Of a stretch of 64,000 bases of DNA, positions 1 to 64,000 are shown one piece after another. Position 1 is the stretch's first letter. The number at the start of each line of letters is the position of its first letter. A program made the position numbers and the translations under genes. Source of the DNA: an uncultured Chlorobiaceae bacterium (GTDB taxonomy: Bacteria > Bacteroidota > Chlorobiia > Chlorobiales > Chlorobiaceae); contig CAISRC010000110.1 of assembly GCA_903887845.1 (NCBI GenBank), positions 1 to 64,000 of the forward strand, given 5' to 3'. The notes beneath the pieces are model-generated. The model was not told the DNA's origin. It saw nothing but the letters and a program-made list of their open reading frames with translations, and did no database searches.

Positions 1-1
1 C

Positions 2-1177
2 TCAGAGTTCAAGCGAATCATGACCGGCATGGGCGAGCTCGACCGCGTACTCGGAGGCGGGCTCATGCAGGCTTCAGCCGTACTGGTGGGCGGAGAGCCC
101 GGTATCGGCAAATCAACCCTCATGCTCCAACTGGCTCCCCGCCTCGCTCCGGCAAAAGTGCTCTACATCTCCGGCGAGGAGTCACCAAACCAGATACGCG
201 AACGGGCGCAAAGGCTCTCCATCAAGGCCGAAAACCTCTGGCTCGTGCCCGAAGTGAACCTTGAACGCATTCTGGCGCTCATGGAACGGGAAAAACCGGC
301 GCTGGTCATCATTGATTCTATCCAGACCGTCCATTCTGAGGAGTACCAAAGCTCTGCGGGCACCATCACCCAGATACGGGAGTGCGCCGCCTCGCTTATC
401 CGTGCAGCCAAGCAGCAGAACTTTATTCTGATGATCATCGGCCATATCACCAAGGAGGGGGCGCTGGCAGGCCCGAAGGCACTTGAACACATGGTTGATA
501 CCGTCCTGCAGTTTGAGGGAGAGGGCTACCAGCGCTACCGGATTATCCGCTCAGTTAAAAACCGCTTTGGCTCAACCAATGAAATCGGAGTCTTCCGGAT
601 GGATGAAACCGGCCTTGAAGAGGTAAGCAACCCCTCGGAATTCTTTATCTCCGGACGCAGAACCGATGTGCCTGGCAACTCGATTCTTGCCGCCATTGAG
701 GGAACAAGGGCACTGCTGGTGGAGGTTCAGGCGCTGGTCTCCAAAACCAACTACTCCATGCCGCAGCGCATCAGCACCGGCTTCGACCTGAAACGCATGT
801 CGATTATTCTTGCTGTGCTCGAAAACAGGCTGCACATTGAAACCTGGGGGCAGGATGTTTTTGTGAAAATAGCCGGAGGGCTCAAACTGGCAGAACCGGC
901 GGCTGACCTTGCCATAGCGGCGGCCATAGCCTCAGGACTCATGAACCGCCCGGTCGATCCGGCAACCGTCTGCTGCGGAGAAATTGGCCTCGCCGGTGAA
1001 CTCAGGGCCATCAGCGACAGCGAACGGCGTATCCGCGAGGCCGCGCACCTTGGCTTCAAACGCATCGTGCTGCCCGAAGCCAACACCCGAGAGCTGAAGC
1101 CATCGCTGAAAAATCTGCCGATAACCATTGCCGGTTGTTCAACACTGCGTGACGCCCTTGAGGAACTGAATATCTGA
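2..1177 (+). CDS. radA: DNA repair protein RadA/Sms (5' end outside window)
   Basis: RadA processes recombination intermediates in DNA repair, acting as a RecA-like branch-migration ATPase. The frame is open from base 2, so the start and the N-terminal zinc finger lie upstream. Visible are a Walker A motif (GGEPGIGKST), a Walker B-like strand (LVIIDSIQTV), the RadA-specific KNRFGSTNEIG motif, and a C-terminal Lon-protease-like domain ending in DALEELNI. The Lon-like part carries the usual GLKLAEPAADLA segment. About 390 residues are present out of roughly 455 expected. The next gene on this strand is a small membrane protein with no evident functional link. Confidence 0.96.
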   Translation, partial: SEFKRIMTGMGELDRVLGGGLMQASAVLVGGEPGIGKSTLMLQLAPRLAPAKVLYISGEESPNQIRERAQRLSIKAENLWLVPEVNLERILALMEREKPALVIIDSIQTVHSEEYQSSAGTITQIRECAASLIRAAKQQNFILMIIGHITKEGALAGPKALEHMVDTVLQFEGEGYQRYRIIRSVKNRFGSTNEIGVFRMDETGLEEVSNPSEFFISGRRTDVPGNSILAAIEGTRALLVEVQALVSKTNYSMPQRISTGFDLKRMSIILAVLENRLHIETWGQDVFVKIAGGLKLAEPAADLAIAAAIASGLMNRPVDPATVCCGEIGLAGELRAISDSERRIREAAHLGFKRIVLPEANTRELKPSLKNLPITIAGCSTLRDALEELNI

Positions 1178-1260
1178 TGAGCGTGTTAACTTGTGCATTC
1201 ACGCAACTTTCTTACCTTTCATAGGGTGAGATTCAATGCAAAGCAAACCGAGAAAAGACG

Positions 1261-1602
1261 ATGACGCACATCCTGATTCAATGGCTGATTAACGCTCTGG
1301 CGGTTTATGCGACCGCACATATCCTTGATGGCATTCATATCAAAAGCTTTGGAGCTGCAATTGCTGTGGCGCTTGTACTTGGACTTATCAACACTATTGT
1401 ACGCCCTGTCATGCTCTTTTTCTCCATCCCCTTTATCATTCTCACGCTGGGACTTTTCCTCCTTGTCATCAACGCCCTTCTCCTGCAATTCGCCGCAGTA
1501 CTTGTCAGTGGGTTCACCATTGACGGCTTCTGGTGGGCCGTAGCAGGCTCTGTGGTCATCAGCGCTATTTCATGGCTCCTGGGATCGCTGTTCAATCTTT
1601 GA
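1261..1602 (+). CDS. Small four-helix membrane protein, phage holin family IV type
   Basis: The 113-residue product is almost entirely hydrophobic, with four predicted membrane segments (about residues 4-22, 30-50, 55-82 and 88-110). The layout and the IVRPVMLFFSIPF and TLGLFLLVINALLL stretches match the 'phage holin family' membrane proteins (PF04020 type). These are widespread in bacterial chromosomes and are not evidence of a prophage. Its function is unknown. The ATG sits 83 bases after radA with no clear Shine-Dalgarno sequence. Family assignment is from memory of the pattern. Confidence 0.8.
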   Translation: MTHILIQWLINALAVYATAHILDGIHIKSFGAAIAVALVLGLINTIVRPVMLFFSIPFIILTLGLFLLVINALLLQFAAVLVSGFTIDGFWWAVAGSVVISAISWLLGSLFNL

Positions 1603-1651
1603 AAGCGCCGCACCAGCGGGATGTTTGTTCATAAGCTCCTCAACCCGTTCT

Positions 1652-2461
1652 TCAGTCATGCTGCTCCAATGGCAAATGCTGATGAACATGCTCCTTGCCA
1701 TCATGGTGATGCCGATGAATATGTATCAGGTTATTCGACTCCAGGAGTGACCGGTCATTCAAGACAGATTCAGCAGAGCCGCCCCTGACAATCTTCTTGT
1801 TCCGGCCAAACACATAAACCGTATCGGCTATCTCTCCGATAATATGCAAGTCATGCGTCGCGGTAATAATGGTCTTTCCCTGCCGGTTGGCATTGACCAT
1901 AAAATCAATAATGTGCCGGACGGTCAGAGGATCAAGCCCTGCTGTCGGTTCATCGAATAAATAGACATCAGGATCAATGGCAAGAACAGAGGCGATAGCA
2001 ACCCGCTTTTTCTCTCCGATACTTAATTGATGGGGAACCCTGTCCAATAAATGCTGAATATCCAACACGTTGGCAACCTCCCTGATACGCCGGTTAACCT
2101 CTTCCTCAGCAACGCCGAACTGCAGCGGCCCAAAGGCAATATCCTCTCTCACTGAGGGGCAAAACAACTGGATATCAGCATTCTGAAAAACAAGACCAAC
2201 CCTTCGTCTGAAACGGTGTGCCGCCTGTTCATCAAACAGCGAATGCTCAAGTAACCTCTCCCCGAAGGCGGTCACAGAACCTTGATGAGGGAATATCAGT
2301 CCATCCAGAAGATGCAATAAGGTCGACTTTCCCGTTCCGTTAGCACCAATAACCGCAATCTTTTCACCCGAGCGAATGGTCATATCAACGCCGCACAGCG
2401 CAGGAAATTTACCCGGCCAGGAAAAATGGACATCCTTTACTTCATACATAAGGTCACTCAC
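1652..2461 (-). CDS. cbiO: Cobalt/nickel ECF transporter ATP-binding protein (CbiO/NikO)
   Basis: This is the energising ATPase of an energy-coupling-factor transporter for cobalt or nickel. It has Walker A GANGTGKST, Q-loop VGLVFQNADIQLF, signature LSIGEKKRVAIA, Walker B VYLFDEPTAGLDP and the H-loop ATHDL. The last 25 or so residues are strikingly histidine-rich (HIHRHHHDGKEHVHQH), which fits metal handling. Its start overlaps the end of cbiQ by four bases, and the order cbiM, cbiN-like, cbiQ, cbiO implies one transcript. The substrate (Co or Ni) cannot be decided from sequence alone; green sulfur bacteria need cobalt for cobamides and often nickel for hydrogenase. Confidence 0.93.
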   Translation of the reverse strand: MSDLMYEVKDVHFSWPGKFPALCGVDMTIRSGEKIAVIGANGTGKSTLLHLLDGLIFPHQGSVTAFGERLLEHSLFDEQAAHRFRRRVGLVFQNADIQLFCPSVREDIAFGPLQFGVAEEEVNRRIREVANVLDIQHLLDRVPHQLSIGEKKRVAIASVLAIDPDVYLFDEPTAGLDPLTVRHIIDFMVNANRQGKTIITATHDLHIIGEIADTVYVFGRNKKIVRGGSAESVLNDRSLLESNNLIHIHRHHHDGKEHVHQHLPLEQHD

Positions 2462-3309
2462 AGGGTATCTCCTTTATACAACAGGCCTGCGCAGATGATC
2501 ACGGCACACAACAACCAGAACCACTCTTTCGGCGTCGCATGAAATGCAGACAAGCGTCGAGGCTCACCGGTATATCCCCTCGACAGCATCGCCAAATAGA
2601 CCTCTTCACTTATATGTGTTGTTCTGTTCCATGTATTGGCAATATTCCAGGCCACAACCTTCTGACCATACCGGTGATGTGACACCACGCCAACACGACT
2701 TTTCACCGAGGTAAAAATATTTTCGACCATCGTGGCAAAAAGATAGAGATAGCGGTAACACATCGAGACAGTCAAAACAAAGAGCTGTGGCACCCCAAAT
2801 ATCCTTAAAACCTGCAGTAAATCCGAGTGCCGGGTTGTCAAAGACAATAATACAACCAGCGATACCGAGGTGGCAATCCTGACCACAAACAAAAGAGCCC
2901 CATCCAAACCGGGACGCGTAATGATACCATTGATCCCCAAAAGATGAAACGACCAAACCGGTTCACCTGGCGTCACGATACTGAACAAGGTTGGAAGCAC
3001 AATGAAGAGAGAAAACAACGGGATAAAAAGCAATGTTCTTGTCAAAAAGTGGATGAGCGAAATTCTGGAAAAAAAGGCAAGGAATAAACATAAGGCATAA
3101 AGAGCGACTATCAATCCAGTGCTTTTCAGGGTGACCGCCGTTACAAGAAAAACCAACAACGATATTGTTTTTACACGGGGATCCAGCGACTGCAAAAAAC
3201 CTTTCCGATTGGCGCACTCTTCAGAAAGGGTTGCATCTTTTATAAAAGCAAGAGCGCTCAACAGTGAACGCTCAATAAAATCACGCCTCTTGTGTAACAG
3301 CTTATTCAT
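2458..3309 (-). CDS. cbiQ: Cobalt/nickel ECF transporter transmembrane protein CbiQ
   Basis: This 283-residue integral membrane T-component couples CbiO to the substrate-binding CbiM. It has several hydrophobic segments between residues 45 and 200, a conserved SLDPRVKTISLLVF start typical of CbiQ, and the cytoplasmic coupling region with LAMLSRGYTGEPR, which matches the Ala-Arg-Gly coupling motif of the family. It overlaps the preceding PDGLE gene by eight bases and cbiO by four, showing tight translational coupling. The product is usually about 225-280 residues, so length is normal. Confidence 0.92.
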   Translation of the reverse strand: MNKLLHKRRDFIERSLLSALAFIKDATLSEECANRKGFLQSLDPRVKTISLLVFLVTAVTLKSTGLIVALYALCLFLAFFSRISLIHFLTRTLLFIPLFSLFIVLPTLFSIVTPGEPVWSFHLLGINGIITRPGLDGALLFVVRIATSVSLVVLLSLTTRHSDLLQVLRIFGVPQLFVLTVSMCYRYLYLFATMVENIFTSVKSRVGVVSHHRYGQKVVAWNIANTWNRTTHISEEVYLAMLSRGYTGEPRRLSAFHATPKEWFWLLCAVIICAGLLYKGDTL

Positions 3310-3637
3310 GCTCTTTCACCAGCACTTTTCCTATGAACAATGCCACTCCCGCGATAATCGCAATGCCAAGAACCGCAGAGACAACATAAGCAAAACTTGA
3401 ATGCAAGAGATCCTTTCCCTCCCATCCCTGAAACGCATAATCAGGCAGTGGAGCTTTCCACAAGTCGGAAAGTTTCTGAATACCCTGCGGGACAGAGCCT
3501 CTCCTTTTCTGAAGCTCATCAACCCCCCACTCACCCCAGGCCGTTCCAGCCTTAAAACGATCCGGCAACATCAGCCCCAGAGGCGACAGTATCATTAAAA
3601 CACCAATTCCTGCCCAGAGTTTTTTGGCACGTGTCAT
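3302..3637 (-). CDS. PDGLE-domain protein, CbiN-like small subunit
   Basis: A 111-residue protein with one membrane helix at each end (residues 8-26 and 84-106) and a periplasmic middle part containing LPDRFKAGTAWGEWG, the region that corresponds to the PDGLE domain. In nickel/cobalt importers this small two-helix protein takes the place of CbiN and assists CbiM. It overlaps cbiM by four bases and cbiQ by eight. The exact 'PDGLE' string is not present (PDRFK here), so the domain call rests on layout and position between cbiM and cbiQ. Confidence 0.8.
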   Translation of the reverse strand: MTRAKKLWAGIGVLMILSPLGLMLPDRFKAGTAWGEWGVDELQKRRGSVPQGIQKLSDLWKAPLPDYAFQGWEGKDLLHSSFAYVVSAVLGIAIIAGVALFIGKVLVKEHE

Positions 3638-4314
3638 GAGCTGCCTCCTTCAAAAAAAACAGAATCCTCTTTTTGTAAATATTTTACGACCAATGCGGTC
3701 ACCAGAACCTCAACCCATCCTATGACAAGAAGATGCCCCAAAACCATTGCAGGGACAGCAACATTCAGGCCATAAGGAGAGTACAACGGCTGACCATTTG
3801 CCCTATGATACAGTAACGGTTGAAGTCCAAATTCGATACCGGCACAAAGAGCTGCCATACATATACCCGCGTACGCACCAGCTCCAGCAGCAATGACACG
3901 TCTCCTGGAACCCGCCGGGCTGTTCGAACTGATCAATCGGTAAACATAATACCCTGTAAAAGGAAGCACAACTGCCATGTTAAAACAATTCGCACCAATG
4001 GCCGTTATACCGCCATCTCCAAACAGGAGCGCCTGAATGACCAGGGCAACCGTAAGGGCAATACAAGCCGCCCAGGGCCCTAATAGAAGAGCAACAAGAA
4101 CCCCTCCAACCGCATGACCCGTCGATCCACCGGGAATGGGCACATTGAACATCATGATGACAAAGCTGAACGCTGCGCCAATCGCCAAAAAGGGAACCTG
4201 CCTCACCTTCAATGTTTTTTTAACCCTCTTTGAAGCAGCCATCCATATCGGGATCATCACTGCACCAAAGACCCCGCAAGTCGCAGGGCTTAAATATCCA
4301 TCCGGTATGTGCAT
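3634..4314 (-). CDS. cbiM: Cobalt/nickel ECF transporter substrate-capture protein CbiM
   Basis: CbiM is the membrane S-component that captures the metal ion. The mature-type N-terminus MHIPDGYLSPATC carries the invariant His-2 that helps coordinate the ion through the amino terminus. For that reason the start at 4314 is preferred over the in-frame ATG at 4371. A GAAGAAG purine run lies just upstream of this ATG. Further marks are FNVPIPGGSTGHAVGG and many membrane helices. It is the first gene of the cbiM, PDGLE, cbiQ, cbiO operon. I see no cobalamin riboswitch in the short region before it. Confidence 0.93.
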   Translation of the reverse strand: MHIPDGYLSPATCGVFGAVMIPIWMAASKRVKKTLKVRQVPFLAIGAAFSFVIMMFNVPIPGGSTGHAVGGVLVALLLGPWAACIALTVALVIQALLFGDGGITAIGANCFNMAVVLPFTGYYVYRLISSNSPAGSRRRVIAAGAGAYAGICMAALCAGIEFGLQPLLYHRANGQPLYSPYGLNVAVPAMVLGHLLVIGWVEVLVTALVVKYLQKEDSVFFEGGSS

Positions 4315-4465
4315 GACTTTGGCTTCTTCATTTGCGATCCAGGCTTTTTTAAGGTTCTCCGGAGACGACAAAAGCAGGTTTGGAAGAACAAATTACTATA
4401 TTCAGCGCATATCCAAGGCACAAAATGCCTTTTTGTCATTATAACCATAAACAAAACAAACAATT

Positions 4466-4654
4466 ATGGCACATAAAGTTATTGATACCTGTATCCTGTG
4501 CGGAGCCTGCGAGCCTGAATGTCCGGTCAATGCTATTTCAGTTGGAGATGACACCTATATCATCAACGAAGCCGTCTGTGTTGACTGTGTCGGCCATCAT
4601 GATGCTCCGGCATGCGTCGCAATATGCCCGTCAGAGAGCATTATCAAAGCTTGA
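4466..4654 (+). CDS. 2[4Fe-4S] ferredoxin, green sulfur bacterial type
   Basis: A 62-residue ferredoxin with two cluster motifs: CILCGACEPECP near the N-terminus, and a second half with CVDC, a short insertion (VGHHDAPAC) and CVAICP. The 8-residue spacing expansion in the second motif is characteristic of chlorobial ferredoxins. These accept electrons from the type I reaction centre and drive the ferredoxin-dependent steps of the reductive TCA cycle and nitrogen fixation. The gene stands alone and is divergent from the cbiM operon. A strong stem-loop follows it. Confidence 0.94.
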   Translation: MAHKVIDTCILCGACEPECPVNAISVGDDTYIINEAVCVDCVGHHDAPACVAICPSESIIKA

Positions 4655-4663
4655 TATAAAGCC

Positions 4664-4700
4664 TGTTCAATTCTCTCACCGAGGGGTGGAGAATTGAACA
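4664..4700. terminator. Bidirectional stem-loop between ferredoxin and OYE gene
   Basis: A near-perfect inverted repeat (TGTTCAATTCTC ... GAGAATTGAACA, with CACC/GGTG inside) sits between two convergent genes. No long T-run follows on the plus strand. On the minus strand it is followed by GGCTTTATAT. It probably ends both transcripts. Confidence 0.7.
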
Positions 4701-4740
4701 AGCTCTCTTCAGTGACAGGTTCAAAAGTCAACGGAACAAT

Positions 4741-5820
4741 TTATTCTTGCAACACCGGATAATCCGTATATCCCTTCGTCCCCGGGGTATACAACGTCCC
4801 CATATCAGGAGCGTTCAGGGCAGCTCCGGTTTTCAATCGTTGAACAAGGTCGGGATTGGCAAGAAAACTCATACCAAAGGCAATAAGGTCACCTTTCCCC
4901 GCAGCCAGATCGCTTTCAGCGCGCCTCGCATCGTAACCTCCCGAAAGAATCAAGGTACCCTTGAAGGTATTGCGGAATATCGCCTTTATGCTGTCAGGCA
5001 CGATCGGCGCCCCCATTGAAGAATGATCAACAAGATGAACATACGCCGGTGCTGAAAGATTGAGCTGTTGCACCAGCCAGGTGTAATCATCCGCCATGCT
5101 GTCGTACAGGGGCATGTCATTGAAAACCCCAAAAGGTGAAAGCCGGATACCTACTTTCTCTCTGCCGATAGCCGAAGTCACCGCATTAACCACTTCCAGC
5201 ACAAAACGCGCACGATTTTCTATGGAACCGCCATAACTGTCCGTTCGGAGGTTCGAATTCGGACGAATGAACTGCTCAAGCAGATAACCGTTTGCTCCAT
5301 GCAGCTCAATGCCGTCAAACCCTGCCGCAACAGCATTTTTAGCTGCCTGGGCATACTCGGCAACAGTGGATTTAATATCCTCAAGGGTCATCGCCTCCGG
5401 AACCGGAAAAGGCTTCATTCCCCCCGCGTCTGTGTACATTTCACCGGAAGCTGCGACGGCTGAAGGCGCAATGACGCGAGCACCGGCAGACATATTCAGA
5501 GGATGAGAAATTCGCCCGCTGTGCATGATCTGCAGAAATATCTTTGCTCCCTTCTTGTGAACCGCTTCAGTAGTGGCTTTCCATCCCTCAACCTGGGTCT
5601 GGGAGAAGATGCCAGGAATGCGTGCGTAGCCCAAACCATTCGGCGAAGGAGATGCCCCTTCGGTAATGATGAGCCCGGCCGTTCCGCGTTGTGCATAATA
5701 ATCTGCCATGAGCGCATTGGGAATATTGTCGATGGCACGGCTGCGCGTCATCGGCGCCATGACCATACGGTTCTGTAACACGAGCGTGCCAAGAGTGGTA
5801 GGGGTATAAAGTAATGACAT
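4741..5820 (-). CDS. Alkene reductase / old yellow enzyme family (NemA-like)
   Basis: A 359-residue FMN-dependent TIM-barrel oxidoreductase. The N-terminus LLYTPTTLGTLVLQNRMVMAPMTRS is the FMN-binding start of the family. His-174 and Asn-177 (ELHGANGYL) are the substrate-carbonyl ligands, and FIRPNSNLRTDSYGGSIENR is the family signature. Such enzymes reduce activated C=C bonds or nitro compounds with NAD(P)H. The physiological substrate in a strict anaerobe is unknown. It is monocistronic, convergent with the ferredoxin gene. Confidence 0.93.
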   Translation of the reverse strand: MSLLYTPTTLGTLVLQNRMVMAPMTRSRAIDNIPNALMADYYAQRGTAGLIITEGASPSPNGLGYARIPGIFSQTQVEGWKATTEAVHKKGAKIFLQIMHSGRISHPLNMSAGARVIAPSAVAASGEMYTDAGGMKPFPVPEAMTLEDIKSTVAEYAQAAKNAVAAGFDGIELHGANGYLLEQFIRPNSNLRTDSYGGSIENRARFVLEVVNAVTSAIGREKVGIRLSPFGVFNDMPLYDSMADDYTWLVQQLNLSAPAYVHLVDHSSMGAPIVPDSIKAIFRNTFKGTLILSGGYDARRAESDLAAGKGDLIAFGMSFLANPDLVQRLKTGAALNAPDMGTLYTPGTKGYTDYPVLQE

Positions 5821-5980
5821 GGTAAAATCCTTTAAAATGTTTGTTTCGACAAAAAGTCACTTCTGTTACGTTACTTGCCCGTCTGAAGGGGCGCGAAGCA
5901 CAAGATACTCCTTTTCTGCCGGGCTGGAGCTCGGCGCTCCCGGCGTCTGCATGGAAAGATAACAATATCTTCAGTATTTA

Positions 5981-6178
5981 TTACTTCAGCATCCACCCCA
6001 CATAACGATCCCCGTCCTCTTCCTGAAACAAAATATTGCGCCGCTGCATCTCCGGCTTCGCCATGCCCCACTGGAGGCTCATTGCGGCCGATAAGCTGTT
6101 CGAGACAATGAAGGATTCGAGGCTTTCCTTCGGGTCACCGAGGCGCAGCTTGGCATTTTTTATGCCGCTGTAGTCTAT
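5981..6178 (-). pseudogene. C-terminal remnant of an unidentified protein
   Basis: The 500-base gap between the OYE gene and bchC contains a minus-strand frame that reads as normal protein (IDYSGIKNAKLRLGDPKESL ... EEDGDRYVGWMLK) up to a TAA. It has a stop immediately upstream and no proper start. It looks like the degraded tail of a gene. A shorter ORF could begin at the internal MSLQWGMAKPEMQRR. I do not recognise the family. The remaining sequence, 5821-5980 and 6179-6255, shows no gene that I can support. Confidence 0.4.
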
Positions 6179-6255
6179 TTATTTCCATTTTCAAATTTCC
6201 CTGCCCTGTTTATCTTCCCTCTTTTCCTTATCTTCCCAGGAACATCACAGGATGC

Positions 6256-6283
6256 CGCAGGATATCCTCTGTGGTATCCTGCG
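6256..6283. promoter_or_regulatory. Inverted repeat upstream of bchC
   Basis: A perfect nine-base inverted repeat (CGCAGGATA ... TATCCTGCG) with a ten-base spacer lies 40 bases before the bchC start; a third GGAT copy precedes it. The size and symmetry would suit a dimeric repressor operator or an mRNA hairpin in the leader. Function is inferred only. Confidence 0.4.
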
Positions 6284-6322
6284 TTCCGGAAAAATTTTCG
6301 AAGTAACCACACACCAATAACC

Positions 6323-7279
6323 ATGAAGGGTGAAGCTCAAGCTATTGTGTTGCAGAAGGCCAACAAGCTTAAATTGCAGAGTGCTGCGTACCATGCCGAT
6401 CAACCTGATGATGTTCTTGTAAAAACTATTGCAAGCACGATAACGCCGGGATTTGACCGGCTTCTTTTGACCAACAAACCGGTATCGAACAAGGTGTTCA
6501 AGTATCCGATCATGCCGGGCAGTGAGGCTATCGGCCAGGTTATTGAAACCGGCCCGGAAGTCACTGATCTGCAACCGGGAGATTTTGTGTATGCGTTCAG
6601 AGGGGATCAATGGACAGTCATTGAGCCTTATGCCGGTTGTCATGCGGAGATCATTCCCACATCGCGCCAGAATGTTCTTGCTCTTGGCCGTCCTCCTGTC
6701 CACCGCGATCTGCTTACCGGTCTGCTTGCCTACGCGGTCAGCGCCATCGATAAAGTGCCTCTTGAGGCTTCCTCGAAAGTCCTTGTGCTTGGTCTCGGTT
6801 CGGTGGGACTCATGGTTTCGGAGTACCTTCACTCGCTTGGAATCAAGGATGTTGATGCGGTTGAAATTTTCAGTATCAGGGGGCAGCTCTCCCATGCCGA
6901 ACACATTGCTCTCGACATTGACGATTTTACTGAGGAGTTCAACAACACGTACGATCTTGTTATTGAAACGACCGGCAGAATTTTGATGATTGAAAAGGCT
7001 ACTCGACTGATGAAGCCGCAAGCTGTGGTTCTGCTGATGGGCAATTATGAGGTTATGGCATACGATTACCGCTTGATACAGCATAAGGAGCCGGTGATCA
7101 TCAGCTCCAGCATTACCACGCTGTCGCACCTGAAAGAGGCCATCTCCCTGCTGGAGAGTGACCGACTTGAAACTGAAAAGTTTTTCACCGGAGTCTATCC
7201 GGTTGCACAGTTTGAACTGGCCTACCGCAGGGCGCTTGACGGCAAGGAGTCCATCAAAACCGTCTTGAGCTGGGTATAA
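6323..7279 (+). CDS. bchC: 3-hydroxyethyl bacteriochlorophyllide a dehydrogenase BchC
   Basis: BchC oxidises the 3-hydroxyethyl group of bacteriochlorophyllide to the 3-acetyl group in bacteriochlorophyll a synthesis. The 318-residue product is a short alcohol-dehydrogenase-like protein with the GroES-like start, the PGSEAIGQVIETGPEV segment and a Rossmann motif VLGLGSVGLMVSEYL. It has FRGDQWTVIEPYAGCHAEI, which is typical of BchC. It lacks the full set of zinc ligands of ordinary alcohol dehydrogenases, as BchC proteins do. Bacteriochlorophyll a is bound by FMO and the reaction centre, linking this gene to fmoA at 49.8 kb. Confidence 0.92.
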   Translation: MKGEAQAIVLQKANKLKLQSAAYHADQPDDVLVKTIASTITPGFDRLLLTNKPVSNKVFKYPIMPGSEAIGQVIETGPEVTDLQPGDFVYAFRGDQWTVIEPYAGCHAEIIPTSRQNVLALGRPPVHRDLLTGLLAYAVSAIDKVPLEASSKVLVLGLGSVGLMVSEYLHSLGIKDVDAVEIFSIRGQLSHAEHIALDIDDFTEEFNNTYDLVIETTGRILMIEKATRLMKPQAVVLLMGNYEVMAYDYRLIQHKEPVIISSSITTLSHLKEAISLLESDRLETEKFFTGVYPVAQFELAYRRALDGKESIKTVLSWV

Positions 7280-7299
7280 CGACTGAAAATCCTCATGCC

Positions 7300-8841
7300 A
7301 TGGGTATTGCCATCCGTTTAAGCGTTGTTTCAAAAACGTTTGGAAGCTTTGCTGCAAACAGCAATATCTCGCTTTCTATAGAAGAGGGCACCATTCATGC
7401 GCTTGTCGGTGAAAACGGTGCAGGAAAAAGTACTCTGACTAAAATCATCTACGGGATGCACCAGCCGACGTCGGGCGAGGTGGTCATACAGGGAAAAGCG
7501 GTCCGCTTCGCCTCTCCACGGGATGCCATTGAGGCTGGTATAGGGATGGTTCATCAGCACTTTATGCTTGTCCCGGAACTCTCGGTTGCGGAAAACATCA
7601 TTCTTGGCCATGAACAGACCTGGCTTTTTGGCTCTCTTCCCCTGAAAAGCGCCAAGGCTCTTATCCTGAAAAATTCCGAAGCCTACGGGCTGGCCGTAAA
7701 CCCTGACGCTTTGGTTGCAAGCCTCAGCATTGGCGAACAGCAACGGGTTGAAATCCTCAAGCTTTTGTTCCGCAAGGCCTCAATCATGATTTTTGATGAA
7801 CCAACCGCCGTGCTCACACCCTCTGAAACGGAGAGGCTTTTTGTAACGCTACGATCGCTCCGCAACAGAGGAAAAACCGTTATTCTCATTACCCATAAAC
7901 TGGACGAGGTGCTGGCTGTCGCCGACACGGTGAGCGTTATGAGAAAAGGGGAAATTGTCGGCACGGTGCCAGCATCCTCGGTGACCAAACCGGAACTTGC
8001 CCGGATGATGGTGGGGCGCAGTGTGCTGTTACGGGTCACCAATCCTCCGGCCTCGCCTGGAGAAACCATCCTTAACATTAACAGGCTCAGATTTTGCACC
8101 TCTCAAGGCGAAGAGAGGCTTCGTGACCTCACCCTTAAGATAAGAGCCGGAGAGATCTACGGAATTGCCGGAGTTGAAGGAAATGGACAAAGTGAACTCT
8201 TGCAGACTCTCTGGGGTCTTGCGCCCGAGGGAAGCGTCATCTCCGGTGAAGCAAAGCTCAAAGGGCAGTCGCTCCTCAGGAAAAAACCGGCAGAGATAGC
8301 CCTTATGGGTCTCTCCCACACTCCTGAAAACCGTCTCCGACATGCCGTTATCCTTGAGTACACCATTGCTGAAAATCTGCTCTTCGGCCGACACCGGGAG
8401 GCTGCTTTTCACCAGGGTATCGGATTTAACAGCCACACCATCAAAAGCTATACCAACACGATGATTTCGGACTTTGATATCAGGTGCATTTCACCGGAAC
8501 GCCAACCCCTCAGCAGCCTTTCGGGAGGCAACCAGCAGAAGGTCGTTCTTGCCCGGGAACTCAACCGTCCCGGTATCTCCCTGCTGATTCTTGCCCAGCC
8601 TGCCAGAGGTGTTGATATCGGCGCAATTGAGACTATTCATAAAAAAATTATTGAGGCTCGCAAAAGCGGGATGGCAATTCTTCTTGTCTCCTCAGAACTT
8701 GAAGAGATCATTGCACTTTCAACGCGTATCGGCTGCATCTACAAGGGTTCAATCCGGCATGAATTCAGTCAGGAGGAAGTCTCACTCAAGAGAGAGGCGG
8801 AACATGAGTTCGAAAAAGAGATCGGCCTTCATATCACGTGA
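7300..8841 (+). CDS. Nucleoside/sugar-type ABC transporter ATP-binding protein (two ABC domains)
   Basis: The 513-residue protein carries two ABC modules: Walker A GENGAGKST near residue 40, signature LSIGEQQRVEILK and Walker B IMIFDEPTAVLTP; then a second half with GVEGNGQSE, LSGGNQQKVVLARE and LLILAQPARGVDIG. This is the pattern of YufO/NupA-like ATPases that energise BmpA-dependent nucleoside uptake. It overlaps the downstream permease by four bases. The second Walker A is degenerate, as usual in this family. It may have been co-transcribed with bchC, only 20 bases upstream. Confidence 0.9.
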   Translation: MGIAIRLSVVSKTFGSFAANSNISLSIEEGTIHALVGENGAGKSTLTKIIYGMHQPTSGEVVIQGKAVRFASPRDAIEAGIGMVHQHFMLVPELSVAENIILGHEQTWLFGSLPLKSAKALILKNSEAYGLAVNPDALVASLSIGEQQRVEILKLLFRKASIMIFDEPTAVLTPSETERLFVTLRSLRNRGKTVILITHKLDEVLAVADTVSVMRKGEIVGTVPASSVTKPELARMMVGRSVLLRVTNPPASPGETILNINRLRFCTSQGEERLRDLTLKIRAGEIYGIAGVEGNGQSELLQTLWGLAPEGSVISGEAKLKGQSLLRKKPAEIALMGLSHTPENRLRHAVILEYTIAENLLFGRHREAAFHQGIGFNSHTIKSYTNTMISDFDIRCISPERQPLSSLSGGNQQKVVLARELNRPGISLLILAQPARGVDIGAIETIHKKIIEARKSGMAILLVSSELEEIIALSTRIGCIYKGSIRHEFSQEEVSLKREAEHEFEKEIGLHIT

Positions 8842-9881
8842 ACAACCTGAATACCATGAATTCAAAAAATCTCCGAATTTTTGTCCCCCTTCTCTCTCTT
8901 CTCTCTGCGCTCGCTGTCAGCGCTCTTGTCATTACGCTTTCGGGGCGTGATCCACTCATGATTTTTCAGAAAATGCTGCACGCAACGCTCGGCTCCTCTT
9001 ATGGTGTCGGGCAGGTGGTGTTCAGGATGACAACGCTTGTACTTGTCGGGCTTGCGGTTGCAATTCCCTTCCAGGTCAGGCTCTTCAACATCGGCGCAGA
9101 GGGGCAGCTTCTTATGGGTGCTTTCGCCGCTGCAATGACCGGCGCCATGCTTCCTGCCTCTCTCCCTTCCCTTCTTGCAATCTCGCTCTGCATTCTTTCT
9201 GCAATGACCGCAGGAGCGTGCTGGGCACTGCTGGCGGGAGTGCTCAAGGTTCGCTTCGGTGTCAATGAGGTGATTGCAACCATCATGCTGAATTTCATTG
9301 CCCAGGGCATTACCGGATATCTGCTGACCTGGCATTTTGCGATTCCTTCGACAGTTCATACTGCCAGAATTACAGATAACGCCATAATCCCGACCTTTGA
9401 CTCTGCCACCGGGTGGCTCACCAACTCCCCGGCCAATCTCAGTTCACTATTAACGGTCGGCGTGGCCCTGCTCTTGTGGGTTCTCATTTTTCATTCGAGG
9501 TTCGGGTACGAAATGCGGGCTGCTGGCCTTCAACCTGTGGCGGCACAATATGGAGGAATCAATGCGGAAATGCACACGCTCACCTCCATGTGCATCGGCG
9601 GAGCTATGGCGGGTCTTGGAGCTGCGAACATTGTTCTCGGCTACAAGCATTACTATGAATCAGGAATGACTGGAGGAATCGGCTTTACTGGCATCGCCGT
9701 GGCGCTGCTTGCAGGTGCTCATCCATTGTGGCTTCTCCTCTCAGCGTTTTTTTTTGGATGCCTTGAATACGGGGGACTGACGGTCAACGCCTGGATACCA
9801 AAGGATATTTTCATGATCATCGAAGCGCTCACCATCCTTCTGGTCATTTCTTTCAGCGCACTTGGGAAGCGGGTGGAGTGA
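8838..9881 (+). CDS. Nucleoside-type ABC transporter permease (YufP-like)
   Basis: A 347-residue BPD_transp_2 family permease with about eight membrane helices. FNIGAEGQLLMGAFAAA and FGVNEVIATIMLNFIA are family marks. The start is a GTG overlapping the ATPase stop (GTGA); an ATG six codons later is an alternative. A complete transporter of this type would also need a second permease and a BmpA-like lipoprotein, and neither is present here. They may be encoded elsewhere or be missing. Confidence 0.88.
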   Translation: MNNLNTMNSKNLRIFVPLLSLLSALAVSALVITLSGRDPLMIFQKMLHATLGSSYGVGQVVFRMTTLVLVGLAVAIPFQVRLFNIGAEGQLLMGAFAAAMTGAMLPASLPSLLAISLCILSAMTAGACWALLAGVLKVRFGVNEVIATIMLNFIAQGITGYLLTWHFAIPSTVHTARITDNAIIPTFDSATGWLTNSPANLSSLLTVGVALLLWVLIFHSRFGYEMRAAGLQPVAAQYGGINAEMHTLTSMCIGGAMAGLGAANIVLGYKHYYESGMTGGIGFTGIAVALLAGAHPLWLLLSAFFFGCLEYGGLTVNAWIPKDIFMIIEALTILLVISFSALGKRVE

Positions 9882-9951
9882 CAATACTATTTTTTTTCTT
9901 TGATAAAATTCAATAAGTTATGGGGATTTAATAAATAAAAAAATAGAACCA

Positions 9952-10152
9952 ATGGCTAAAATAACAACTGAAACAGAGATCAAGAAAAAAACTCCTGCAT
10001 CAAAAAGCAAGAAAGCAAAGGCTGAACAAACACCTGAAATGCGTGAAGAACAGGTAAGACTTTCGGCATATTACCTGTGGGAAAAGAGGGGAAAAACTGA
10101 CGGATCCCATTCCGATGACTGGTTTGAAGCGGAACATTCCTTTACAGACTGA
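9952..10152 (+). CDS. DUF2934 family small protein
   Basis: A 66-residue protein with a lysine/alanine-rich N-terminus ([15 protein letters not shown]) and a C-terminal DUF2934 motif, [26 protein letters not shown], where the conserved features are AYYLWE-RG and DDW--AE. Members are small soluble proteins of unknown function found in many Gram-negative bacteria. The basic tail could bind nucleic acid. A terminator follows closely. Confidence 0.82.
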
Positions 10153-10179
10153 ACGGCTCTGGCTTTTATTAAATGTTGC

Positions 10180-10208
10180 AAGGCCATTCTTGAGGAAGTG
10201 GCCTTTTT
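10180..10208 (+). terminator. Rho-independent terminator after DUF2934 gene
   Basis: AAGGCCA ... TGGCCTT stem with an extra three-pair TTC/GAA continuation, followed by TTTTTGT on the plus strand. Confidence 0.75.
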
Positions 10209-10229
10209 GTATGATTAACAACACCTCCT

Positions 10230-10403
10230 ATGTTAAAAAAAAGCATCACCAGGGTCTGGGGATCGCTCTCACTTCTTTTTGCCGGCCTATGGCTGGTTGT
10301 GCGTATTATTCTTGAATATTTCGGCCTGATCAGTGACGGCAACGACAGAACAACAGGCATAAAAGATATGCGTGAGGAGTACAAGAAGGCCAACTATAAA
10401 TAA
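10230..10403 (+). CDS. Small single-pass membrane protein (57 aa)
   Basis: An ATG-initiated frame of 57 codons: basic start MLKKSITRVWG, one hydrophobic helix (about residues 11-33), then a charged tail (SDGNDRTTGIKDMREEYKKA). It ends seven bases before the convergent PASTA gene. No good ribosome-binding site precedes it, so expression is uncertain. The membrane-plus-charged-tail layout is not expected from random sequence. No family recognised. Confidence 0.5.
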   Translation: MLKKSITRVWGSLSLLFAGLWLVVRIILEYFGLISDGNDRTTGIKDMREEYKKANYK

Positions 10404-10409
10404 GAAGGA

Positions 10410-11141
10410 TTACTCTGCCGTTACCACGGTCAATTCAACCGGCTGTTCGGGAGAAAGATAAGAACCAACAGCAGGCTTTTGGCTGATAACGGTATTGGGC
10501 ACAAGAAGAGCCGAGTATTCTGTAGTAACCTTTCCCATCGTAAGACCTGCATCGGCAATAACCTGCTGTGCCTGAGCAAGAGACATGCCAAGAACATCCG
10601 GCAGAGCAATCTTTTTCGTTCCTTGTGTCGACGCTTCATACCTGCCGACAATAATAGAGGCAGAAGTACCTGACTTCACCATAGTCTGTGGTGGAATCGA
10701 CTGGCTCAGCACCCTTCCGTTCTCTTCAGGATTAGTGACCGTGCTGACCTGTACACCAAGAAGGGGGATGTCCATACGGGCAGCGGCCTGACGAGCATCA
10801 AATTCTGGTCTTCCTACCAGATCAGGCATGGAAACACTGGGCTTTTCGCGCCGGTTGACGACCAGATAAACGTTTCTGCCTGGCTTTACCTCCATTCCGG
10901 CCTGAGGCATCTGTGAAATAACAATATTGGAATCAACGTTGCTGAGGTATCTGACATGGTAGCTTTTGATTGCCTCGAACCCGGCCAACCGCAACTTCTG
11001 CGCAGCATCGTCATAGTCCATGTTCGCCACATCAGGAACAACCTTGACGCTTCCCTGTGAAATATACAAGGGCATAATCAGCTTGTCAAACAACACCAAA
11101 AGCACTAAAAGTATCAGAAAAATTACGCCTGTTTTTTTCAT
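10410..11141 (-). CDS. Membrane-anchored protein with three PASTA domains
   Basis: The 243-residue product has an N-terminal membrane anchor (residues 5-26) and three extracytoplasmic PASTA repeats, recognisable by VPDVANMDYDDAAQKLRLAGF, MPDLVGRPEFDARQAA and LPDVLGMSLAQAQQVIADAG, each ending in a V-S-Q-x-P-x-G turn. PASTA domains bind peptidoglycan fragments and usually belong to Ser/Thr kinases or penicillin-binding proteins. Here there is neither a kinase nor a transpeptidase domain, so the protein may be a cell-wall sensor or scaffold. It lies downstream of, and in the same direction as, the prenyl synthase. Confidence 0.88.
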   Translation of the reverse strand: MKKTGVIFLILLVLLVLFDKLIMPLYISQGSVKVVPDVANMDYDDAAQKLRLAGFEAIKSYHVRYLSNVDSNIVISQMPQAGMEVKPGRNVYLVVNRREKPSVSMPDLVGRPEFDARQAAARMDIPLLGVQVSTVTNPEENGRVLSQSIPPQTMVKSGTSASIIVGRYEASTQGTKKIALPDVLGMSLAQAQQVIADAGLTMGKVTTEYSALLVPNTVISQKPAVGSYLSPEQPVELTVVTAE

Positions 11142-11203
11142 CTCGACTGTAACGATTATTTCTTTTCAATGACAACACCTCCGTCCAACGGAACAAGAGA
11201 AAT

Positions 11204-12181
11204 CTAATATTGTCTTATCATGACAAAATCCACAAGCCGCAGCAATGAGGTTTTTGCAGAACTCTCAGGAAAAGAGCTGATTGAGGCAACGGCTTTTACA
11301 GCAAACCCTTCAGCAACTTCGGCGGCATAGTCGAGCCCCCCTTTGCCGGTAACAAACGCTATAACCTCCTCACTCTTCATGGCCCTTTTGCGGGAACTCT
11401 TCAAAATGGAGCGAATTTTTTTCTGTTCGGCGACAGGAGCATGACGAAGCGCATAAATCAAAGGAAGAGTTATCTTCTTGTCCTTGATATCAATACCCAT
11501 CTGCTTGCCCGTTTTTTTGGAATCCCCGGTATAGTCGAGCAGATCATCACGTATCTGGAAAGCAAGCCCAAGATACTCACCATAACTTTTCAGTGCAGCA
11601 ATGCTGCCCTCATCGGCTGTTGCACTCATTGCTCCCATTGCACAGGAAGAAGAGATAAGAGAAGCTGTTTTGTCTGAGATAACGCTCAGATAATCCTCTT
11701 CGGAAATATCAAGACTGCGGGTTTTCTGTATCTGAAGGATCTCTCCTTCACTCATCCGGCGTACCGCTTCCGAAACCAGATGGAGAAAACCATAGTCTTT
11801 GTGTTCAAGAGAGTAAAGGAGACCCCTGGAGAGAAGATAATCGCCCATCAGTACCGATATCTTATTTTTCCACAGGGCATTAATCGACGGCAATCCACGT
11901 CTCATTTCAGCCCCGTCCACAACATCATCATGAATCAGTGTTGCTGAATGCAACAGTTCAACCATGATAGCCGCCCGATAACTCGACTCTGTTACCCCGC
12001 CACACAACTTGGCTGCAAGCAAAACCATGGCAGGACGAATCTGCTTGCCCTGTTGCTTGAGTACATAACGGGAAACCTTGTCAACCAGCGTATTTCGAGC
12101 ATAAAGTACCTGTTTGTACTTCTGCTGAAACAATAAAATGTCATCGGTTACCGATGCAGTAACATCTTTGATATTCACCAA
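11204..12181 (-). CDS. Long-chain all-trans polyprenyl diphosphate synthase
   Basis: A 325-residue isoprenyl diphosphate synthase. The two aspartate-rich Mg-binding motifs are visible as LIHDDVVD and FQIRDDLLDYTGD. The residues before the first motif (LLHSATL) are of the long-chain class (octaprenyl/solanesyl/heptaprenyl type). In green sulfur bacteria the likely product is the side chain of menaquinone-7 and chlorobiumquinone; chain length cannot be read reliably from sequence. The gene is divergent from tatC. Confidence 0.9.
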   Translation of the reverse strand: MVNIKDVTASVTDDILLFQQKYKQVLYARNTLVDKVSRYVLKQQGKQIRPAMVLLAAKLCGGVTESSYRAAIMVELLHSATLIHDDVVDGAEMRRGLPSINALWKNKISVLMGDYLLSRGLLYSLEHKDYGFLHLVSEAVRRMSEGEILQIQKTRSLDISEEDYLSVISDKTASLISSSCAMGAMSATADEGSIAALKSYGEYLGLAFQIRDDLLDYTGDSKKTGKQMGIDIKDKKITLPLIYALRHAPVAEQKKIRSILKSSRKRAMKSEEVIAFVTGKGGLDYAAEVAEGFAVKAVASISSFPESSAKTSLLRLVDFVMIRQY

Positions 12182-12358
12182 TTCCCCGGACTTATTTCAT
12201 GACAAGCTCAATCAAACGATTTAAAGTATAACATTTTCAGGGAGCAAAAAAAATGAGTCAACTACATATAATAAGCTGGTGTAAAACATTTCTTGCGCAG
12301 GTGCGGCTTTGTTGCTATTATTATCATCAAAATAATCATTTTCATCCCGAACCACCTC

Positions 12359-13171
12359 ATGACCCAGGAAACAGAATCGACAGAATCACTGGAGCTTCCT
12401 GAAAATATCCCTCAGAGCATCACTGCCGTAGAGTCCGAACCTGACAAGGAGATGAACTTCATCGGACATCTTGAGGAAATACGATCACGACTCATCAAGT
12501 CCTCCCTTGTACTGATTATCGTTATGACCTTGTGTGCCACTTTTGCTGATTTTCTGGTCAACGAAATTCTTATTGGCCCGCTCAAACGAAGCAGCCAATC
12601 CCTTGTCCTGCAAAACCTTGTTCCATACGGACAGCTCTCACTCTACTTTCAGGTTGTCTTCTTTGCAGGATTTATTATCTCATTTCCTTTCATCGCATGG
12701 CAAATCTGGCAATTTGTGGCGCCAGGCCTGCACGACCACGAACGCAAGGCTGGACGGTTTTCCATACTCTTCATCTCCCTCTGCTTCTTTTCAGGCATAG
12801 CCTTCGGGTATTTTGTCTTTCTGCCCATCTCGCTCCAGTTTTTTGCAAGCTTCGGCTCTGCCCTCATAAAGAACAATATCTCCATCCAGGATTATGTCAG
12901 TTTTTTTATCGGAACACTCCTGACGGCAGGCCTTGTCTTCGAACTCCCCTTTATCTCCTACATCCTTTCAAAAATAGGACTTCTGACACCGGCATTCATG
13001 AGGTTTTACCGCAAACATGCCATTGTCGTGCTTTTGATTGTTGCCGCAATCGTAACACCTTCAACTGATTTTGTCACCCAGCTCATCATCGGACTGCCGA
13101 TGATTCTTCTCTATGAACTCAGTATCCTGATTTCAGCCCAGGTCAACCGAAACAATGCCGCACTGAAATGA
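12359..13171 (+). CDS. tatC: Sec-independent protein translocase TatC
   Basis: TatC is the membrane receptor for twin-arginine signal peptides. It has the conserved FIGHLEEIRSRLIKS start, six membrane helices, FPFIAWQIWQFVAPGLHDHER (the conserved P-----WxF--PGL-xxE region) and the C-terminal VTPSTDFVTQLIIGLPMILLYE. The ATG at 12359 gives an N-terminus in line with the family except for a roughly 35-residue acidic extension. The upstream in-frame start at 12293 would add an unlikely hydrophobic stretch. No tatA is present in the window. Confidence 0.95.
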   Translation: MTQETESTESLELPENIPQSITAVESEPDKEMNFIGHLEEIRSRLIKSSLVLIIVMTLCATFADFLVNEILIGPLKRSSQSLVLQNLVPYGQLSLYFQVVFFAGFIISFPFIAWQIWQFVAPGLHDHERKAGRFSILFISLCFFSGIAFGYFVFLPISLQFFASFGSALIKNNISIQDYVSFFIGTLLTAGLVFELPFISYILSKIGLLTPAFMRFYRKHAIVVLLIVAAIVTPSTDFVTQLIIGLPMILLYELSILISAQVNRNNAALK

Positions 13172-13244
13172 TGCCAACAACATAAGGGGCATCACCCTTG
13201 CCGGATTGACGTCGCCCGGGAAAAGCCTCTCGCTCCCGGCACTC

Positions 13245-13892
13245 TCAGCGGGTATCGCAGAGCGATGCAGCGGCCACCAGCAGGGTGCGGCAGAGTGCTT
13301 CCGTCTCTTTTTTCAGATCATCCAGAGAGCCTTTGTTGAAAAGCACATAATCGGCTTTGGCAATCAACTTTTCCTGAGGCCACTGTGTTGCTATACGACG
13401 CTTGATCTCCTCAGGCGTTCCCATACCCTTCTGCATAGCCCTCTCAAGCCGATCCTGTATATCTGCCACAACGACAATCACAGCGTCAAGCCCCTCATTT
13501 CCGCCCGACTCAAAAAGAATCGCCGCTTCTTTTACCAGAATTTTTGTTCCCTGTTGTCTTGCTTCAAGTACAGCTTTACGAAACTCATGAGAAACCCTGG
13601 GATGGATAAGCCTGTTGAGGGCATCAAGTTTATCGGGTGCAGAAAAGACGGTTGCGGCTATTTTTTTTCGGTCCAGAACCAATTCACCAGAAGCGTCACG
13701 AAAATAAACCTTCGGTCCGAAAAGCTCAATGATTCCCTTAATCACGTCAGGATCATGAAGCTGCAGCTCCTTTGCCACCTGATCAGACTCGAAAAGTCTG
13801 CAACCCATTTCCGAAAAAAAGCGACAAACCATTGATTTTCCGCTGCCAAGACCACCCGTTACACCCACGAGAAAAGGATAGGTTCGTTTCAT
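13245..13892 (-). CDS. coaE: Dephospho-CoA kinase
   Basis: CoaE phosphorylates the 3'-OH of dephospho-CoA in the last step of coenzyme A synthesis. The 215-residue protein shows the P-loop GVTGGLGSGKSMVC, the DQVAKEL segment, and the LIHPRVSHEF motif. The start overlaps the stop of the small lipoprotein gene upstream (ATGA), so the two are probably translated together. The length is typical. Confidence 0.93.
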   Translation of the reverse strand: MKRTYPFLVGVTGGLGSGKSMVCRFFSEMGCRLFESDQVAKELQLHDPDVIKGIIELFGPKVYFRDASGELVLDRKKIAATVFSAPDKLDALNRLIHPRVSHEFRKAVLEARQQGTKILVKEAAILFESGGNEGLDAVIVVVADIQDRLERAMQKGMGTPEEIKRRIATQWPQEKLIAKADYVLFNKGSLDDLKKETEALCRTLLVAAASLCDTR

Positions 13893-14236
13893 TGCCCTGC
13901 TGCTGCTTTATTACGAATATTTGCCCTTACCTGCTCAAGCACTGATCGCCAGAGTTCAGGATTTTTCTTGTAAGCATCTATTTTACGGGTCATACTCTCT
14001 CGAGTCAGGGCGTGGCGCACAAGGAGTTCATTGAGATCAACAGAATCAATGGCAGTAAGTTCAACTCCACCATCACGAGGCTCCACTCCGGATATCAGAA
14101 GATAATCACAGTAGAATCCAGCAACACGGATATCATCCTTATCAAGGCCTGACGTTTTTTTTTCGGTACACCCTGAGAGGGCGTAACAAAAAACAAAACA
14201 AAAAAAAGAAGTACGAAGAGTATCGTAAAATTTCAT
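13889..14236 (-). CDS. Small lipoprotein of unknown function
   Basis: A 115-residue protein with a signal peptide and lipobox ALSGC (Cys about residue 22). The mature part is helical and charged, with no domain that I recognise. Its stop overlaps the coaE start. It may be a chlorobial-specific envelope lipoprotein. Confidence 0.72.
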   Translation of the reverse strand: MKFYDTLRTSFFCFVFCYALSGCTEKKTSGLDKDDIRVAGFYCDYLLISGVEPRDGGVELTAIDSVDLNELLVRHALTRESMTRKIDAYKKNPELWRSVLEQVRANIRNKAAAGQ

Positions 14237-14347
14237 TACCGCAACAATGAATTTCAGGTATTGAAGAAACTAAATTTTCCTGATACAAGTTTAAACATTT
14301 TAATTGTATCTATTGCTTTCTATTTAAACTCTAAACAACTTATTCTT

Positions 14348-14953
14348 ATGGCCTATCAGCAACCAGCATTGTTTTATGCAGAAAATGCACTTGAACCGTT
14401 TATTTCCGCAAAAACGCTAGGTTTTCATTATGGCAAACACCATGTTGCCTATATCACGAACTACAACAACCTTGTAGTAGGGACTCCTTTAGACAGCTTG
14501 ACGCTTGAGGAGGTTATTGCCTTGACGGCCACAGATCCTCAGAAAGTCGGTATTTTCAATAACGGCGCACAGGCCTGGAACCACTCCTTCTACTGGAATA
14601 GCCTCACTCCTAATGGCGGTGGCAAACCAGGCGAAGAACTCGAAGCGAAAATTACGCAGGATTTTGGCAGTTTTGATAAATTTAAAGAAGAGCTCAAGAG
14701 TGCCGCTGCTACCCAGTTCGGAAGCGGGTGGGCATGGCTTGTGCTTGAAGGAGAGACGCTGAAGATAGTAAAAACGAGCAATGCCCAGACACCTTTAACC
14801 AGTGGCCAGAAACCGATTCTCACCATTGATGTATGGGAACACGCCTACTATCTGGACTACCAGAACCGCCGTCCTGACTATGTCGCAACCGTGATCGATA
14901 ACCTGATCAACTGGGAATTTGCCGCAGATAATTTCAAAAAAGCGAGGGTTTGA
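14348..14953 (+). CDS. sodB: Superoxide dismutase [Fe/Mn]
   Basis: Dismutates superoxide to oxygen and peroxide. The start at 14348 (MAYQQPALFYAENALEPF) matches the family; the upstream extension to 14261 is hydrophobic and not needed. The metal ligands are the His in LGFHYGKHH, the His in AWNHSFYW, and Asp and His in DVWEHAYYLDY. Residues AATQFGSGWAWL are common to Fe- and Mn-enzymes; the iron form is more likely in an anaerobe. It is an oxygen-defence gene of a phototrophic anaerobe and appears monocistronic. Confidence 0.94.
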   Translation: MAYQQPALFYAENALEPFISAKTLGFHYGKHHVAYITNYNNLVVGTPLDSLTLEEVIALTATDPQKVGIFNNGAQAWNHSFYWNSLTPNGGGKPGEELEAKITQDFGSFDKFKEELKSAAATQFGSGWAWLVLEGETLKIVKTSNAQTPLTSGQKPILTIDVWEHAYYLDYQNRRPDYVATVIDNLINWEFAADNFKKARV

Positions 14954-15037
14954 AAGGACGTTAACGACTTTCCGCCAAGGTTTTAATGGCTCAGGGCGCC
15001 TTGTCTCTTCTCAGTTGACAGCGCGCCCGAAGGGCAT

Positions 15038-15898
15038 TCACATCCATGGCAGAGCTGAGGCGTTATTGAGATTGACTACCTTCGCTTTTTTAGGAGTTGA
15101 GAATCTGAAAGAGCGACTGGTCTGGTTAAATACCCGTTCATAATAGGCTATCACCAATTGCTGCTCACTACTACTACCATCAGCGTTTCGCTTGTAAAGC
15201 ACCATCTCAATCTCTTTTGGAACAAGTGCAGTTTGGCCGTCAAGAGTGATTGGCTCGAAATTTTTGAAATGCATTTCAGATGTTGTTCTTCCCTGCCAAT
15301 CTTTTAAGAGAAGGGCGCCAAGCGTTTTGTTGGAAGGATCGATAACCACCTCTTTGCTTCCCGTCGAGCTCGCAACCGTAAAAAGCAACATTCCGGAACC
15401 TTTTTTTACCGACCTGATAGCACTCAAGGGCTCTGTAAGGTTCACCAACCCCAAAAGGGATTCCGTCAAGAGCCGGTATCCGGAGTTCACTCCTATAATT
15501 TTCTCAAGATTCAGATCATTATTACTTCCGAGAAAAAGCCTGTTATTAAGCATATCATGCACATACAGCGAATCTCTGTTGAAAAACATATCCGCGACAG
15601 GCCATCCGAGCAAACCTGCGGTGACAATCATTCTTGCCTCACTCCCGCGATTGATCAGAATATTGCAGAATACTCGATTCTCTCTTTTCGGAGTTTTTAT
15701 CCAGACATCAGCATAACCATCCAGCGAGTGAATAAATGGCGATGCTTCTGCGACTTTCCGGTAGAGAGCGGCATGTTCTGCAATAAGATTCGTTTGTTCT
15801 GTCGGCAGTTCCTGTTTCCCAACAGTCCTGAATTCGGCACAGCCTCCCAGGAAAAAAGCGATAAATAGTCCCCAAAACAGAATGCCCTTTTCTTTCAT
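15038..15898 (-). CDS. DUF4292-type outer-membrane lipoprotein
   Basis: The 286-residue product has a signal peptide with lipobox FLGGC and a mature domain rich in beta strands (for example ADVWIKTPKRENRVFCNILINR), resembling the LolA/LolB-like DUF4292 proteins of Bacteroidetes and Chlorobi. Such proteins may carry or bind lipophilic substrates at the outer membrane. Family assignment is from the pattern only. It is convergent with sodB. Confidence 0.65.
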   Translation of the reverse strand: MKEKGILFWGLFIAFFLGGCAEFRTVGKQELPTEQTNLIAEHAALYRKVAEASPFIHSLDGYADVWIKTPKRENRVFCNILINRGSEARMIVTAGLLGWPVADMFFNRDSLYVHDMLNNRLFLGSNNDLNLEKIIGVNSGYRLLTESLLGLVNLTEPLSAIRSVKKGSGMLLFTVASSTGSKEVVIDPSNKTLGALLLKDWQGRTTSEMHFKNFEPITLDGQTALVPKEIEMVLYKRNADGSSSEQQLVIAYYERVFNQTSRSFRFSTPKKAKVVNLNNASALPWM

Positions 15899-16094
15899 CT
15901 CTCTATTCCTTTAACTATTTCTTTTGAGATTCATTGCTTTTGCTGCACATTGCAACAGATACGTTTGGTACCACGTTAGATACTTCACCGCTGAAAATGC
16001 CGCTTAACCACAAGATAAACAACTGCATTGTATCGGCGAAAGTTATGTCAAGGTAAAATAAAGAGATCTCAAAACGCGACACATTTTTCAAGCT

Positions 16095-17276
16095 ATGCAA
16101 TCCCTCTACCTGAAGCCAAAAGAACACCACCGGATCCAGAAAGGTCATCTCTGGGTGTTCAGCAATGAACTCGAAAGCCTTCCCCGTGATATTGCTTCCG
16201 GCGAAACTGTAAAACTCTTTACGCACGACAAAAAATTTCTGGGAACAGGTTTTTACAACCCCCACTCTCTTATCTCAGTCCGCCTCCTTACCCGCACGGA
16301 TGAAGAGCCTGACAGGAATTTTTTCCTTAAAAAATTTCTTGAAGCACTCACGCTTCGTGAAAAAATCTATACCAATGAGGAAACCAATGCATATCGCCTT
16401 GTACATGGGGAATCGGACGGTCTGCCAGGCCTCATTGTGGACCGCTTCAACAAGGCAATAGTGCTTCAGGCGTTTTCGGCTGGCATGGACATTCACATAC
16501 CACTGATCTGTGATGTCCTGCAGGAGCTGCTCAACCCTTCCGTTATTATCGTACGAAACGAATCTCCTCTGAGAGAGCTCGAAGGGCTGGCGCTTTATAA
16601 GGATATTGTGAGAGGCGAACGATCCGAATCGGTACAGACCATTCACGACGCTGGTATTACGTTTGAGGTCAATCTTTTTGAGGGGCAGAAAACTGGCTTT
16701 TTCCTTGACCAGCGTGAAAACCGCAGAATTATCAGAAAGTTTTCAGCAGGTGCCGAAGTGCTTGATGTCTTTACCAACGATGGTGGCTTCGCACTCAACG
16801 CACTTTACGGAGGGGCACGTTCAGCTATTCTTGTGGATGCATCCAAAGAGGCACTGCAACGGGCGGAGCACAACGCACAACTGAACAAATTTTCAGAGTA
16901 CAGTCTTGTTGCTGCTGATGCTTTTGATACGCTTGATCAGATGGTTGAATCAAAAGAGTCATTCGATCTCGTTGTTCTTGATCCTCCAAGTTTCACCAAA
17001 AGCCGTAAAAACCTTCCAGGAGCCCTCAAGGCATACAAAAGGCTCAACAAACTCGGCATGCAACTCCTGAAAAACGGAGGGTTTCTCGCTACCGCCTCTT
17101 GCAGTCACCATGTTTCAGAAGAGGACTTCCTGCAAGCTGTACATCAAGCTGCTCTTGCGGCAGGCTGTCAGCTCAGGCTGATCTACAAAAACTCTCAGCC
17201 CTTCGACCATCCTGTACTGCTTGCCATGCCTGAAACAAGCTACCTCAAATTTGCCTGTTTTTATATAACACGCTGA
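16095..17276 (+). CDS. Class I rRNA (cytosine-C5) methyltransferase, RlmI-like
   Basis: The 393-residue protein starts with a PUA-type RNA-binding domain ([19 protein letters not shown]), followed by a SAM-dependent methyltransferase. Marks of the RlmI/RlmO class are [28 protein letters not shown], the SAM site [15 protein letters not shown] and the catalytic-loop LDPPSFTKS, with TASCSHHV carrying a cysteine. E. coli RlmI makes m5C1962 in 23S rRNA; this one may act at the same or a related position. Confidence 0.88.
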
Positions 17277-17334
17277 TCCGCCCTGCCATTATGCAGCCTT
17301 CGGGCTGCCGGGTGGCTGGAGATAAAAACGTCGA

Positions 17335-17514
17335 TTATTTTTCTTTTTGAAGTCCTGAAATTGCCCCCCTGATATATTCCGCCGCTTCGTCAATAATCTT
17401 AATAGCCTGACGAATCTCATAATCATCATCCGCATCATCCTTTGCTCTTTCCAGACGCCTTTTTGCATCCTGAAGAGCATCCGAGGCAAGCTGCAGCTTT
17501 GAAACAATGGCCAT
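17335..17514 (-). CDS. Small helical protein (59 aa)
   Basis: A 59-residue protein too short to be picked up by simple ORF length cut-offs. It has a strong ribosome-binding site (AGGAGGAG, six bases before the ATG at 17514). The sequence MAIVSKLQLASDALQDAKRR and EIRQAIKIIDEAAEYIRG is charged, amphipathic and probably forms two helices. Function unknown. The convincing start and codon structure make it a real gene. It is convergent with the rlmI-like gene. Confidence 0.75.
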   Translation of the reverse strand: MAIVSKLQLASDALQDAKRRLERAKDDADDDYEIRQAIKIIDEAAEYIRGAISGLQKEK

Positions 17515-17690
17515 AACACTCTCCTCCTTTGGTTATAGTAAAGCATAATCCCTGTTGCATGAAATGTACAACCGATTGTGGAGAAGTTATAATCCTGCTT
17601 TACAAAACATCGTATGCAGAAGACTCAAACAATTCTCTGTGCAGAAACAGGCGTGTTTGTCTGTTATCGATGAATGACCCAATAAATATT

Positions 17691-17735
17691 AAAAAGCTCA
17701 AAAAATTGCCTTTGCGGCAATCTTTTGAGCTTTTT
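17691..17735. terminator. Long stem-loop in the 17.5-17.86 kb intergenic region
   Basis: AAAAAGCTCAAAA-ATTGCC pairs with GGCAAT-TTTTGAGCTTTTT around a five-base loop, about 19 pairs with one mismatch, A- and T-rich ends on both strands. It lies in the 342-base gap between the 59-aa gene and the FISUMP gene, both on the minus strand, and would stop transcription coming from the FISUMP side. No ORF that I trust lies in this gap. Confidence 0.6.
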
Positions 17736-17797
17736 AAGCGTTTTTTAAAGTTATCATTACGGATCAATCTGATCCATAAGAATAAAATTATTTACTG

Positions 17798-17818
17798 TCA
17801 GCTACTCAGAATAGCTGA
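17798..17818 (-). terminator. Hairpin just downstream of the FISUMP gene
   Basis: TCAGCTA ... TAGCTGA, seven pairs with a seven-base loop, 38 bases after the stop codon on the minus strand and followed by an AT-rich stretch. Probable weak terminator, backed up by the longer hairpin further on. Confidence 0.45.
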
Positions 17819-17856
17819 TATAGAAAGCTTTCCTGGGTAATAGTTTGACAATACGT

Positions 17857-18522
17857 TCAATTCTTGACACAACGCACAACCAGATCTTTGACGCAACGAA
17901 CTGACATTCCATCTTCTTTGTCTTCACCGCTTCGAACAGTTGACGCATTATGATAATTAAGGACACGATACCAGGCAGACTTCGCCGTGGCCTCTGAAGA
18001 GGACCAATAATAGGCGCTTTCACCTACAAAATAAACTTTTCCCCCGTCTCCTCTGAGACCCGCCGGCAATGCACTGAAATAACTACTGTTAGTGGCACTG
18101 ATATTCGGGGTATTCCACAGTGCGGAACTCGTCGATTTCATTTTTCCACCGGCCGCAGCTTCTCCACCCAAAACATCGGTCAATGTTTTCCATTCCTGAT
18201 CGCTTGGTACATGCCACCCTGTCGGAGCAAGGCCACGAGGATCATTCACGGCATACCAATTGTAGAGGCGTCCATATTTTTCATAGCACCATGCTCCTTC
18301 TCCTTTTGATGCTGCATCAAGCCACTCTTTATTTGATCCGGCATATCGAATCGGATCACCGTTTCGATAATGACTCACATCAAGGTTCTCCTGCATCCAA
18401 ACCTGATTGCCAATTAATACACTGTTGACATCTGCTCCCGATGCCCAAAGATTTGATGCGGAAGTCATCAAGGTTACAATGAATAAAAGTAACCCGTACA
18501 TTTTTTTGTGGTTGTTTCTCAT
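17857..18522 (-). CDS. Secreted FISUMP-domain protein (TIGR02145 type)
   Basis: The 221-residue protein has a signal peptide (cut near ASNLWASG) and a single 'Fibrobacter succinogenes major paralogous' domain: IGNQVWMQENLDVSHYRNGD, GRLYNWYAV, GWHVPSDQEWKTL and YYWSSSE ... MSVRCVKD. This domain adopts a C-type-lectin-like fold, distantly related in shape to DUF1566 and to DGR targets. Unusually, the normal end (VRCVKD) is followed by a second copy (LVVRCVKN). Role unknown; probably surface or periplasmic binding. It stands alone with a terminator. Confidence 0.85.
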   Translation of the reverse strand: MRNNHKKMYGLLLFIVTLMTSASNLWASGADVNSVLIGNQVWMQENLDVSHYRNGDPIRYAGSNKEWLDAASKGEGAWCYEKYGRLYNWYAVNDPRGLAPTGWHVPSDQEWKTLTDVLGGEAAAGGKMKSTSSALWNTPNISATNSSYFSALPAGLRGDGGKVYFVGESAYYWSSSEATAKSAWYRVLNYHNASTVRSGEDKEDGMSVRCVKDLVVRCVKN

Positions 18523-18724
18523 AGTTTGTTGTTATTTAAGAGGTTATGTTTTCTTGATAAGCACTGAACTATTAAAAAAGTTATTGAGTTGAAGATCATC
18601 TTCAATCATATCATCCTTTTCTGAAAGAAGTATATCACTCATAAGCTTAAAAGATTCGATAATTCAGCTTAAAAGATGCTTAAAAATTATCATTTTATTC
18701 TCGACCAGGTTTTCTGCAAAGCTG

Positions 18725-21394
18725 TTACTCCGCGCTATTCAAAAAGCCCCTGCGTAAAATCCATTTGAGCATCTCAATAACAGGCACAACGGATGCTGCG
18801 GAAAAAATAACGATAATCAGGTCTTCACCAGTCAGCAGGAATGTTCCAAAGGGTTTCTGAAAAATTGGAAGTACAATAATAGCGGCAAGCATCAACAGTT
18901 CCCAGCTTATTGCCAGATTCAGCCATTTATTGGCGAAGGGACGTATGAACATCGAACTCTTTTCGGAACGGAAATTATAAGCCTTGAAAAACTGGATGAG
19001 TACCAACGATAAAAAAGTCATGGTCATCGCCTCTTTAAGTGGACGCCCTGAAGCCATCGTCCACTGGAAAAGCGAAACGTTAACAATAGTCGACCATATA
19101 CCGCCTGTGAGTATAAGCGCAAGAACTGAACGGGTAAATATCCCTTTTGATGGATCGTTCGGACGCCGCAGCATAATATCACTGTCAGCCGGATCCACGG
19201 CAAGTGCAAGAGCCGGAAGGCCATCAGTGGCAAGGTTTACATAAAGAATCTGCACAGCAGAGAGTGGCAGAGGAATACCCATGAAAGTGGCAACAGTCAT
19301 CAGACCAAGTTCTCCGATATTCGAGGAGAGCAGATAGACAAGATATTTTTTTATATTGTCATAGATGCCTCTTCCCTCCTCAACAGCCGCCACAATTGAG
19401 GCAAAGTTGTCGTCGATCAACATCATCGCTGATGCCTCCTTTGCAACATCGGTACCGGTGATTCCCATAGAGATCCCGATATCGGCTTTTTTCAGGGCTG
19501 GAGCATCATTCACGCCGTCGCCCGTCATGGCAACGACTTCACCATTCTGCTGCAGTGCATCAACAATGCGCAGCTTGTGTTCAGGAGAAACTCTTGCAAA
19601 AACTGAGATAGAGCCGGCAGTACGGCGCAGCTCTTCATCACTTATATTTTGCAGCATGACCCCGGTAACCACCTTTCCGTCACCGAGAATGCCAAGCTCA
19701 CGAGCAATAGCCTCAGCAGTCAACGGATGGTCTCCGGTAATCATGACCGGTCGAATCCCTGCATCAAGACACTTTCGAACAGCCGCTCCAGCTTCATCCC
19801 TCGGAGGATCAATCATCCCGACAAATCCCAGAAAAGTCATGCCTGTATCAGCTCCCCGAATTTCTGCCACATCTTTTACCGCAAGGGCAAGCACCCGCAA
19901 AGCCTTTTTGCCAAGTCCATCAGCCACAGCAAGAAGAGCGGCTTTCATGGAATCATCAAGCACCTGCACGCCATCGCCAATACGCACAGAATTGCAACCA
20001 TCGACAATCACCTCCGGCGCACCCTTGATCACAGCCTTGGTTAAGTTCCCACTTCGGTTCAGGGTAATCATCCGTTTGGTTTCAGAAGAGAATGGAAGCT
20101 CATCAAGGCGTTCATGCTCCTGCTGCAACAGAGCCTCATCCAGCCCAGCCTTGCGGGCAACCACAAGAAGCGCTCCTTCGGTAGGATCACCGGCAATCTG
20201 CCAAGCTCCCTCCGAGTTTTTTCTCAACCGGGCATCATTGCAGAGTACACAGGCAACAAGTAGCTCCCGCACACTTTCAGGCAAAACTCCATCAACCTTA
20301 ACGGTCAGAGAACCTTCAGGCATATAACCCGAACCGCTCACCTCAATCAGAGTGCCAGAAGTATAGAGTTCTCGTACGGTCATCTCATCCCGTGTGAGAG
20401 TACCGGTTTTATCTGAGCAGATAACCGTGGTACTGCCAAGGGTCTCCACCACCGGCAGGCGCCTCATCAGAGCATGACGCTTCACCATACGCTGTACACC
20501 AAGAGCAAGTGAGATAGTGACCACGGCAGGAAGGGCTTCAGGAACCACGGCTACAGCCAGCGCAATGCCGAAAATCAGCATTTCAATAAAAGACTGTCCA
20601 CGAAACACCCCTAAAGCCACAATAACCAGCACAATCACAAAGGCGGCGCGCGCCAATACCGAACCAACATTATCAAGATTTTTCTGAAGCGGTGTTTTTT
20701 CGGTTTTCACCCCTTGCAGCATGGCCGCAATCCTGCCAAATTCAGTCTGCATACCGGTTGCCACCACAAGGGCTCTTGCTCGACCGTAACTGATAGCCGT
20801 ACCGGCAAAAACCATATTTTTACGATCACCTGGCGTTGCTTCTGCCGGAAATGTCACCACCGCCTCCTTTTCAGACGGCAATGACTCCCCTGTCAACGAC
20901 GCTTCATCGGCACGCAGGTTCATAGCCTGAAGCAGCCTTGCATCAGCAGGCACACGATCTCCAGCAGCAAGCATCACCACATCACCAGGCACAATGTCTG
21001 AGGCATTGATCATCACTTCCATTCCGCCACGCATCACCTTTGCAAGTGGTGCGGCCATTGCCCTGAGCGCCTCAATAGCCCGTTCAGCCCTGAATTCCTG
21101 AACAAAACCAAGCAGCACAGCAAACACAACAATCACTGCAATTGCAATGGCCTCAACACCATGACCAAGGAAAGCCGAAAGAACTGTCGCAAGAAGAAGA
21201 GTAAGAATCAGAACATTTTTAAACTGATCAAGCAACAAGAGCCAAGGACTTGCCCGACGCTCAGCTTCAAGGCGATTTGGGCCATAAACACCAAGTCGAC
21301 TGACCGCCTCAGCGTTACTGATGCCAGCAATAGAAGAGCCTGTTTTTTCAAGAGCCTCTTCAATATGCAACGTATGCCACAATTCCAATGCCAT
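18725..21394 (-). CDS. P-type cation-transporting ATPase (Ca2+-ATPase-like, P2 class)
   Basis: An 889-residue P2-type pump. It has the actuator motif SLTGESLP, the phosphorylation site CSDKTGTLT (Asp-328), the nucleotide domain with KGAPEVI, MTGDGVNDAPALKKADIGI, and ten membrane helices. Transport-site residues are VVPEALPAVV in M4 and NLATDGLPAL in M6, which fit PMR1/PacL-like Ca2+ or Mn2+ pumps. Lack of a cysteine-rich N-terminus and of CPx argues against copper. The substrate is most likely Ca2+, but Mn2+ or Na+ are possible. Downstream of a TPR lipoprotein and CDF exporter on the same strand, with short gaps. Confidence 0.92.
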   Translation of the reverse strand: MALELWHTLHIEEALEKTGSSIAGISNAEAVSRLGVYGPNRLEAERRASPWLLLLDQFKNVLILTLLLATVLSAFLGHGVEAIAIAVIVVFAVLLGFVQEFRAERAIEALRAMAAPLAKVMRGGMEVMINASDIVPGDVVMLAAGDRVPADARLLQAMNLRADEASLTGESLPSEKEAVVTFPAEATPGDRKNMVFAGTAISYGRARALVVATGMQTEFGRIAAMLQGVKTEKTPLQKNLDNVGSVLARAAFVIVLVIVALGVFRGQSFIEMLIFGIALAVAVVPEALPAVVTISLALGVQRMVKRHALMRRLPVVETLGSTTVICSDKTGTLTRDEMTVRELYTSGTLIEVSGSGYMPEGSLTVKVDGVLPESVRELLVACVLCNDARLRKNSEGAWQIAGDPTEGALLVVARKAGLDEALLQQEHERLDELPFSSETKRMITLNRSGNLTKAVIKGAPEVIVDGCNSVRIGDGVQVLDDSMKAALLAVADGLGKKALRVLALAVKDVAEIRGADTGMTFLGFVGMIDPPRDEAGAAVRKCLDAGIRPVMITGDHPLTAEAIARELGILGDGKVVTGVMLQNISDEELRRTAGSISVFARVSPEHKLRIVDALQQNGEVVAMTGDGVNDAPALKKADIGISMGITGTDVAKEASAMMLIDDNFASIVAAVEEGRGIYDNIKKYLVYLLSSNIGELGLMTVATFMGIPLPLSAVQILYVNLATDGLPALALAVDPADSDIMLRRPNDPSKGIFTRSVLALILTGGIWSTIVNVSLFQWTMASGRPLKEAMTMTFLSLVLIQFFKAYNFRSEKSSMFIRPFANKWLNLAISWELLMLAAIIVLPIFQKPFGTFLLTGEDLIIVIFSAASVVPVIEMLKWILRRGFLNSAE

Positions 21395-21451
21395 CCACTC
21401 ACTCCTGTTATATTTCGCTCTGCAAAATCATATAGAACATGCACATCCCTG

Positions 21452-21883
21452 TTACTGAATGCTCATCAGTTGCCTGACCTTGCTGAACGAAGAAAAAACA
21501 ACAATCTTTGTAGCGCTGATAAGGTCAGCAGTTGCTCCAGGAATATCACCTTCAGCGTATTTTGCAGTCGCTCTCCCAGAATATGCCGTTGCTGATTCTG
21601 GATCGAGATCTATAGCCTTCGTCAGATCCGCAATAGCTGCCTTGTTATCACCCATGGCATATTTTAAAGCGCCTCGACCAGCATAAACCCGGGCAGACGT
21701 CGAATCCAGTTTTATAGCTTTTGTAAATTCAGTAATGGATCCCTGAACAGCTCCACTGCCAATCTTTGCACTCGTACTCAGTAACCCGCTATTTGATTCA
21801 TCTGCTGCTTTATAGCACGCGGTAAAAGTCATAAACATGAGAACGATAACAAAAAAAGAGAGTGTTCGTAATGCGTTTTTCAC
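21452..21883 (-). CDS. TPR-repeat lipoprotein
   Basis: A 143-residue protein with a signal peptide and possible lipobox (FTAC near residue 23), followed by about two and a half tetratricopeptide repeats with the pattern ITEFTKAIKLDSTSARVYAGRG and IADLTKAIDLDPESATAYSGRA. TPRs mediate protein interactions. It lies between the CDF exporter and the P-type ATPase in the same direction, so it may belong to a metal or ion homeostasis operon, but nothing shows a direct role. Confidence 0.8.
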   Translation of the reverse strand: MKNALRTLSFFVIVLMFMTFTACYKAADESNSGLLSTSAKIGSGAVQGSITEFTKAIKLDSTSARVYAGRGALKYAMGDNKAAIADLTKAIDLDPESATAYSGRATAKYAEGDIPGATADLISATKIVVFSSFSKVRQLMSIQ

Positions 21884-21900
21884 TGATGGTTTCTACTTTT

Positions 21901-22902
21901 TTAAGTTAAAGAAACATTGTGTTTGTGATTATTCGAAATATTCTGAACTGTCCACTGTACTCTTTGTCTGAATTCTGTCTTGCGAACAGCACACCCCTCT
22001 TTTTGACATATTTCACATGAAAATTCAAGACAGCCATCCGTATGGACAGATAACTCAATATTCTCACCACAATTTTTGTTGACCAGCCGGCTGAGTTTGT
22101 CGATTTCCCGATGAGCTTCGTGAACATTGAGGTACCACGGAACCGTCAGATGGCAGTCAAGATGAAGAGTACTGCCATATTTGATGATGCGCATATTGTG
22201 CAAATCAATCCACTCCGGAGTACGATAAGCCTCCAATAAATCGACCATTTTTTTCAGTAACTTTTCATCAGCTTCATCCATAATTCCCCTGAGAGAGTCG
22301 CGGATAATCTTGTATCCAGTGTAAACAATGAGCAGGGCAAATATCAGGGCAACAACGCTGTCCAGCCATGCCATCTTTGTGAAAAACAGAAGAATCAGCC
22401 CGAGAATAATGCCAATTGTCGAGTAGGTGTCTGACTGAAGATGTTTTCCGCTGGCTACAAGGGCAAGAGAGTTGTTTTGGCGCCCTTTATTTACGGCAAT
22501 CGCGCCAACAACATAGTTTATTATAGCAGTAACCGTTATCAAGAGTATGCCATAATCAAGCTGGCCAATCGTCTCAGGAGTACCAAGAAGGTTTTTGATC
22601 GCCTCATAAATAATGAGTAAACCTGCACAAGCAATCAATGTTCCCTCAATTGCCGCTGAAATAAACTCAACCTTCCCATGCCCGTAAGGGTGATGACGAT
22701 CTTTTGGCTTAGCTGAAATAAAGAGGCTGTATAGACCGATAAAAGCGCTGGTGACATTGACCGTACTCTCCAAAGCATCGGTCAGAATAGCTACAGAATT
22801 AGTAATGTACCATGCACCTAATTTGATAATAAAAAGCAAAACGCCTGTAGCGGCAACAATCTTCTGAAAATTATAGTTTTGTTTAGCTTTTGTCATTACC
22901 AA
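21901..22902 (-). CDS. Cation diffusion facilitator (CDF) family metal exporter
   Basis: A 333-residue CDF protein: six membrane helices, the segment NSVAILTDALESTVN where the metal site would lie, RHHPYGHGKVEF after helix 3, and a C-terminal cytoplasmic domain with metal-binding histidines. The extreme C-terminus is cysteine-containing (LEFSCEICQKEGC). The canonical SDALHS-D motif is replaced by TDALEST-N, so the transported ion is uncertain (Zn, Fe and Mn are all possible). It is likely expressed with the TPR gene 17 bases downstream. Confidence 0.88.
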   Translation of the reverse strand: MVMTKAKQNYNFQKIVAATGVLLFIIKLGAWYITNSVAILTDALESTVNVTSAFIGLYSLFISAKPKDRHHPYGHGKVEFISAAIEGTLIACAGLLIIYEAIKNLLGTPETIGQLDYGILLITVTAIINYVVGAIAVNKGRQNNSLALVASGKHLQSDTYSTIGIILGLILLFFTKMAWLDSVVALIFALLIVYTGYKIIRDSLRGIMDEADEKLLKKMVDLLEAYRTPEWIDLHNMRIIKYGSTLHLDCHLTVPWYLNVHEAHREIDKLSRLVNKNCGENIELSVHTDGCLEFSCEICQKEGCAVRKTEFRQRVQWTVQNISNNHKHNVSLT

Positions 22903-22935
22903 TTTACCAGAATAAAGGGGAGTAAATTAAGTATT

Positions 22936-23229
22936 TTAATCGAATAATTCACCAAGGAACCCTAATGCACCTCCTTTTCCCTTTCTTCTTCCCGTTTTCA
23001 GGTCAATAGAATAATCGCGATCATCGTCATCATGGTGGCCATGACGTGATTCCTCTTTACGATATTCTCGGGCATAATCCCCGACATGCGACTGAGGTAT
23101 TGCCCTTTCAATTATTTTATCCAGTTCACCCCTGTCAAGCCAGACTCCCCGGCAGGATGGACAATAATCAATTTCAATACCCTGACGTTCAGAAAGAAGC
23201 AGATCGGCATTACAAGCTGGACATTTCAT
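22936..23229 (-). CDS. zf-TFIIB zinc-ribbon protein
   Basis: A 97-residue protein whose first 35 residues form a zinc ribbon (MKCPACN ... YCPSCRGVWLDRGELDKI). The middle contains an HGHHDDDDRD stretch, and the end is glycine/lysine-rich (KGKGGALGFLGELFD). The start at 23229 is preferred over an upstream ATG because AGGAG stands seven bases before it. This is a common small family of unknown function; the ribbon and acid/His-rich region imply metal binding. It precedes the CDF exporter on the same strand. Confidence 0.88.
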   Translation of the reverse strand: MKCPACNADLLLSERQGIEIDYCPSCRGVWLDRGELDKIIERAIPQSHVGDYAREYRKEESRHGHHDDDDRDYSIDLKTGRRKGKGGALGFLGELFD

Positions 23230-23546
23230 GGAAAACTCCTGAGTGATGGTGATGTTGGACAAACCTGTTGACATATTTTTCAACAGCTATTGACTTTATT
23301 TAAATAAAATATACCAGCCGTAATCTTAAAAAAGTCGAAAGCCCAGCTTAATAAATACTTAAAAAAGAAACTCTTAAATTCTGTTATACTCAGTTTCTTC
23401 GGTTTCAGCATTCCAAATGTTTTGCCAATTGTAAAGGAAACAACCCTCTCCCTTCATTATTTTAATCGATTTTTAAGGCTCTTTTCAGACTCTTTTAAGC
23501 AACACTGTTTATCTTATACAAACAAAATCATTTATCGATAGGGAAC

Positions 23547-24125
23547 ATGTGGAAATCACTCCTTGTACAGCGAACCATACCTCTTTCAATCTCTTATCTG
23601 CTGCTGATCATTGCCGGAATCGCACTTGACTACATCCTTCATATTGCGCATCTTGTCTGGGTAGGACGATATTTCGGGATTGTCGGAACGGTATTTTTAG
23701 CGTTGTCTTTTGGATATTCAGCGCGCAAAAACAAGGTTATCAAGAACGGAGCGCTCAAGTTTTTTCTCAAGTTTCACTGCTATACAGGATGGATTGGAAC
23801 ACTGATGATTCTCGTTCATTCTGGCATTCATTTCAACGCGATTCTACCATGGGTTGCAACAACGCTTATGATGGTGGTAACTGCAAGCGGTCATATCGGG
23901 CAATACTTGATAAAAAAACTCAAAGATGATATAACGCTGAAAATGAAACAGCTTGGAGTCTATGCAACAGTGGATGATGAACTGGAACGGCAACACTACT
24001 GGGACAGCCTGACAGTCAAAACTCTTGACCAATGGAGAAGTATGCATAAGCCTATGGTCTCTTTTTTAATCGCATTAACAACGACCCATATTATTGCCAT
24101 ATTTTTTTTCTGGAACTGGAGGTAG
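23547..24125 (+). CDS. Membrane b-type cytochrome (ferric-reductase/cytochrome b561-like)
   Basis: A 192-residue protein with about five hydrophobic helices. Histidines at positions 32, 35, 77, 91, 95, 116 and 181 lie in or near membrane segments (FHCYTG, LVHSGIH, SGHIG, TTHIIAI), a pattern that suits one or two bis-His b haems. It ends four bases before a ten-haem cytochrome c gene whose ribosome-binding site overlaps its last codons. Together they probably form a quinol-to-periplasm electron conduit. Exact family not recognised, so the haem count is inferred. Confidence 0.7.
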   Translation: MWKSLLVQRTIPLSISYLLLIIAGIALDYILHIAHLVWVGRYFGIVGTVFLALSFGYSARKNKVIKNGALKFFLKFHCYTGWIGTLMILVHSGIHFNAILPWVATTLMMVVTASGHIGQYLIKKLKDDITLKMKQLGVYATVDDELERQHYWDSLTVKTLDQWRSMHKPMVSFLIALTTTHIIAIFFFWNWR

Positions 24126-24129
24126 TCTG

Positions 24130-24975
24130 TTGAAACCAATTTTTGTTTTTATTGCAGCAGCAGTTATTCTTGCTGCTCTTGCCATAGCATACCCTGACGC
24201 ACTGCTGAGCCCCGGTAAGCTCACGAAAGGCCATAAGGCGCTGAGCAACGATTGCCTGGCATGTCATACACCTTTTCGCGGCATCACGTCAGTTCAGTGC
24301 ATCAGTTGTCATAAACAGAGTGACATTGGGCATAAAACTGTTGATGGAGCTATTCTGAAAAATAATACCAGCAAAGTTCTTTTTCATAAAGGCCTTGCCA
24401 AGAACTCCTGTGTCGAGTGCCATACCGATCACAAAGGCACTGTTGCCAAAGAAACCGCCAAACCATTCATGCACTCATCGCTTGCTCTTTCAATCAGGAA
24501 CGACTGTATCGCCTGTCACAAAGAGCAACAGCCACAAGATGCCCTGCATAATCTATACGTAAAAGGAAATTGCGTTGAATGCCATCAAACCACAAACTGG
24601 AAGCCCGCCACATTTGATCACAACAGCCTTGCTGCTTCGGGCCTGAAGCAGTGCATCAATTGCCATAAGGCTGATCAGCCTGCTGACAATATTCACTTTC
24701 AATCACAGGCAAGCTGTGGAACGTGCCATAGCACGTCACACTGGATACCAGCAACATTTGACCATAACCGCTATTTCAGACTTGACAGTGATCACAGAAC
24801 AAGTTGCAAAACCTGCCATACAAAAGGAGATAATTACAAACGATATACCTGTTACAACTGCCATGAGCATTCACCGGACAATATTGCGAACGAACATCGT
24901 GAGGAGGGAATCTACAATTACCAGAACTGCATGAAGTGCCATCGCAACGGCAAAGCTGAGGAGGATGAGGATTGA
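24130..24975 (+). CDS. Periplasmic decahaem cytochrome c
   Basis: A 281-residue protein with an N-terminal signal or membrane anchor (KPIFVFIAAAVILAALAIAY) and ten CxxCH haem-binding sites (CLACH, CISCH, CVECH, CIACH, CVECH, CINCH, CGTCH, CKTCH, CYNCH and CMKCH). The recurring W-PATFDHN element between sites points to an internally repeated domain like that of class III/NapC-associated multihaem proteins. A TTG start at 24130 is favoured, as GGAGG lies eight bases before it. It is paired with the b-type cytochrome upstream; likely carries electrons across the periplasm. Confidence 0.9.
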   Translation: MKPIFVFIAAAVILAALAIAYPDALLSPGKLTKGHKALSNDCLACHTPFRGITSVQCISCHKQSDIGHKTVDGAILKNNTSKVLFHKGLAKNSCVECHTDHKGTVAKETAKPFMHSSLALSIRNDCIACHKEQQPQDALHNLYVKGNCVECHQTTNWKPATFDHNSLAASGLKQCINCHKADQPADNIHFQSQASCGTCHSTSHWIPATFDHNRYFRLDSDHRTSCKTCHTKGDNYKRYTCYNCHEHSPDNIANEHREEGIYNYQNCMKCHRNGKAEEDED

Positions 24976-25373
24976 GACACCATGGCGCCAGCATCATTTT
25001 TTATAACCACTCTCACCAGGTGTTGCTGGTGCTGAGGGACAACATACCAACAATCCCATACCCCGGAATGTGGGATGTACCGGGAGGGCATATTGAAAAC
25101 AATGAAACCGCAGAAGAGTGCATTGTCAGAGAGATGCAGGAAGAAATTGAAATTAATGTTGAGGGGTGCACACTTTTCTGTGTCTACGAGTTTTTAGACA
25201 GGACTGAGTATGTTTTTATAAAATATGCCAATTTTAATCTGAAGAACATTATCCTGCATGAGGGACAGATGCTCCGGTGGTTTTCCCGGGATGAAGCCGG
25301 GCAAGTCGAACTTGCCTATGGTTGCGATGAGGTGCTGGCGGACTATTTCAACAGCCTTCCAACAGAACGCTAA
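24972..25373 (+). CDS. NUDIX hydrolase
   Basis: A 133-residue NUDIX protein with a complete box: GGHIENNETAEECIVREMQEEI (G-x5-E-x7-R-E-x2-E-E). Such enzymes hydrolyse nucleoside diphosphate derivatives, for example oxidised nucleotides or sugar nucleotides. The substrate is not apparent. It starts with TTG overlapping the stop of the decahaem cytochrome (TTGA), so it appears translationally coupled to that gene. An ordinary neighbour relationship cannot be assumed to mean function. Confidence 0.88.
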   Translation: MRHHGASIIFYNHSHQVLLVLRDNIPTIPYPGMWDVPGGHIENNETAEECIVREMQEEIEINVEGCTLFCVYEFLDRTEYVFIKYANFNLKNIILHEGQMLRWFSRDEAGQVELAYGCDEVLADYFNSLPTER

Positions 25374-25410
25374 AAAAAATGACTCGCCTGAGACCAGAGC
25401 CTGTTGCGGC

Positions 25411-26346
25411 TCAACGTATCGATTCAAGGAACCGCTCTGCATCAACCGCCGCCATACATCCAGTCCCTACAGCCGTGACCGCCTGACGGTAAACATAGTC
25501 CTGAACGTCACCACAGGCAAAAACACCCATCACATTGGTTTCTGTCGATGATTTTTTGGTTTTAATATAGCCGTAGTCATCAAGATCGAGCTGGTCTTTG
25601 AACAACCCTGTATTGGGAGCATGACCGATAGCCAGAAAAACACCATCGCAAGCATGTTCTGAAAGTTCGCCAGTCTGAACATTCTTCAGCTTGATTCCGG
25701 TGACTTTTAGACCGTCACCAAGAATTTCATCAACCACCTCATTCAGCATCATGCTGATTTTCGGATTTTTTCTGGTCCGAAGACTCATGATTTTCGATGA
25801 ACGGAACTCTTCACGACGATGCACAAGAGTAACATGAGAAGCAAACTTGGTCAGATAAAGAGCCTCCTCCATTGCAGTATCGCCTCCCCCGACAACAAAG
25901 ACATTGCAGTCACGAAAGAAAAAACCGTCGCAGGTTGCGCAGGCAGATACTCCCTTGCCACGATAACGCTTTTCCGACTCTATGCCAAGCCATTTGGCAT
26001 TTGCTCCGGTTGCGACAATGAGTGCATGGGTCAAAAATTCCCGACCATCATCAAGAGCGAGACAAAATGGACTTCTCGAAAGATCAACCTCGGTAACACT
26101 CCCTCTGATAAATTCAGCATCAAACTTTGCTGCCTGCTCGCGCATTTTCCCCATCAGTTCCGGACCATGAATACCTTCAGGAAAACCGGGAAAATTCTCG
26201 ATTTCTGTTGTAATCATAAGCTGACCACCCGGCTGAAATCCCTCAATAACAAGAGGCTTGAGATTTGCCCTTCCAGTGTAAATAGCGGCTGTATAACCAG
26301 CAGGGCCAGTGCCCATGATAATAAGATCGCGTACGCTACACTCCAT
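25411..26346 (-). CDS. trxB: Thioredoxin reductase
   Basis: A 311-residue flavoprotein that reduces thioredoxin with NADPH or another donor. It has the FAD motif GTGPAGYTAAIY, the redox disulfide CATCDG, and the nucleotide-binding segment VVGGGDTAMEEA followed by HRREEFRSS, whose arginines suggest NADPH preference, plus the C-terminal GVFACGDV motif. It lies just downstream of trxA on the same strand, separated by a hairpin. Confidence 0.95.
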   Translation of the reverse strand: MECSVRDLIIMGTGPAGYTAAIYTGRANLKPLVIEGFQPGGQLMITTEIENFPGFPEGIHGPELMGKMREQAAKFDAEFIRGSVTEVDLSRSPFCLALDDGREFLTHALIVATGANAKWLGIESEKRYRGKGVSACATCDGFFFRDCNVFVVGGGDTAMEEALYLTKFASHVTLVHRREEFRSSKIMSLRTRKNPKISMMLNEVVDEILGDGLKVTGIKLKNVQTGELSEHACDGVFLAIGHAPNTGLFKDQLDLDDYGYIKTKKSSTETNVMGVFACGDVQDYVYRQAVTAVGTGCMAAVDAERFLESIR

Positions 26347-26377
26347 GATGTTTTTCAGGATGGGAATTAAATAAATG

Positions 26378-26418
26378 AAAACCTGTTATCTCATCGTTAG
26401 CTGCGGGATAACAGGTTT
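26378..26418 (-). terminator. Stem-loop between trxA and trxB
   Basis: AAACCTGTTATC and GATAACAGGTTT form an 11-12 pair stem with a loop of about 16 bases. Placed after trxA (minus strand) and followed by TCATTTATTTAA. Suggests separate or attenuated expression of trxA and trxB. Confidence 0.65.
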
Positions 26419-26433
26419 CGTGGATCAGCTCTG

Positions 26434-26763
26434 TCAGCCAAGATACTCGTCGAGTTTTTTGGCGATCATGTTCTTCGGCATGGCTCCAAGCATCTGGTCA
26501 ACAACCTGGCCATTTTTGAAAATAAGCAGTGAGGGAATGCTTCTGATGCCATACTTGGCCGCAGTATTCGGGTTGTCATCGACATTGAGTTTTGCGATAA
26601 CAGCCTTTCCTTCGTATTCACCGCCAAGCTCTTCGATCACAGGGCCAAGCATCTTACAGGGGCCACACCAGGCAGCCCAAAAATCAACCAATGCAACTTT
26701 ATCAGAATCAAGAATCTCTGCCTGAAAATTCGTGTCTGTTGCCACAAGATATTTTTCACTCAT
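26434..26763 (-). CDS. trxA: Thioredoxin
   Basis: A 109-residue thioredoxin with the WAAWCGPCK active site, a YGIRSIPSLLIFKNG segment containing the cis-proline, and normal length. It is reduced by the trxB product next door and serves ribonucleotide reductase, peroxiredoxins and redox control of carbon metabolism. The initiator ATG at 26763 needs no revision. Confidence 0.97.
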   Translation of the reverse strand: MSEKYLVATDTNFQAEILDSDKVALVDFWAAWCGPCKMLGPVIEELGGEYEGKAVIAKLNVDDNPNTAAKYGIRSIPSLLIFKNGQVVDQMLGAMPKNMIAKKLDEYLG

Positions 26764-26864
26764 TGTTTATTTTATATACCAGTTTAAATTATTAATAACA
26801 GTCTCAATGTCACAATTACTATCAATCATTGAAGAAAGTAACAAAATATATTAAATAACCCGAA

Positions 26865-29800
26865 CTACCCGGAAATCCGCACATTGTCGGGACCAAGAAT
26901 TGCCTCAAGCTTTTCAATCGTACTTTCCGCAGCATCAATGGGGGTGCCGCGAGCAAAGATAGTAATTGTTTCAATATTTCCCCCCGACTGCGCTTTTACC
27001 TCGAATTCTACCGGTGTGCCCCCCTTGTATGATTCAAATATTTTTTTTACCCTGCCAAGTTTTTCCATCTGCACCTGATCATCCGCATCAACTTTAAGAA
27101 TAATTTTTTTGACAAGGTTATTTCTTACCTTTTTTATCGGCACAACATCTCTGACAAGCAGTTTGAGCGTTCCGCCACTCACCTCGCCTTCAGCAACAAG
27201 CATCAGCACTTCTTCAGGCTTTATAAGATGGCCATACTGCTCGTAGAGACTGGCAAACACCGTAAAATCAGCCTTGCCCGTAAAGTCCTCAATACAGCCA
27301 AAAAGCATCTGCTTTCCTTTTCTGTCCTGGTAAGGCTTCACAGAAACAATAACACCAATTACTTTATACTGCTTTGCAGCAACAACCTCTTTTGACTGAA
27401 GCTGGAGTGTAGCAAAAGCCTGCCAGTCGCGGCGGAAGGGAGAGAGCGGATGATGACTCAGGTAAAAACCGACCAGTTTTTTTTCATGAAGGAGCTTTTC
27501 TGCTTCAGGCATCATCTCAGCATTTTCCATATCGGGATAGTGCTCTTCCTCAAGCGAGGCACCTTCTTCAGCAGAAAAAAAGCCACACTGACCCAGCGTC
27601 ACTGAACGATTCTGCATCTGCCCGAATTTGATTGCTTTGTCGATATTGGCGATCAATCTGGCACGATGCCGGTCAAGTTCGTCAAATGCACCCGAAAGAA
27701 TCAGGCACTCCAGCGCCTTGCGGTTCATGACTCTCAGATCAACCGAAGCCGCCAGATCAAACAAGTTGACAAAATCACGTTTTCTGCGGAGCCTTGAGGT
27801 CACGACCGCTCTTGCCGCACCACCAACCTGCTTGATTGCACTTAACCCCACGCGGATATATGAACGTCCGTCGGCATCATCTTCAACAGAAAAAAGGGCA
27901 TCACTCTTGTTGATCGAAGGCGGAAGAGTCGATATACCGAAACTTTTAGCCTCATCCGTCAAATGCTTCATCCGTTCAATGTCACCTATTTCACTATTCA
28001 GCACCGCCGTCACAAACTCAATGGTATAATGAGCTTTGAGATAGCCCGTCCAGTAGGCAAGAACACCATAAGCCGCCGAATGACTTTTATTGAAACCGTA
28101 ACCGGCAAACTCGGCCATAAGCTCAAAAACCCTTGTTGCAAGCGTATCATGCACTCCCTGCTGAACAGCGCCCTGAACAAAATCAGCTTTGTATTTCTCC
28201 ATGATTTCAGGCTTCTTTTTCCCCATAGCCTTGCGCAGATTATCTGCTTTGGCCAGCGAGAACCCGCCCATCACCTGGGAAATCTGCATCACCTGCTCCT
28301 GATAGACAATAACGCCATAAGTCTCTTTTAAAATCTCCTCAAGCATGGGATGCATGTAGTCAATAGCCTCCCTGCCATGCTTGCGATCAACAAAAAGATC
28401 CACTGCATTGCGCCTTTCATCAATCCTCGCATTGAGTGCGCCAGGACGGTAGAGGGCGCTCATGGCAATAATATCACCAATCTGGGTTGGCTGCAGCCGT
28501 GTCATATAGCTCTGCATGCCAGACGACTCAAACTGGAAAATTCCGGCCATCTTGCCTTCCTGAAAAATTTTGAAGGTTTTACGGTCGGTCACCGGAACTT
28601 TTTCAAGCTCAATATCAAGGTCGTGCCGTCGCTTGATCATCTTGAGTGTTTCATCGATGACGGCAAGGGTTTCAAGACCGAGATAGTCAATCTTGAGCAG
28701 TCCGGAAGTTTCAATCCAGTTTTTGTCAAACTGGGTAACCACCTGCTTCTCATCATGACCGTCAGAAGCTTTTCCCCTGACATGCTCAGGTTCATCAAGA
28801 TCAAACTCGTCGGCAAATTTTCGAACCTCAGTCTCAATCTTGTTCGAAACATAGAGCGGAACCTGTTCTTCAAGCGGACCATCGGTAATCACCACTGCGC
28901 CAGCATGCATTGAAACATTCCGCGCCCGGCCTTCAAGAGCACGAGCAGAAATCATAAGCTCCCGAAGTTCAGGAGTGCTTTCGGCAAACTGCTTCAGCTC
29001 TCTTGATTCATTCAATGCTTTTTCAAGAGTTATACCTGGCTTGACGGGAACAAGTTTTGCAAGTTTATCAACCAGAGAGAGTGGAACTTCAAGTACCCTT
29101 CCTGCATCACGAATTGCTGCCTTGGCGCCAAACGTACCGATAGCAATCACTTTGGCAACGCTCTCAGTACCATATTTTTCGACCGTATATTCAAGAACTT
29201 TCTGCTTACCGACAGGGGTAAAGTCAATATCAATATCCGGCATCGAAGAGCGCTCGGGGTTTAAAAACCTCTCAAACAACAGCTTGTATTTCAGCGGATC
29301 AATCCTTGTAATTCCGGTAAGATAGGCGACAATACTCCCTGCTGCCGATCCTCGGCCAGGGCCAACTGAATAGCCAAGACGACGGGATGCGGCAATAAGA
29401 TCACTCACAATGAGAAAATAGGAACTGAATCCCATCTTTTCGATAACACCAAGCTCCAACTCTATTCTCGCACGGACATCCTCTGCAGTGATTCCATCGG
29501 CTTCAGCATCAGCATATTTTTCCGTTACTCCTTCCCATGTCAAATGACGGAGGTAGGCAAACTCGTTCTCAAACCCCTCAGGAAGAGGAAAGTGAGGCAG
29601 AATAGGCTCTTTATTGCTGAAACTGAAAGAACATTTGTCGGAAATCAGCAAGGTATTGCTCAGTTCCCGGTGTTCATCGCTGAAAAGCGCACACATTTCA
29701 TCAGAAGACTTCAGATAATGGTCGCTTCCGGCAAGTGCCAGCAGATGTTGATTAGAAAGTTTTTCCTTGGTTCGGTTCGCAACCATAGCCCTGTAGCAGC

Positions 29801-30437
29801 CGGCATCCTTTCGCTCGAGATAGTGAACATTATTAGTCGCGACCAGTTCGATCGAAAACTTTTCTGCCAAAGCAATGGTCTGCTCATTGAGCTTGTCATC
29901 AAAAGGAGTGTTATGGCGCTGCAGTTCCAGATAGAAGCTCTCTCCGAAAATCTCCTGATAGTAGGCAGCAAATGTTTCAGCCTCATCAATGGCCCCGGCA
30001 AGAATCGCCCGGCCTATTCTTCCTGAGGAATATCCGGAAAGAGCAACCAGACCCTCATGACAGGTTTCAAGCAGACGGCTCTCAATATGCGGCATACCAT
30101 TGACAAAACCCTCCTTGGCCGCCCTTGAAAGTAAAATGCAGAGATTTCGGTATCCGGCATCATTTTGAACAAGAAGCACTAATGAAGGAGAGACGGGAAT
30201 GCGACTGTGCTGGTGGGCATCGGCTTCGAGCAGCAGAAGCTCACTGCCGATGATAAGCTTGATGCCTGCACTTTTTGCCTCGCTGAAAAGCTGGGGCATA
30301 TTAAACATCGCACAATAATCGGTGACCGCAATACTCTTCATGCCAAACTTTAAGGCTGCAGAAAAAATTTCATCCGGAAAAATCGGACTACTCTGCATAG
30401 AATAGTGAGTATGAGCATGTAAGTGTATAAAATCCAT
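26865..30437 (-). CDS. dnaE: DNA polymerase III alpha subunit
   Basis: The 1190-residue replicative polymerase. The N-terminal PHP domain begins with FIHLHAHTHYSMQSS, the catalytic aspartates are in PDIDIDF around residue 400 after VGPGRGSAAGS, and helix-hairpin-helix and OB domains follow (VIGVIVSVKPYQDRKGK). The C-terminal tail ends in ILGPDNVRISG. Size and order are typical of DnaE1. No proofreading exonuclease domain is present, so it is not PolC. Confidence 0.97.
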   Translation of the reverse strand: MDFIHLHAHTHYSMQSSPIFPDEIFSAALKFGMKSIAVTDYCAMFNMPQLFSEAKSAGIKLIIGSELLLLEADAHQHSRIPVSPSLVLLVQNDAGYRNLCILLSRAAKEGFVNGMPHIESRLLETCHEGLVALSGYSSGRIGRAILAGAIDEAETFAAYYQEIFGESFYLELQRHNTPFDDKLNEQTIALAEKFSIELVATNNVHYLERKDAGCYRAMVANRTKEKLSNQHLLALAGSDHYLKSSDEMCALFSDEHRELSNTLLISDKCSFSFSNKEPILPHFPLPEGFENEFAYLRHLTWEGVTEKYADAEADGITAEDVRARIELELGVIEKMGFSSYFLIVSDLIAASRRLGYSVGPGRGSAAGSIVAYLTGITRIDPLKYKLLFERFLNPERSSMPDIDIDFTPVGKQKVLEYTVEKYGTESVAKVIAIGTFGAKAAIRDAGRVLEVPLSLVDKLAKLVPVKPGITLEKALNESRELKQFAESTPELRELMISARALEGRARNVSMHAGAVVITDGPLEEQVPLYVSNKIETEVRKFADEFDLDEPEHVRGKASDGHDEKQVVTQFDKNWIETSGLLKIDYLGLETLAVIDETLKMIKRRHDLDIELEKVPVTDRKTFKIFQEGKMAGIFQFESSGMQSYMTRLQPTQIGDIIAMSALYRPGALNARIDERRNAVDLFVDRKHGREAIDYMHPMLEEILKETYGVIVYQEQVMQISQVMGGFSLAKADNLRKAMGKKKPEIMEKYKADFVQGAVQQGVHDTLATRVFELMAEFAGYGFNKSHSAAYGVLAYWTGYLKAHYTIEFVTAVLNSEIGDIERMKHLTDEAKSFGISTLPPSINKSDALFSVEDDADGRSYIRVGLSAIKQVGGAARAVVTSRLRRKRDFVNLFDLAASVDLRVMNRKALECLILSGAFDELDRHRARLIANIDKAIKFGQMQNRSVTLGQCGFFSAEEGASLEEEHYPDMENAEMMPEAEKLLHEKKLVGFYLSHHPLSPFRRDWQAFATLQLQSKEVVAAKQYKVIGVIVSVKPYQDRKGKQMLFGCIEDFTGKADFTVFASLYEQYGHLIKPEEVLMLVAEGEVSGGTLKLLVRDVVPIKKVRNNLVKKIILKVDADDQVQMEKLGRVKKIFESYKGGTPVEFEVKAQSGGNIETITIFARGTPIDAAESTIEKLEAILGPDNVRISG

Positions 30438-30693
30438 ATCAATAAAAATTCATCCTTTAAACAGGAAAGGAACGGTGACTTGCCGAATAACGGTGAACTA
30501 CAGGCATCACGACATTTGAGTTTCAAAGTAGTACATTTTTTCTGTTCTTGCGACTCTATAGCAACCTCCTTTTCTGCAAAATCCTTGTATCAGCGTCCAG
30601 TTTATCTTTGAAAACAATGAACAGAAAATTGCCGATAATGTTTTCCCTGTTTTATGCAGTAAAGCTTTTTTTTCTTATTATTTAAATAACTGC

Positions 30694-31938
30694 TTGCAGG
30701 GTTTCTTGGTCAATAATAATAATACAACGACAATTTTGGAGCAAAACACCTACAATCAATGCCCGGTCTGCGGCTTTCCCCTCTCTCTCAACAGTGCGAT
30801 ATGCCCTCGTTGCGGGAACGATATTTTTGAAGATATCTCCTCTCTTGACCAGCAATCACAGGAATTGCACCATCAGAACATAGAGGGGAAAAAAGCTGAG
30901 TGGTATACCCGCTGTCTTACTGAAAAGCTTAATTTCACCACAGACAATCCTGTGGATCCTGCGAAAAAAAATGTTCATCAGGAAAATGCAAGACCAGCCT
31001 TCAACAACAGTGATGAACTTGAGTTTCTTCGCCGCACTTCCAGAGCTGAGCTCCTGCGGGATGGCGCCTTGCGAAAAAAATGGTGGAATACCTTGACCGC
31101 TGACTGGAAAGAGATCATTAAAAGCAATCTGAAGATTATCCAGGATCCGGCTGACCATGAGCTGATGGAGTTTTTTGAAACAACTCACTTGCGTTGTGAC
31201 AACCGCCGAATCCATAATCTGTTACCCGTTCGGATACTTGAAAAGCTTCAGCAGCTCCGTTGCGACGAGTCTCCTGTTGAGAATCTTGAGCCACTTCTTC
31301 ATCTTAAAAAGCTCCAACGCCTTTATGCATTTGACTGCGACTTTTCATCGCTTGAACCCCTGCGTAACCTTACCAGCCTGAAACTTCTCTGGATTTCCAG
31401 CACACAGGTCAGCTCTCTTGAGCCGATCAGTCAGCTTCTTAACCTTGAAGAACTTTATTGTTCTGAAACAGGAATCAAAGACCTTTCACCCCTGGAAGAG
31501 CTCATCAACCTTGAAAAGCTCAGTTGCTATAAAACAGGCATCGCTTCCCTTCAACCACTCAGTCAGCTCGAAAATCTTATTGAGCTTGGCATAGACAATT
31601 CCAAAGTTGAAGATGTAACGCCACTCGCGGGGCTAAAGAATCTCGAATATCTCCGATGCAATAAAACAAGAATCAAAAACATTGAACCGCTTCGAGAGCT
31701 CTCCGATCTTCGGGAGCTGAGCATAGCAAGCACGCCGCTTGAATCTATCGATGCACTGGAGGGACTTGCCAACCTCGAAGAACTCTCTCTGTCGAATACC
31801 CTCATTACCACCATCGGCCCGATCATGCACCTGCAGCAACTTGAAAAAATAGAGATTTCGACTGGCATGATTCCTGAAGAAGAAATTGAACGCTTCATCG
31901 AGCTTCATCCGCACTGCGAAGTGGTACTGAAACCATAA
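30694..31938 (+). CDS. Zinc-ribbon and leucine-rich-repeat protein
   Basis: Up to 414 residues. The N-terminus has a rubredoxin/zinc-ribbon-like motif, CPVCGFPLSLNSAICPRCG. A charged linker and a W-rich helical segment (KKWWNTLTADWKEIIKS) follow, and then eight or so LRRs of about 22 residues in the internalin style (L-LE-L-CSETGIKDLSPL). No signal peptide or membrane helix, so probably cytoplasmic. The start is unclear: TTG at 30694 has no Shine-Dalgarno sequence and another TTG follows. Likely a protein-protein interaction module; function unknown. Other chlorobial genomes are known to carry LRR proteins. Confidence 0.75.
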   Translation: MQGFLVNNNNTTTILEQNTYNQCPVCGFPLSLNSAICPRCGNDIFEDISSLDQQSQELHHQNIEGKKAEWYTRCLTEKLNFTTDNPVDPAKKNVHQENARPAFNNSDELEFLRRTSRAELLRDGALRKKWWNTLTADWKEIIKSNLKIIQDPADHELMEFFETTHLRCDNRRIHNLLPVRILEKLQQLRCDESPVENLEPLLHLKKLQRLYAFDCDFSSLEPLRNLTSLKLLWISSTQVSSLEPISQLLNLEELYCSETGIKDLSPLEELINLEKLSCYKTGIASLQPLSQLENLIELGIDNSKVEDVTPLAGLKNLEYLRCNKTRIKNIEPLRELSDLRELSIASTPLESIDALEGLANLEELSLSNTLITTIGPIMHLQQLEKIEISTGMIPEEEIERFIELHPHCEVVLKP

Positions 31939-31943
31939 CCCAA

Positions 31944-31964
31944 AACACAAGGACTCCTTGTGTT
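31944..31964 (+). terminator. Hairpin after the LRR gene
   Basis: AACACAAGGA-C-TCCTTGTGTT, a ten-base perfect inverted repeat 5 bases downstream of the stop codon. Confidence 0.6.
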
Positions 31965-31998
31965 CCAACAGCAGGCATTATCGTCGATGATGATTTGT

Positions 31999-32025
31999 GT
32001 TGCCCCTCACCATCAGCGGGGCAAC
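31999..32025. terminator. Second hairpin in the LRR-ogt gap
   Basis: GTTGCCCC ... GGGGCAAC, eight pairs around an 11-base loop, between convergent genes. Probably terminates the ogt transcript or acts in both directions. Confidence 0.45.
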
Positions 32026-32060
32026 ATGTCGGCAAGCCCCTCAAATCAAGTCAAGTCAAG

Positions 32061-32525
32061 TCACCTCAACCACCGTTCAAGCTCAAGCAACATTTTTTTC
32101 AATGCCAGCCCTCCACGATACCCGGTAAGAGCACTGCCACTGCCGATAACCCTGTGGCAGGGAATAAAGAGCGGCAGAGGATTCCGATGATTTGCCATCC
32201 CCACCGCCCGAACTGCATGAGGATTTCCGAGAGCAACCGCCACATCCCTGTAGCTCACCGTTGTGCCGTAAGGAATTTCGGAGAGAATGCGCCATACCGC
32301 CAGCATAAATGGTGTCCCGGCAGGAGACAATGGCAGTGAAAACGCTTTCAGGCTACCCGCAAGATAACTGTCCAACTGCCGGAAGGCCTCCCTGAGTCCT
32401 TCCGTTTCAGCGCGTTCAATCCCCTCAGGGAGCTTGTCCTTTGCAAAAAAAAGGTTTGTTATACTACCGTCATGTTCTGCTATTCCGACACTGCCGATGA
32501 GGGTATTCTGAACAGAGAGCTTCAA
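32061..32525 (-). CDS. ogt: Methylated-DNA-protein cysteine methyltransferase
   Basis: A 154-residue DNA repair protein that takes the alkyl group from O6-alkylguanine onto its own cysteine. The active site is IPCHRVIGSGSALTGYRGG, followed by the helix ALKKMLLELE, and the DNA-binding wing RAVGMANHRNPLPL precedes it. A TTG start at 32525 is used. It lies 73 bases downstream of pycB on the same strand. Short TCAAG repeats follow its stop codon. Confidence 0.93.
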   Translation of the reverse strand: MKLSVQNTLIGSVGIAEHDGSITNLFFAKDKLPEGIERAETEGLREAFRQLDSYLAGSLKAFSLPLSPAGTPFMLAVWRILSEIPYGTTVSYRDVAVALGNPHAVRAVGMANHRNPLPLFIPCHRVIGSGSALTGYRGGLALKKMLLELERWLR

Positions 32526-32598
32526 ATTATTTCATATTTTCCGCAATTTTCATTCTCAAGCGGCATCCGCCTGAACATGAAATCAAAATTTTCGGGTT

Positions 32599-34533
32599 CT
32601 ATCCAATGGTCATCATGATCTCACCCATTCCTACGGTGTCCCCTTTGGCTACTGTAATAGAGAGAATTCTTCCTGCACAGGGAGCTTTGACAGGGGTTTC
32701 CATTTTCATGGCTTCAATAACGGCAACCTCTTCTCCTTCCCGCACTTCATCACCAACCTTGACGGTAATTGAGAAGACATTGCCCGGCATAACTGCCTGT
32801 ACGGGTGTCCCTGCTGATACCGCTGGTTCCCCCGGTATTGCTGGTGCAGCGGAAACCTCAGGCGTTTTGATGGATTGTGGATTGATGGCTGATCCTTCGG
32901 CAAAAGAGACCGTATAGGGAGAGCCATCAACAAAAACGGTAAAGTTGCCTGCCATCGAAATCACTTTTGATGCAGAAGGCGCCTGAACCGCCGCTGCAGG
33001 TGGCAACTTTGAAAAGAGCTCCTCAAGGCGGTGGTTCACCTCTTTCTGATGAATGTCATGTTTGTGAGCTTCGTGGTAAGCTGCCACAACCTCGGCTCTT
33101 GGTGTTGCCTTTATTTCAACAGCAATGTCTGCCTTATAGCGAATGCCGGTTGAGCAATCTCCCTGAAGGAAGGCAATCCCTTTGGCTCCACAGGTAGCTG
33201 CGATAAAAATGTTTTCGTCAGTCTGCGGAATATGGGCATTCTGGAGCAATAACTTGTTATACGCTACGCCAAGTTCAGGATTACGGTCATTGATGTCGTG
33301 CACATCTTCGAGCGTTGGAGGAAGGCCAAGCTGTTCTGATGCAAGCCGAACAACCTCTTCGTCGGGAGTGGCTGGAGTTTTGCCAAAGTAACCCAGCACC
33401 ATTTTGCCATAGCCATCCGTAATTTTTTTCCAGTGCCCCTGAATGGTGTTGGCAAATGCCTGCTGGAAATAGAACTGTGAAACCGGGGTAACCGAGGCGC
33501 CAAAACCTCCTTTGACAACCACCTCCCGCATGTTCTTGATCACTTCAGGAAAGAGATGAAGCGTGTTATTGTCGCGCATCATCTGTGTGTTTGCCGTGAG
33601 TGCGCCGCCGGGCATGGGTGAAAAGGAGATCACCGGGTTGACGGCTGTCGCTTCGGGGGGCATGTAGTATTTGTACATCTGATCGATAAAGAGCGCCTCA
33701 ACCTCAAGGTATTTTTCCTGATCGATGTCGAGGGTGTATTCGGTACCCCTGAGCCTCTGCCACATGGTGAGAATATCAACTTCAGCGGTACCTCCACTGA
33801 CGGGAGCCATGGAAAGGTCAATAATGTCAGCACCTCCGGTAATGGCAGCAAAGTTGCAGGCGACACCCATTCCAGCCGTGTCGTGGGTATGGAACTGGAT
33901 TATTGTCCCCTCCGGCAGCATCTTTCTTGCCCCCTTGATGGTCTCATGAACAACCGCAGGAGTTGTTGTGCCTGAGGCGTCCTTGAAAGCGACACTGTCG
34001 AAAGGAATTTCCGCCTCAAGAATCTCCTTCAGTTTGTCGAGATAGAACTGCGGAGTATGGCAGTAGGTTTCAGTCAAGCCCGGCGGAAGACCCATCATGG
34101 CAACAACAACCTGGTGCTTGAGCCCGGCATTATGGATACATTGCCCGGAATAGGAGAGGTTACGGATATCCATCAGGGCGTCGAAGTTCCTGATGGTGGT
34201 AATACCATGCTTTTTGAAAAGACGGGAATGAAGGTCGATAATATCGCGGGATTGTGACACAAGACCGACAACGTTGGCGCCTCTTGAAAGCGTCTGGAGG
34301 TTGATATCGGGCCCCACAACCTTGCGGGCAGTATCCATCATGGTAAAGGCATCCTCTTCGCAATAAAAGTAGAGACTCTGGAAACGGGCTCCCCCCCCTA
34401 TTTCAAAATTATCGGTGCCAGCATGAACTGCCGCCTCCAGAGCGGGCAGAAAATCTTCTGTTTTTACCCTGGCGCCAAAACATGACTGAAAGCCGTCCCG
34501 GAAAGAGACGTCCATAAATCTTATCTTTTTCAT
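32599..34533 (-). CDS. pycB: Pyruvate carboxylase subunit B / oxaloacetate decarboxylase alpha type
   Basis: A 644-residue protein joining a carboxyltransferase domain (FMDVSFRDGFQSCFGARV; metal ligands in THDTAGMG) and a C-terminal biotinyl domain with the biotinylated lysine in EAMKMETPV, linked by an Ala/Pro-rich hinge. In green sulfur bacteria this subunit with a separate biotin carboxylase (not in the window) makes oxaloacetate from pyruvate. The alternative, sodium-pumping oxaloacetate decarboxylase, would need beta and gamma subunits that I do not see. The fumarase next door suits a role in the reductive TCA cycle. Confidence 0.88.
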   Translation of the reverse strand: MKKIRFMDVSFRDGFQSCFGARVKTEDFLPALEAAVHAGTDNFEIGGGARFQSLYFYCEEDAFTMMDTARKVVGPDINLQTLSRGANVVGLVSQSRDIIDLHSRLFKKHGITTIRNFDALMDIRNLSYSGQCIHNAGLKHQVVVAMMGLPPGLTETYCHTPQFYLDKLKEILEAEIPFDSVAFKDASGTTTPAVVHETIKGARKMLPEGTIIQFHTHDTAGMGVACNFAAITGGADIIDLSMAPVSGGTAEVDILTMWQRLRGTEYTLDIDQEKYLEVEALFIDQMYKYYMPPEATAVNPVISFSPMPGGALTANTQMMRDNNTLHLFPEVIKNMREVVVKGGFGASVTPVSQFYFQQAFANTIQGHWKKITDGYGKMVLGYFGKTPATPDEEVVRLASEQLGLPPTLEDVHDINDRNPELGVAYNKLLLQNAHIPQTDENIFIAATCGAKGIAFLQGDCSTGIRYKADIAVEIKATPRAEVVAAYHEAHKHDIHQKEVNHRLEELFSKLPPAAAVQAPSASKVISMAGNFTVFVDGSPYTVSFAEGSAINPQSIKTPEVSAAPAIPGEPAVSAGTPVQAVMPGNVFSITVKVGDEVREGEEVAVIEAMKMETPVKAPCAGRILSITVAKGDTVGMGEIMMTIG

Positions 34534-34584
34534 AAACTTTCTCTGTTCAATTTAAATGAGCATGACGACCAGGATAAAAAGGGA

Positions 34585-36117
34585 TCAGTGCGTATCGTTG
34601 GCAAAAGTGCCAAGTTGACGAAACGATTCCTCTTCTACCAAACTGTGCAGGCTGTTGCCATGAGCATCCATGGTGACAATAGCCGGGAATGAGCTGACCT
34701 CCAGATGCCACATGGCTTCGGGCACACCCATCTCTTCAAGAAAATCAACACCGGTAACCTTTGTAATGCAGCGGGCATAATACTGTGCTGCACCTCCGAT
34801 GGCATTGAGGTAAACTGCCCCGTGTTCCTGCAAACCCTTGAGGGTTTTCGGACCCATACCGCCTTTACCGATAATCGCTCTCAGGCCAAGCTTTTTAATA
34901 ACATCAGCCTGGAATGGCTCTTCACGAATCGAGGTAGTCGGCCCAGCCGCAGTCACCCGGTAGCTGCCGTCATTGTTTTTCATGATAACCGGTCCGCAAT
35001 GGAAGAGAACTCCTCCCGTTGTATCAAGACCGGCGGGCAAATCGTGGTGCATGATGTAGTGGTGAAAAGCATCACGTCCGGTGTGCATAGTTCCGTTGAC
35101 CAGCACAACATCGCCAACCTTGAGACTGCGTATCTGCTCTTCAGTAACAGGAGCCTGCAGAACAACCTCTTTTCCGGTCAGAGGCATACCCTCACCTTTG
35201 GCCATACGTTTAATCTCATCAGCTTCACGGTAGTACCAGCGCTCAATTGATCCTGTGGCCGGGTCAAGCAGGACGCCAAGCCGGCGGTATGCCCAGCAAT
35301 TATAGGCTACAGAAACAAAAAAGCTTGCCGGAACACGGTGCGATTTACCGATTTTGCAGCCAAAGAGGGTGGTTTTTCCGCCGAATCCCATGGGGCCGAT
35401 ATTCATGGTATTTGCTTTTTCCAAAATATCCTGTTCGAGCGCATCAAGTTCGCTGTCGGGGTTGCGGTCGTCAATGGTGCGGAAGAGCTGCTGTTTGGCA
35501 AGATCAAAGCCGCTGGTACGGTCACCGCCGATGCCAACGCCTATAACGCCGGGGCTGCATCCCTGGCCCTGTGCCTGATAGACGGCATGAAGCAGACATT
35601 TGCGCACACCGTCGAGGTCACGCGAAGCGCTTCCCAGTCCGGGAATGACATCGGGCAGTGAATACTGAATATTCTTGTTTTCGCAGCCTCCACCTTTCAG
35701 AATCAGCTTCACTTCAATCTCATCCTTTTCCCATGGATCAAAATGAATAACAGGGAAATGGCTGCCAAGATTATTGCCGGAATTTTTTCCAGTGATGGCA
35801 TCGACCGCATTGGGGCGAAGCTTGCCTGTTTTTGATGCCTCTGCAACAGCCGCTTCAATCTCCTTTTTCATAAAAAGCTGATCGGCGCCACGAGGGGTAT
35901 GGATGAAAAAGGTTGGCATACCGGTATCCTGGCAAACCGGTGAAACATTGTCAACGGCCATATCAATATTGACCGAGATAGTTGACATGGCAAGACCGGC
36001 CTGGGAGGCGGGATCCTCACGGTCAATAGCTGCGGCAAGTGCACAACGAACATCACTCGGCAGGTTGGCCGATGTTTCAGTAATAAGCGCGAGAATTGAT
36101 TCCCTGAAATTTTCCAT
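34585..36117 (-). CDS. Class I fumarate hydratase (single chain)
   Basis: Interconverts malate and fumarate using a [4Fe-4S] cluster, a step of the reductive TCA cycle. The 510-residue chain carries both domains of the class I enzyme, with VSPVCQDTGMPTF and cluster cysteines in the N-terminal half, and GMHTGRDAFHHY-type and TTSIREEPFQADVI segments in the C-terminal half. The ATG at 36117 (MENFRESILALI) fits the family start; an upstream ATG at 36168 would overlap the universal-stress gene by four bases. It lies between that gene and pycB in one direction. Confidence 0.9.
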   Translation of the reverse strand: MENFRESILALITETSANLPSDVRCALAAAIDREDPASQAGLAMSTISVNIDMAVDNVSPVCQDTGMPTFFIHTPRGADQLFMKKEIEAAVAEASKTGKLRPNAVDAITGKNSGNNLGSHFPVIHFDPWEKDEIEVKLILKGGGCENKNIQYSLPDVIPGLGSASRDLDGVRKCLLHAVYQAQGQGCSPGVIGVGIGGDRTSGFDLAKQQLFRTIDDRNPDSELDALEQDILEKANTMNIGPMGFGGKTTLFGCKIGKSHRVPASFFVSVAYNCWAYRRLGVLLDPATGSIERWYYREADEIKRMAKGEGMPLTGKEVVLQAPVTEEQIRSLKVGDVVLVNGTMHTGRDAFHHYIMHHDLPAGLDTTGGVLFHCGPVIMKNNDGSYRVTAAGPTTSIREEPFQADVIKKLGLRAIIGKGGMGPKTLKGLQEHGAVYLNAIGGAAQYYARCITKVTGVDFLEEMGVPEAMWHLEVSSFPAIVTMDAHGNSLHSLVEEESFRQLGTFANDTH

Positions 36118-36164
36118 AAGATGTAGAAGACTAAAATTGAGTGAAACTTTGTCTGTGGAATGGG

Positions 36165-36659
36165 TCATTCCACAGTAATCTTGGCGGCAGCCTGCTCCTT
36201 GACCAGCAGTACTGGTATATCAGAACAACGAAAGACCTCTTCAGCCACACTGCCCATCATAATCCTCTGCAGACCGGTACGGCCATGAGAACCCATAATG
36301 ATAAGATCAGCGCCCCAGGAGCTGGCCTGCTCAGCAATAACCTTCGGAGCTTCCCCCTTGAGCACACGAAAATCCGCATTCAACCCTTTCTTTTTCTCCG
36401 CCATGAGTACCTGCGAAAAATTGTCCGGAAGAGCATCTCCATCCTCGTCAGGCTGAATGGCAGGAGCAGCAGGAGAAACGGAAACTGCTTGTTCTTCCGG
36501 AGCGGCTGCGGGTCTCTCGGGAACAGCTCCTGGAGACAGGATATGCACAAACCTGACATGAGCGCCTACTTTCCGGGCAAATTCAACGGCATAACGTACA
36601 GCATTATCCGATGTAGGGGAGTAATCGGTGGGACAAAGAATCCTTGTAAGATGTATCAT
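36165..36659 (-). CDS. Universal stress protein (UspA family)
   Basis: A 164-residue UspA-like protein starting MIHLTRILCPTDYS with a C-terminal ATP-binding motif GSHGRTGLQRIMMGSVAEEV (G-x2-G-x9-GS type), so it is of the ATP-binding class. A 25-residue Ala/Pro/Glu insertion lies in the middle (PERPAAAPEEQAVS). It is read in the same direction as fumarase and pycB and may be co-transcribed with them. Start chosen at 36659; an upstream in-frame ATG exists at 36707. Confidence 0.87.
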   Translation of the reverse strand: MIHLTRILCPTDYSPTSDNAVRYAVEFARKVGAHVRFVHILSPGAVPERPAAAPEEQAVSVSPAAPAIQPDEDGDALPDNFSQVLMAEKKKGLNADFRVLKGEAPKVIAEQASSWGADLIIMGSHGRTGLQRIMMGSVAEEVFRCSDIPVLLVKEQAAAKITVE

Positions 36660-36829
36660 AACGGTTAGTTGACTACATGAATGTGATGAAGCGGCATATT
36701 TCTGCAATGAATAGTTAATTTACATTTTTTTTAAAGGAATCCCTTCAGACGCTCGATTCTTGTCCGCTTCGATTTCCTCCTGTATATTAATGAAGAGTTA
36801 ATTTTTTCAGCATTTTCACTGATAATCTT

Positions 36830-38380
36830 ATGAAATCCCTGGTTGAAGCATTGAACTATCCGGAAGCATATCCTCATAACACAGGAGCCATTGAAGTGGT
36901 GGAGACGCATATTTCCTGGATTTTCCTTACCGAGTCGGTGGTTTACAAAATCAAAAAGCCGCTGAACCTTGGATTTCTGGATTTTTCAACTCTTGAAAAG
37001 CGCCATCACTACTGCAACGAGGAGCTTCGCCTCAACCGGAGGCTCTGCCCCGAAATTTACCTCTCTGTCGTGCCCGTCGTGCGCACCGGAGATACATTTT
37101 TTGTTGACGCTGAAGGAGAGATTGTCGATTATGCCGTTAAAATGGTGCGATTTGACAGGACAATGGAGCTTGACAGAATGCTTTCTCAAAAGCTGCTCAC
37201 CGGAAAACATATTGATCAACTGGCCCTAATGATTGCCCGCTTCCATACCTCACTGCCCGCAGTTCCCGCTGAGTGCGGTTGCGGCCAACCAGATAATATT
37301 GTCAAGCCGATGCTTCACAATTTTACCGCCATGGAGTCGATTGCGTTAAACCAGACAGAAATTGATCAGCTTGAAGAGCTGAAAACGTGGACAATTCAAG
37401 AGCATCAACGGCTCTACCCGCTTCTTCTCCAAAGAAAGATCGGAGGGTTTATCCGTCAATGCCATGGGGATATGCATACCGGCAATATGGTCTTGTGGCA
37501 AAACCGGATTTTTCTCTTTGACTGTATAGAGTTTAATGAGCATCTCAACAATATTGATGTCATCAGTGATCTGGCATTTCTCTTTATGGATCTGGACCAT
37601 GCCGGAGAACCACTACTGGCCTGGAGACTGCTTAACAACTATCTTATGGAAACGGGCGATTACAGCTCTCTCCCTCTGCTTCTCTTTTATGCTCTTTACC
37701 GGGCAATGGTACGGGCAAAAGTAGCCGCAATCCGTTATGCTCAGACCAGCGGCCAAGCTCCCGATCAAAAGATTCTTGAAGAACATCGCTCCTACATCCG
37801 GCTTGCACAAGGCTACTCCTGTCCTAAAAAACCTCTTCTCATTCTGACCTTTGGTGTTTCAGGAAGCGGGAAAACAACCGTTTCAAGTGACATTGCCCAG
37901 TCACTGCCAGGCATCCATATCCGGTCGGATATCGAACGAAAAAGGCTTGCCGGACTAAGGCCGCTTGAGCGAAGCACAAAAAGCACGCCACTCTATACGG
38001 ATGAGATCAGCAGCCTAACCTATCATAGACTGCTTGATGTGGCCAAACTCTGCATTGAAGCAGGGATATCCGTCATAGTGGATGCGACATTTCAGAAGGC
38101 TGAAAAGCGGAAACTGTTCATGGATCTCGCCGAAAGCATCAAGACTCCCTGCAGGATTCTGCGTTTTTCAGCTCCGGAAAAGGTGCTCATGGAAAGAGTT
38201 CAGCAACGCTCTCTGAGTGGAAACGATGCCTCAGAAGCCGACACCGAAGTGCTTGCTTCACAGCTCGAAAAAGAGGAGGCTTTGACAGCCGAAGAAAAGG
38301 AAATCACTCTTGAAATTAACACAGCGCAACCTGTCGACGCAGCAGCAGTTGGGGCGCTGCTGCAATCGGTCATTGCCTGA
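36830..38380 (+). CDS. Fused aminoglycoside-phosphotransferase-like and P-loop kinase protein
   Basis: The 516-residue protein has two halves. Residues 1-330 resemble the APH/choline kinase fold (COG2187), with KIKKPLNLGFLDF for ATP binding and the catalytic loop CHGDMHTGNMVLW plus FDCIEFN. Residues 340-510 are a P-loop kinase of the zeta-toxin/AAA-33 kind, with GVSGSGKTT, IRSDIERKRLAG and VDATFQKAEKR. Such fusions are common in environmental bacteria but their substrate is unknown; antibiotic resistance should not be assumed. It is divergent from the universal stress gene. Confidence 0.85.
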   Translation: MKSLVEALNYPEAYPHNTGAIEVVETHISWIFLTESVVYKIKKPLNLGFLDFSTLEKRHHYCNEELRLNRRLCPEIYLSVVPVVRTGDTFFVDAEGEIVDYAVKMVRFDRTMELDRMLSQKLLTGKHIDQLALMIARFHTSLPAVPAECGCGQPDNIVKPMLHNFTAMESIALNQTEIDQLEELKTWTIQEHQRLYPLLLQRKIGGFIRQCHGDMHTGNMVLWQNRIFLFDCIEFNEHLNNIDVISDLAFLFMDLDHAGEPLLAWRLLNNYLMETGDYSSLPLLLFYALYRAMVRAKVAAIRYAQTSGQAPDQKILEEHRSYIRLAQGYSCPKKPLLILTFGVSGSGKTTVSSDIAQSLPGIHIRSDIERKRLAGLRPLERSTKSTPLYTDEISSLTYHRLLDVAKLCIEAGISVIVDATFQKAEKRKLFMDLAESIKTPCRILRFSAPEKVLMERVQQRSLSGNDASEADTEVLASQLEKEEALTAEEKEITLEINTAQPVDAAAVGALLQSVIA

Positions 38381-38398
38381 GGGTAGAACTGATGGGAA

Positions 38399-39277
38399 CT
38401 ACATCAGAATATCAGGGAAGGCAAAGTGGATGGCATAACCAGCCAGAAAACTCAGAGCCGCAACAGTAAAACTCAAGCCTACCATTTCAAAAAATCTGCT
38501 TTTGAATGGGAGATCACGCGCAACGGAAATATAGTAGTTGAAAAAACCTATGATGCAGACTGCAACAAAAAATGAGAGTCCAAGGGAGATGTAGAGATCT
38601 TCAAAAATGAGATAGGGAGCGATCAGCGCCAGAACGGTAAAAATATAGGCAACACCAGTATAGAGTGAGGCTGTAAAAGGGTTTTTCCCGCCAGGATCTG
38701 ATTTTGTAGAGAGATACCCGGAAGCTGCCATGGAAAGAGCGGCGGCAATGCCGGTAATGGAAGCCGTCAACGCAACAACGGTTGTATTATGAAGGGCAAA
38801 CGTAAGACCGGCCAGCACCCCCATCAACTCAACCAGAGCATCATTCAGACCAAGGACAATTGAACCGGTGTATTTCAGACGATCTTCATCAAGCAGCATC
38901 AGCAGGGCTTGTTCATGCTCCTCCTCATCACGGACAATACCGTTGATCTCCTTGAATGAGCCTGGCAGACGACTATAGAGATCATGTGCCCTTTTTTCGC
39001 CGTTTTCCATCAGCTTGATGCCAAAAGTAAAGCCGAACACCATACTGATCAGCGTGTAAAACCATACCCTGAAACGATCAGGGCGAACATCACGTCTGGA
39101 ATATGTTTTCCAGACGTTGTAATGACGCATCTCATCGTCAGCTATCTGGGAGAGTATGCGGCGGTTTTTAACACCGCTTACTCTGCTGGAAAGATTTGTA
39201 TAAATATGATGCTCGGTTATCTCGTTCTTCTGAAATACCGCAACTTCCCTTGCATCGAAATCCCTTCCCTTGTTCAC
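38399..39277 (-). CDS. Ferritin-like/VIT1 fusion membrane protein (MbfA type)
   Basis: A 292-residue protein: an N-terminal ferritin/rubrerythrin-like four-helix domain with metal ligands in [22 protein letters not shown] and [11 protein letters not shown], then a C-terminal VIT1/CCC1-type membrane domain of about five helices with [20 protein letters not shown]. Proteins of this design (MbfA) export iron or manganese and sense iron in the ferritin domain. Located downstream of htpG in the same orientation. Substrate is likely Fe2+ or Mn2+, inferred from the family. Confidence 0.88.
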
Positions 39278-39310
39278 GAATTCACTGTTTAATAGGTTTT
39301 TGAATCCATC

Positions 39311-41200
39311 TTATCTGGAAAGAGTTGCCGCTTCAATCAACTCGTTCATTCTCAATAAAAATGCTGTAGTCGAATCAAGACCACCCTCAAGAAACAGAGC
39401 CCCTTCATAAAGCTGCTTCATGACCGTTCTGATCAGAGGATTATTTGCATCGGCCATGATCATACCGGCAAGATTTCGGATAATCGGATGTGACGTATTG
39501 ACCTCAAGAATCCTTTTCGCGGCAGGCATATTACTCTGCATCATCTTCATCATCTTTTCCATCTGGCTGTCGAGACCATCTTTTCCGCTCACCAGCGTTA
39601 CGGGCGAGTTGACAAGCCGATGTGACTCAATGACATCCTCAATCCCTTCGCCAAGTGTTTCGCGGAAGAGCTGCAGCACCGGAGAAAGAAGATTCTCTGC
39701 AAGAGGTTCAGCGTTCTTCTCCTTTTTCTGCTTCGAAAAGTCAATATCAGCCTTTTCAATCGACTTGAGAGGCTTCTTGTCAAATTCATGAATCGAAGGA
39801 ATGACAAAAACATCAACCGGATCGCTGAGCAGCAAAACCTCAATGCCCATATCCTGGAAATATTCAAGATTAGGGTGCGCAAGAAGCTGGCTCCGGCTGC
39901 TTCCAGAATGATAGTAGATCTCTTTCTGGTCTTCACCCATTCTATCCGAATACTCCCTGAGGGTCACATACTCACCCTCTTCCGTCTTGGTACTTTCAAA
40001 CCGAAGAAGCTCAATAAGTTTGTCACGATTGGTAAAGTCCGTATTCAGACCGATCTTGATAATGGGACCAAATGCCTTGTAAAATGTTTTGAACTTTTCA
40101 GGCTGGTCTTTTGCAAGTGTTTCAAACCAGCCGAGAATCTTGGTGGTAAGAATCTGGCGAATCTTTGCCATGACCGGACTTGACTGCACGACCTCTCTCG
40201 ACACATTGAGGGAAAGATCTTCCGTATCGACAACACCAGCTATAAAGCGAAGGTATTCGGGCAGAAGATCACGGCATTCATTTTGGATCAGCACTTTTTT
40301 GACATAAAGCTGCGGGCCACGGTTTTCAAGCTCACTCTGCCGGTAAAGCATCTCCGGCGGTGCCTCTTTTGGCAGAAAGAGGAGCGCTTTGAAGGTGACC
40401 ATGCCTTCGACTGAAATCGGCAGAAAATCAAGAGGATCATTATAATCGTTGGCAATGAACTTGTAGAACTCATTGACCTCTTCATCCTTCAGCTCGCTTT
40501 TTGAGCGCTGCCAGAGCGCGGTAATACTGTTGACCTGCTTTTCACCGAGATAGATCGGAAAGTCAACGAAGTTGGAATACTTTTTGATGATCTGCTCAAC
40601 ACGGTACTCTTCAGCAAACTCTTTGTGCTCCTCTTTAAACTTGAAAGAGATTTTTGTGCCACGCTCAGCTTTATCAATTTTTTCAATCGTATAGGTACCC
40701 TGACCACCCGAACGCCAGCGGTAGCCCTGCGAGTCCGGACGAGCACTTCTGGTCTCAACCGTGACCTCTTCGGTGACCATAAATACTGAGTAAAAACCCA
40801 CACCGAACTGGCCGATAAGGTTGCCGTCAAGTTGTTTCTGCTGCTCTTTCAGTGACTGCATAAAGCTGAGTGTCCCTGACTTTGCAACCGTTCCGAGATT
40901 TGCAATCAGCTCCTCTTCCGTCATACCGACACCACTGTCTTCAATGACAAAGGTCATCTCTTTGGAATCGATACTTATTCTGACGGCAAGCTCAGCCTCC
41001 TTGTCAAGGATGTCCTGATCGGTCAGTGCATTGAAACGCACCTTGCTTAAGGCATCAGAAGCATTTGAAATCAGCTCCCTGAGATAGATTTCTGGATGAG
41101 TATAAAGAGAATGCACAATAAGATCCAGAAGCTGCTTCATTTCAGCCTTGTATTCAAACTCCTGGACAGGCATTGTACCGTTATTACTGTTGTTGCTCAT
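39311..41200 (-). CDS. htpG: Molecular chaperone HtpG (Hsp90)
   Basis: A 629-residue Hsp90 with the GHKL ATPase N-domain ([40 protein letters not shown]), the middle domain (PLNVSRE-like [14 protein letters not shown]) and a C-terminal dimerisation domain. No charged linker of the eukaryotic kind. It assists folding of client proteins in the cytoplasm. The ORF is preceded by about 88 bases without strong regulatory motifs, so heat-shock regulation cannot be asserted. Confidence 0.96.
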
Positions 41201-41288
41201 AATGAGATGCTTTATTAAAAGAGTTCCACATCAAATATTTATTATAAATCCATTGATTTGCTGTTTTTCAACAGAGTAAAATGAAAAA

Positions 41289-42158
41289 TCAGGATCTCCG
41301 TAATTTTTTGCGTGCTGCAGCCTCACCGTCATAGACGCGCTTGACTCCATCGCCAAGAGCTTTTTCAATATCGCGGATATTTGAAACAAGCCTTGCCATC
41401 CCTGAAAGTTCAACCGAGGCAGCCTGGTCAGATCCCCACATGGCACGATCAAGGGTTACATGACGTTCAATGAAGGTTGCACCAAGAGCCACAGCGGCCC
41501 ATGTGGTGGAAAGTCCCACTTCATGGCCGGAATACCCGATCGGCACCGTGGGATAAAGAGCTTTCAGTGTTGTAATCATCCGAAGGTTCAACTCCTCGAT
41601 CGGAGAGGGGTAGGTTGAATTGGTGTGAGCAACAAGAAGCTTCTCTGTTCCCAGCTCTGTGACTGTTTTTTCAACCTCTTCCATGGTGGACATACCGGTA
41701 GAGATAATAAGCGGTCTGCTGGCTGCTGCGGTTTTCTTCAGAAGCGCCAGGTCGGTCAGCGACGCTGAAGCTGCCTTGTAACAGGGCGGCTCAAACTGTT
41801 CCATAAAATCAACCGAGTCCTCATCCCAGCAGGATGCAAACCATAAAATACCGTGCTCTTTGCTGAACCGGTCTATTTCCTGATACTCGTCACGCCCGAA
41901 CTCAACCTTGTAGCGGTAATCAATGTACTTCATGCGACCCCACGGGGTATCACGCTCGATATCGCGCTGATCCTTCGGCACGCAAAGTTCAGGAGTGCGT
42001 TTCTGAAACTTTACTGCATCACAACCTGCGAGAGCCGCGCCCTCAATAAGTTTTTTGGCAACATCCATCGACCCGTTATGATTGATGCCGATTTCAGCGA
42101 TAACAAATACGGGATGTCCATCCCCTACGATCCTGTTCCCTATGGTAATTTCCGCCAT
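41289..42158 (-). CDS. N-acetylneuraminate synthase family (NeuB/SpsE-like)
   Basis: A 289-residue enzyme that condenses phosphoenolpyruvate with a hexosamine to form a nonulosonic acid (sialic, legionaminic or pseudaminic type). It has FVIAEIGINHNGSMDVAKKLI, the VKFQKRTPEL segment, and ISTGMSTMEEVEKTV. It lacks the C-terminal SAF (antifreeze-like) domain that completes the usual 350-residue NeuB. The ATG at 42158 is preferred (MAEITIG). It is 82 bases downstream of a KdsC-like phosphatase gene, pointing to a surface-sugar pathway. Confidence 0.85.
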   Translation of the reverse strand: MAEITIGNRIVGDGHPVFVIAEIGINHNGSMDVAKKLIEGAALAGCDAVKFQKRTPELCVPKDQRDIERDTPWGRMKYIDYRYKVEFGRDEYQEIDRFSKEHGILWFASCWDEDSVDFMEQFEPPCYKAASASLTDLALLKKTAAASRPLIISTGMSTMEEVEKTVTELGTEKLLVAHTNSTYPSPIEELNLRMITTLKALYPTVPIGYSGHEVGLSTTWAAVALGATFIERHVTLDRAMWGSDQAASVELSGMARLVSNIRDIEKALGDGVKRVYDGEAAARKKLRRS

Positions 42159-42240
42159 ATATTTACTCTGGATAAAACGTACCATCCATTCCTTTTAATG
42201 GAAATGTCCGGAATCGCTGTTAATAAAACAAAAAATATGC

Positions 42241-42759
42241 TCAGGAATTTCTGAGCGAAAGAAGCCACTCGGCAAAATCCCTGAATGCGCCGTAACCTCC
42301 ATCGGCTTGAGCCCGATAGTGAATATATGGTTCTACAAAAACTGTTGCATCACGGGGAGATCCTGTCAAACCCTCCCTGGCTATCTCCTCCATTATTTCG
42401 ACGTCATTGACGTCATCCCCTATATAGGCCAGTTCATAGCGGTGAAGGCCTGTTTCAGCAAGCACTGCATCCAGCATGGAAAACTTGTCCTTGACACCAA
42501 GATAAAGCCTCTTCATACCAAGCTTTTCTGCTCGCTTCTTAAGACTTGGCGAAACCTCACCGGTCATAATGCTGGTCTCAATACCACGGTTTCTCAGTCG
42601 CTCAACCCCCATGCCATCCCTGATGGAATAACGCTTCATCTCCTCGCCCCTCTCCGAATAATAAACACCGTTATCCGTGAATACACCGTCATTATCGGAA
42701 ATAACAAGTTTTATCTTTCCAGCCCTTTTCGCAAGTTCCTCAATCGATAATGACAGCAT
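42241..42759 (-). CDS. KdsC-type HAD phosphatase (KDO-8-phosphate phosphatase-like)
   Basis: A 172-residue HAD-superfamily phosphatase of the tetrameric KdsC class, lacking the cap domain. The nucleophile is in LVISDNDGVFTDNGVYY (the usual D-x-D-G-x-x-T-D; here N replaces one Asp, DNDGVFTD), with SIRDGMGVERL and the acidic motif YIGDDVNDVEIM. Adjacency to a NeuB-like synthase suggests it may dephosphorylate a nonulosonate 9-phosphate or KDO-8-phosphate. The start at 42759 is a best guess; no strong Shine-Dalgarno sequence is visible. Confidence 0.85.
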   Translation of the reverse strand: MLSLSIEELAKRAGKIKLVISDNDGVFTDNGVYYSERGEEMKRYSIRDGMGVERLRNRGIETSIMTGEVSPSLKKRAEKLGMKRLYLGVKDKFSMLDAVLAETGLHRYELAYIGDDVNDVEIMEEIAREGLTGSPRDATVFVEPYIHYRAQADGGYGAFRDFAEWLLSLRNS

Positions 42760-42964
42760 AAGAGAAGTAAAGCGTTTCTGCACGATACAATAGTTTTGAC
42801 CCGGCCAATATATGACTTTTATCACAAAATCATTACATCCTCAATATGCGTGTGAGTGCACAAACCCCCAATTTTTCAGATAACTCAGCCGAATATTTAT
42901 CCCTCCCCGTTTTCACGCTTTATGTTTATCTTCTCTTCTTGAAGACTTTTCCCGCTATCCTGCC

Positions 42965-44278
42965 ATGACTATGACCATTCGATCATATTTTAATTTCGAC
43001 AGACTCAACACCGATTACCGGCAGGAAACAATTGCCGGCATCACGACCTTTTTCACGCTGTCCTATATTATTATAGTCAATCCCGCCATCCTTGCCGCAG
43101 CAGGCATCCCGAAAGGCGCCTCTATGACGGCGACCATTCTCTCAGCAATCTTTGGAACCCTTTTGATGGGGATCTATGCCAAACGCCCCTTTGCGGTTGC
43201 GCCGTATATGGGAGAAAATGCCTTTATCGCCTATACTGTAGTACAGACACTTGGCTACTCATGGCAGACAGCAATGGCCGCTATTTTTATCAGCGGCATT
43301 CTTTTTACTCTGATCACCCTCGGCGGGCTGCGTCAATGGCTGGCTGAAGCGATTCCCTCTTCGCTCAAACACAGCTTTTCAGTGGGAATCGGCCTGTTTC
43401 TTGCTTTTCTCGGGCTGAACGACATGGGCATCGTGACGCTCGGTATTCCAGGAGCGCCGGTACAACTGGCCAATATTGCCAAACTCCCGGTACTGCTGAG
43501 TCTTTGCGGTCTCCTTATTACCGCCGTCCTGCTGATCCGGAAGATAACAGGCGCCCTTCTTGCCGGTATGGCCATCACCACCTTGGCATTTCTCTTGACC
43601 GGCCTTGTTCCACTCCCCACTGCGCTCATCAGTATGCCCCCCTCCATTGAGCCGATCTTCATGAAAATCAACCTGCAGGGAGCATTGACCTGGGGATTTG
43701 CAGGTGTGATCATCAGCGTACTGGTGATGGATTTTGTCGATACCATGGGAACACTCTTCGGGCTAGCCTCAAGAGCGAACCTGCTCGATGAAAACGATAA
43801 CCTGCCGGAGATTGAGAAGCCGATGCTGGTTGATGCACTTTCAACCATTGCTGCCTCTCTTTTTGGAACCACTACGGCTGGCGTCTATATCGAGTCGGCT
43901 TCCGGCATCCAACAGGGAGGCAAAACAGGCTTCACCGCAATAGTCGTTGCCGCTCTTTTTGCTCTTGCCCTTTTCTTCTCTCCCCTGCTTACCATTGTGC
44001 CGCCCTTCGCCTACGGCCCTGCAATGGTGGTTGTCGGCATGTTCATGATGCAATCGGTAACAAAGATGGATTTCAGTGATTACAGCGAACTGCTGCCCGC
44101 CTTTCTGACGATTGTGCTCATGATCTTCACCTTCAATATCGGCGTAGGGATTACTGCGGGATTTATCGTCTATGTCCTTCTGAAACTTTTAACAGGAAAG
44201 GTCACTGAGGTACGCACAGGTATGTGGATCCTTGCCCTGCTGTCGCTCACCTTCTATTGTTTCTATCCTTATCATTAA
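42965..44278 (+). CDS. NCS2/AzgA-family purine (adenine/guanine/hypoxanthine) permease
   Basis: A 437-residue proton-coupled purine transporter with about 12-14 membrane helices. YRQETIAGITTFFTLSYIIIVNP is the AzgA-type N-terminus, PYMGENAFIAYTVV corresponds to the conserved G-N-A region and FVDTMGTLFGLASRAN is the family motif. Paired downstream with a nitrilase-like gene (13 bases), suggesting use of imported purines or amides, though this is only inferred. Confidence 0.9.
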   Translation: MTMTIRSYFNFDRLNTDYRQETIAGITTFFTLSYIIIVNPAILAAAGIPKGASMTATILSAIFGTLLMGIYAKRPFAVAPYMGENAFIAYTVVQTLGYSWQTAMAAIFISGILFTLITLGGLRQWLAEAIPSSLKHSFSVGIGLFLAFLGLNDMGIVTLGIPGAPVQLANIAKLPVLLSLCGLLITAVLLIRKITGALLAGMAITTLAFLLTGLVPLPTALISMPPSIEPIFMKINLQGALTWGFAGVIISVLVMDFVDTMGTLFGLASRANLLDENDNLPEIEKPMLVDALSTIAASLFGTTTAGVYIESASGIQQGGKTGFTAIVVAALFALALFFSPLLTIVPPFAYGPAMVVVGMFMMQSVTKMDFSDYSELLPAFLTIVLMIFTFNIGVGITAGFIVYVLLKLLTGKVTEVRTGMWILALLSLTFYCFYPYH

Positions 44279-44291
44279 AACGGACGCAACA

Positions 44292-45152
44292 ATGCTGAAC
44301 GCAAAACTGCGAATAGCCCAAATCGACTGCACGCTGGCCAACTTCGATGAGAATCTTGCCCGACACTGCACCCTTGCTGAAGAGGCAATCCGGGATGGCG
44401 CCGATGCCATCGTTTTCCCGGAACTGTCGCTGACAGGCTACAATGTGCAGGATGCCGCACAGGACATAGCCATGCATATTGAAGATGCACGATTTGATCC
44501 CCTTCGTCAACTGAGCCGGAAGATCTGCATTATCTGCGGCGGCATTGAGCTGAGCAATGACTATGGTGTCTATAACTCGGCTTTCATGTTTGAGGATGGG
44601 ACGGGGCAAAGCATCCACAGGAAAATCTATCTGCCAACCTACGGAATGTTTGAAGAGCTGCGCTACTTCTCCGCCGGTCAGCAAATCAAGGCCGTCATCT
44701 CAAAAAGGCTTGGAAAAATTGGTGTAGCCATTTGCGAGGATTTCTGGCACGTTTCGGTACCCTACCTGCTTGCCCACCAGGGCGCCAAACTGCTTGTTGT
44801 GCTGATGTCGAGCCCCCTGCGCATGTCTCCCGGCAGCGGCAACCCTGCCATTGTAACCCAGTGGCAGACCATTGCCTCAACCTACTCGTTTCTCTTCAGC
44901 AGTTATGTCGCCTGCGTCAACCGCGTTGGCAATGAAGACAGCTTCACCTACTGGGGCAACTCATCAGTGACAGGACCGGAGGGCACCGTGCTATGCACTG
45001 CTCCGCTTTTTACGCCGCATGTCATGGATGCAAGACTCGACGTGACCGAGGTCAAACGCGCCCGCCTGCATTCTTCTCATTTTCTGGATGAGGATCTGCG
45101 ACTTATCAGCGCTGAACTGAGTGAGATTATGGCGCAAGGGCGAAAAGGGTGA
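44292..45152 (+). CDS. Carbon-nitrogen hydrolase (nitrilase superfamily; NAD-synthetase-N-terminal-like)
   Basis: A 286-residue amidohydrolase with the Glu-Lys-Cys triad: Glu in VFPELSLTGY, Lys in HRKIYLPTYGMFEE, Cys in GVAICEDFWH. The -GMFEE- and -CEDFWH- neighbourhoods resemble the glutaminase domain of NAD+ synthetases and NAD-synthetase-like amidases. The gene lacks the synthetase half. Start at 44292 (MLNAKLRIAQIDC) is right for the family. Confidence 0.87.
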   Translation: MLNAKLRIAQIDCTLANFDENLARHCTLAEEAIRDGADAIVFPELSLTGYNVQDAAQDIAMHIEDARFDPLRQLSRKICIICGGIELSNDYGVYNSAFMFEDGTGQSIHRKIYLPTYGMFEELRYFSAGQQIKAVISKRLGKIGVAICEDFWHVSVPYLLAHQGAKLLVVLMSSPLRMSPGSGNPAIVTQWQTIASTYSFLFSSYVACVNRVGNEDSFTYWGNSSVTGPEGTVLCTAPLFTPHVMDARLDVTEVKRARLHSSHFLDEDLRLISAELSEIMAQGRKG

Positions 45153-45156
45153 GCAA

Positions 45157-46020
45157 TCACTGCACCATGGAAAAACCCGGGGGGGTCAGGCTCAACCGAT
45201 ACGTTTCCGGCAGGCGCTTCATGGCCGCCAGTGCCTCACCCTCCCTCTCGAAGAACCCGAAGACTGCTGACCCACTGCCGGAAAGTGACGCAAAAAAGCT
45301 TCCCGCTTCAAGCAGGGTGCTCTTGACAAGTCGAACCGCAGGAAAGTGATCGAACACCGCAGACTCAAAATCATTTTCAAAGGCGGGTAAGCCCTCTTTT
45401 TTCCCGAAACGGCAAAGTTCTGATGCAAGTATTTTTAGATCGGGAAGTTCACGATCAAAATGTGGATAAAAATTTTTATAGGCCCAAACGGTTGAGATGT
45501 GCTCTTCGGGAAATACTGTTAGTATATAATAAGGAAGAGTAAGACCAAGATCATCAAGTTCATCGCCGATACCTTCTGCGTATGCAAGTCCTTTCATGGC
45601 AAGAAAATATGGCACATCGGCACCGAGTTTAACCGCAAGTGCGTGCAGTTCGGCAGAAGAGACGTTGAGCTGCCAAAGATTGTTGAGCACTCTGAGCACT
45701 GTTGCCGCATCGCTGCTTCCACCTCCGAGCCCGGCGCCAAAAGGCACCTCTTTATGCAGGGTCATGGCGATACCCTTCTGTATACCGGCAAACTGCTGAA
45801 GGGACTTGGCCGCCTTGATACAAAGGTTGTTGTCGTCAACCGGAAGATCAATATTGGAGCAACTCATCGAAATCAGCTCCGAATCGCTAAATTCGATGGT
45901 GTCATACCAGTTAATGGGTGCAAAAATAGTCTCAAGCGTATGATACCCGTCAGGGCGTTTCCCGGTTATCAAAAGACCGAGATTAATTTTCGCAAAAGCT
46001 TTGACTGAGAGAAGATGCAT
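45157..46020 (-). CDS. ispE: 4-diphosphocytidyl-2-C-methyl-D-erythritol kinase
   Basis: IspE is a GHMP kinase of the non-mevalonate isoprenoid pathway, supplying isoprenoids for carotenoids, bacteriochlorophyll tails and quinones. The 287-residue protein starts MHLLSVKAFAKINLGLLI; the ATP loop is PFGAGLGGGSSDAA, and SLSGSGSAVFGFF lies near the C-terminus. The ATG at 46020 is chosen over an upstream TTG. It is convergent with the nitrilase gene, with only four bases between the stops. Confidence 0.94.
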   Translation of the reverse strand: MHLLSVKAFAKINLGLLITGKRPDGYHTLETIFAPINWYDTIEFSDSELISMSCSNIDLPVDDNNLCIKAAKSLQQFAGIQKGIAMTLHKEVPFGAGLGGGSSDAATVLRVLNNLWQLNVSSAELHALAVKLGADVPYFLAMKGLAYAEGIGDELDDLGLTLPYYILTVFPEEHISTVWAYKNFYPHFDRELPDLKILASELCRFGKKEGLPAFENDFESAVFDHFPAVRLVKSTLLEAGSFFASLSGSGSAVFGFFEREGEALAAMKRLPETYRLSLTPPGFSMVQ

Positions 46021-46113
46021 GGAATGCAATTGATTTTATATGAAAAAATTCGGCATATTCATAAACTGGCGCTTATCGAAAAACAGTGAACAACACGTAA
46101 ACAACACGAGCCA

Positions 46114-46830
46114 ATGCTTTCTGACAAGACGATATTGCTTATCCGCAAAATTGCAGCGCCACTCTCTGTTGCGCTCTCTGTTGCCCTCTTCTGCCCACCC
46201 GTACTGCACTCTGCCGGCGAGCAATCATACGCCCGGGAAATCATGCGTTATGTGGCAGAAGATAAGGTTTATTTGTTAGAAAATCTCAGGCAAAAAGTTG
46301 CTCTTCCCTCTGAAAAGCTGGTGCTTGAAGCCCTTCTTTCTGAGGATGGAGCACAAGCGGTTTCTCTCTATCAAAAACAGTTGGCAATCTATCCTGATCC
46401 AGCTCTTGATCAAATAAGCAGATCACGAATAGCCGCCTACAGTCTCGTAATGGAAAGCGCAGCACCTGTTCATCCCCAGGCTGGTAAACAAGACACCACG
46501 AAGCATCTGCCCACTGCCCGTTTAAAAAAAAGCGAAAAGAAGGTGAGCATTCCCGAGAAAACGATACCTGTACAACCACGGGTAAAGGCCGCAAAACAGG
46601 AGACTACCAGTACAGGGCAAAAGAGTTTTACTGTGCGATTCGGGAGTTTCAAAAGCAGGGAAAATGCTGAAGCCCTTGCAAAACAAATATCCAGTCACGC
46701 TCCGGCAGAAACTGTCCTGCAGGGAGAGTTATACAGGGTACAACTGAAAAACAACTTTGCATCAAAACAGGAGGCTGAAGCGGCTGCAAAAAAACTGCCG
46801 TTTGCAGGATTTGTTATTCCTGCCATATAA
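46114..46830 (+). CDS. SPOR-domain envelope protein
   Basis: A 238-residue protein with an N-terminal membrane anchor or signal (residues 10-33), a linker rich in Lys and Pro (KKSEKKVSIPEKTIPVQPRVK), and a C-terminal SPOR domain from about residue 168 (FTVRFGSFKSRENAEALAKQI). SPOR domains bind denuded peptidoglycan at the septum. The middle helical part has TPR-like character. Likely involved in cell-wall or division work. The downstream gene is a sigma-54 activator. Confidence 0.82.
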   Translation: MLSDKTILLIRKIAAPLSVALSVALFCPPVLHSAGEQSYAREIMRYVAEDKVYLLENLRQKVALPSEKLVLEALLSEDGAQAVSLYQKQLAIYPDPALDQISRSRIAAYSLVMESAAPVHPQAGKQDTTKHLPTARLKKSEKKVSIPEKTIPVQPRVKAAKQETTSTGQKSFTVRFGSFKSRENAEALAKQISSHAPAETVLQGELYRVQLKNNFASKQEAEAAAKKLPFAGFVIPAI

Positions 46831-46866
46831 ACACTCTGCTCATTGAATCGAAAGCCAAAAAACCTG

Positions 46867-48021
46867 ATGAAACGAGAACCCGAAATCATCGGACAATCAC
46901 TCCTTATCTCCCAGCTCAAGCAGCTTGCCCTCCAGGTTGCAGAGACAGATATTACTGTACTGATCATCGGAGAAACGGGATCCGGTAAAGAGGTGCTGGC
47001 ACGATTTATTCATGCAAACAGCCGCCGTGCTGATAAAAGCTTTATTCCCGTCAACTGCGGCGCTATTCCAGTCGGTATTCTGGAATCTGAGCTTTTCGGC
47101 CATGAAAAAGGAGCCTTCACCGGAGCAGTACAAAGCAGGAAAGGGTACTTTGAAAGCGCTGACAGAGGAACAATTTTTCTTGATGAGATTGGTGAAATGC
47201 CTCTTGAAACCCAGGTAAAGTTTTTGCGGGTTATTGAAACTGGAGAATTTCAAAGGGTCGGATCATCAGAGACCATCTATTCTGATGCACGCATCATTGC
47301 TGCAACAAACAAAAATATGTATCAGGCCGTTGCTGAAAAAAACTTTCGGGAAGACCTCTTTTACCGTCTGCGCAGTGTTGAACTCCAGATCCCTCCACTT
47401 CGGGAAAGAGGACGGGACATTCTCCAGCTTGCCGAAAATTTTGTGCATGAGTTTGAACAAAAACACAAAATCGTCTTTGAAGGCTTCAGTCCGGATGCTG
47501 CTGAAATGCTGATGCGCTATCCCTGGCCGGGAAATGTCAGAGAGCTTAGACATCTTATAGAATCACTGCTTGTGCTTGAAAAAGGCAAATACATCACACC
47601 TGAAATTCTTGAAAAACATCTGGTGCAGAGAAACAGGTATAAAAGTCTGGTGCATGATCCGGCACGTTCAGAAAAAAACGAACTCCAGATCATCTACAGC
47701 AATCTTATACAGCTTCGGCAGGAGGTCAGTGATATACGCCAGCTCCTTCAGCATCTTGTTCAAACCAAACCGCTTGTACCGTTGCTTCTGCCCGATGTTC
47801 CCGCAGCAATTCCGCAGAACTGCAACGCCCTGATCCCAACTCCCATTGAAAATGGCCATGAAAAGGAGCCGGAGCCATTGCGATCTCTGGACGACATAGA
47901 AAAAAAGTCGATCGCCGAAGCACTTGAAACATGCCATGGAAACAAACGGAAAACCGCTCTCGTACTTGGTATTACAGAACGAACCCTCTACAGAAAAATC
48001 AAGGCTTACGGTCTGTCGTAG
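46867..48021 (+). CDS. Sigma-54-dependent transcriptional activator without receiver domain
   Basis: About 384 residues. The AAA+ core has Walker A GETGSGKE, the sigma-54 contact loop GAFTGA (ELFGHEKGAFTGAVQ), Walker B TIFLDEIGEMP, and WPGNVRELRHLIESL. A C-terminal Fis-type helix-turn-helix (TCHGNKRKTALVLGITERTLYRKIK) binds an enhancer. There is almost no N-terminal regulatory domain, as in PspF-type activators, so control must come from a partner protein or from its own level. The start may instead be the TTG at 46843. It overlaps lnt by 23 bases at the stops. Confidence 0.9.
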   Translation: MKREPEIIGQSLLISQLKQLALQVAETDITVLIIGETGSGKEVLARFIHANSRRADKSFIPVNCGAIPVGILESELFGHEKGAFTGAVQSRKGYFESADRGTIFLDEIGEMPLETQVKFLRVIETGEFQRVGSSETIYSDARIIAATNKNMYQAVAEKNFREDLFYRLRSVELQIPPLRERGRDILQLAENFVHEFEQKHKIVFEGFSPDAAEMLMRYPWPGNVRELRHLIESLLVLEKGKYITPEILEKHLVQRNRYKSLVHDPARSEKNELQIIYSNLIQLRQEVSDIRQLLQHLVQTKPLVPLLLPDVPAAIPQNCNALIPTPIENGHEKEPEPLRSLDDIEKKSIAEALETCHGNKRKTALVLGITERTLYRKIKAYGLS

Positions 48022-49588
48022 TCACCCGTCTCTGATTTTTTATAACCGCGACAAGAAACAACAGCGCTGATATGCCTGTTGCAACTTTCGGTAATATATC
48101 GGGATAACGGGTATAAAAAGTCAAGCGGCTCTCAAGCGGGACCTCCGCCGTCAAAGTCTGCTTCTCCCACCATGGAATTTCCGCAATCGTACGTCCGTAT
48201 TTATCAAGAACAACTGTAAGCCCTGTATTGGCGCACCGCGCCATCGCCCGACGATTCTCAATACAGCGCAGCCTGCCAATAGCCAGATGCTGATAAGGGC
48301 CATAGGAAGTTGCATACCAGCCATCGTTGGTCACGAGGGTAAGAAGCCTTGCCCCTTTCCGAACAAACTCCGCAACATGACCGGGGAAAATTGATTCATA
48401 ACAGATAAAATTGGCGATAACGACCTCACCATACTTTGCCGTGGTAAGCTTCATGACAGCAGTCTCAAGCCCACGGCCCCATCCACTGATACCAGAAAGT
48501 GAAAAAGTTGCATAACCAAGCCATGGAAAATAATCAATATAAGGCACCCTTTCCGCAAATGGGACAAGGTGCATTTTGCGGTAAATCTGGGGCCTTCCAT
48601 TGCCAGGATCAAGCAGCATTGATGCGTTATAGGCTTCATAAGGCTTGTTATGCAAGTACATGACATCGACAAACCCGGTCAAGAGGGGTGTATGCCACTG
48701 ACGGAGCGATACCCGCAAAGATTGGAGATCAGGGGCATAGTTTGTATCAAAAATAGAGAAGGGAATGGCTGTTTCCGGCCATATCACAAGATCAGGCCTG
48801 TTATCACGCACAGCTTTACCGGTCATCCAGTAATATCGATCCATAATATCGCCACTATTCTGCTGTACCCATTTTCCATGGGGATCAATATTCGGCTGAA
48901 CAAGCGTAACACGAAGCTGAGCCGCAGTCCCAATATTGTCTCTATCACGGAACACAAACACTAAAGAGTAAAGCAATGGAGCAACGATCATGAGGGTCAT
49001 GGGAGTAACAAAACGAAATACCTCTTTTTTACTCCCGATCAAAACCATAACAGCAAGCACATTGAACCACAAAAGCCAGAAACTGATACCCCAGACACCG
49101 GTTACATCGGCATACTGAATCATAAGGTTTAAATTTGCCTGTGAATTACCGAGGGTAAGCCATCCAAGCGAAAGATCCTGCTGCATATAGGCCCACTCCC
49201 AGGCTGCCCAGAGAAACGGAAGAGAAAACAGTGCAAAACGGTACCCGGCCATTTTTTTAACCGCATAAAAAGCCAGGAGGGGTACCGTCAAAAAAAAAGC
49301 CTGCGCAAACATAGTGAGAACACCTCCTGGCAAAGTAGCAAGGCTTACCCACCAGAGGCTGATCAAACAAAACAGGAGCATAGAAAGATAAACACGACGA
49401 AAAAACTCCCCTGCTTTCTCAACCGTACGAAGGGAAAGGAGCAACGGAACAAGCGCAATCCATGCCAGTAGTTCAAGACGAATAAACGGATAAGAAGGGA
49501 ACGACAGACCAAGAAAGAGACCACTCAATACGGAAGCCGCATAACGAGAATGACTCAGTTGGGACATTGAGCGGGATAATGTGGTCAT
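47999..49588 (-). CDS. lnt: Apolipoprotein N-acyltransferase
   Basis: A 529-residue enzyme that N-acylates the lipid-modified cysteine of lipoproteins in the inner membrane. It has six to eight N-terminal membrane helices and a C-terminal nitrilase domain with the triad Glu (VIWPETAIP), Lys (YRKMHLVPFAERVPY) and Cys (FICYESIFP). The C-terminal anchor helix (ISALLFLVAVI) is present. This agrees with the several lipoproteins predicted nearby. Stops of lnt and of the sigma-54 activator overlap. Confidence 0.94.
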   Translation of the reverse strand: MTTLSRSMSQLSHSRYAASVLSGLFLGLSFPSYPFIRLELLAWIALVPLLLSLRTVEKAGEFFRRVYLSMLLFCLISLWWVSLATLPGGVLTMFAQAFFLTVPLLAFYAVKKMAGYRFALFSLPFLWAAWEWAYMQQDLSLGWLTLGNSQANLNLMIQYADVTGVWGISFWLLWFNVLAVMVLIGSKKEVFRFVTPMTLMIVAPLLYSLVFVFRDRDNIGTAAQLRVTLVQPNIDPHGKWVQQNSGDIMDRYYWMTGKAVRDNRPDLVIWPETAIPFSIFDTNYAPDLQSLRVSLRQWHTPLLTGFVDVMYLHNKPYEAYNASMLLDPGNGRPQIYRKMHLVPFAERVPYIDYFPWLGYATFSLSGISGWGRGLETAVMKLTTAKYGEVVIANFICYESIFPGHVAEFVRKGARLLTLVTNDGWYATSYGPYQHLAIGRLRCIENRRAMARCANTGLTVVLDKYGRTIAEIPWWEKQTLTAEVPLESRLTFYTRYPDILPKVATGISALLFLVAVIKNQRRVTTTDRKP

Positions 49589-49716
49589 AGAAGGATAAAA
49601 AAGTTATCAGCGGCAACAAAAAAAGTAAAAAAAATGCCCATCTCACACGAAAGAACCGAAAGAAATGACTTTTCTGGTAAAGAGATGATCCTGCAGGAGA
49701 TATTTTACTTTAATTA

Positions 49717-49746
49717 TTGATTTTTATTCTTTAAATTTATTACAAT
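49717..49746 (+). promoter_or_regulatory. Candidate sigma-70 promoter of fmoA
   Basis: TTGATT (-35) and TACAAT (-10) with an 18-base spacer, about 84 bases before the fmoA start, within an AT-rich 240-base region that otherwise contains no gene. Matches to consensus are 4/6 and 5/6. A short out-of-frame start codon lies in the leader (49772). Start site not measured. Confidence 0.4.
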
Positions 49747-49829
49747 CTGTTACTTAACAGGAATAGTCTCCATGAATTTTTTCCTGATAATATCCAATTT
49801 CAACGCCATTAGAAAAAGGAGAACTCATT

Positions 49830-50930
49830 ATGGCTCTTTTCGGCACTAAAGACACCACTACCGCACACTCAGATTATGAGATCGTACTCGAGGGCGGTTC
49901 AAGCTCGTGGGGCAAAGTAAAATGCAGGGCCAAGGTTAACGTGCCTCCTGCACTGCCTTTGCTACCGGCAGACTGTAACATCAAGATCAATGTGAAACCT
50001 CTTGATCCGGCAAAAGGTTTCGTAAGGTTTTCTGCTGTTATTGAGTCAATTGTAGACAGCACAAAAAGCAAGTTGGTTGTCGAGGCTGATATTGCCAATG
50101 AAACCAAAGAAAGAAGAATCTGCGTTGGTGAAGGCTCCGTTTCTGTAGGCGACTTTTCCCACTCATTCTCTTTTGAAGGCTCCGTTGTCAACCTCTTCTA
50201 CTACCGCTCAGACGCAGTAAAAAGAAATGTCCCGAACCCGATCTACATGCAGGGACGTCAGTTCCATGACATTATCATGAAGGTTCCTCTTGACAATAAT
50301 GATGTTATTGACACTTGGGAAGGAACCCTCAGTGCCTTGCAGTCAACAGGCGCATTCAACGACTGGATTCGTGAATTCTGGTTTATCGGCCCTGCCTTTA
50401 CCGCACTGAACGAAGGTGGTCAAAGAATTTCAAAAATTGAAGTGAACAGCATCGGCACCCAGAGCGGTGAAAAAGGCCCTGTCGGTGTTACGAGATGGCG
50501 TTTCTCTCATGGCGGTTCCGGTATTGTCGATTCTATTGCTCGCTGGGCAGAACTCTTCCCTGCAGACAAGCTGAACAGGCCTGCATCAGTGGAAGCTGGC
50601 TTCCGTTCTGACTCACAGGGTATCGAAGTTAAGGTTGACGGTGATTTCCCCGGCGTATCTGTCGATGCCGGCGGTGGACTTCGCAGAATCCTGAACCACC
50701 CTCTTATCCCGCTGGTACACCACGGTATGGTAGGTAAGTTCAATGACTTTACGGTTGATGCACAGTTGAAAATCGTTCTTCCAAAGGGATTCAAAGTGCG
50801 CTATGCTGCACCCCAGTTCCGTTCCCAGAACCTTGAAGAGTATCGCTGGAGCGGTGGCGCTTATGGCCGCTGGGTCGAGCATGTCTGCAAGGGCGGTACC
50901 GGACAGTTTGAAGTGCTGTACGCTCAGTAA
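49830..50930 (+). CDS. fmoA: Fenna-Matthews-Olson bacteriochlorophyll a protein
   Basis: FmoA is the water-soluble trimeric antenna protein that passes excitation energy from the chlorosome baseplate to the type I reaction centre. The 366-residue sequence is an unmistakable match, from MALFGTKDTTTAHSDYEIVL to GTGQFEVLYAQ, with histidines and backbone contacts for bacteriochlorophyll a and a beta-barrel pattern throughout. Length equals the family's normal 366. It has a good ribosome-binding site (AAGGAGAA, seven bases before ATG), a candidate promoter and a strong terminator. It fixes the organism as a green sulfur bacterium or close relative. Confidence 0.99.
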   Translation: MALFGTKDTTTAHSDYEIVLEGGSSSWGKVKCRAKVNVPPALPLLPADCNIKINVKPLDPAKGFVRFSAVIESIVDSTKSKLVVEADIANETKERRICVGEGSVSVGDFSHSFSFEGSVVNLFYYRSDAVKRNVPNPIYMQGRQFHDIIMKVPLDNNDVIDTWEGTLSALQSTGAFNDWIREFWFIGPAFTALNEGGQRISKIEVNSIGTQSGEKGPVGVTRWRFSHGGSGIVDSIARWAELFPADKLNRPASVEAGFRSDSQGIEVKVDGDFPGVSVDAGGGLRRILNHPLIPLVHHGMVGKFNDFTVDAQLKIVLPKGFKVRYAAPQFRSQNLEEYRWSGGAYGRWVEHVCKGGTGQFEVLYAQ

Positions 50931-50949
50931 GCGGCAGATTGATTACAAC

Positions 50950-50978
50950 AAAAAAACCGGTGGAAAGCCGGTTTTTTT
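50950..50978 (+). terminator. Rho-independent terminator of fmoA
   Basis: AAAAAACCGG-TGGAAAG-CCGGTTTTTT, ten pairs with a seven-base loop ending in a T-run, 20 bases after the stop codon. Confidence 0.9.
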
Positions 50979-50982
50979 GTTT

Positions 50983-51384
50983 TTACCCAAGCAACTGAAG
51001 AATATCTTCAATCTCCCCTTTTATCTCCTTCAGCAGCAACATACGCCGTTCATCAACCGCACTGTGACGACTCTTTGCACTGCCAATCTGTTTCTGCAAC
51101 TTGAGAATTTCGGTTGTTTTATGATCCTCCTCACTATTACGGGGATTGCCTTTGACAATTTCACTTGCCTTACCCAGCTTATACCCTTTCACATAGACCA
51201 GATCCTTAATATTGAGCACCATGGCTATATCACGATTGGTGTACCGTCTGTTTCCTCTTGTGTCCCTTGCCGGAGTCAGCTCATTAAAAAAAGTCTCCCA
51301 GTACCGGAGCAGGTAAGCAGGGACACCGGCAATTTTAGTGACCTCGCCGATAGAGTAATAGTTTTTATTTGAATCAAATGCCAT
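50983..51384 (-). CDS. MerR-family transcriptional regulator
   Basis: A 133-residue protein with an N-terminal winged-helix MerR domain: YYSIGEVTKIAGVPAYLLRYWETFFNELTPARDTRGNRRYT and a following helix. The C-terminus is a coiled coil (KLQKQIGSAKSR ... EIKGEIEDILQLL) for dimerisation. There is no cysteine cluster, so it is unlikely to be a metal sensor. It is convergent with fmoA and divergent from the msbA-type gene; whether it controls either is unknown. Confidence 0.85.
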   Translation of the reverse strand: MAFDSNKNYYSIGEVTKIAGVPAYLLRYWETFFNELTPARDTRGNRRYTNRDIAMVLNIKDLVYVKGYKLGKASEIVKGNPRNSEEDHKTTEILKLQKQIGSAKSRHSAVDERRMLLLKEIKGEIEDILQLLG

Positions 51385-51463
51385 AAAACAGAAGCCGATA
51401 TGAAGTTTTGTTTTCTCTATTCTTATTATACATTACTACCGTCAATTCAAAAACATTAGACGG

Positions 51464-53215
51464 ATGAAAAATCTTCTCAGCCTGAAGCCTTATCTCTCAA
51501 GGTATAAAAAAAATCTCTGGTCAGGCTTTCTCTTTATCATCCTGACAAACCTCTTCGCTGTTATAGCACCAAAGTATATCGGTCTTGCCATTGACACCAT
51601 GAACCGGAAGTTCGAGCTACTGGATGTTCTCCGCTATACCGGTATTTACTTTCTATTCGCTCTTTTAAGCGGCTATTTTCTCTTTCTTGTCCGACAGAAC
51701 ATTATTGTCGCTTCCCGGCACATTGAATTTGACCTGAAAAACGATTACTACAAACACCTGCAGACCCTGCCACGACGTTTTTACAATACCACAAGTACCG
51801 GCGAGCTCATTTCAAGAGGCACCAACGACCTGAACGCCATAAGAGAGTTCCTCGGCCCAGGCATCATGTACTCCCTCAACACCTTCTTCCGGCTTGTATT
51901 CGCGCTTGTAGCAATGATAGCCATCTCCCCGAAGCTGACTCTCTTCGCCCTGCTGCCCGCGCCAATTCTGAGCTATTCCGTCTATAAAATCGGCAGCTCC
52001 ATGCAAAAAAGGTCAAAAAGCATTCAGGAGAGCTACGCAGCAATAACCAATCTGGTACAGGAGAACCTTTCCGGCATCAGGGTCGTGAAAAGTTACACCC
52101 GAGAATCTTTTGAAATCGAGCGGTTTAAAACCCTCAACAAAGAGTATTACAACAAAAACCTTTCCCTCGGAAAACTGCAAGCGCTTTTTTTTGCATTTCT
52201 TACTTCCATGACCGCATTTTCGCTGCTACCGGTGGTTTGGGTTGGCGGCATCAGCGTTATTGAGAAAAGCATGACCGTGGGGGGAATCGCAGAATTTATT
52301 GTTTACGTCTCCATGCTGAGCTGGCCAATCATCTCCATCGGCTGGGTCACCAGTATTATACAGAGAGCCGCATCAGCCCAGATCAGGCTGAATGAAATTT
52401 TCAGCATCAAACCAGATATCACCGAAAAAGAGGAGAGCCTCATTGATAATAAAACCTTCACCGGCACACTCTCTTTCCACAACGTCCGGTTTCACTACCC
52501 CGGCCAGGAGAAAAATCCTGTCTTGAACAACATTACACTCGATATAGCCGCAGGCTCAAAAGTTGCAATTGTCGGAGCAACCGGCTCAGGAAAAACAACA
52601 CTGGTCAATCTTATTCCGCGACTCTACGAACCGGTCGAGGGCTCCATACTGCTTGATGGCCGCGACATCCGAAGTTTTCCTATCACCACATTGAGAGAGC
52701 TCGTCGGCTTTGTGCCTCAGGTTAACTTTCTCTTTTCCGACACCATTGCACATAACATCAACTGGGGCAGCCGGGATGATGATGCCGAAGCGGTTATTGA
52801 TGCAAGTAAAATAGCCATGCTCTATGACGACGTCGAAGATTTCCCCGAGGGATTCGAGACCATGCTCGGAGAGAAAGGAATTAATCTCTCCGGTGGACAA
52901 AAACAGAGAGCCTGCATTGCCAGAGCAATTGCATGGAAACCAGAGCTTCTCGTTCTCGACGATGCACTTTCTGCTGTCGACACCGACACTGAAGCACGCA
53001 TCTTCGAGGCACTCCTGAAGAAACTCCCTGACACAACTATCCTGCTGATCAGCCACCGGATTTCAACGGTAAAAAACTGCGACCGCATAGTGGTGCTGAA
53101 AGAGGGTACCATTGTTGAGAGCGGCACCCACGAAGAGCTGCTCGCCCGGCAACACCTCTATGCCGAGCTTTACAACCAGCAGTTACTGGAAGAGGAGATA
53201 CTCTCTATTTCGTAG
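51464..53215 (+). CDS. MsbA-type lipid A / multidrug ABC exporter
   Basis: A 583-residue half-transporter combining six membrane helices (ABC_membrane; SGFLFIILTNLFAVIAP) and a nucleotide-binding domain: Walker A GATGSGKTT, Q-loop VGFVPQVNFLF, signature LSGGQKQRACIARA, Walker B LLVLDDALSAVD, H-loop ISHRIST. Homodimers flip lipid A core or drugs. The exact substrate is unknown; lipid A flipping is a usual guess for a Gram-negative genome. Its last codons overlap a chlorosome-like gene on the other strand, and a diverged copy of its 3' end is found about 430 bases downstream. Confidence 0.88.
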   Translation: MKNLLSLKPYLSRYKKNLWSGFLFIILTNLFAVIAPKYIGLAIDTMNRKFELLDVLRYTGIYFLFALLSGYFLFLVRQNIIVASRHIEFDLKNDYYKHLQTLPRRFYNTTSTGELISRGTNDLNAIREFLGPGIMYSLNTFFRLVFALVAMIAISPKLTLFALLPAPILSYSVYKIGSSMQKRSKSIQESYAAITNLVQENLSGIRVVKSYTRESFEIERFKTLNKEYYNKNLSLGKLQALFFAFLTSMTAFSLLPVVWVGGISVIEKSMTVGGIAEFIVYVSMLSWPIISIGWVTSIIQRAASAQIRLNEIFSIKPDITEKEESLIDNKTFTGTLSFHNVRFHYPGQEKNPVLNNITLDIAAGSKVAIVGATGSGKTTLVNLIPRLYEPVEGSILLDGRDIRSFPITTLRELVGFVPQVNFLFSDTIAHNINWGSRDDDAEAVIDASKIAMLYDDVEDFPEGFETMLGEKGINLSGGQKQRACIARAIAWKPELLVLDDALSAVDTDTEARIFEALLKKLPDTTILLISHRISTVKNCDRIVVLKEGTIVESGTHEELLARQHLYAELYNQQLLEEEILSIS

Positions 53216-53489
53216 ACGGTGGATTACCGGGAGCACCAGCTTGCTTTTCGCCTGTAGACTTTTGAGGAGTAATCGCTGTCAGTACGTTCTGCAATATCTG
53301 GATAAACGCATTTAAAACAGAGGTAAAAAGCTCAATAGAGGCTCTGCTCAAGGGTAAAAAAACATCTGTAGAAGATTTAATCCCGTTAGTAATCATTTCG
53401 ACCTGCTGCTGATTAATTTTAGCTAGCGTCTCAACCAGCGCGTTGGAGGCACCTGACAAATCATTGCTTTTTGTTGTTTCGTTTGACAT
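53205..53489 (-). CDS. Probable chlorosome envelope protein, CsmB/CsmF-like
   Basis: A 94-residue protein: MSNETTKSNDLSGASNALVE, a Gln/Ile-rich helical segment (INQQQVEMITNGIKSS), and a hydrophobic C-terminal helix FIQILQNVLTAITPQK. From memory the chlorosome envelope proteins CsmB and CsmF share the MSN--- start, the same -VET/AETLGKL- layout and a VLQ-V-SAI-PK end, so the match looks genuine though it was not computed. A role in the chlorosome surface would fit the neighbouring fmoA. An alternative is a phasin-like small helical protein. It overlaps the 3' end of the ABC exporter by 11 bases. Confidence 0.6.
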   Translation of the reverse strand: MSNETTKSNDLSGASNALVETLAKINQQQVEMITNGIKSSTDVFLPLSRASIELFTSVLNAFIQILQNVLTAITPQKSTGEKQAGAPGNPPSTK

Positions 53490-53602
53490 GGCTGTTATAG
53501 TTGGTGATTGTTAAGAAACAAAGGGCAAAGAATAAATTCCACCAAGAGAAATGAGAATGACCCCTTATCCTGCATGGAAATATAAGTAATAATTACTCAA
53601 AC

Positions 53603-53632
53603 CCTACAACAACCAGTTACTGGAAGATGAGA
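53603..53632 (+). repeat. Diverged copy of the exporter gene's 3' end
   Basis: Thirty bases here match 53172-53201 at 26 of 30 positions and read as YNNQLLEDEM, against YNQQLLEEEI in the exporter. The copy is followed by a stop a few codons later. It flanks the chlorosome-like gene and suggests a past duplication or insertion. The rest of the 314-base gap (53490-53803) contains a ten-base C run at 53763-53772 and no convincing gene. Confidence 0.6.
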
Positions 53633-53803
53633 TGTCTGGACCAACCTGAGGAATGCTGCACAAAATATGTTGTCTGAAGATTACTCTGAGAGGGGCTGCC
53701 TTATAATAAAAGAGCATCAATAGATTATGCTGAACTCGTGTATAAATCGGGAAAGGGGGATGCCCCCCCCCCAGTCCCTTACTCATCGCTTATAGATAAA
53801 TGG

Positions 53804-54304
53804 TTAAAATGCCCGCACAGCACGAACACGATTGTTCTCAGCCTTACCCCTGTCGCTATAGCTCTGGGTGCCATCACCGAAATCCTGATACCATACAATC
53901 TCGCCTTTGTTCACCGATTTCTCCACCGAAGAACTCCAGTAATAGTCGTCGCTATCAGCAAAACCACCAACAGTGCTTTTTGCCAAAAAAAGTTTATTTA
54001 ACTCAGTTATCGATGGGAGGCGCCAATCACGATAACCCTCATATTCAAGCATTTTACATTCAGTTAGAGCCTTATCCCAACTCATTTTGTCCTTAAAATC
54101 GCCCGGAGCAGCAATCAGCCCGTGCTGGCCTGTAGCATCAACATAAAAAACTATGCCACCGCCATAGCGGTCACCTAATCGTTTCGCAGGTGCTTCGATT
54201 TGGTCAGAAGAAAAGGCTTTGTCTGACGCCGTCAACAAACCAACAAGAGCCAGCAATGCCACAATCCAGAGGCGGGAAATGTGTTGTTTCGCATATCGCT
54301 TCAT
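53804..54304 (-). CDS. Secreted DUF1566/Lcl-C-like protein (possible ancient DGR target)
   Basis: A 166-residue protein with a signal peptide (residues 10-32, cut near DKAFSSDQ) and one DUF1566-type domain of C-type-lectin shape: YGGGIVFYVDATGQHGLIAA, EYEGYRDWRLPSITELNKL, TVGGFADSDDYYWSSS and the end NNRVRAVRAF. The same frame and ending occur in the two DUF1566 genes near the DGR. The last 150 bases differ from the template repeat by insertions and by changes at all bases, so it is not a current target of that template. Role likely surface binding. Confidence 0.82.
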   Translation of the reverse strand: MKRYAKQHISRLWIVALLALVGLLTASDKAFSSDQIEAPAKRLGDRYGGGIVFYVDATGQHGLIAAPGDFKDKMSWDKALTECKMLEYEGYRDWRLPSITELNKLFLAKSTVGGFADSDDYYWSSSVEKSVNKGEIVWYQDFGDGTQSYSDRGKAENNRVRAVRAF

Positions 54305-54456
54305 GATAGTTTTTGTTAAGTGTTATTGAAAAATCGAGACAAACAACGAAATCATAAAAAAATACAAATATGTTATCATTTTATCAAACGATCCCCACGC
54401 TATTACGCAAAACGAGTATTCCAAATAGCATCCGGTTACATCCAGCAATATCTGGC

Positions 54457-54693
54457 CTACAACCGATCCTCTTCATCCGGCTCGCACTCCTTCACTCTCG
54501 ACATCGCGCGAACAAATTTTTCACGGCTACCCCGTGCAGCTCTTTGGTGGAGATACTCTTCAGCCATCAGCGCAGAGATTTTTTCGGCCAGCGCAGAGCT
54601 GATCAACTGATTCACCGAAATATGCTCCAAAACCGCCAGCTCTTTTGCCTTTTTATGCAATGATTCCGGTAATCTGACACTTAACGTGCTCAT
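54457..54693 (-). CDS. Ribbon-helix-helix antitoxin
   Basis: A 78-residue protein with a short RHH/CopG/HicB-type DNA-binding start MSTLSVRLPESLHKKAKELA and a helical tail rich in Arg and Glu. It overlaps by one base with the start-side of the PIN toxin's stop (the toxin stop and antitoxin start share position 54693). Likely binds the PIN protein and represses the pair. Confidence 0.82.
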   Translation of the reverse strand: MSTLSVRLPESLHKKAKELAVLEHISVNQLISSALAEKISALMAEEYLHQRAARGSREKFVRAMSRVKECEPDEEDRL

Positions 54694-55112
54694 TATCCCT
54701 CCCCTATAAAGTGTAAAAATTCTTGTGGTGTGGCAAGATTGATTCCGAATGTTTCACATCCCTTAAAGTCATGCTTTTTGAAGGTGACAACCCAGTTACT
54801 CTCCGATTCTACGGCAAGCTCCAGCACCATGTCATCTTTTTGGTCTCTGAGCAGCGGCCTCCACAGGTAAAATATATGCCGTTTATCTCCAGCCAAGCAG
54901 AGGTAATCAAGAATATCATCAATATCAGATGAATCCAGCCCCAACACCTTTAGCTCTCTTTTTGCGACAGCTTCATACTCCAAAACCAGCGGAACCGAAA
55001 GAGCAATGTCAAATATTTCTGTTCCTACCATTGAGAGCAAGCGAAACGAAGCCCCCTTTTTTGATCGGAGTGCACTGATTAAAACGTTGGTATCAATGAC
55101 AATCTTATACAT
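54693..55112 (-). CDS. PIN-domain toxin
   Basis: A 139-residue PIN nuclease of the COG1569 type, starting MYKIVIDTNVLISALRSKKG, with conserved acidic residues Asp-7, Glu near position 46 (LVLEYEAV) and Asp near 93 (LLRDQKDDMVLELA). PIN toxins cleave RNA and are held inactive by a DNA-binding partner, here the RHH gene that follows. Toxin-first order is found in a subset of such modules. Confidence 0.86.
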   Translation of the reverse strand: MYKIVIDTNVLISALRSKKGASFRLLSMVGTEIFDIALSVPLVLEYEAVAKRELKVLGLDSSDIDDILDYLCLAGDKRHIFYLWRPLLRDQKDDMVLELAVESESNWVVTFKKHDFKGCETFGINLATPQEFLHFIGEG

Positions 55113-55376
55113 AGTGGTATTATAGGCAATACCAATTTTTTCTGCAAATTTATTCTACCCTGACTCTTTAAAGATTGATGGGTACTGCCCTTCGGAGAGG
55201 AGGACAATCAATACTCTTGAGATTCCCGTTCTCCTGTCTCCACTTAAAAACTGCACGTTTAATATAAATCGTTGCTTATCTTTATCGGCCATAACCCTTT
55301 GCTGACCGACCAGAGTGCTGAGATTTGGCTGATTCGAAAGAACAATTTGTTTGACATCAAAGAGACCAGAAACACT

Positions 55377-56900
55377 ATGCCGCTTTTGCACTGGCTTACC
55401 CGCGACAGGGATATTCATGCAGCATCGGAGACGCCATACCGGCTGCTGGAGGAGGTGCGGGAGCTTTCCTGCGGGGAGCGCGATACGGCCAATATGCTGA
55501 TTCAGGGCGACAATCTTGATGCGCTGAAAGCTTTGCTGCCCTATTATGCCGGAAAGGTGAAGTGCATTTTTATTGATCCGCCCTACAACACCCGCAGCGC
55601 TTTTGAGCATTACGACGACAATCTGGAGCACACCAAGTGGCTGGCGATTATCTATCCGCGCCTTGAACTCTTGCGCGAGTTGCTGTCGGAGGATGGGAGC
55701 ATTTGGGTGACGATTGACGATAATGAAGCACATTATCTGAAGGTGATCATGGATGAGATTTTCGGGCGAGCGAACTTCATCCAAAATGTTATATGGCAAA
55801 AAAAATTTTCACCGCAAAATGATGCCAAGTTTATCAGCGACCAACATGACCATGTATTGGTGTTCTCAAAAAATAAAAGTGCATTTAACATCAATAAAAT
55901 TATCCATATAGACAAAATCGACCGCTCAAAAAATATGGATGACGACCCTCGCGGAGTATGGAAGTCAGTTGATTATACTTGTAACAAAAATAAAAATGAA
56001 CGTCCCAATCTCTACTACGCAATTATCCAGCCAAACACAGGTGATGAAATTTGGCCAAAAGAAACTGCTGTATGGAGATATTCCGAAGAACGACACCTCG
56101 AAAATGTAAACGCCAGTCTGGTTTATTGGGGCAAAAATGGGAAGAACGCTGTCCCAAGATTCAAGAAATTTGAAGGGTCAGAAGTCACTGGAGATGTCCC
56201 CGTTTCATTGTGGCTTCATCAAGATGTTGGTAATACGCAGGAGGCAAGAAAAGAATCTTTAAACTTTAACAATGACGAGCCGTTCTCAACCCCCAAACCG
56301 GAGCGCCTGATCCAACGGATTCTGCAAATAGCCACGAATGCAAACGACCTCGTCCTCGACTCTTTCCTCGGCTCCGGCACCACCGCTGCTGTTGCGCATA
56401 AAATGGGACGGCGATATATCGGCATCGAGATGGGCGACCATGCCATGACGCATTGCGCCCCGCGCCTGCAGAAGGTTATCGAAGGCGAACAGGGCGGCAT
56501 CTCTGAAGCTGTTGGCTGGAAAGGCGGCGGCGGCTTTCGCTTCTACCGTCTGGGGGTTCCGGTCTTTGACGAAAGCGGCCATGTTGCTCCCGAAATCCGC
56601 TTTGCCCCTCTCGCGGCCCATATCTGGTTTCTTGAAACCGGTATTCCCTACTCCGGTAGCGCCGACTCCCCCCTCCTTGGAAGCCATGAGGGCATCGGCT
56701 ACTATCTGCTCTATAACTGCATTTTGGGCGACAACCGGCCAGAGGGCGGCAATGTGCTGACCACAAAGGTGCTTGCCTGCCTGCCGCCTCACGACGGACC
56801 AAAAGTGATCTTCGGTGAAGGGTGCCTCTTGAGCGATGAGCGGCTGAAGAGCAGAGAGATTATGTTCCGCCAGATTCCCTACGATATTAAAGCGCGATAA
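55377..56900 (+). CDS. Type III restriction-modification DNA methyltransferase (Mod)
   Basis: A 507-residue N6-adenine or N4-cytosine methyltransferase: catalytic FIDPPYNTRSA, then target-recognition sequence, and the SAM motif FLGSGTTAAVAHKMGRRYIG, giving beta-class order. The start MPLLHWLTRDRD follows family practice; an upstream TTG/ATG would add a poorly conserved stretch. The middle (residues 190-310) is lower in GC and probably specifies the DNA target. The Res subunit begins 12 bases downstream. The 260 bases before it show no gene that I recognise, only an antisense frame. Confidence 0.93.
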   Translation: MPLLHWLTRDRDIHAASETPYRLLEEVRELSCGERDTANMLIQGDNLDALKALLPYYAGKVKCIFIDPPYNTRSAFEHYDDNLEHTKWLAIIYPRLELLRELLSEDGSIWVTIDDNEAHYLKVIMDEIFGRANFIQNVIWQKKFSPQNDAKFISDQHDHVLVFSKNKSAFNINKIIHIDKIDRSKNMDDDPRGVWKSVDYTCNKNKNERPNLYYAIIQPNTGDEIWPKETAVWRYSEERHLENVNASLVYWGKNGKNAVPRFKKFEGSEVTGDVPVSLWLHQDVGNTQEARKESLNFNNDEPFSTPKPERLIQRILQIATNANDLVLDSFLGSGTTAAVAHKMGRRYIGIEMGDHAMTHCAPRLQKVIEGEQGGISEAVGWKGGGGFRFYRLGVPVFDESGHVAPEIRFAPLAAHIWFLETGIPYSGSADSPLLGSHEGIGYYLLYNCILGDNRPEGGNVLTTKVLACLPPHDGPKVIFGEGCLLSDERLKSREIMFRQIPYDIKAR

Positions 56901-56912
56901 GAGCAACAATTT

Positions 56913-59537
56913 ATGGAACTCAAAGACTTTCAAAAGAGCGCCCTCGATACTCTTGCCGCCTGTCTCAACCGCACCAGCATCACCGGCAACCCGGAGCAGG
57001 CATTTCGTGAGAGCTTGCGGACAGAAAATCCGCAGCCTTATCGCACCATTCCAAACCTTGCAGGGGTGCCGAACCTCTGCCTTCGCCTGCCAACCGGTGC
57101 AGGCAAAACGCTGCTGGCCGCCCACACCATTGCCGTTGCCGGACACAACTACCTTGAGCGCGATTATCCCGTAGTGCTCTGGCTGGTGCCGACCAGCACC
57201 ATCCGCAAACAGACTGCCGAAGCACTGAAAAAGCCGTCGCACCCTTACCGCGCCGCCATCGACAACGCTTTTGATGGACGAGTCTCCGTTTTCGACATCA
57301 GCGACATTGAGCAGATCAGGCCGCAGGATTTAACCGAGCGCGTCTGCATTATCGTCGTCACCATCCAGAGCCTGCGCACCAGCAACCCCGATGGTCGCCG
57401 CGCATACTCTCATTCGGAACACTTCGAGCCGCACTTCACCCATATTCCCGCCAACGCGCCGGAGCTTGAACGCAATGAAGAGGGAAAACTGAAATTCTCC
57501 TTTGTCAATCTGATGGCCTTTCACCGTCCGCTGGTGCTGGTGGACGAAGCGCACAAGGCTGGCACCAATCTTTCGTTCGAGATGCTGGCCTCCCTGCGCC
57601 CCTCCTGCATTGTCGAGTTTACCGCCACTCCGAACACTGATCCAAAAAACGGCAGCAATATCCTCTTCCGCGCCTCCGCCGCCGAGGTGAAAGCGGCGGA
57701 GATGATCAAGCTGCCTATCATCCTCACGGAACACCCCGACTGGCGGGCTGCCGTGCATGACGCCCTCGAAACACGCAGCCAACTGGCGGAAACAGCCAAA
57801 AACGACCCGAGCTATATCCGCCCGCTGGTGCTTTTTCAGGCTCAGGACAAAGGGCAGGAGGTGACGGTTGAAGTGCTGAAACAGTACCTGATCGAGAATG
57901 AAAATATCCTGCCGGAAAAAATTGCCGTGGCCACCGGCGAGCAGCGCGAGCTTGACGCCATCAACCTCTTCGATCCACTCTGCCAGGTTGAGTGCATCAT
58001 CACCATCGAAGCGCTCAAGGAGGGATGGGATTGCTCCTTCGCCTACGTGCTCTGCTCCGTGGCAAACATCGGCAGTGCAACCGATATTGAGCAACTGCTG
58101 GGCCGAATCCTGCGGATGCCCTACGCAAAAAGCCGCCCCAACGAGGCGCTGAACCGCGCCTATACGCACGTCTCCAGCCCCCGATTTGGCGAAGGAGCCC
58201 GCGCCCTGACCGACACGCTGGTGCAGAAGATGGGCTTTGAACCGGATGAAGCCGCCACACTGGTGATATCGCGACAACTGCCATTGCCGGGTCTGGAGAG
58301 AGCAACCAGCAGCTACAGCAGCGAACCGGTGTTGCTGATGACAATGGAGAGTTCACCCGACTTGACCGGCCTGCCACTCCTTGTGGCCGAGCGCGTTCAA
58401 ATTGCAACACAACCGGATGGCAGCATTACCGTCAGCGTGCAGGGCGATATTTCACAAGAGGTTGAAGAGCGCCTTCTTGCCGCTGCGCACCCCGAACAGC
58501 GTGAAGCTTATCGTGCATCGGTGAACCGCCACCGCATAACCCACCGCAACAGCCTGGCGCCCGTTGAACGGGGAGAAAAATTTGCCGTGCCGCGCCTGCT
58601 GCTCAACATTCAGGGCGAACTGGAGTTCCCCGAAGAGAAGCTGATTCTTGAACTTGGCGGCTGGCGACTGACCGATTATCCGGCAGAGCTGACACCGGCA
58701 GAGTTTTCAGTCAAGGAGACCGCAGAACGCTGGGAGGTTGACGTGCAGGGCGAGCAGGTGGTGTACAAACATCTCGACCAAAGCCGACAACTTGAAATCG
58801 GCACCCTCAAGCTCGACTGGACAGAGCTGACACTCTCACGCTGGCTTGAAAAAGAGTGCCGCAGGATCGACATCACCCAGCCTGTGCTGCTGGAGTATTG
58901 CCGCAAACTGGTTGCCTCGCTTGTTGAACAACGCAACATACCCTTGCACGATTTGCTGCGCTTCAAATTCCAGCTCGCCAAAGTGACTGCACAAAAAATT
59001 GCGACCTGCCGCCAGCAAGCGTATGCCCGTGGCTATCAGAGCCTGCTGTTCGCCCCTGACACTGCTGATCTCTCCATTGAAACCAGTTTTGCTGACGGCT
59101 TCTCCTTCGACGCTCTTCCCTACCCTGCCACATGGGCCTACACTGGCCGCTACCAGTTCAAAAAACACTTTTTCAGCAGCGTCGGCGAACTGAAGAACGA
59201 AGGCGAAGAGTTCGACTGCGCCCAACTGCTCGACCATCTGCCGCAAGTACACTTCTGGATTCGGAACCTCTCGGGCCGACCGAAATCATCCTTCTGGCTC
59301 CCAACCTCAACCGACCGCTTCTACCCCGACTTTGTCGCCCAACTCAACGACGGGCGAATTCTGGTGGTCGAATACAAAGGGGCCGATCGCGTCACCACCG
59401 ACGACACCAAAGAAAAACGCAACATCGGTGAACTCTGGGCCGCAAAGAGCGCTGGCAAGGGGCTGTTTGTTATGGGTGAAAAGATGAATGCCCAAGGGTT
59501 GAGCCTTGCGGAGCAGATTGCTCGGGTGGTTGGGTGA
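56913..59537 (+). CDS. Type III restriction-modification endonuclease (Res)
   Basis: An 874-residue restriction subunit with a DEAD-like helicase motor: Walker A RLPTGAGKTLLAA, motif II LVLVDEAHKAG, motif III FTATPN, and GRILRMPYAKSR. The C-terminal endonuclease has the PD-(D/E)xK pattern FYPDFVAQLNDGRILVVEYKG. Together with Mod it cuts DNA lacking modification at paired target sites. The GC content of this gene is clearly higher than surrounding genes, which supports recent transfer. Confidence 0.92.
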   Translation: MELKDFQKSALDTLAACLNRTSITGNPEQAFRESLRTENPQPYRTIPNLAGVPNLCLRLPTGAGKTLLAAHTIAVAGHNYLERDYPVVLWLVPTSTIRKQTAEALKKPSHPYRAAIDNAFDGRVSVFDISDIEQIRPQDLTERVCIIVVTIQSLRTSNPDGRRAYSHSEHFEPHFTHIPANAPELERNEEGKLKFSFVNLMAFHRPLVLVDEAHKAGTNLSFEMLASLRPSCIVEFTATPNTDPKNGSNILFRASAAEVKAAEMIKLPIILTEHPDWRAAVHDALETRSQLAETAKNDPSYIRPLVLFQAQDKGQEVTVEVLKQYLIENENILPEKIAVATGEQRELDAINLFDPLCQVECIITIEALKEGWDCSFAYVLCSVANIGSATDIEQLLGRILRMPYAKSRPNEALNRAYTHVSSPRFGEGARALTDTLVQKMGFEPDEAATLVISRQLPLPGLERATSSYSSEPVLLMTMESSPDLTGLPLLVAERVQIATQPDGSITVSVQGDISQEVEERLLAAAHPEQREAYRASVNRHRITHRNSLAPVERGEKFAVPRLLLNIQGELEFPEEKLILELGGWRLTDYPAELTPAEFSVKETAERWEVDVQGEQVVYKHLDQSRQLEIGTLKLDWTELTLSRWLEKECRRIDITQPVLLEYCRKLVASLVEQRNIPLHDLLRFKFQLAKVTAQKIATCRQQAYARGYQSLLFAPDTADLSIETSFADGFSFDALPYPATWAYTGRYQFKKHFFSSVGELKNEGEEFDCAQLLDHLPQVHFWIRNLSGRPKSSFWLPTSTDRFYPDFVAQLNDGRILVVEYKGADRVTTDDTKEKRNIGELWAAKSAGKGLFVMGEKMNAQGLSLAEQIARVVG

Positions 59538-59658
59538 GTGGGAGAAGCCCTGAAAGATGATCGTAAAAAATTACCAATGGATCGCCCCTTAAATCGTCCC
59601 TACAGAATTTTTCTTTGACTGGGAACATCGCCATTAATTTTGTTGAATTGATAAATGG

Positions 59659-60399
59659 TTAAAAAGCTCGCACGGCACGAACAAGACTAAATACGCGGTA
59701 CTTATTTGTGTCGTTCTTGCTGCCATCGTAGAAGTTCTGGTTCAATGCGTTATAGGCACCGTACTCAGTAGAACTCCAGTAGTAATCGTCAGCAAAGCCA
59801 CCAACAACACTTTTAGCGTGATAAAGCTTGTTCAGTTCATCCGTTGTTGGTAACTGCCAGTCGCTATAGTCATTTACCGTTAAATCCTGACATGCTTTTT
59901 TCGCACTTTCGCAAGAATACCTACCTGACAGATCGGTTTTTGCCGCAATCAGTCCGTGCTGGCCTGTAGCATCAAGCCAGGCAATTTTTCCACCGCCATA
60001 TTCGGCACCGATTTTCAGCTTTTTTTCCTGTTCAGCAACACGACGAGCCGCATCTTTCTCTGCTTTCAACCGCGCGGCCTCCACTTTTTGACGAGCATCA
60101 GCCTCTTGCTTTGCCTTTGCCGCTTCAGTTACTCGGCGAGTCGCAGCATCTTTCTCTGCTATCAATCTTGCTTCTTCCGCTTTTCGAAGAGCATCTGCAT
60201 CTTGCCTTGCCTTTGTGGCTTCAGCTTCACGACGAGTGGCCGCATCTTGCTCTGCCTTCAACCGGGAGGCATCCGCTTTTCGACGGGTATCGGCCTCCAT
60301 ATTTCCTTTTACGACCTCAGCGCTGGGCGCAGATATATTTTCAACTTTTGACGGTGGCTGCTTCATACTCCAGACAACGCCAAGCATAACCAGCATCAC
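59659..60399 (-). CDS. Coiled-coil DUF1566 protein; probable C-terminal half of a broken TIR receptor-like gene
   Basis: The 246-residue ORF starts (GTG at 60399) in a membrane helix (LVMLGVVW), followed by a 32-residue repeat rich in Ala, Glu, Lys and Arg forming a coiled coil, then a DUF1566 domain: YGGGKIAWLDATGQHGLIAA, DWQLPTTDELNKLYHAKS and VGGFADDYYWSSTE, ending LVRAVRAF. The frame is open upstream to 60471 and includes KRKLGSKKPGC before the helix, so the true start is elsewhere. The C-terminal region looks like an old variable repeat. Together with the TIR gene upstream it may once have been one gene. Confidence 0.75.
   Translation of the reverse strand: MMLVMLGVVWSMKQPPSKVENISAPSAEVVKGNMEADTRRKADASRLKAEQDAATRREAEATKARQDADALRKAEEARLIAEKDAATRRVTEAAKAKQEADARQKVEAARLKAEKDAARRVAEQEKKLKIGAEYGGGKIAWLDATGQHGLIAAKTDLSGRYSCESAKKACQDLTVNDYSDWQLPTTDELNKLYHAKSVVGGFADDYYWSSTEYGAYNALNQNFYDGSKNDTNKYRVFSLVRAVRAF
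60016..60282 (-). repeat. Imperfect 96-base tandem repeats encoding a coiled coil
   Basis: Nearly three copies of a 96-base (32-residue) unit, each containing the pattern RLKAEKDAATRR followed by a K/Q/E-rich stretch ending ADA. Codon 40-128 of the host gene. It sets the length of the stalk between the membrane helix and the DUF1566 head. Confidence 0.7.
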
Positions 60400-60605
60400 A
60401 ACAGCAACAACAATATTACAACCTGGTTTTTTTGAACCCAGCTTACGTTTCCATCCGATTGCCGCTCCGATTTATGTTGTGGTGATGTGTGCCCGGCACC
60501 CTCTAATGAAACCGTGTCCAGCTTTGACACCGGACGTAAGTCTGTAACAGGCTGTTTTGCAGGAGAAATTTTGGATTCAATCGCGCCAATGAGTAACTGA
60601 AATCC

Positions 60606-60947
60606 CTAATGAGCGTTGTTGCTTTTCCAGTCAGAGAGATCCGCCGCATGAATACGCCTGAACCCGATTGGCGGTTCAACCGTATCAAGAAAAAGAGGCA
60701 CAAGAGTATCCCTTTTCCTGGCCACGTCCGCCTCTTCTTTAACCCAATCAGACTTTACAGAAGAGTGCGACCAGACAACAAGAACACAGGGCGACTCTTC
60801 CAACGCTTTTCCAATGGAGTCCTCCCATGTTTTCCCTGGCGGAATCTTTTTATCCCAAAATACACTCCAACGTTTTTCAAGCTCTTGAACTATTGGCCTG
60901 ACACGCTCCTGATCCTCATGGGCGTAACTGATAAAAATATCGGGCAT
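60606..60947 (-). CDS. TIR-domain protein, truncated
   Basis: A 113-residue TIR domain: PDIFISYAHEDQERVRPIV, SPCVLVVWSHSSVKSDWVKEEADVA and LVPLFLD. Stops at a TAG (60606-60608), but the same frame continues after it as readable protein (GFQLLIGAIESKISPAKQ), just as in longer family members. A one-base frameshift then leads into the coiled-coil DUF1566 ORF. I read this as a nonsense-plus-frameshift break of a TIR / membrane / coiled-coil / DUF1566 protein. TIR domains in bacteria often act as NAD-degrading effectors in defence. Confidence 0.72.
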   Translation of the reverse strand: MPDIFISYAHEDQERVRPIVQELEKRWSVFWDKKIPPGKTWEDSIGKALEESPCVLVVWSHSSVKSDWVKEEADVARKRDTLVPLFLDTVEPPIGFRRIHAADLSDWKSNNAH

Positions 60948-61020
60948 GAATCGGTATCAATTTTTTATCGGGCAGGAAACCTGTGAACAGTTGGTTGGAA
61001 TATAGTCATTTGCCCTATTT

Positions 61021-61323
61021 TTATGCCATCACCCTGCTCTTGTAGCGATGGATAGAATCTATTGCTTCTCTCTTGATCTGCATCCCCTCCTCAAGGTCAT
61101 AATCATCTTGCAGACCCAGCCAGAACTTTGCGGAATTGCCGAAATATTGTGACAGGCGCAATGCCGTATCAGCCGTGACACGTCGCTTCCCTTTCACTAT
61201 CCCGGATATCCGTGTCTGAGGAATCCCGATATCCTTGGATAGTCTGTACGCCGAGATCTCAAGCGGAATTAAAAACTCTTCCATCAAAACCTCTCCGGGG
61301 TGAATATTTCTGAGTTCGTTCAT
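61021..61323 (-). CDS. higA: HigA-type antitoxin
   Basis: A 100-residue XRE-family DNA-binding protein, MNELRNIHPGEVLMEEFLIP, with the helix-turn-helix AYRLSKDIGIPQTRISGIVKGK and ITADTALRL-like VTADTALRLSQYFG motif. The start at 61323 leaves one base between higB and higA; upstream in-frame starts at 61359 or 61365 are possible. It neutralises HigB and represses the operon. It lies downstream of the RT gene and upstream of the TIR gene, inside the DGR neighbourhood. Confidence 0.86.
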   Translation of the reverse strand: MNELRNIHPGEVLMEEFLIPLEISAYRLSKDIGIPQTRISGIVKGKRRVTADTALRLSQYFGNSAKFWLGLQDDYDLEEGMQIKREAIDSIHRYKSRVMA

Positions 61324-61324
61324 T

Positions 61325-61606
61325 TCAGTGATAGTCAATAATTTCTGCTTCGGAGGCATTTCCATCTGCCCATTTAAAAATGATTCTCCATTGATCGTTA
61401 ATCCGTATGCTGTAAAAATCTTTGTTTTTACCCGAGAGCTTTTCAAGACGATTTGCCGGAGGAATCCTTAAATCCAATATATTCAATGAGTTGTTAATCA
61501 TCCTTAACTTTCTCCTCGCGATCTCCTGGATTTCATGTGGCAAACCCCGCGCTCGCTGCCCTTGCCAAATTTTTTCTGTCTCTTTGGAACCAAACGAAAC
61601 AATCAT
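61325..61606 (-). CDS. higB: HigB-type toxin (RelE superfamily)
   Basis: A 93-residue mRNA-interferase toxin with MIVSFGSKETEKIWQGQ, the LRIPPANRLEKLSG region, and the C-terminal YSIRINDQWRIIFKW motif typical of HigB/RelE, which cleave mRNA on the ribosome. The toxin gene precedes the antitoxin gene, as usual for higBA. Confidence 0.88.
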   Translation of the reverse strand: MIVSFGSKETEKIWQGQRARGLPHEIQEIARRKLRMINNSLNILDLRIPPANRLEKLSGKNKDFYSIRINDQWRIIFKWADGNASEAEIIDYH

Positions 61607-61720
61607 ACTCTCGTCTTAAGTTACTAACGCCAAAGATAAGCATCGCATTCCAAAAAGCCAAGCAGCATGGAGTGTGCTGTACCTTCCGTTCATATCATTT
61701 TGGATTTGTAACACTTCTTC

Positions 61721-62980
61721 TCATAAACGCTTGAGCCGTTGATTGTTCGAGACTCTACCTCTCTTTGACCGGCGAGGTCTGATTTTGAGTGTGAATTTTT
61801 CAAGCCGGGCATTTGCCTTGGCCAGCCTCAGCCACCAGGGCGAAAGGTGTTTGCGCAACATGGAACGGCGGAGGGAGTAGGTATGGTAGTGCTTCATCAA
61901 ACCGAGATAGGAGTTGATACTGCTCTGGAAGGCGGTACGCTCGGCATGCCAGGGTTTATGCGTTTGCGCTATCTGGTTATATTTCAAAAGAGCGCGATAC
62001 ATATTGCCTTTTGTGCGGTTGGCAACGTAAATCCTGCGAGGCTTGAGAACAACTCCAAGATACTTGACTCCCTTGGTGTAATGCTCAAGAAAGATTTTTT
62101 TGGGATGCAGTATCAGCCCAAGCTCCTGATGCAAATAGGCGCGAATGACCGGCAGTAATGAGTTCAGAAAAGCAGGATCCTGATGCACCACCACCACATC
62201 ATCAACGTAACGGCCATAGTATCGGAGTGCGAGGGTGTGTTTCATAAAATGGTCGAACGAGTTGAGATAGAAGTTGGCAAACACCTGGCTGGTCAGGTTG
62301 CCAATGGGTAAGCCGCAGCCAGGGCGGGAGTGAAAGAGGCTTTTGTCGTCCGGCAACCCCTTCCAGTTTGAGCGTCTCCCTTTGATCACGCAATGGGCTG
62401 CCGGATCGTAGAAAACCACTTTTCGACAAAGATCGAGCAGGAGTGGACGATCAGGAGCGTGATAATTATTATTGATAAACATTTCCAGACAATAGTAGAG
62501 GCGCTGACGATCAATGCTCATGAAAAAGCCTTTGATATCAAGCTTTAAAATCCAGCAGTCGCGGCTATAGTTTTGTGAGCACTGGCGGATAAAACCATCC
62601 AGACGCTTTATGCCTTTATGCGTTCCTTTTCCCTTTCGGCAGGAGTAACTGTCGCTAATAAATTCTTTTTCAAACAGGGCATTCAGTTTATTGATGATGA
62701 GGTGATGAACCACGCGGTCACGAAAGTCAGCGGCAAATATTTCACGCTTGACAGGGCGGTCAACAATAAAGGCGATTGACTTCCCCGGCTGGTAACTGCC
62801 ACTGTTGATCTCCTCACAAAGTTCAACCAGATTGTGTTCGTAGTCGAGTTCAAAGGCTATGGCATTGGCCGTATTGCGCTTGTGTCGTCGGCAGCCTTCA
62901 TAAGCCTCAAACAGATCAACAAGAGGAATTGGTGCTGAAGAGAGAAACAATTCGAGTTGCAACGATGAGTCGTCCGTCAT
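61721..62980 (-). CDS. Diversity-generating retroelement reverse transcriptase
   Basis: A 419-residue reverse transcriptase. The start MTDDSSLQLELF at 62980 is chosen; the frame also stays open back through the template repeat. RT motifs: KLDIKGFFMSID (first catalytic Asp, about residue 148), the DGR-specific IGNLTSQ (SQ instead of the SP of group II introns and retrons), and YVDD at 258-261. The C-terminus has a maturase-like thumb (YLGLMKHYHTYSLRR). It copies the template-repeat RNA with errors opposite adenine. Downstream of avd and the template repeat. Confidence 0.95.
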   Translation of the reverse strand: MTDDSSLQLELFLSSAPIPLVDLFEAYEGCRRHKRNTANAIAFELDYEHNLVELCEEINSGSYQPGKSIAFIVDRPVKREIFAADFRDRVVHHLIINKLNALFEKEFISDSYSCRKGKGTHKGIKRLDGFIRQCSQNYSRDCWILKLDIKGFFMSIDRQRLYYCLEMFINNNYHAPDRPLLLDLCRKVVFYDPAAHCVIKGRRSNWKGLPDDKSLFHSRPGCGLPIGNLTSQVFANFYLNSFDHFMKHTLALRYYGRYVDDVVVVHQDPAFLNSLLPVIRAYLHQELGLILHPKKIFLEHYTKGVKYLGVVLKPRRIYVANRTKGNMYRALLKYNQIAQTHKPWHAERTAFQSSINSYLGLMKHYHTYSLRRSMLRKHLSPWWLRLAKANARLEKFTLKIRPRRSKRGRVSNNQRLKRL

Positions 62981-63036
62981 AATGTATACTGCCCGGCGAA
63001 CATTGCAACCGGGCGATAAACTTGCTTGTTCAAAAC

Positions 63037-63180
63037 CCCGCACAGCCCGAACACGATTATTGTTGTTCTTGTTGTCGTTGTTCTGGTTGCCATTGTTGAA
63101 GTTCTGGTTCCACGCGTTGTTTGCGCTGTTCTCCGTAGAACTCCAGTAGTTGTTGTCGGAAAAACCGCCAACCGCACTTT
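63037..63180 (-). repeat. DGR template repeat (TR)
   Basis: A 144-base sequence, read on the minus strand, that matches the variable repeat base for base outside adenine positions. It is packed with AAC and AAT codons (17 Asn codons in the repeat) so that template adenines fall in codons free to change. Lies between avd and RT, the common position for TR. The 147 bases from 63181 to 63328 between avd and TR contain no gene; it may be part of the template RNA transcript. Confidence 0.95.
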
Positions 63181-63328
63181 CGCAAAGATGTTAACATGCA
63201 CCCAAAGCGCTTTCAATGCATTTTCCTTTACTGCTCCCCGTTCTTCAAGTTTCACGGATCGGCTCACAGTCTCTTTGCCGCTTTTGAACGAAGCTCTGCT
63301 CGCTTCCGACAGCCTTGACCATCGGAAT

Positions 63329-63682
63329 TCAGGCACCTTTCACCATCCCGGCATTACGCCATCCGGTGATTTGTTTACCAATTCCATCCATGAGGCCGGT
63401 AATTTCGGCCTGCTTTTTCATGGGCAGAATTTTCAGGTCAACACATAAACGCACCTCCAGTTTAAGGATTTCAAAATCGTCAAGAAACACTTCAAGATAC
63501 TCGGTCTTGCTTTTGGCTTTATTGGCCCTGTAGATGCTGCGCACCAGCACAATGCTGTCGTGCTTGAGATCCTGACCAAGCGAATATTTGTACTCACGGG
63601 GAAAATCTTTGGTGTACTCAAAGATTTTCAGGATCAGACGATAGACATCACGATACACTGGTAAATCATAGTAAAGCGCCAT
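63329..63682 (-). CDS. avd: DGR accessory variability determinant (Avd)
   Basis: A 117-residue four-helix protein that binds the reverse transcriptase and template RNA. The sequence MALYYDLPVYRDVYRLILKI, FPREYKYSLGQDLKHD, LVRSIYRANKAKSKTEYLEVFLDDFEILKLEVRL matches the bacterial Avd family closely, with basic and amphipathic helices. Located between the variable-protein gene and TR. Essential for cDNA synthesis in characterised DGRs. Confidence 0.93.
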   Translation of the reverse strand: MALYYDLPVYRDVYRLILKIFEYTKDFPREYKYSLGQDLKHDSIVLVRSIYRANKAKSKTEYLEVFLDDFEILKLEVRLCVDLKILPMKKQAEITGLMDGIGKQITGWRNAGMVKGA

Positions 63683-63703
63683 AATCCAAAATATTTTTTG
63701 ACT

Positions 63704-63717
63704 GGGGCCGCTGCCCC
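63704..63717 (-). other. Hairpin downstream of the variable repeat
   Basis: GGGGC-CGCT-GCCCC: a perfect five-pair GC stem with a four-base loop, about 33 bases beyond the target's stop codon. DGR targets often carry a small DNA hairpin or cruciform next to the initiation-of-mutagenic-homing site that raises retrohoming frequency; this one may play that part, although it is somewhat farther away than in the phage model. A terminator is the alternative. Confidence 0.45.
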
Positions 63718-63750
63718 CGGTACCCCCTTAATTGTTGAATAGATAAATAG

Positions 63751-64000
63751 TTAAAAAGCCCGCACAGCCCGAACACGAACCTTGTAGGTCTTGCCGTCGC
63801 CGTACTGGTAGCCACCGGTGAAGTACTGGCTCCACGCGTTGCTTGCGCTGCTCTCCGTAGAACTCCAGTAGGTGCCGCCGGAAAAACCGCCAACCGCACT
63901 TTTAGCGTGATAAAGTTTATTGAGTTCACTTTTACTCGGCAAAAACCAGTCATCAAAACCTCCTCCACGATATGCTCTCGCAACTGCCGCCGCAGTATAG
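63751..64000 (-). CDS. DGR variable (target) protein, DUF1566 type, 5' part outside window
   Basis: The C-terminal 82 residues of a DUF1566/C-type-lectin-like protein, open to the window edge: TAAAVARAYRGGGFDDWFLP, SKSELNKLYHAKSAVGGFSG and the variable part WSSTESSASNAWSQYF, ending VRVRAVRAF. The variable segment falls on the ligand-facing loop in this fold. It is the first gene of the DGR cassette. The N-terminal region, possibly with a signal peptide, membrane helix or TIR-like effector domain, cannot be seen. Confidence 0.93.
   Translation of the reverse strand, partial: YTAAAVARAYRGGGFDDWFLPSKSELNKLYHAKSAVGGFSGGTYWSSTESSASNAWSQYFTGGYQYGDGKTYKVRVRAVRAF
63759..63902 (-). repeat. DGR variable repeat (VR)
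   Basis: 144 bases aligned without gaps to the template repeat. I count 22 differences, 21 of them at template adenines (A to G, C or T) and one T to G. Sixteen of 17 template Asn codons and one Asp codon have changed, giving Gly, Thr, Ser, Tyr, Lys and Val. Downstream, VR and TR diverge just after GTGCGGG (IMH in the target, IMH* in the template). Confidence 0.95.

Follow-up and report, generated by a model that had tools for sequence, protein, structure and literature searches.

The window, that is, the whole stretch of 64,000 nucleotides analysed here, contains a gene for a small membrane protein with two conserved histidine pairs (hereafter designated the b-protein), directly followed by the gene for a ten-haem cytochrome c. 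We found that this pairing recurs in several phyla, that the expected haem ligands of the b-protein are conserved, that the cytochrome partner follows a module grammar, that an NAD(P)H-type reductase gene lies beside many of the proteobacterial pairs, and that the b-protein is remotely homologous to the PCC3 inner-membrane protein. From these features we infer haem binding, topology, direction of electron flow, donor, and acceptor of the pair. On balance, we favour the reading that the pair is an exit for electrons in the inner membrane, by which they would pass from the cytoplasm or from quinol through two haems b and then onto a haem wire in the periplasm.

Two-gene unit in the window

The genes of the b-protein and the cytochrome are separated by a gap of 4 bp (Table 1). 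The listed open reading frame of the cytochrome opens at TTG 24094, and the TTG at 24130 was preferred on account of its spacing from GGAGGT and the hydrophobic helix at the start of the protein. The earlier note had described a tightly linked two-gene unit with paired histidines in membrane helices and ten haem sites, which is borne out by the narrow gap, two HX13H motifs, and 10 CxxCH motifs. It had also called the two cytochromes joined; they are adjacent and encoded by two separate genes, with no fusion. An apparent fusion in the relative L096 was rejected, since the long overlapping frame there is out of frame with the b-gene. No porin or second cytochrome was found among the near neighbours of the window pair. 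Elsewhere in the window (30694-31938), a 414-aa ORF resembles a leucine-rich-repeat protein and carries an N-terminal zinc-ribbon motif, as judged by eye.

Table 1. Features of the gene pair and its neighbours in the window
Feature	Position	Strand	Remarks
Cation-diffusion-facilitator (CDF) transporter (PF01545)	21901..22902	-	Pfam; class recurs near the pair; functional link not implied
TFIIB-type zinc-ribbon protein (PF13453), divergent neighbour	22936..23283	-	Pfam; adjoins the pair in other loci too; functional link not implied
Membrane protein gene	23547..24125	+	ATG 23547 to stop 24125, 192 aa
b-type membrane cytochrome (predicted): five predicted helices, H77/H91 + H167/H181, SGHIG = SGXXG on helix 4	23547..24125	+	
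GGAGGT, likely ribosome-binding site of the cytochrome gene	24118..24123	+	Read from sequence
Ten-haem cytochrome c gene	24130..24975	+	TTG start 6 bases behind GGAGGT, 281 aa
N-terminal hydrophobic helix of the cytochrome	24130..24195	+	Model helix 3-20, pLDDT about 85; alignment
NUDIX hydrolase ORF	24972..25373	+	Overlaps end of cytochrome gene; neighbour only, found just in nearer relatives of the window

Membrane b-protein

The HX13H motif occurs exactly twice in the b-protein (at H77 and H167), against a mean of 0.31 in 2000 shuffles, and its double occurrence is not due to chance. The histidines of each pair, H77/H91 and H167/H181, stand 14 residues apart on helices 3 and 5; judging from the sequence, they should ligate two haems b. 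All 24 aligned b-proteins, which come from several phyla, share these four histidines as well as H32, H95, R41, and R164; H116 is conserved only within the Chlorobiaceae set. The structural model, of moderate confidence (pLDDT 72.7), has five helices (residues 5-33, 37-60, 69-94, 99-135, and 142-189), and the SGHIG motif occupies residues 114-118. Positive charge is found in the loops preceding helix 3 and joining helices 4 and 5; by the positive-inside rule, the N-terminus would thus lie inside and the C-terminus in the periplasm, on the side of the c-domain. H32, R41, and H95 would lie towards the periplasm, close to the outer haem.

The b-protein is assigned to no family by Pfam or NCBIfam and falls below every Pfam cut-off. 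It scored 16 bits against Ferric_reduct (PF01794; cut-off 28), and the same model gave weak matches in 6 of 24 relatives (best E 4e-5). Comparisons by hhalign with two single proteins of the ferric reductase (FRD) type were not significant (E 0.09 and 0.054), a Foldseek search with the model yielded nothing in the PDB at E ≤ 0.001, and a PDB profile search with the b-alignment gave no match up to E 10. The matches of the model in VIA-align all lay below the level that is meaningful for helical bundles and comprised no NADPH oxidase (NOX) chain: a designed di-haem bundle (9h4c; Z 9.4, rmsd 2.5, 105 aligned), cytochrome b561 (4o6y_B; Z 8.8, rmsd 3.9, 140 aligned), and a b6 chain (7r0w_A; Z 8.8, rmsd 4.7, 131 aligned). 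Alignment by hhalign with a PCC3-type inner-membrane protein gave E 8e-14 with a probability of 98 over 95 columns, which makes the b-protein and that of PCC3 remote homologues.

Ten-haem cytochrome and its module series

The cytochrome has 10 CxxCH motifs in 281 aa, against a mean of 0.11 and a maximum of 2 in 2000 shuffles; the ten motifs are not a product of chance, and the cytochrome is the sole frame with two or more of them in the whole window. It holds one haem per about 28 residues (281/10), and a similar figure is given for wire-like cytochromes in the accessible part of PMC5566968. In Pfam, it exceeds the cut-offs of Cytochrome_C7 (PF14522; 50.6 versus 24.8 bits), Cytochrom_CIII, Cytochrom_c3_2, and Paired_CXXCH_1. 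No other match to Cytochrome_C7 above the cut-off was found in the window genome, where one sub-threshold match has four CxxCH in an open frame. There is no conserved cleavage site after the N-terminal helix among the relatives, so that the helix is probably an uncleaved membrane anchor. A PDB profile search with the c-alignment gave four weak multihaem matches, and the full model of the cytochrome is unusable (pLDDT 54.7). Many homologues end in an acidic run (DDD or EDED, longer in Spirochaetia) at the C-terminus, corresponding to about 24945-24972 of the window, which is perhaps a docking patch for a basic partner.

The CxxCH motifs of the cytochromes follow a common grammar, in which a four-haem N-part and a C-part, both fixed, enclose k di-haem modules, each about 48 residues long. 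The general spacing is 15, about 37, 32, and about 20, then k pairs of about 27/21, and finally 30, 15, and 26; the window cytochrome, with spacings of 15, 37, 32, 22, 27, 21, 30, 15, and 26, has a single optional module (k = 1). With a tolerance of one residue, 8 + 2k haems (k = 0-6, i.e., 8 to 20 haems) fit 100 of 104 complete cytochrome genes from distinct loci, distributed over k = 0 (31 genes), 1 (29), 2 (8), 3 (16), 4 (10), 5 (4), and 6 (2). For this count, 146 loci were reduced to 115 distinct b DNA sequences, excluding the PCC3-type L127-L132; 9 cytochromes truncated at contig ends and 2 loci without a cytochrome were set aside, and one CxxCH of L104 lying ahead of the likely start was left uncounted. 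An earlier, stricter count, in which some duplicates were less well chosen, gave 90 of 101. The misfits are L058 (run of N), L061 (one site lost), L094 (broken), and L126. Chlorobiaceae span the full range of k = 0-6 (62 genes with 3 misfits, in a tally that takes in Chlorobiales MAGs), and the other lineages have k = 0 or 1 and once 2 (42 genes, 1 misfit).

Each 48-residue module contains two CxxCH and the invariant residues W10, F15, H17, P37, and H42, as found in 139 of 139 modules (those of exactly 48 residues among 216, same-locus duplicates included). With two CxxCH and two further invariant histidines, a module should be able to ligate its own two haems. Copies within one gene can be as much as 97% identical in their DNA, which indicates recent duplication; those of Chlorobium ferrooxidans are older (up to 69% identity). 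The value of k changes between close relatives: near neighbours in the tree of b-proteins, where branch support is modest, have 10 (window), 14 (L031), 16 (L033), 16 (L032), and 10 haems (L034). The tree comprised 69 rows, namely the window and 68 of the 80 loci from a scan of named genomes, 12 having been dropped because the b-frame was shorter than 180 aa or the cytochrome truncated at a contig end. Cultured strains have 18 haems (C. ferrooxidans DSM 13031, L064) or 10 haems (Chlorobaculum thiosulfatiphilum DSM 249 and Chlorobaculum sp. 24CR). Individual haem counts may be low, since MAG assemblies can collapse repeats.

Occurrence of the pair

The distinct loci, 115 in number, belong to Chlorobiaceae and to several other phyla; at 113 of them, a multihaem, CxxCH-rich gene adjoins the b-gene. 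In a set of 61 relatives, the b-protein was present in 31 of 37 genomes of its genus, its own genome counted, and in none of 12 genomes from other families of the order. In a phylum sample of 296 genomes, it was found in 42 of 48 genomes of the genus, in 13 of 17 of the sister genus, and also in three distant genomes at E below 1e-47. Altogether, 55 of 65 sampled Chlorobiaceae genomes, some of which are incomplete, carry the pair, which has therefore been unrecognised rather than rare. The 80 loci of the named-genome scan include C. ferrooxidans DSM 13031, Pelodictyon luteolum CIII, Chlorobaculum thiosulfatiphilum DSM 249, and many Chlorobiaceae MAGs, as well as MAGs labelled Calditrichaceae, Spirochaetia, Ignavibacteriales, Magnetococcales, Comamonadaceae, Rubrivivax, and Singulisphaera (the last label being doubtful). 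Among Proteobacteria, 14 full-length b-proteins were found in 250 genomes of a Comamonadaceae-type family and b-protein matches in 20 of 48 genomes of a Magnetococcales-type class, groups that are named "Burkholderiales-type" and "Magnetococcia", respectively, in this analysis. This patchy spread suggests transfer between phyla.

Some loci depart from the usual pair. In Chlorobiaceae, L097 and L094 contain fragments of the b-gene or the cytochrome and are probably decaying copies, and a second ten-haem cytochrome of the same type lies without a b-gene in genome G009 (L180:5646-6530), directly behind a trio of DUF4405, regulator, and kinase genes. In the Burkholderiales-type group, L127, L128, L129, L131, and L132 encode larger b-proteins of the PCC3 type that are remotely homologous to the window protein; they have multihaem partners, with 24 haems in the two examined further.

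Reductase gene in proteobacterial loci

In 24 of 40 proteobacterial loci, a gene for an NAD(P)H-flavin-[2Fe-2S] reductase lies upstream of the pair, and in 16 it is absent. It was found in 14 of 19 Burkholderiales-type loci (L110 and L114-L126) and in 10 of 21 Magnetococcia loci (L105, L134, L136, L137, L139, L140, L144, L219, L141, and L138), where it stands across a 517-base gap in L141 and is a remnant in L138; L145, among the 11 Magnetococcia loci scored as being without it, offers no more than 161 bases upstream. The proteobacterial loci were tallied by hand, with L113 and L133 omitted because they duplicate L106 and L105. The reductase gene has roughly 400-470 codons and is mostly 5-35 bases from the pair. 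In L105, Pfam recognised NAD_binding_1 and C-terminal Fer2 ([2Fe-2S]) domains, and an apparent N-terminal helix can be read from the sequence; in the other loci, the gene was assigned by similarity. Of the five Burkholderiales-type loci without the reductase, two (L104 and L106) have the pair behind ccoP-/ccoG-type genes (cbb3 oxidase). No orthologue of the reductase was found in the Chlorobium genomes searched, where the best match of the window's own genome had E 2e-5 with 28% identity over one domain.

Comparison with known systems

The accessible part of He et al. 2017 (PMC5566968) describes unnamed inner-membrane proteins (IMPs) that adjoin multihaem cytochromes and have five helices, HX13H on helices 3 and 5, and SGXXG, with C. 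ferrooxidans among the examples; such pairs are usually without a porin and often have another redox protein in the cluster. The window pair resembles them in its five modelled helices, the HX13H motifs on helices 3 and 5, and the adjacent multihaem cytochrome. This kind of pair is therefore already in print without an assigned function, but that part of PMC5566968 gives it no name, spread among phyla, module rule, or identity of the extra redox protein. It also reports that most such proteins have no significant homology to PCC3/PCC4 proteins, whereas our profile comparison detects one to the PCC3 type; it further proposes a quinone-active role for the PCC3/PCC4 proteins of the same design, places PCC3-type homologues in clusters proposed for iron oxidation, and judges a role in extracellular transfer less likely because porins are absent. 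One of its sentences can be read as placing a porin beside the C. ferrooxidans pair; we found none within about 10 kb on either side, and another locus may be meant. The extracellular exchange that the earlier note had suggested thus finds no support near the pair.

With PCC3, whose IMP has about 300 aa, the b-protein shares a homologous membrane core, two HX13H, SGXXG on helix 4, and multihaem partners. The window pair differs in lacking the long insert before helix 5, the barrel-like protein, and the second very large cytochrome, and the W-X3-H-X13-H present on helices 3 and 5 of PCC3 occurs only on helix 5 of the window b-protein (W163-H167), with no such W on helix 3. L181 and L182, labelled PCC3 here from gene order and motifs, encode a b-like protein together with two cytochromes, the first with 24 and the second with 16 or 38 haems, and a long protein whose end is barrel-like.

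In FRD (PF01794), too, helices 3 and 5 each carry a pair of haem-b histidines spaced as HX13H (PMC5566968, in the part available). The likeness to FRD and NADPH oxidase extends to the FAD/NAD(P) reductase adjoining the pair in proteobacterial relatives, whereas the window b-protein has five helices and 192 aa, has no FAD/NAD(P) domain in its chain, and lies below the Pfam cut-off; moreover, its acceptor would be haem c in place of oxygen. Like c7/c3-type wires, the cytochrome passes the Cytochrome_C7 and class III cut-offs and has regular repeats with extra histidines, but here a single homologous gene keeps its ends fixed and varies from 8 to 20 haems, two at a time. DmsE/MtrA-type decahaem cytochromes share the ten haems and a weak NCBIfam match; the window cytochrome has a membrane anchor and a b-cytochrome partner in place of a porin, and membership was rejected (TIGR03508, 32.3 bits versus a cut-off of 192.2). 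An assignment to the NapC/NrfH type, named in the earlier note as the result that would overturn its view, fails, as there is no NapC/NirT-type Pfam or NCBIfam match up to E 1; the only match to the NrfH model comes from a distant relative (18 bits versus a cut-off of 134).

The literature searched offered nothing closer to the pair than PMC5566968, and no earlier account was found there of the strict two-haem module series or of an NAD(P)H-type reductase as a recurrent partner. The portions consulted of four papers on Chlorobium and Prosthecochloris (PMC8302410, PMC5374249, PMC8125076, and PMC7762298) treat cyc2 or partner cytochromes and do not mention the pair; cyc2 is reported there in 40% of Chlorobium mOTUs (PMC8125076).

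Proposed electron route and its alternatives

In the proposed route, the five-helix protein would hold two haems b, one near each face of the membrane and ligated by the two HX13H pairs, so that electrons could cross the membrane, and the helix-anchored cytochrome would carry them onward into the periplasm along a chain of bis-histidine haems c. The fixed four-haem N-part would meet the b-protein and the fixed C-part the acceptor; since the k self-contained di-haem modules would sit between them, the length of the wire would be set by their number. The b-haems of many Proteobacteria would be fed from the cytoplasm by an NAD(P)H-flavin-[2Fe-2S] reductase anchored in the membrane, and the triad would resemble an NADPH oxidase split into its parts, with the haem wire replacing oxygen as acceptor. 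Because no such reductase was found in Chlorobium, the donor there would more likely be menaquinol or another cytoplasmic reductant, and for the same reason the outward direction in Chlorobium is extrapolated from the other lineages. Net flow is most likely outward, with the pair as an outlet to periplasmic or outer-membrane acceptors.

A broader reading, possible though tentative, makes the pair the inner-membrane core of a widespread trans-envelope outlet, in which the reach of the wire (8-20 haems) would be tuned by evolution and the cytoplasmic input exchanged between lineages; the whole would resemble an NADPH oxidase in split form whose acceptor is a modular haem wire. Duplication or loss of the 48-residue di-haem module would lengthen or shorten the wire between fixed docking ends, and 8 to 20 haems would correspond to about 8 to 20 nm, provided that the wire scales like MtrA. 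If this is true, the homologues form a natural matched series with 8, 10, 12, 14, 16, 18, and 20 haems, all flanked by the same pair of ends, on which conduction and reach could be measured against wire length. The reductase-linked versions would show cytoplasmic reducing power being sent to the periplasm, bypassing the quinone pool, and most green sulfur bacteria would possess an electron route that was not found in the literature searched on their sulfur and iron photosynthesis.

The b-protein may instead oxidise menaquinol at the periplasmic face, the wire delivering electrons to soluble cytochromes or an oxidase without NAD(P)H. CbcL and the cytochrome b of the bc1 complex provide a functional likeness for such a quinol:cytochrome oxidoreductase. 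It would accord with the missing reductase in Chlorobium, with the invariant H32, R41, and H95 if these lie near the outer haem as supposed, and with the five reductase-free Burkholderiales-type loci, including the two behind ccoP-/ccoG-type genes, as well as with the quinone-active role that the accessible part of PMC5566968 proposes for PCC3/PCC4. The NAD(P)H-type reductase beside the pair in 24 of the 40 proteobacterial loci argues against it, and we regard it as rather unlikely. Exchange between the quinone pool and the periplasm, as the earlier note envisaged and He et al. 2017 guessed, is possible for the pair, but many proteobacterial relatives adjoin the reductase instead.

Electron uptake, in which Fe(II) or other outside donors would reduce the wire and the membrane potential would drive electrons over the two haems b to a quinone or, where the reductase is present, to NAD+, appears quite improbable. 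The photoferrotroph C. ferrooxidans does carry the pair, with its 18 haems, and clusters proposed for iron oxidation do contain PCC3-type homologues (PMC5566968, in the part available); the pair is, however, no marker of iron oxidation, as it is carried by 55 of 65 Chlorobiaceae genomes and by Chlorobaculum thiosulfatiphilum, and no porin partner was found within about 10 kb of it in C. ferrooxidans. Least credible to us is a periplasmic redox buffer, metal reductase, or sensor accessory under the control of an upstream two-component system, with no conduit to an acceptor. Genes for a DUF4405 protein and/or an OmpR-type regulator with a sensor kinase upstream of the pair in 28 of 69 Chlorobi loci, and CDF exporters near the pair above expectation in Chlorobium and proteobacterial genomes, would suit such a role, but the DUF4405 and two-component genes are also present in genomes without the pair (G001 and G020), and the CDFs look like different subtypes, with counts uncorrected for kinship.

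Other neighbouring genes

The DUF4405 and two-component genes of those 28 loci lie on the same strand as the pair. In the window genome, the DUF4405-regulator-kinase trio is on a separate contig (L177), where, as in C. ferrooxidans, it neighbours a HisF-like gene, so that the pair probably moved away from the trio. Together with the pair-less genomes that carry these genes, this led us to reject a dependence of the pair on the two-component system.

CDF exporters occur within 5 kb of the pair in at least 7 of 31 pair-carrying Chlorobium genomes (0.39 expected) and within 6.5 kb in at least 4 of 29 proteobacterial genomes (0.38 expected), with distances taken by eye and counts uncorrected for kinship. 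They stand in several orientations and are apparently of different subtypes; their excess over chance in two groups serves as a lead only. In some loci of Chlorobi and Proteobacteria, P-type cation ATPases are also found near the pair, alongside the recurring CDF exporters, and a TFIIB-type zinc-ribbon gene lies within 2.6 kb of the pair at 10 of the 69 Chlorobi loci, recurring at L109 and L187 as well.
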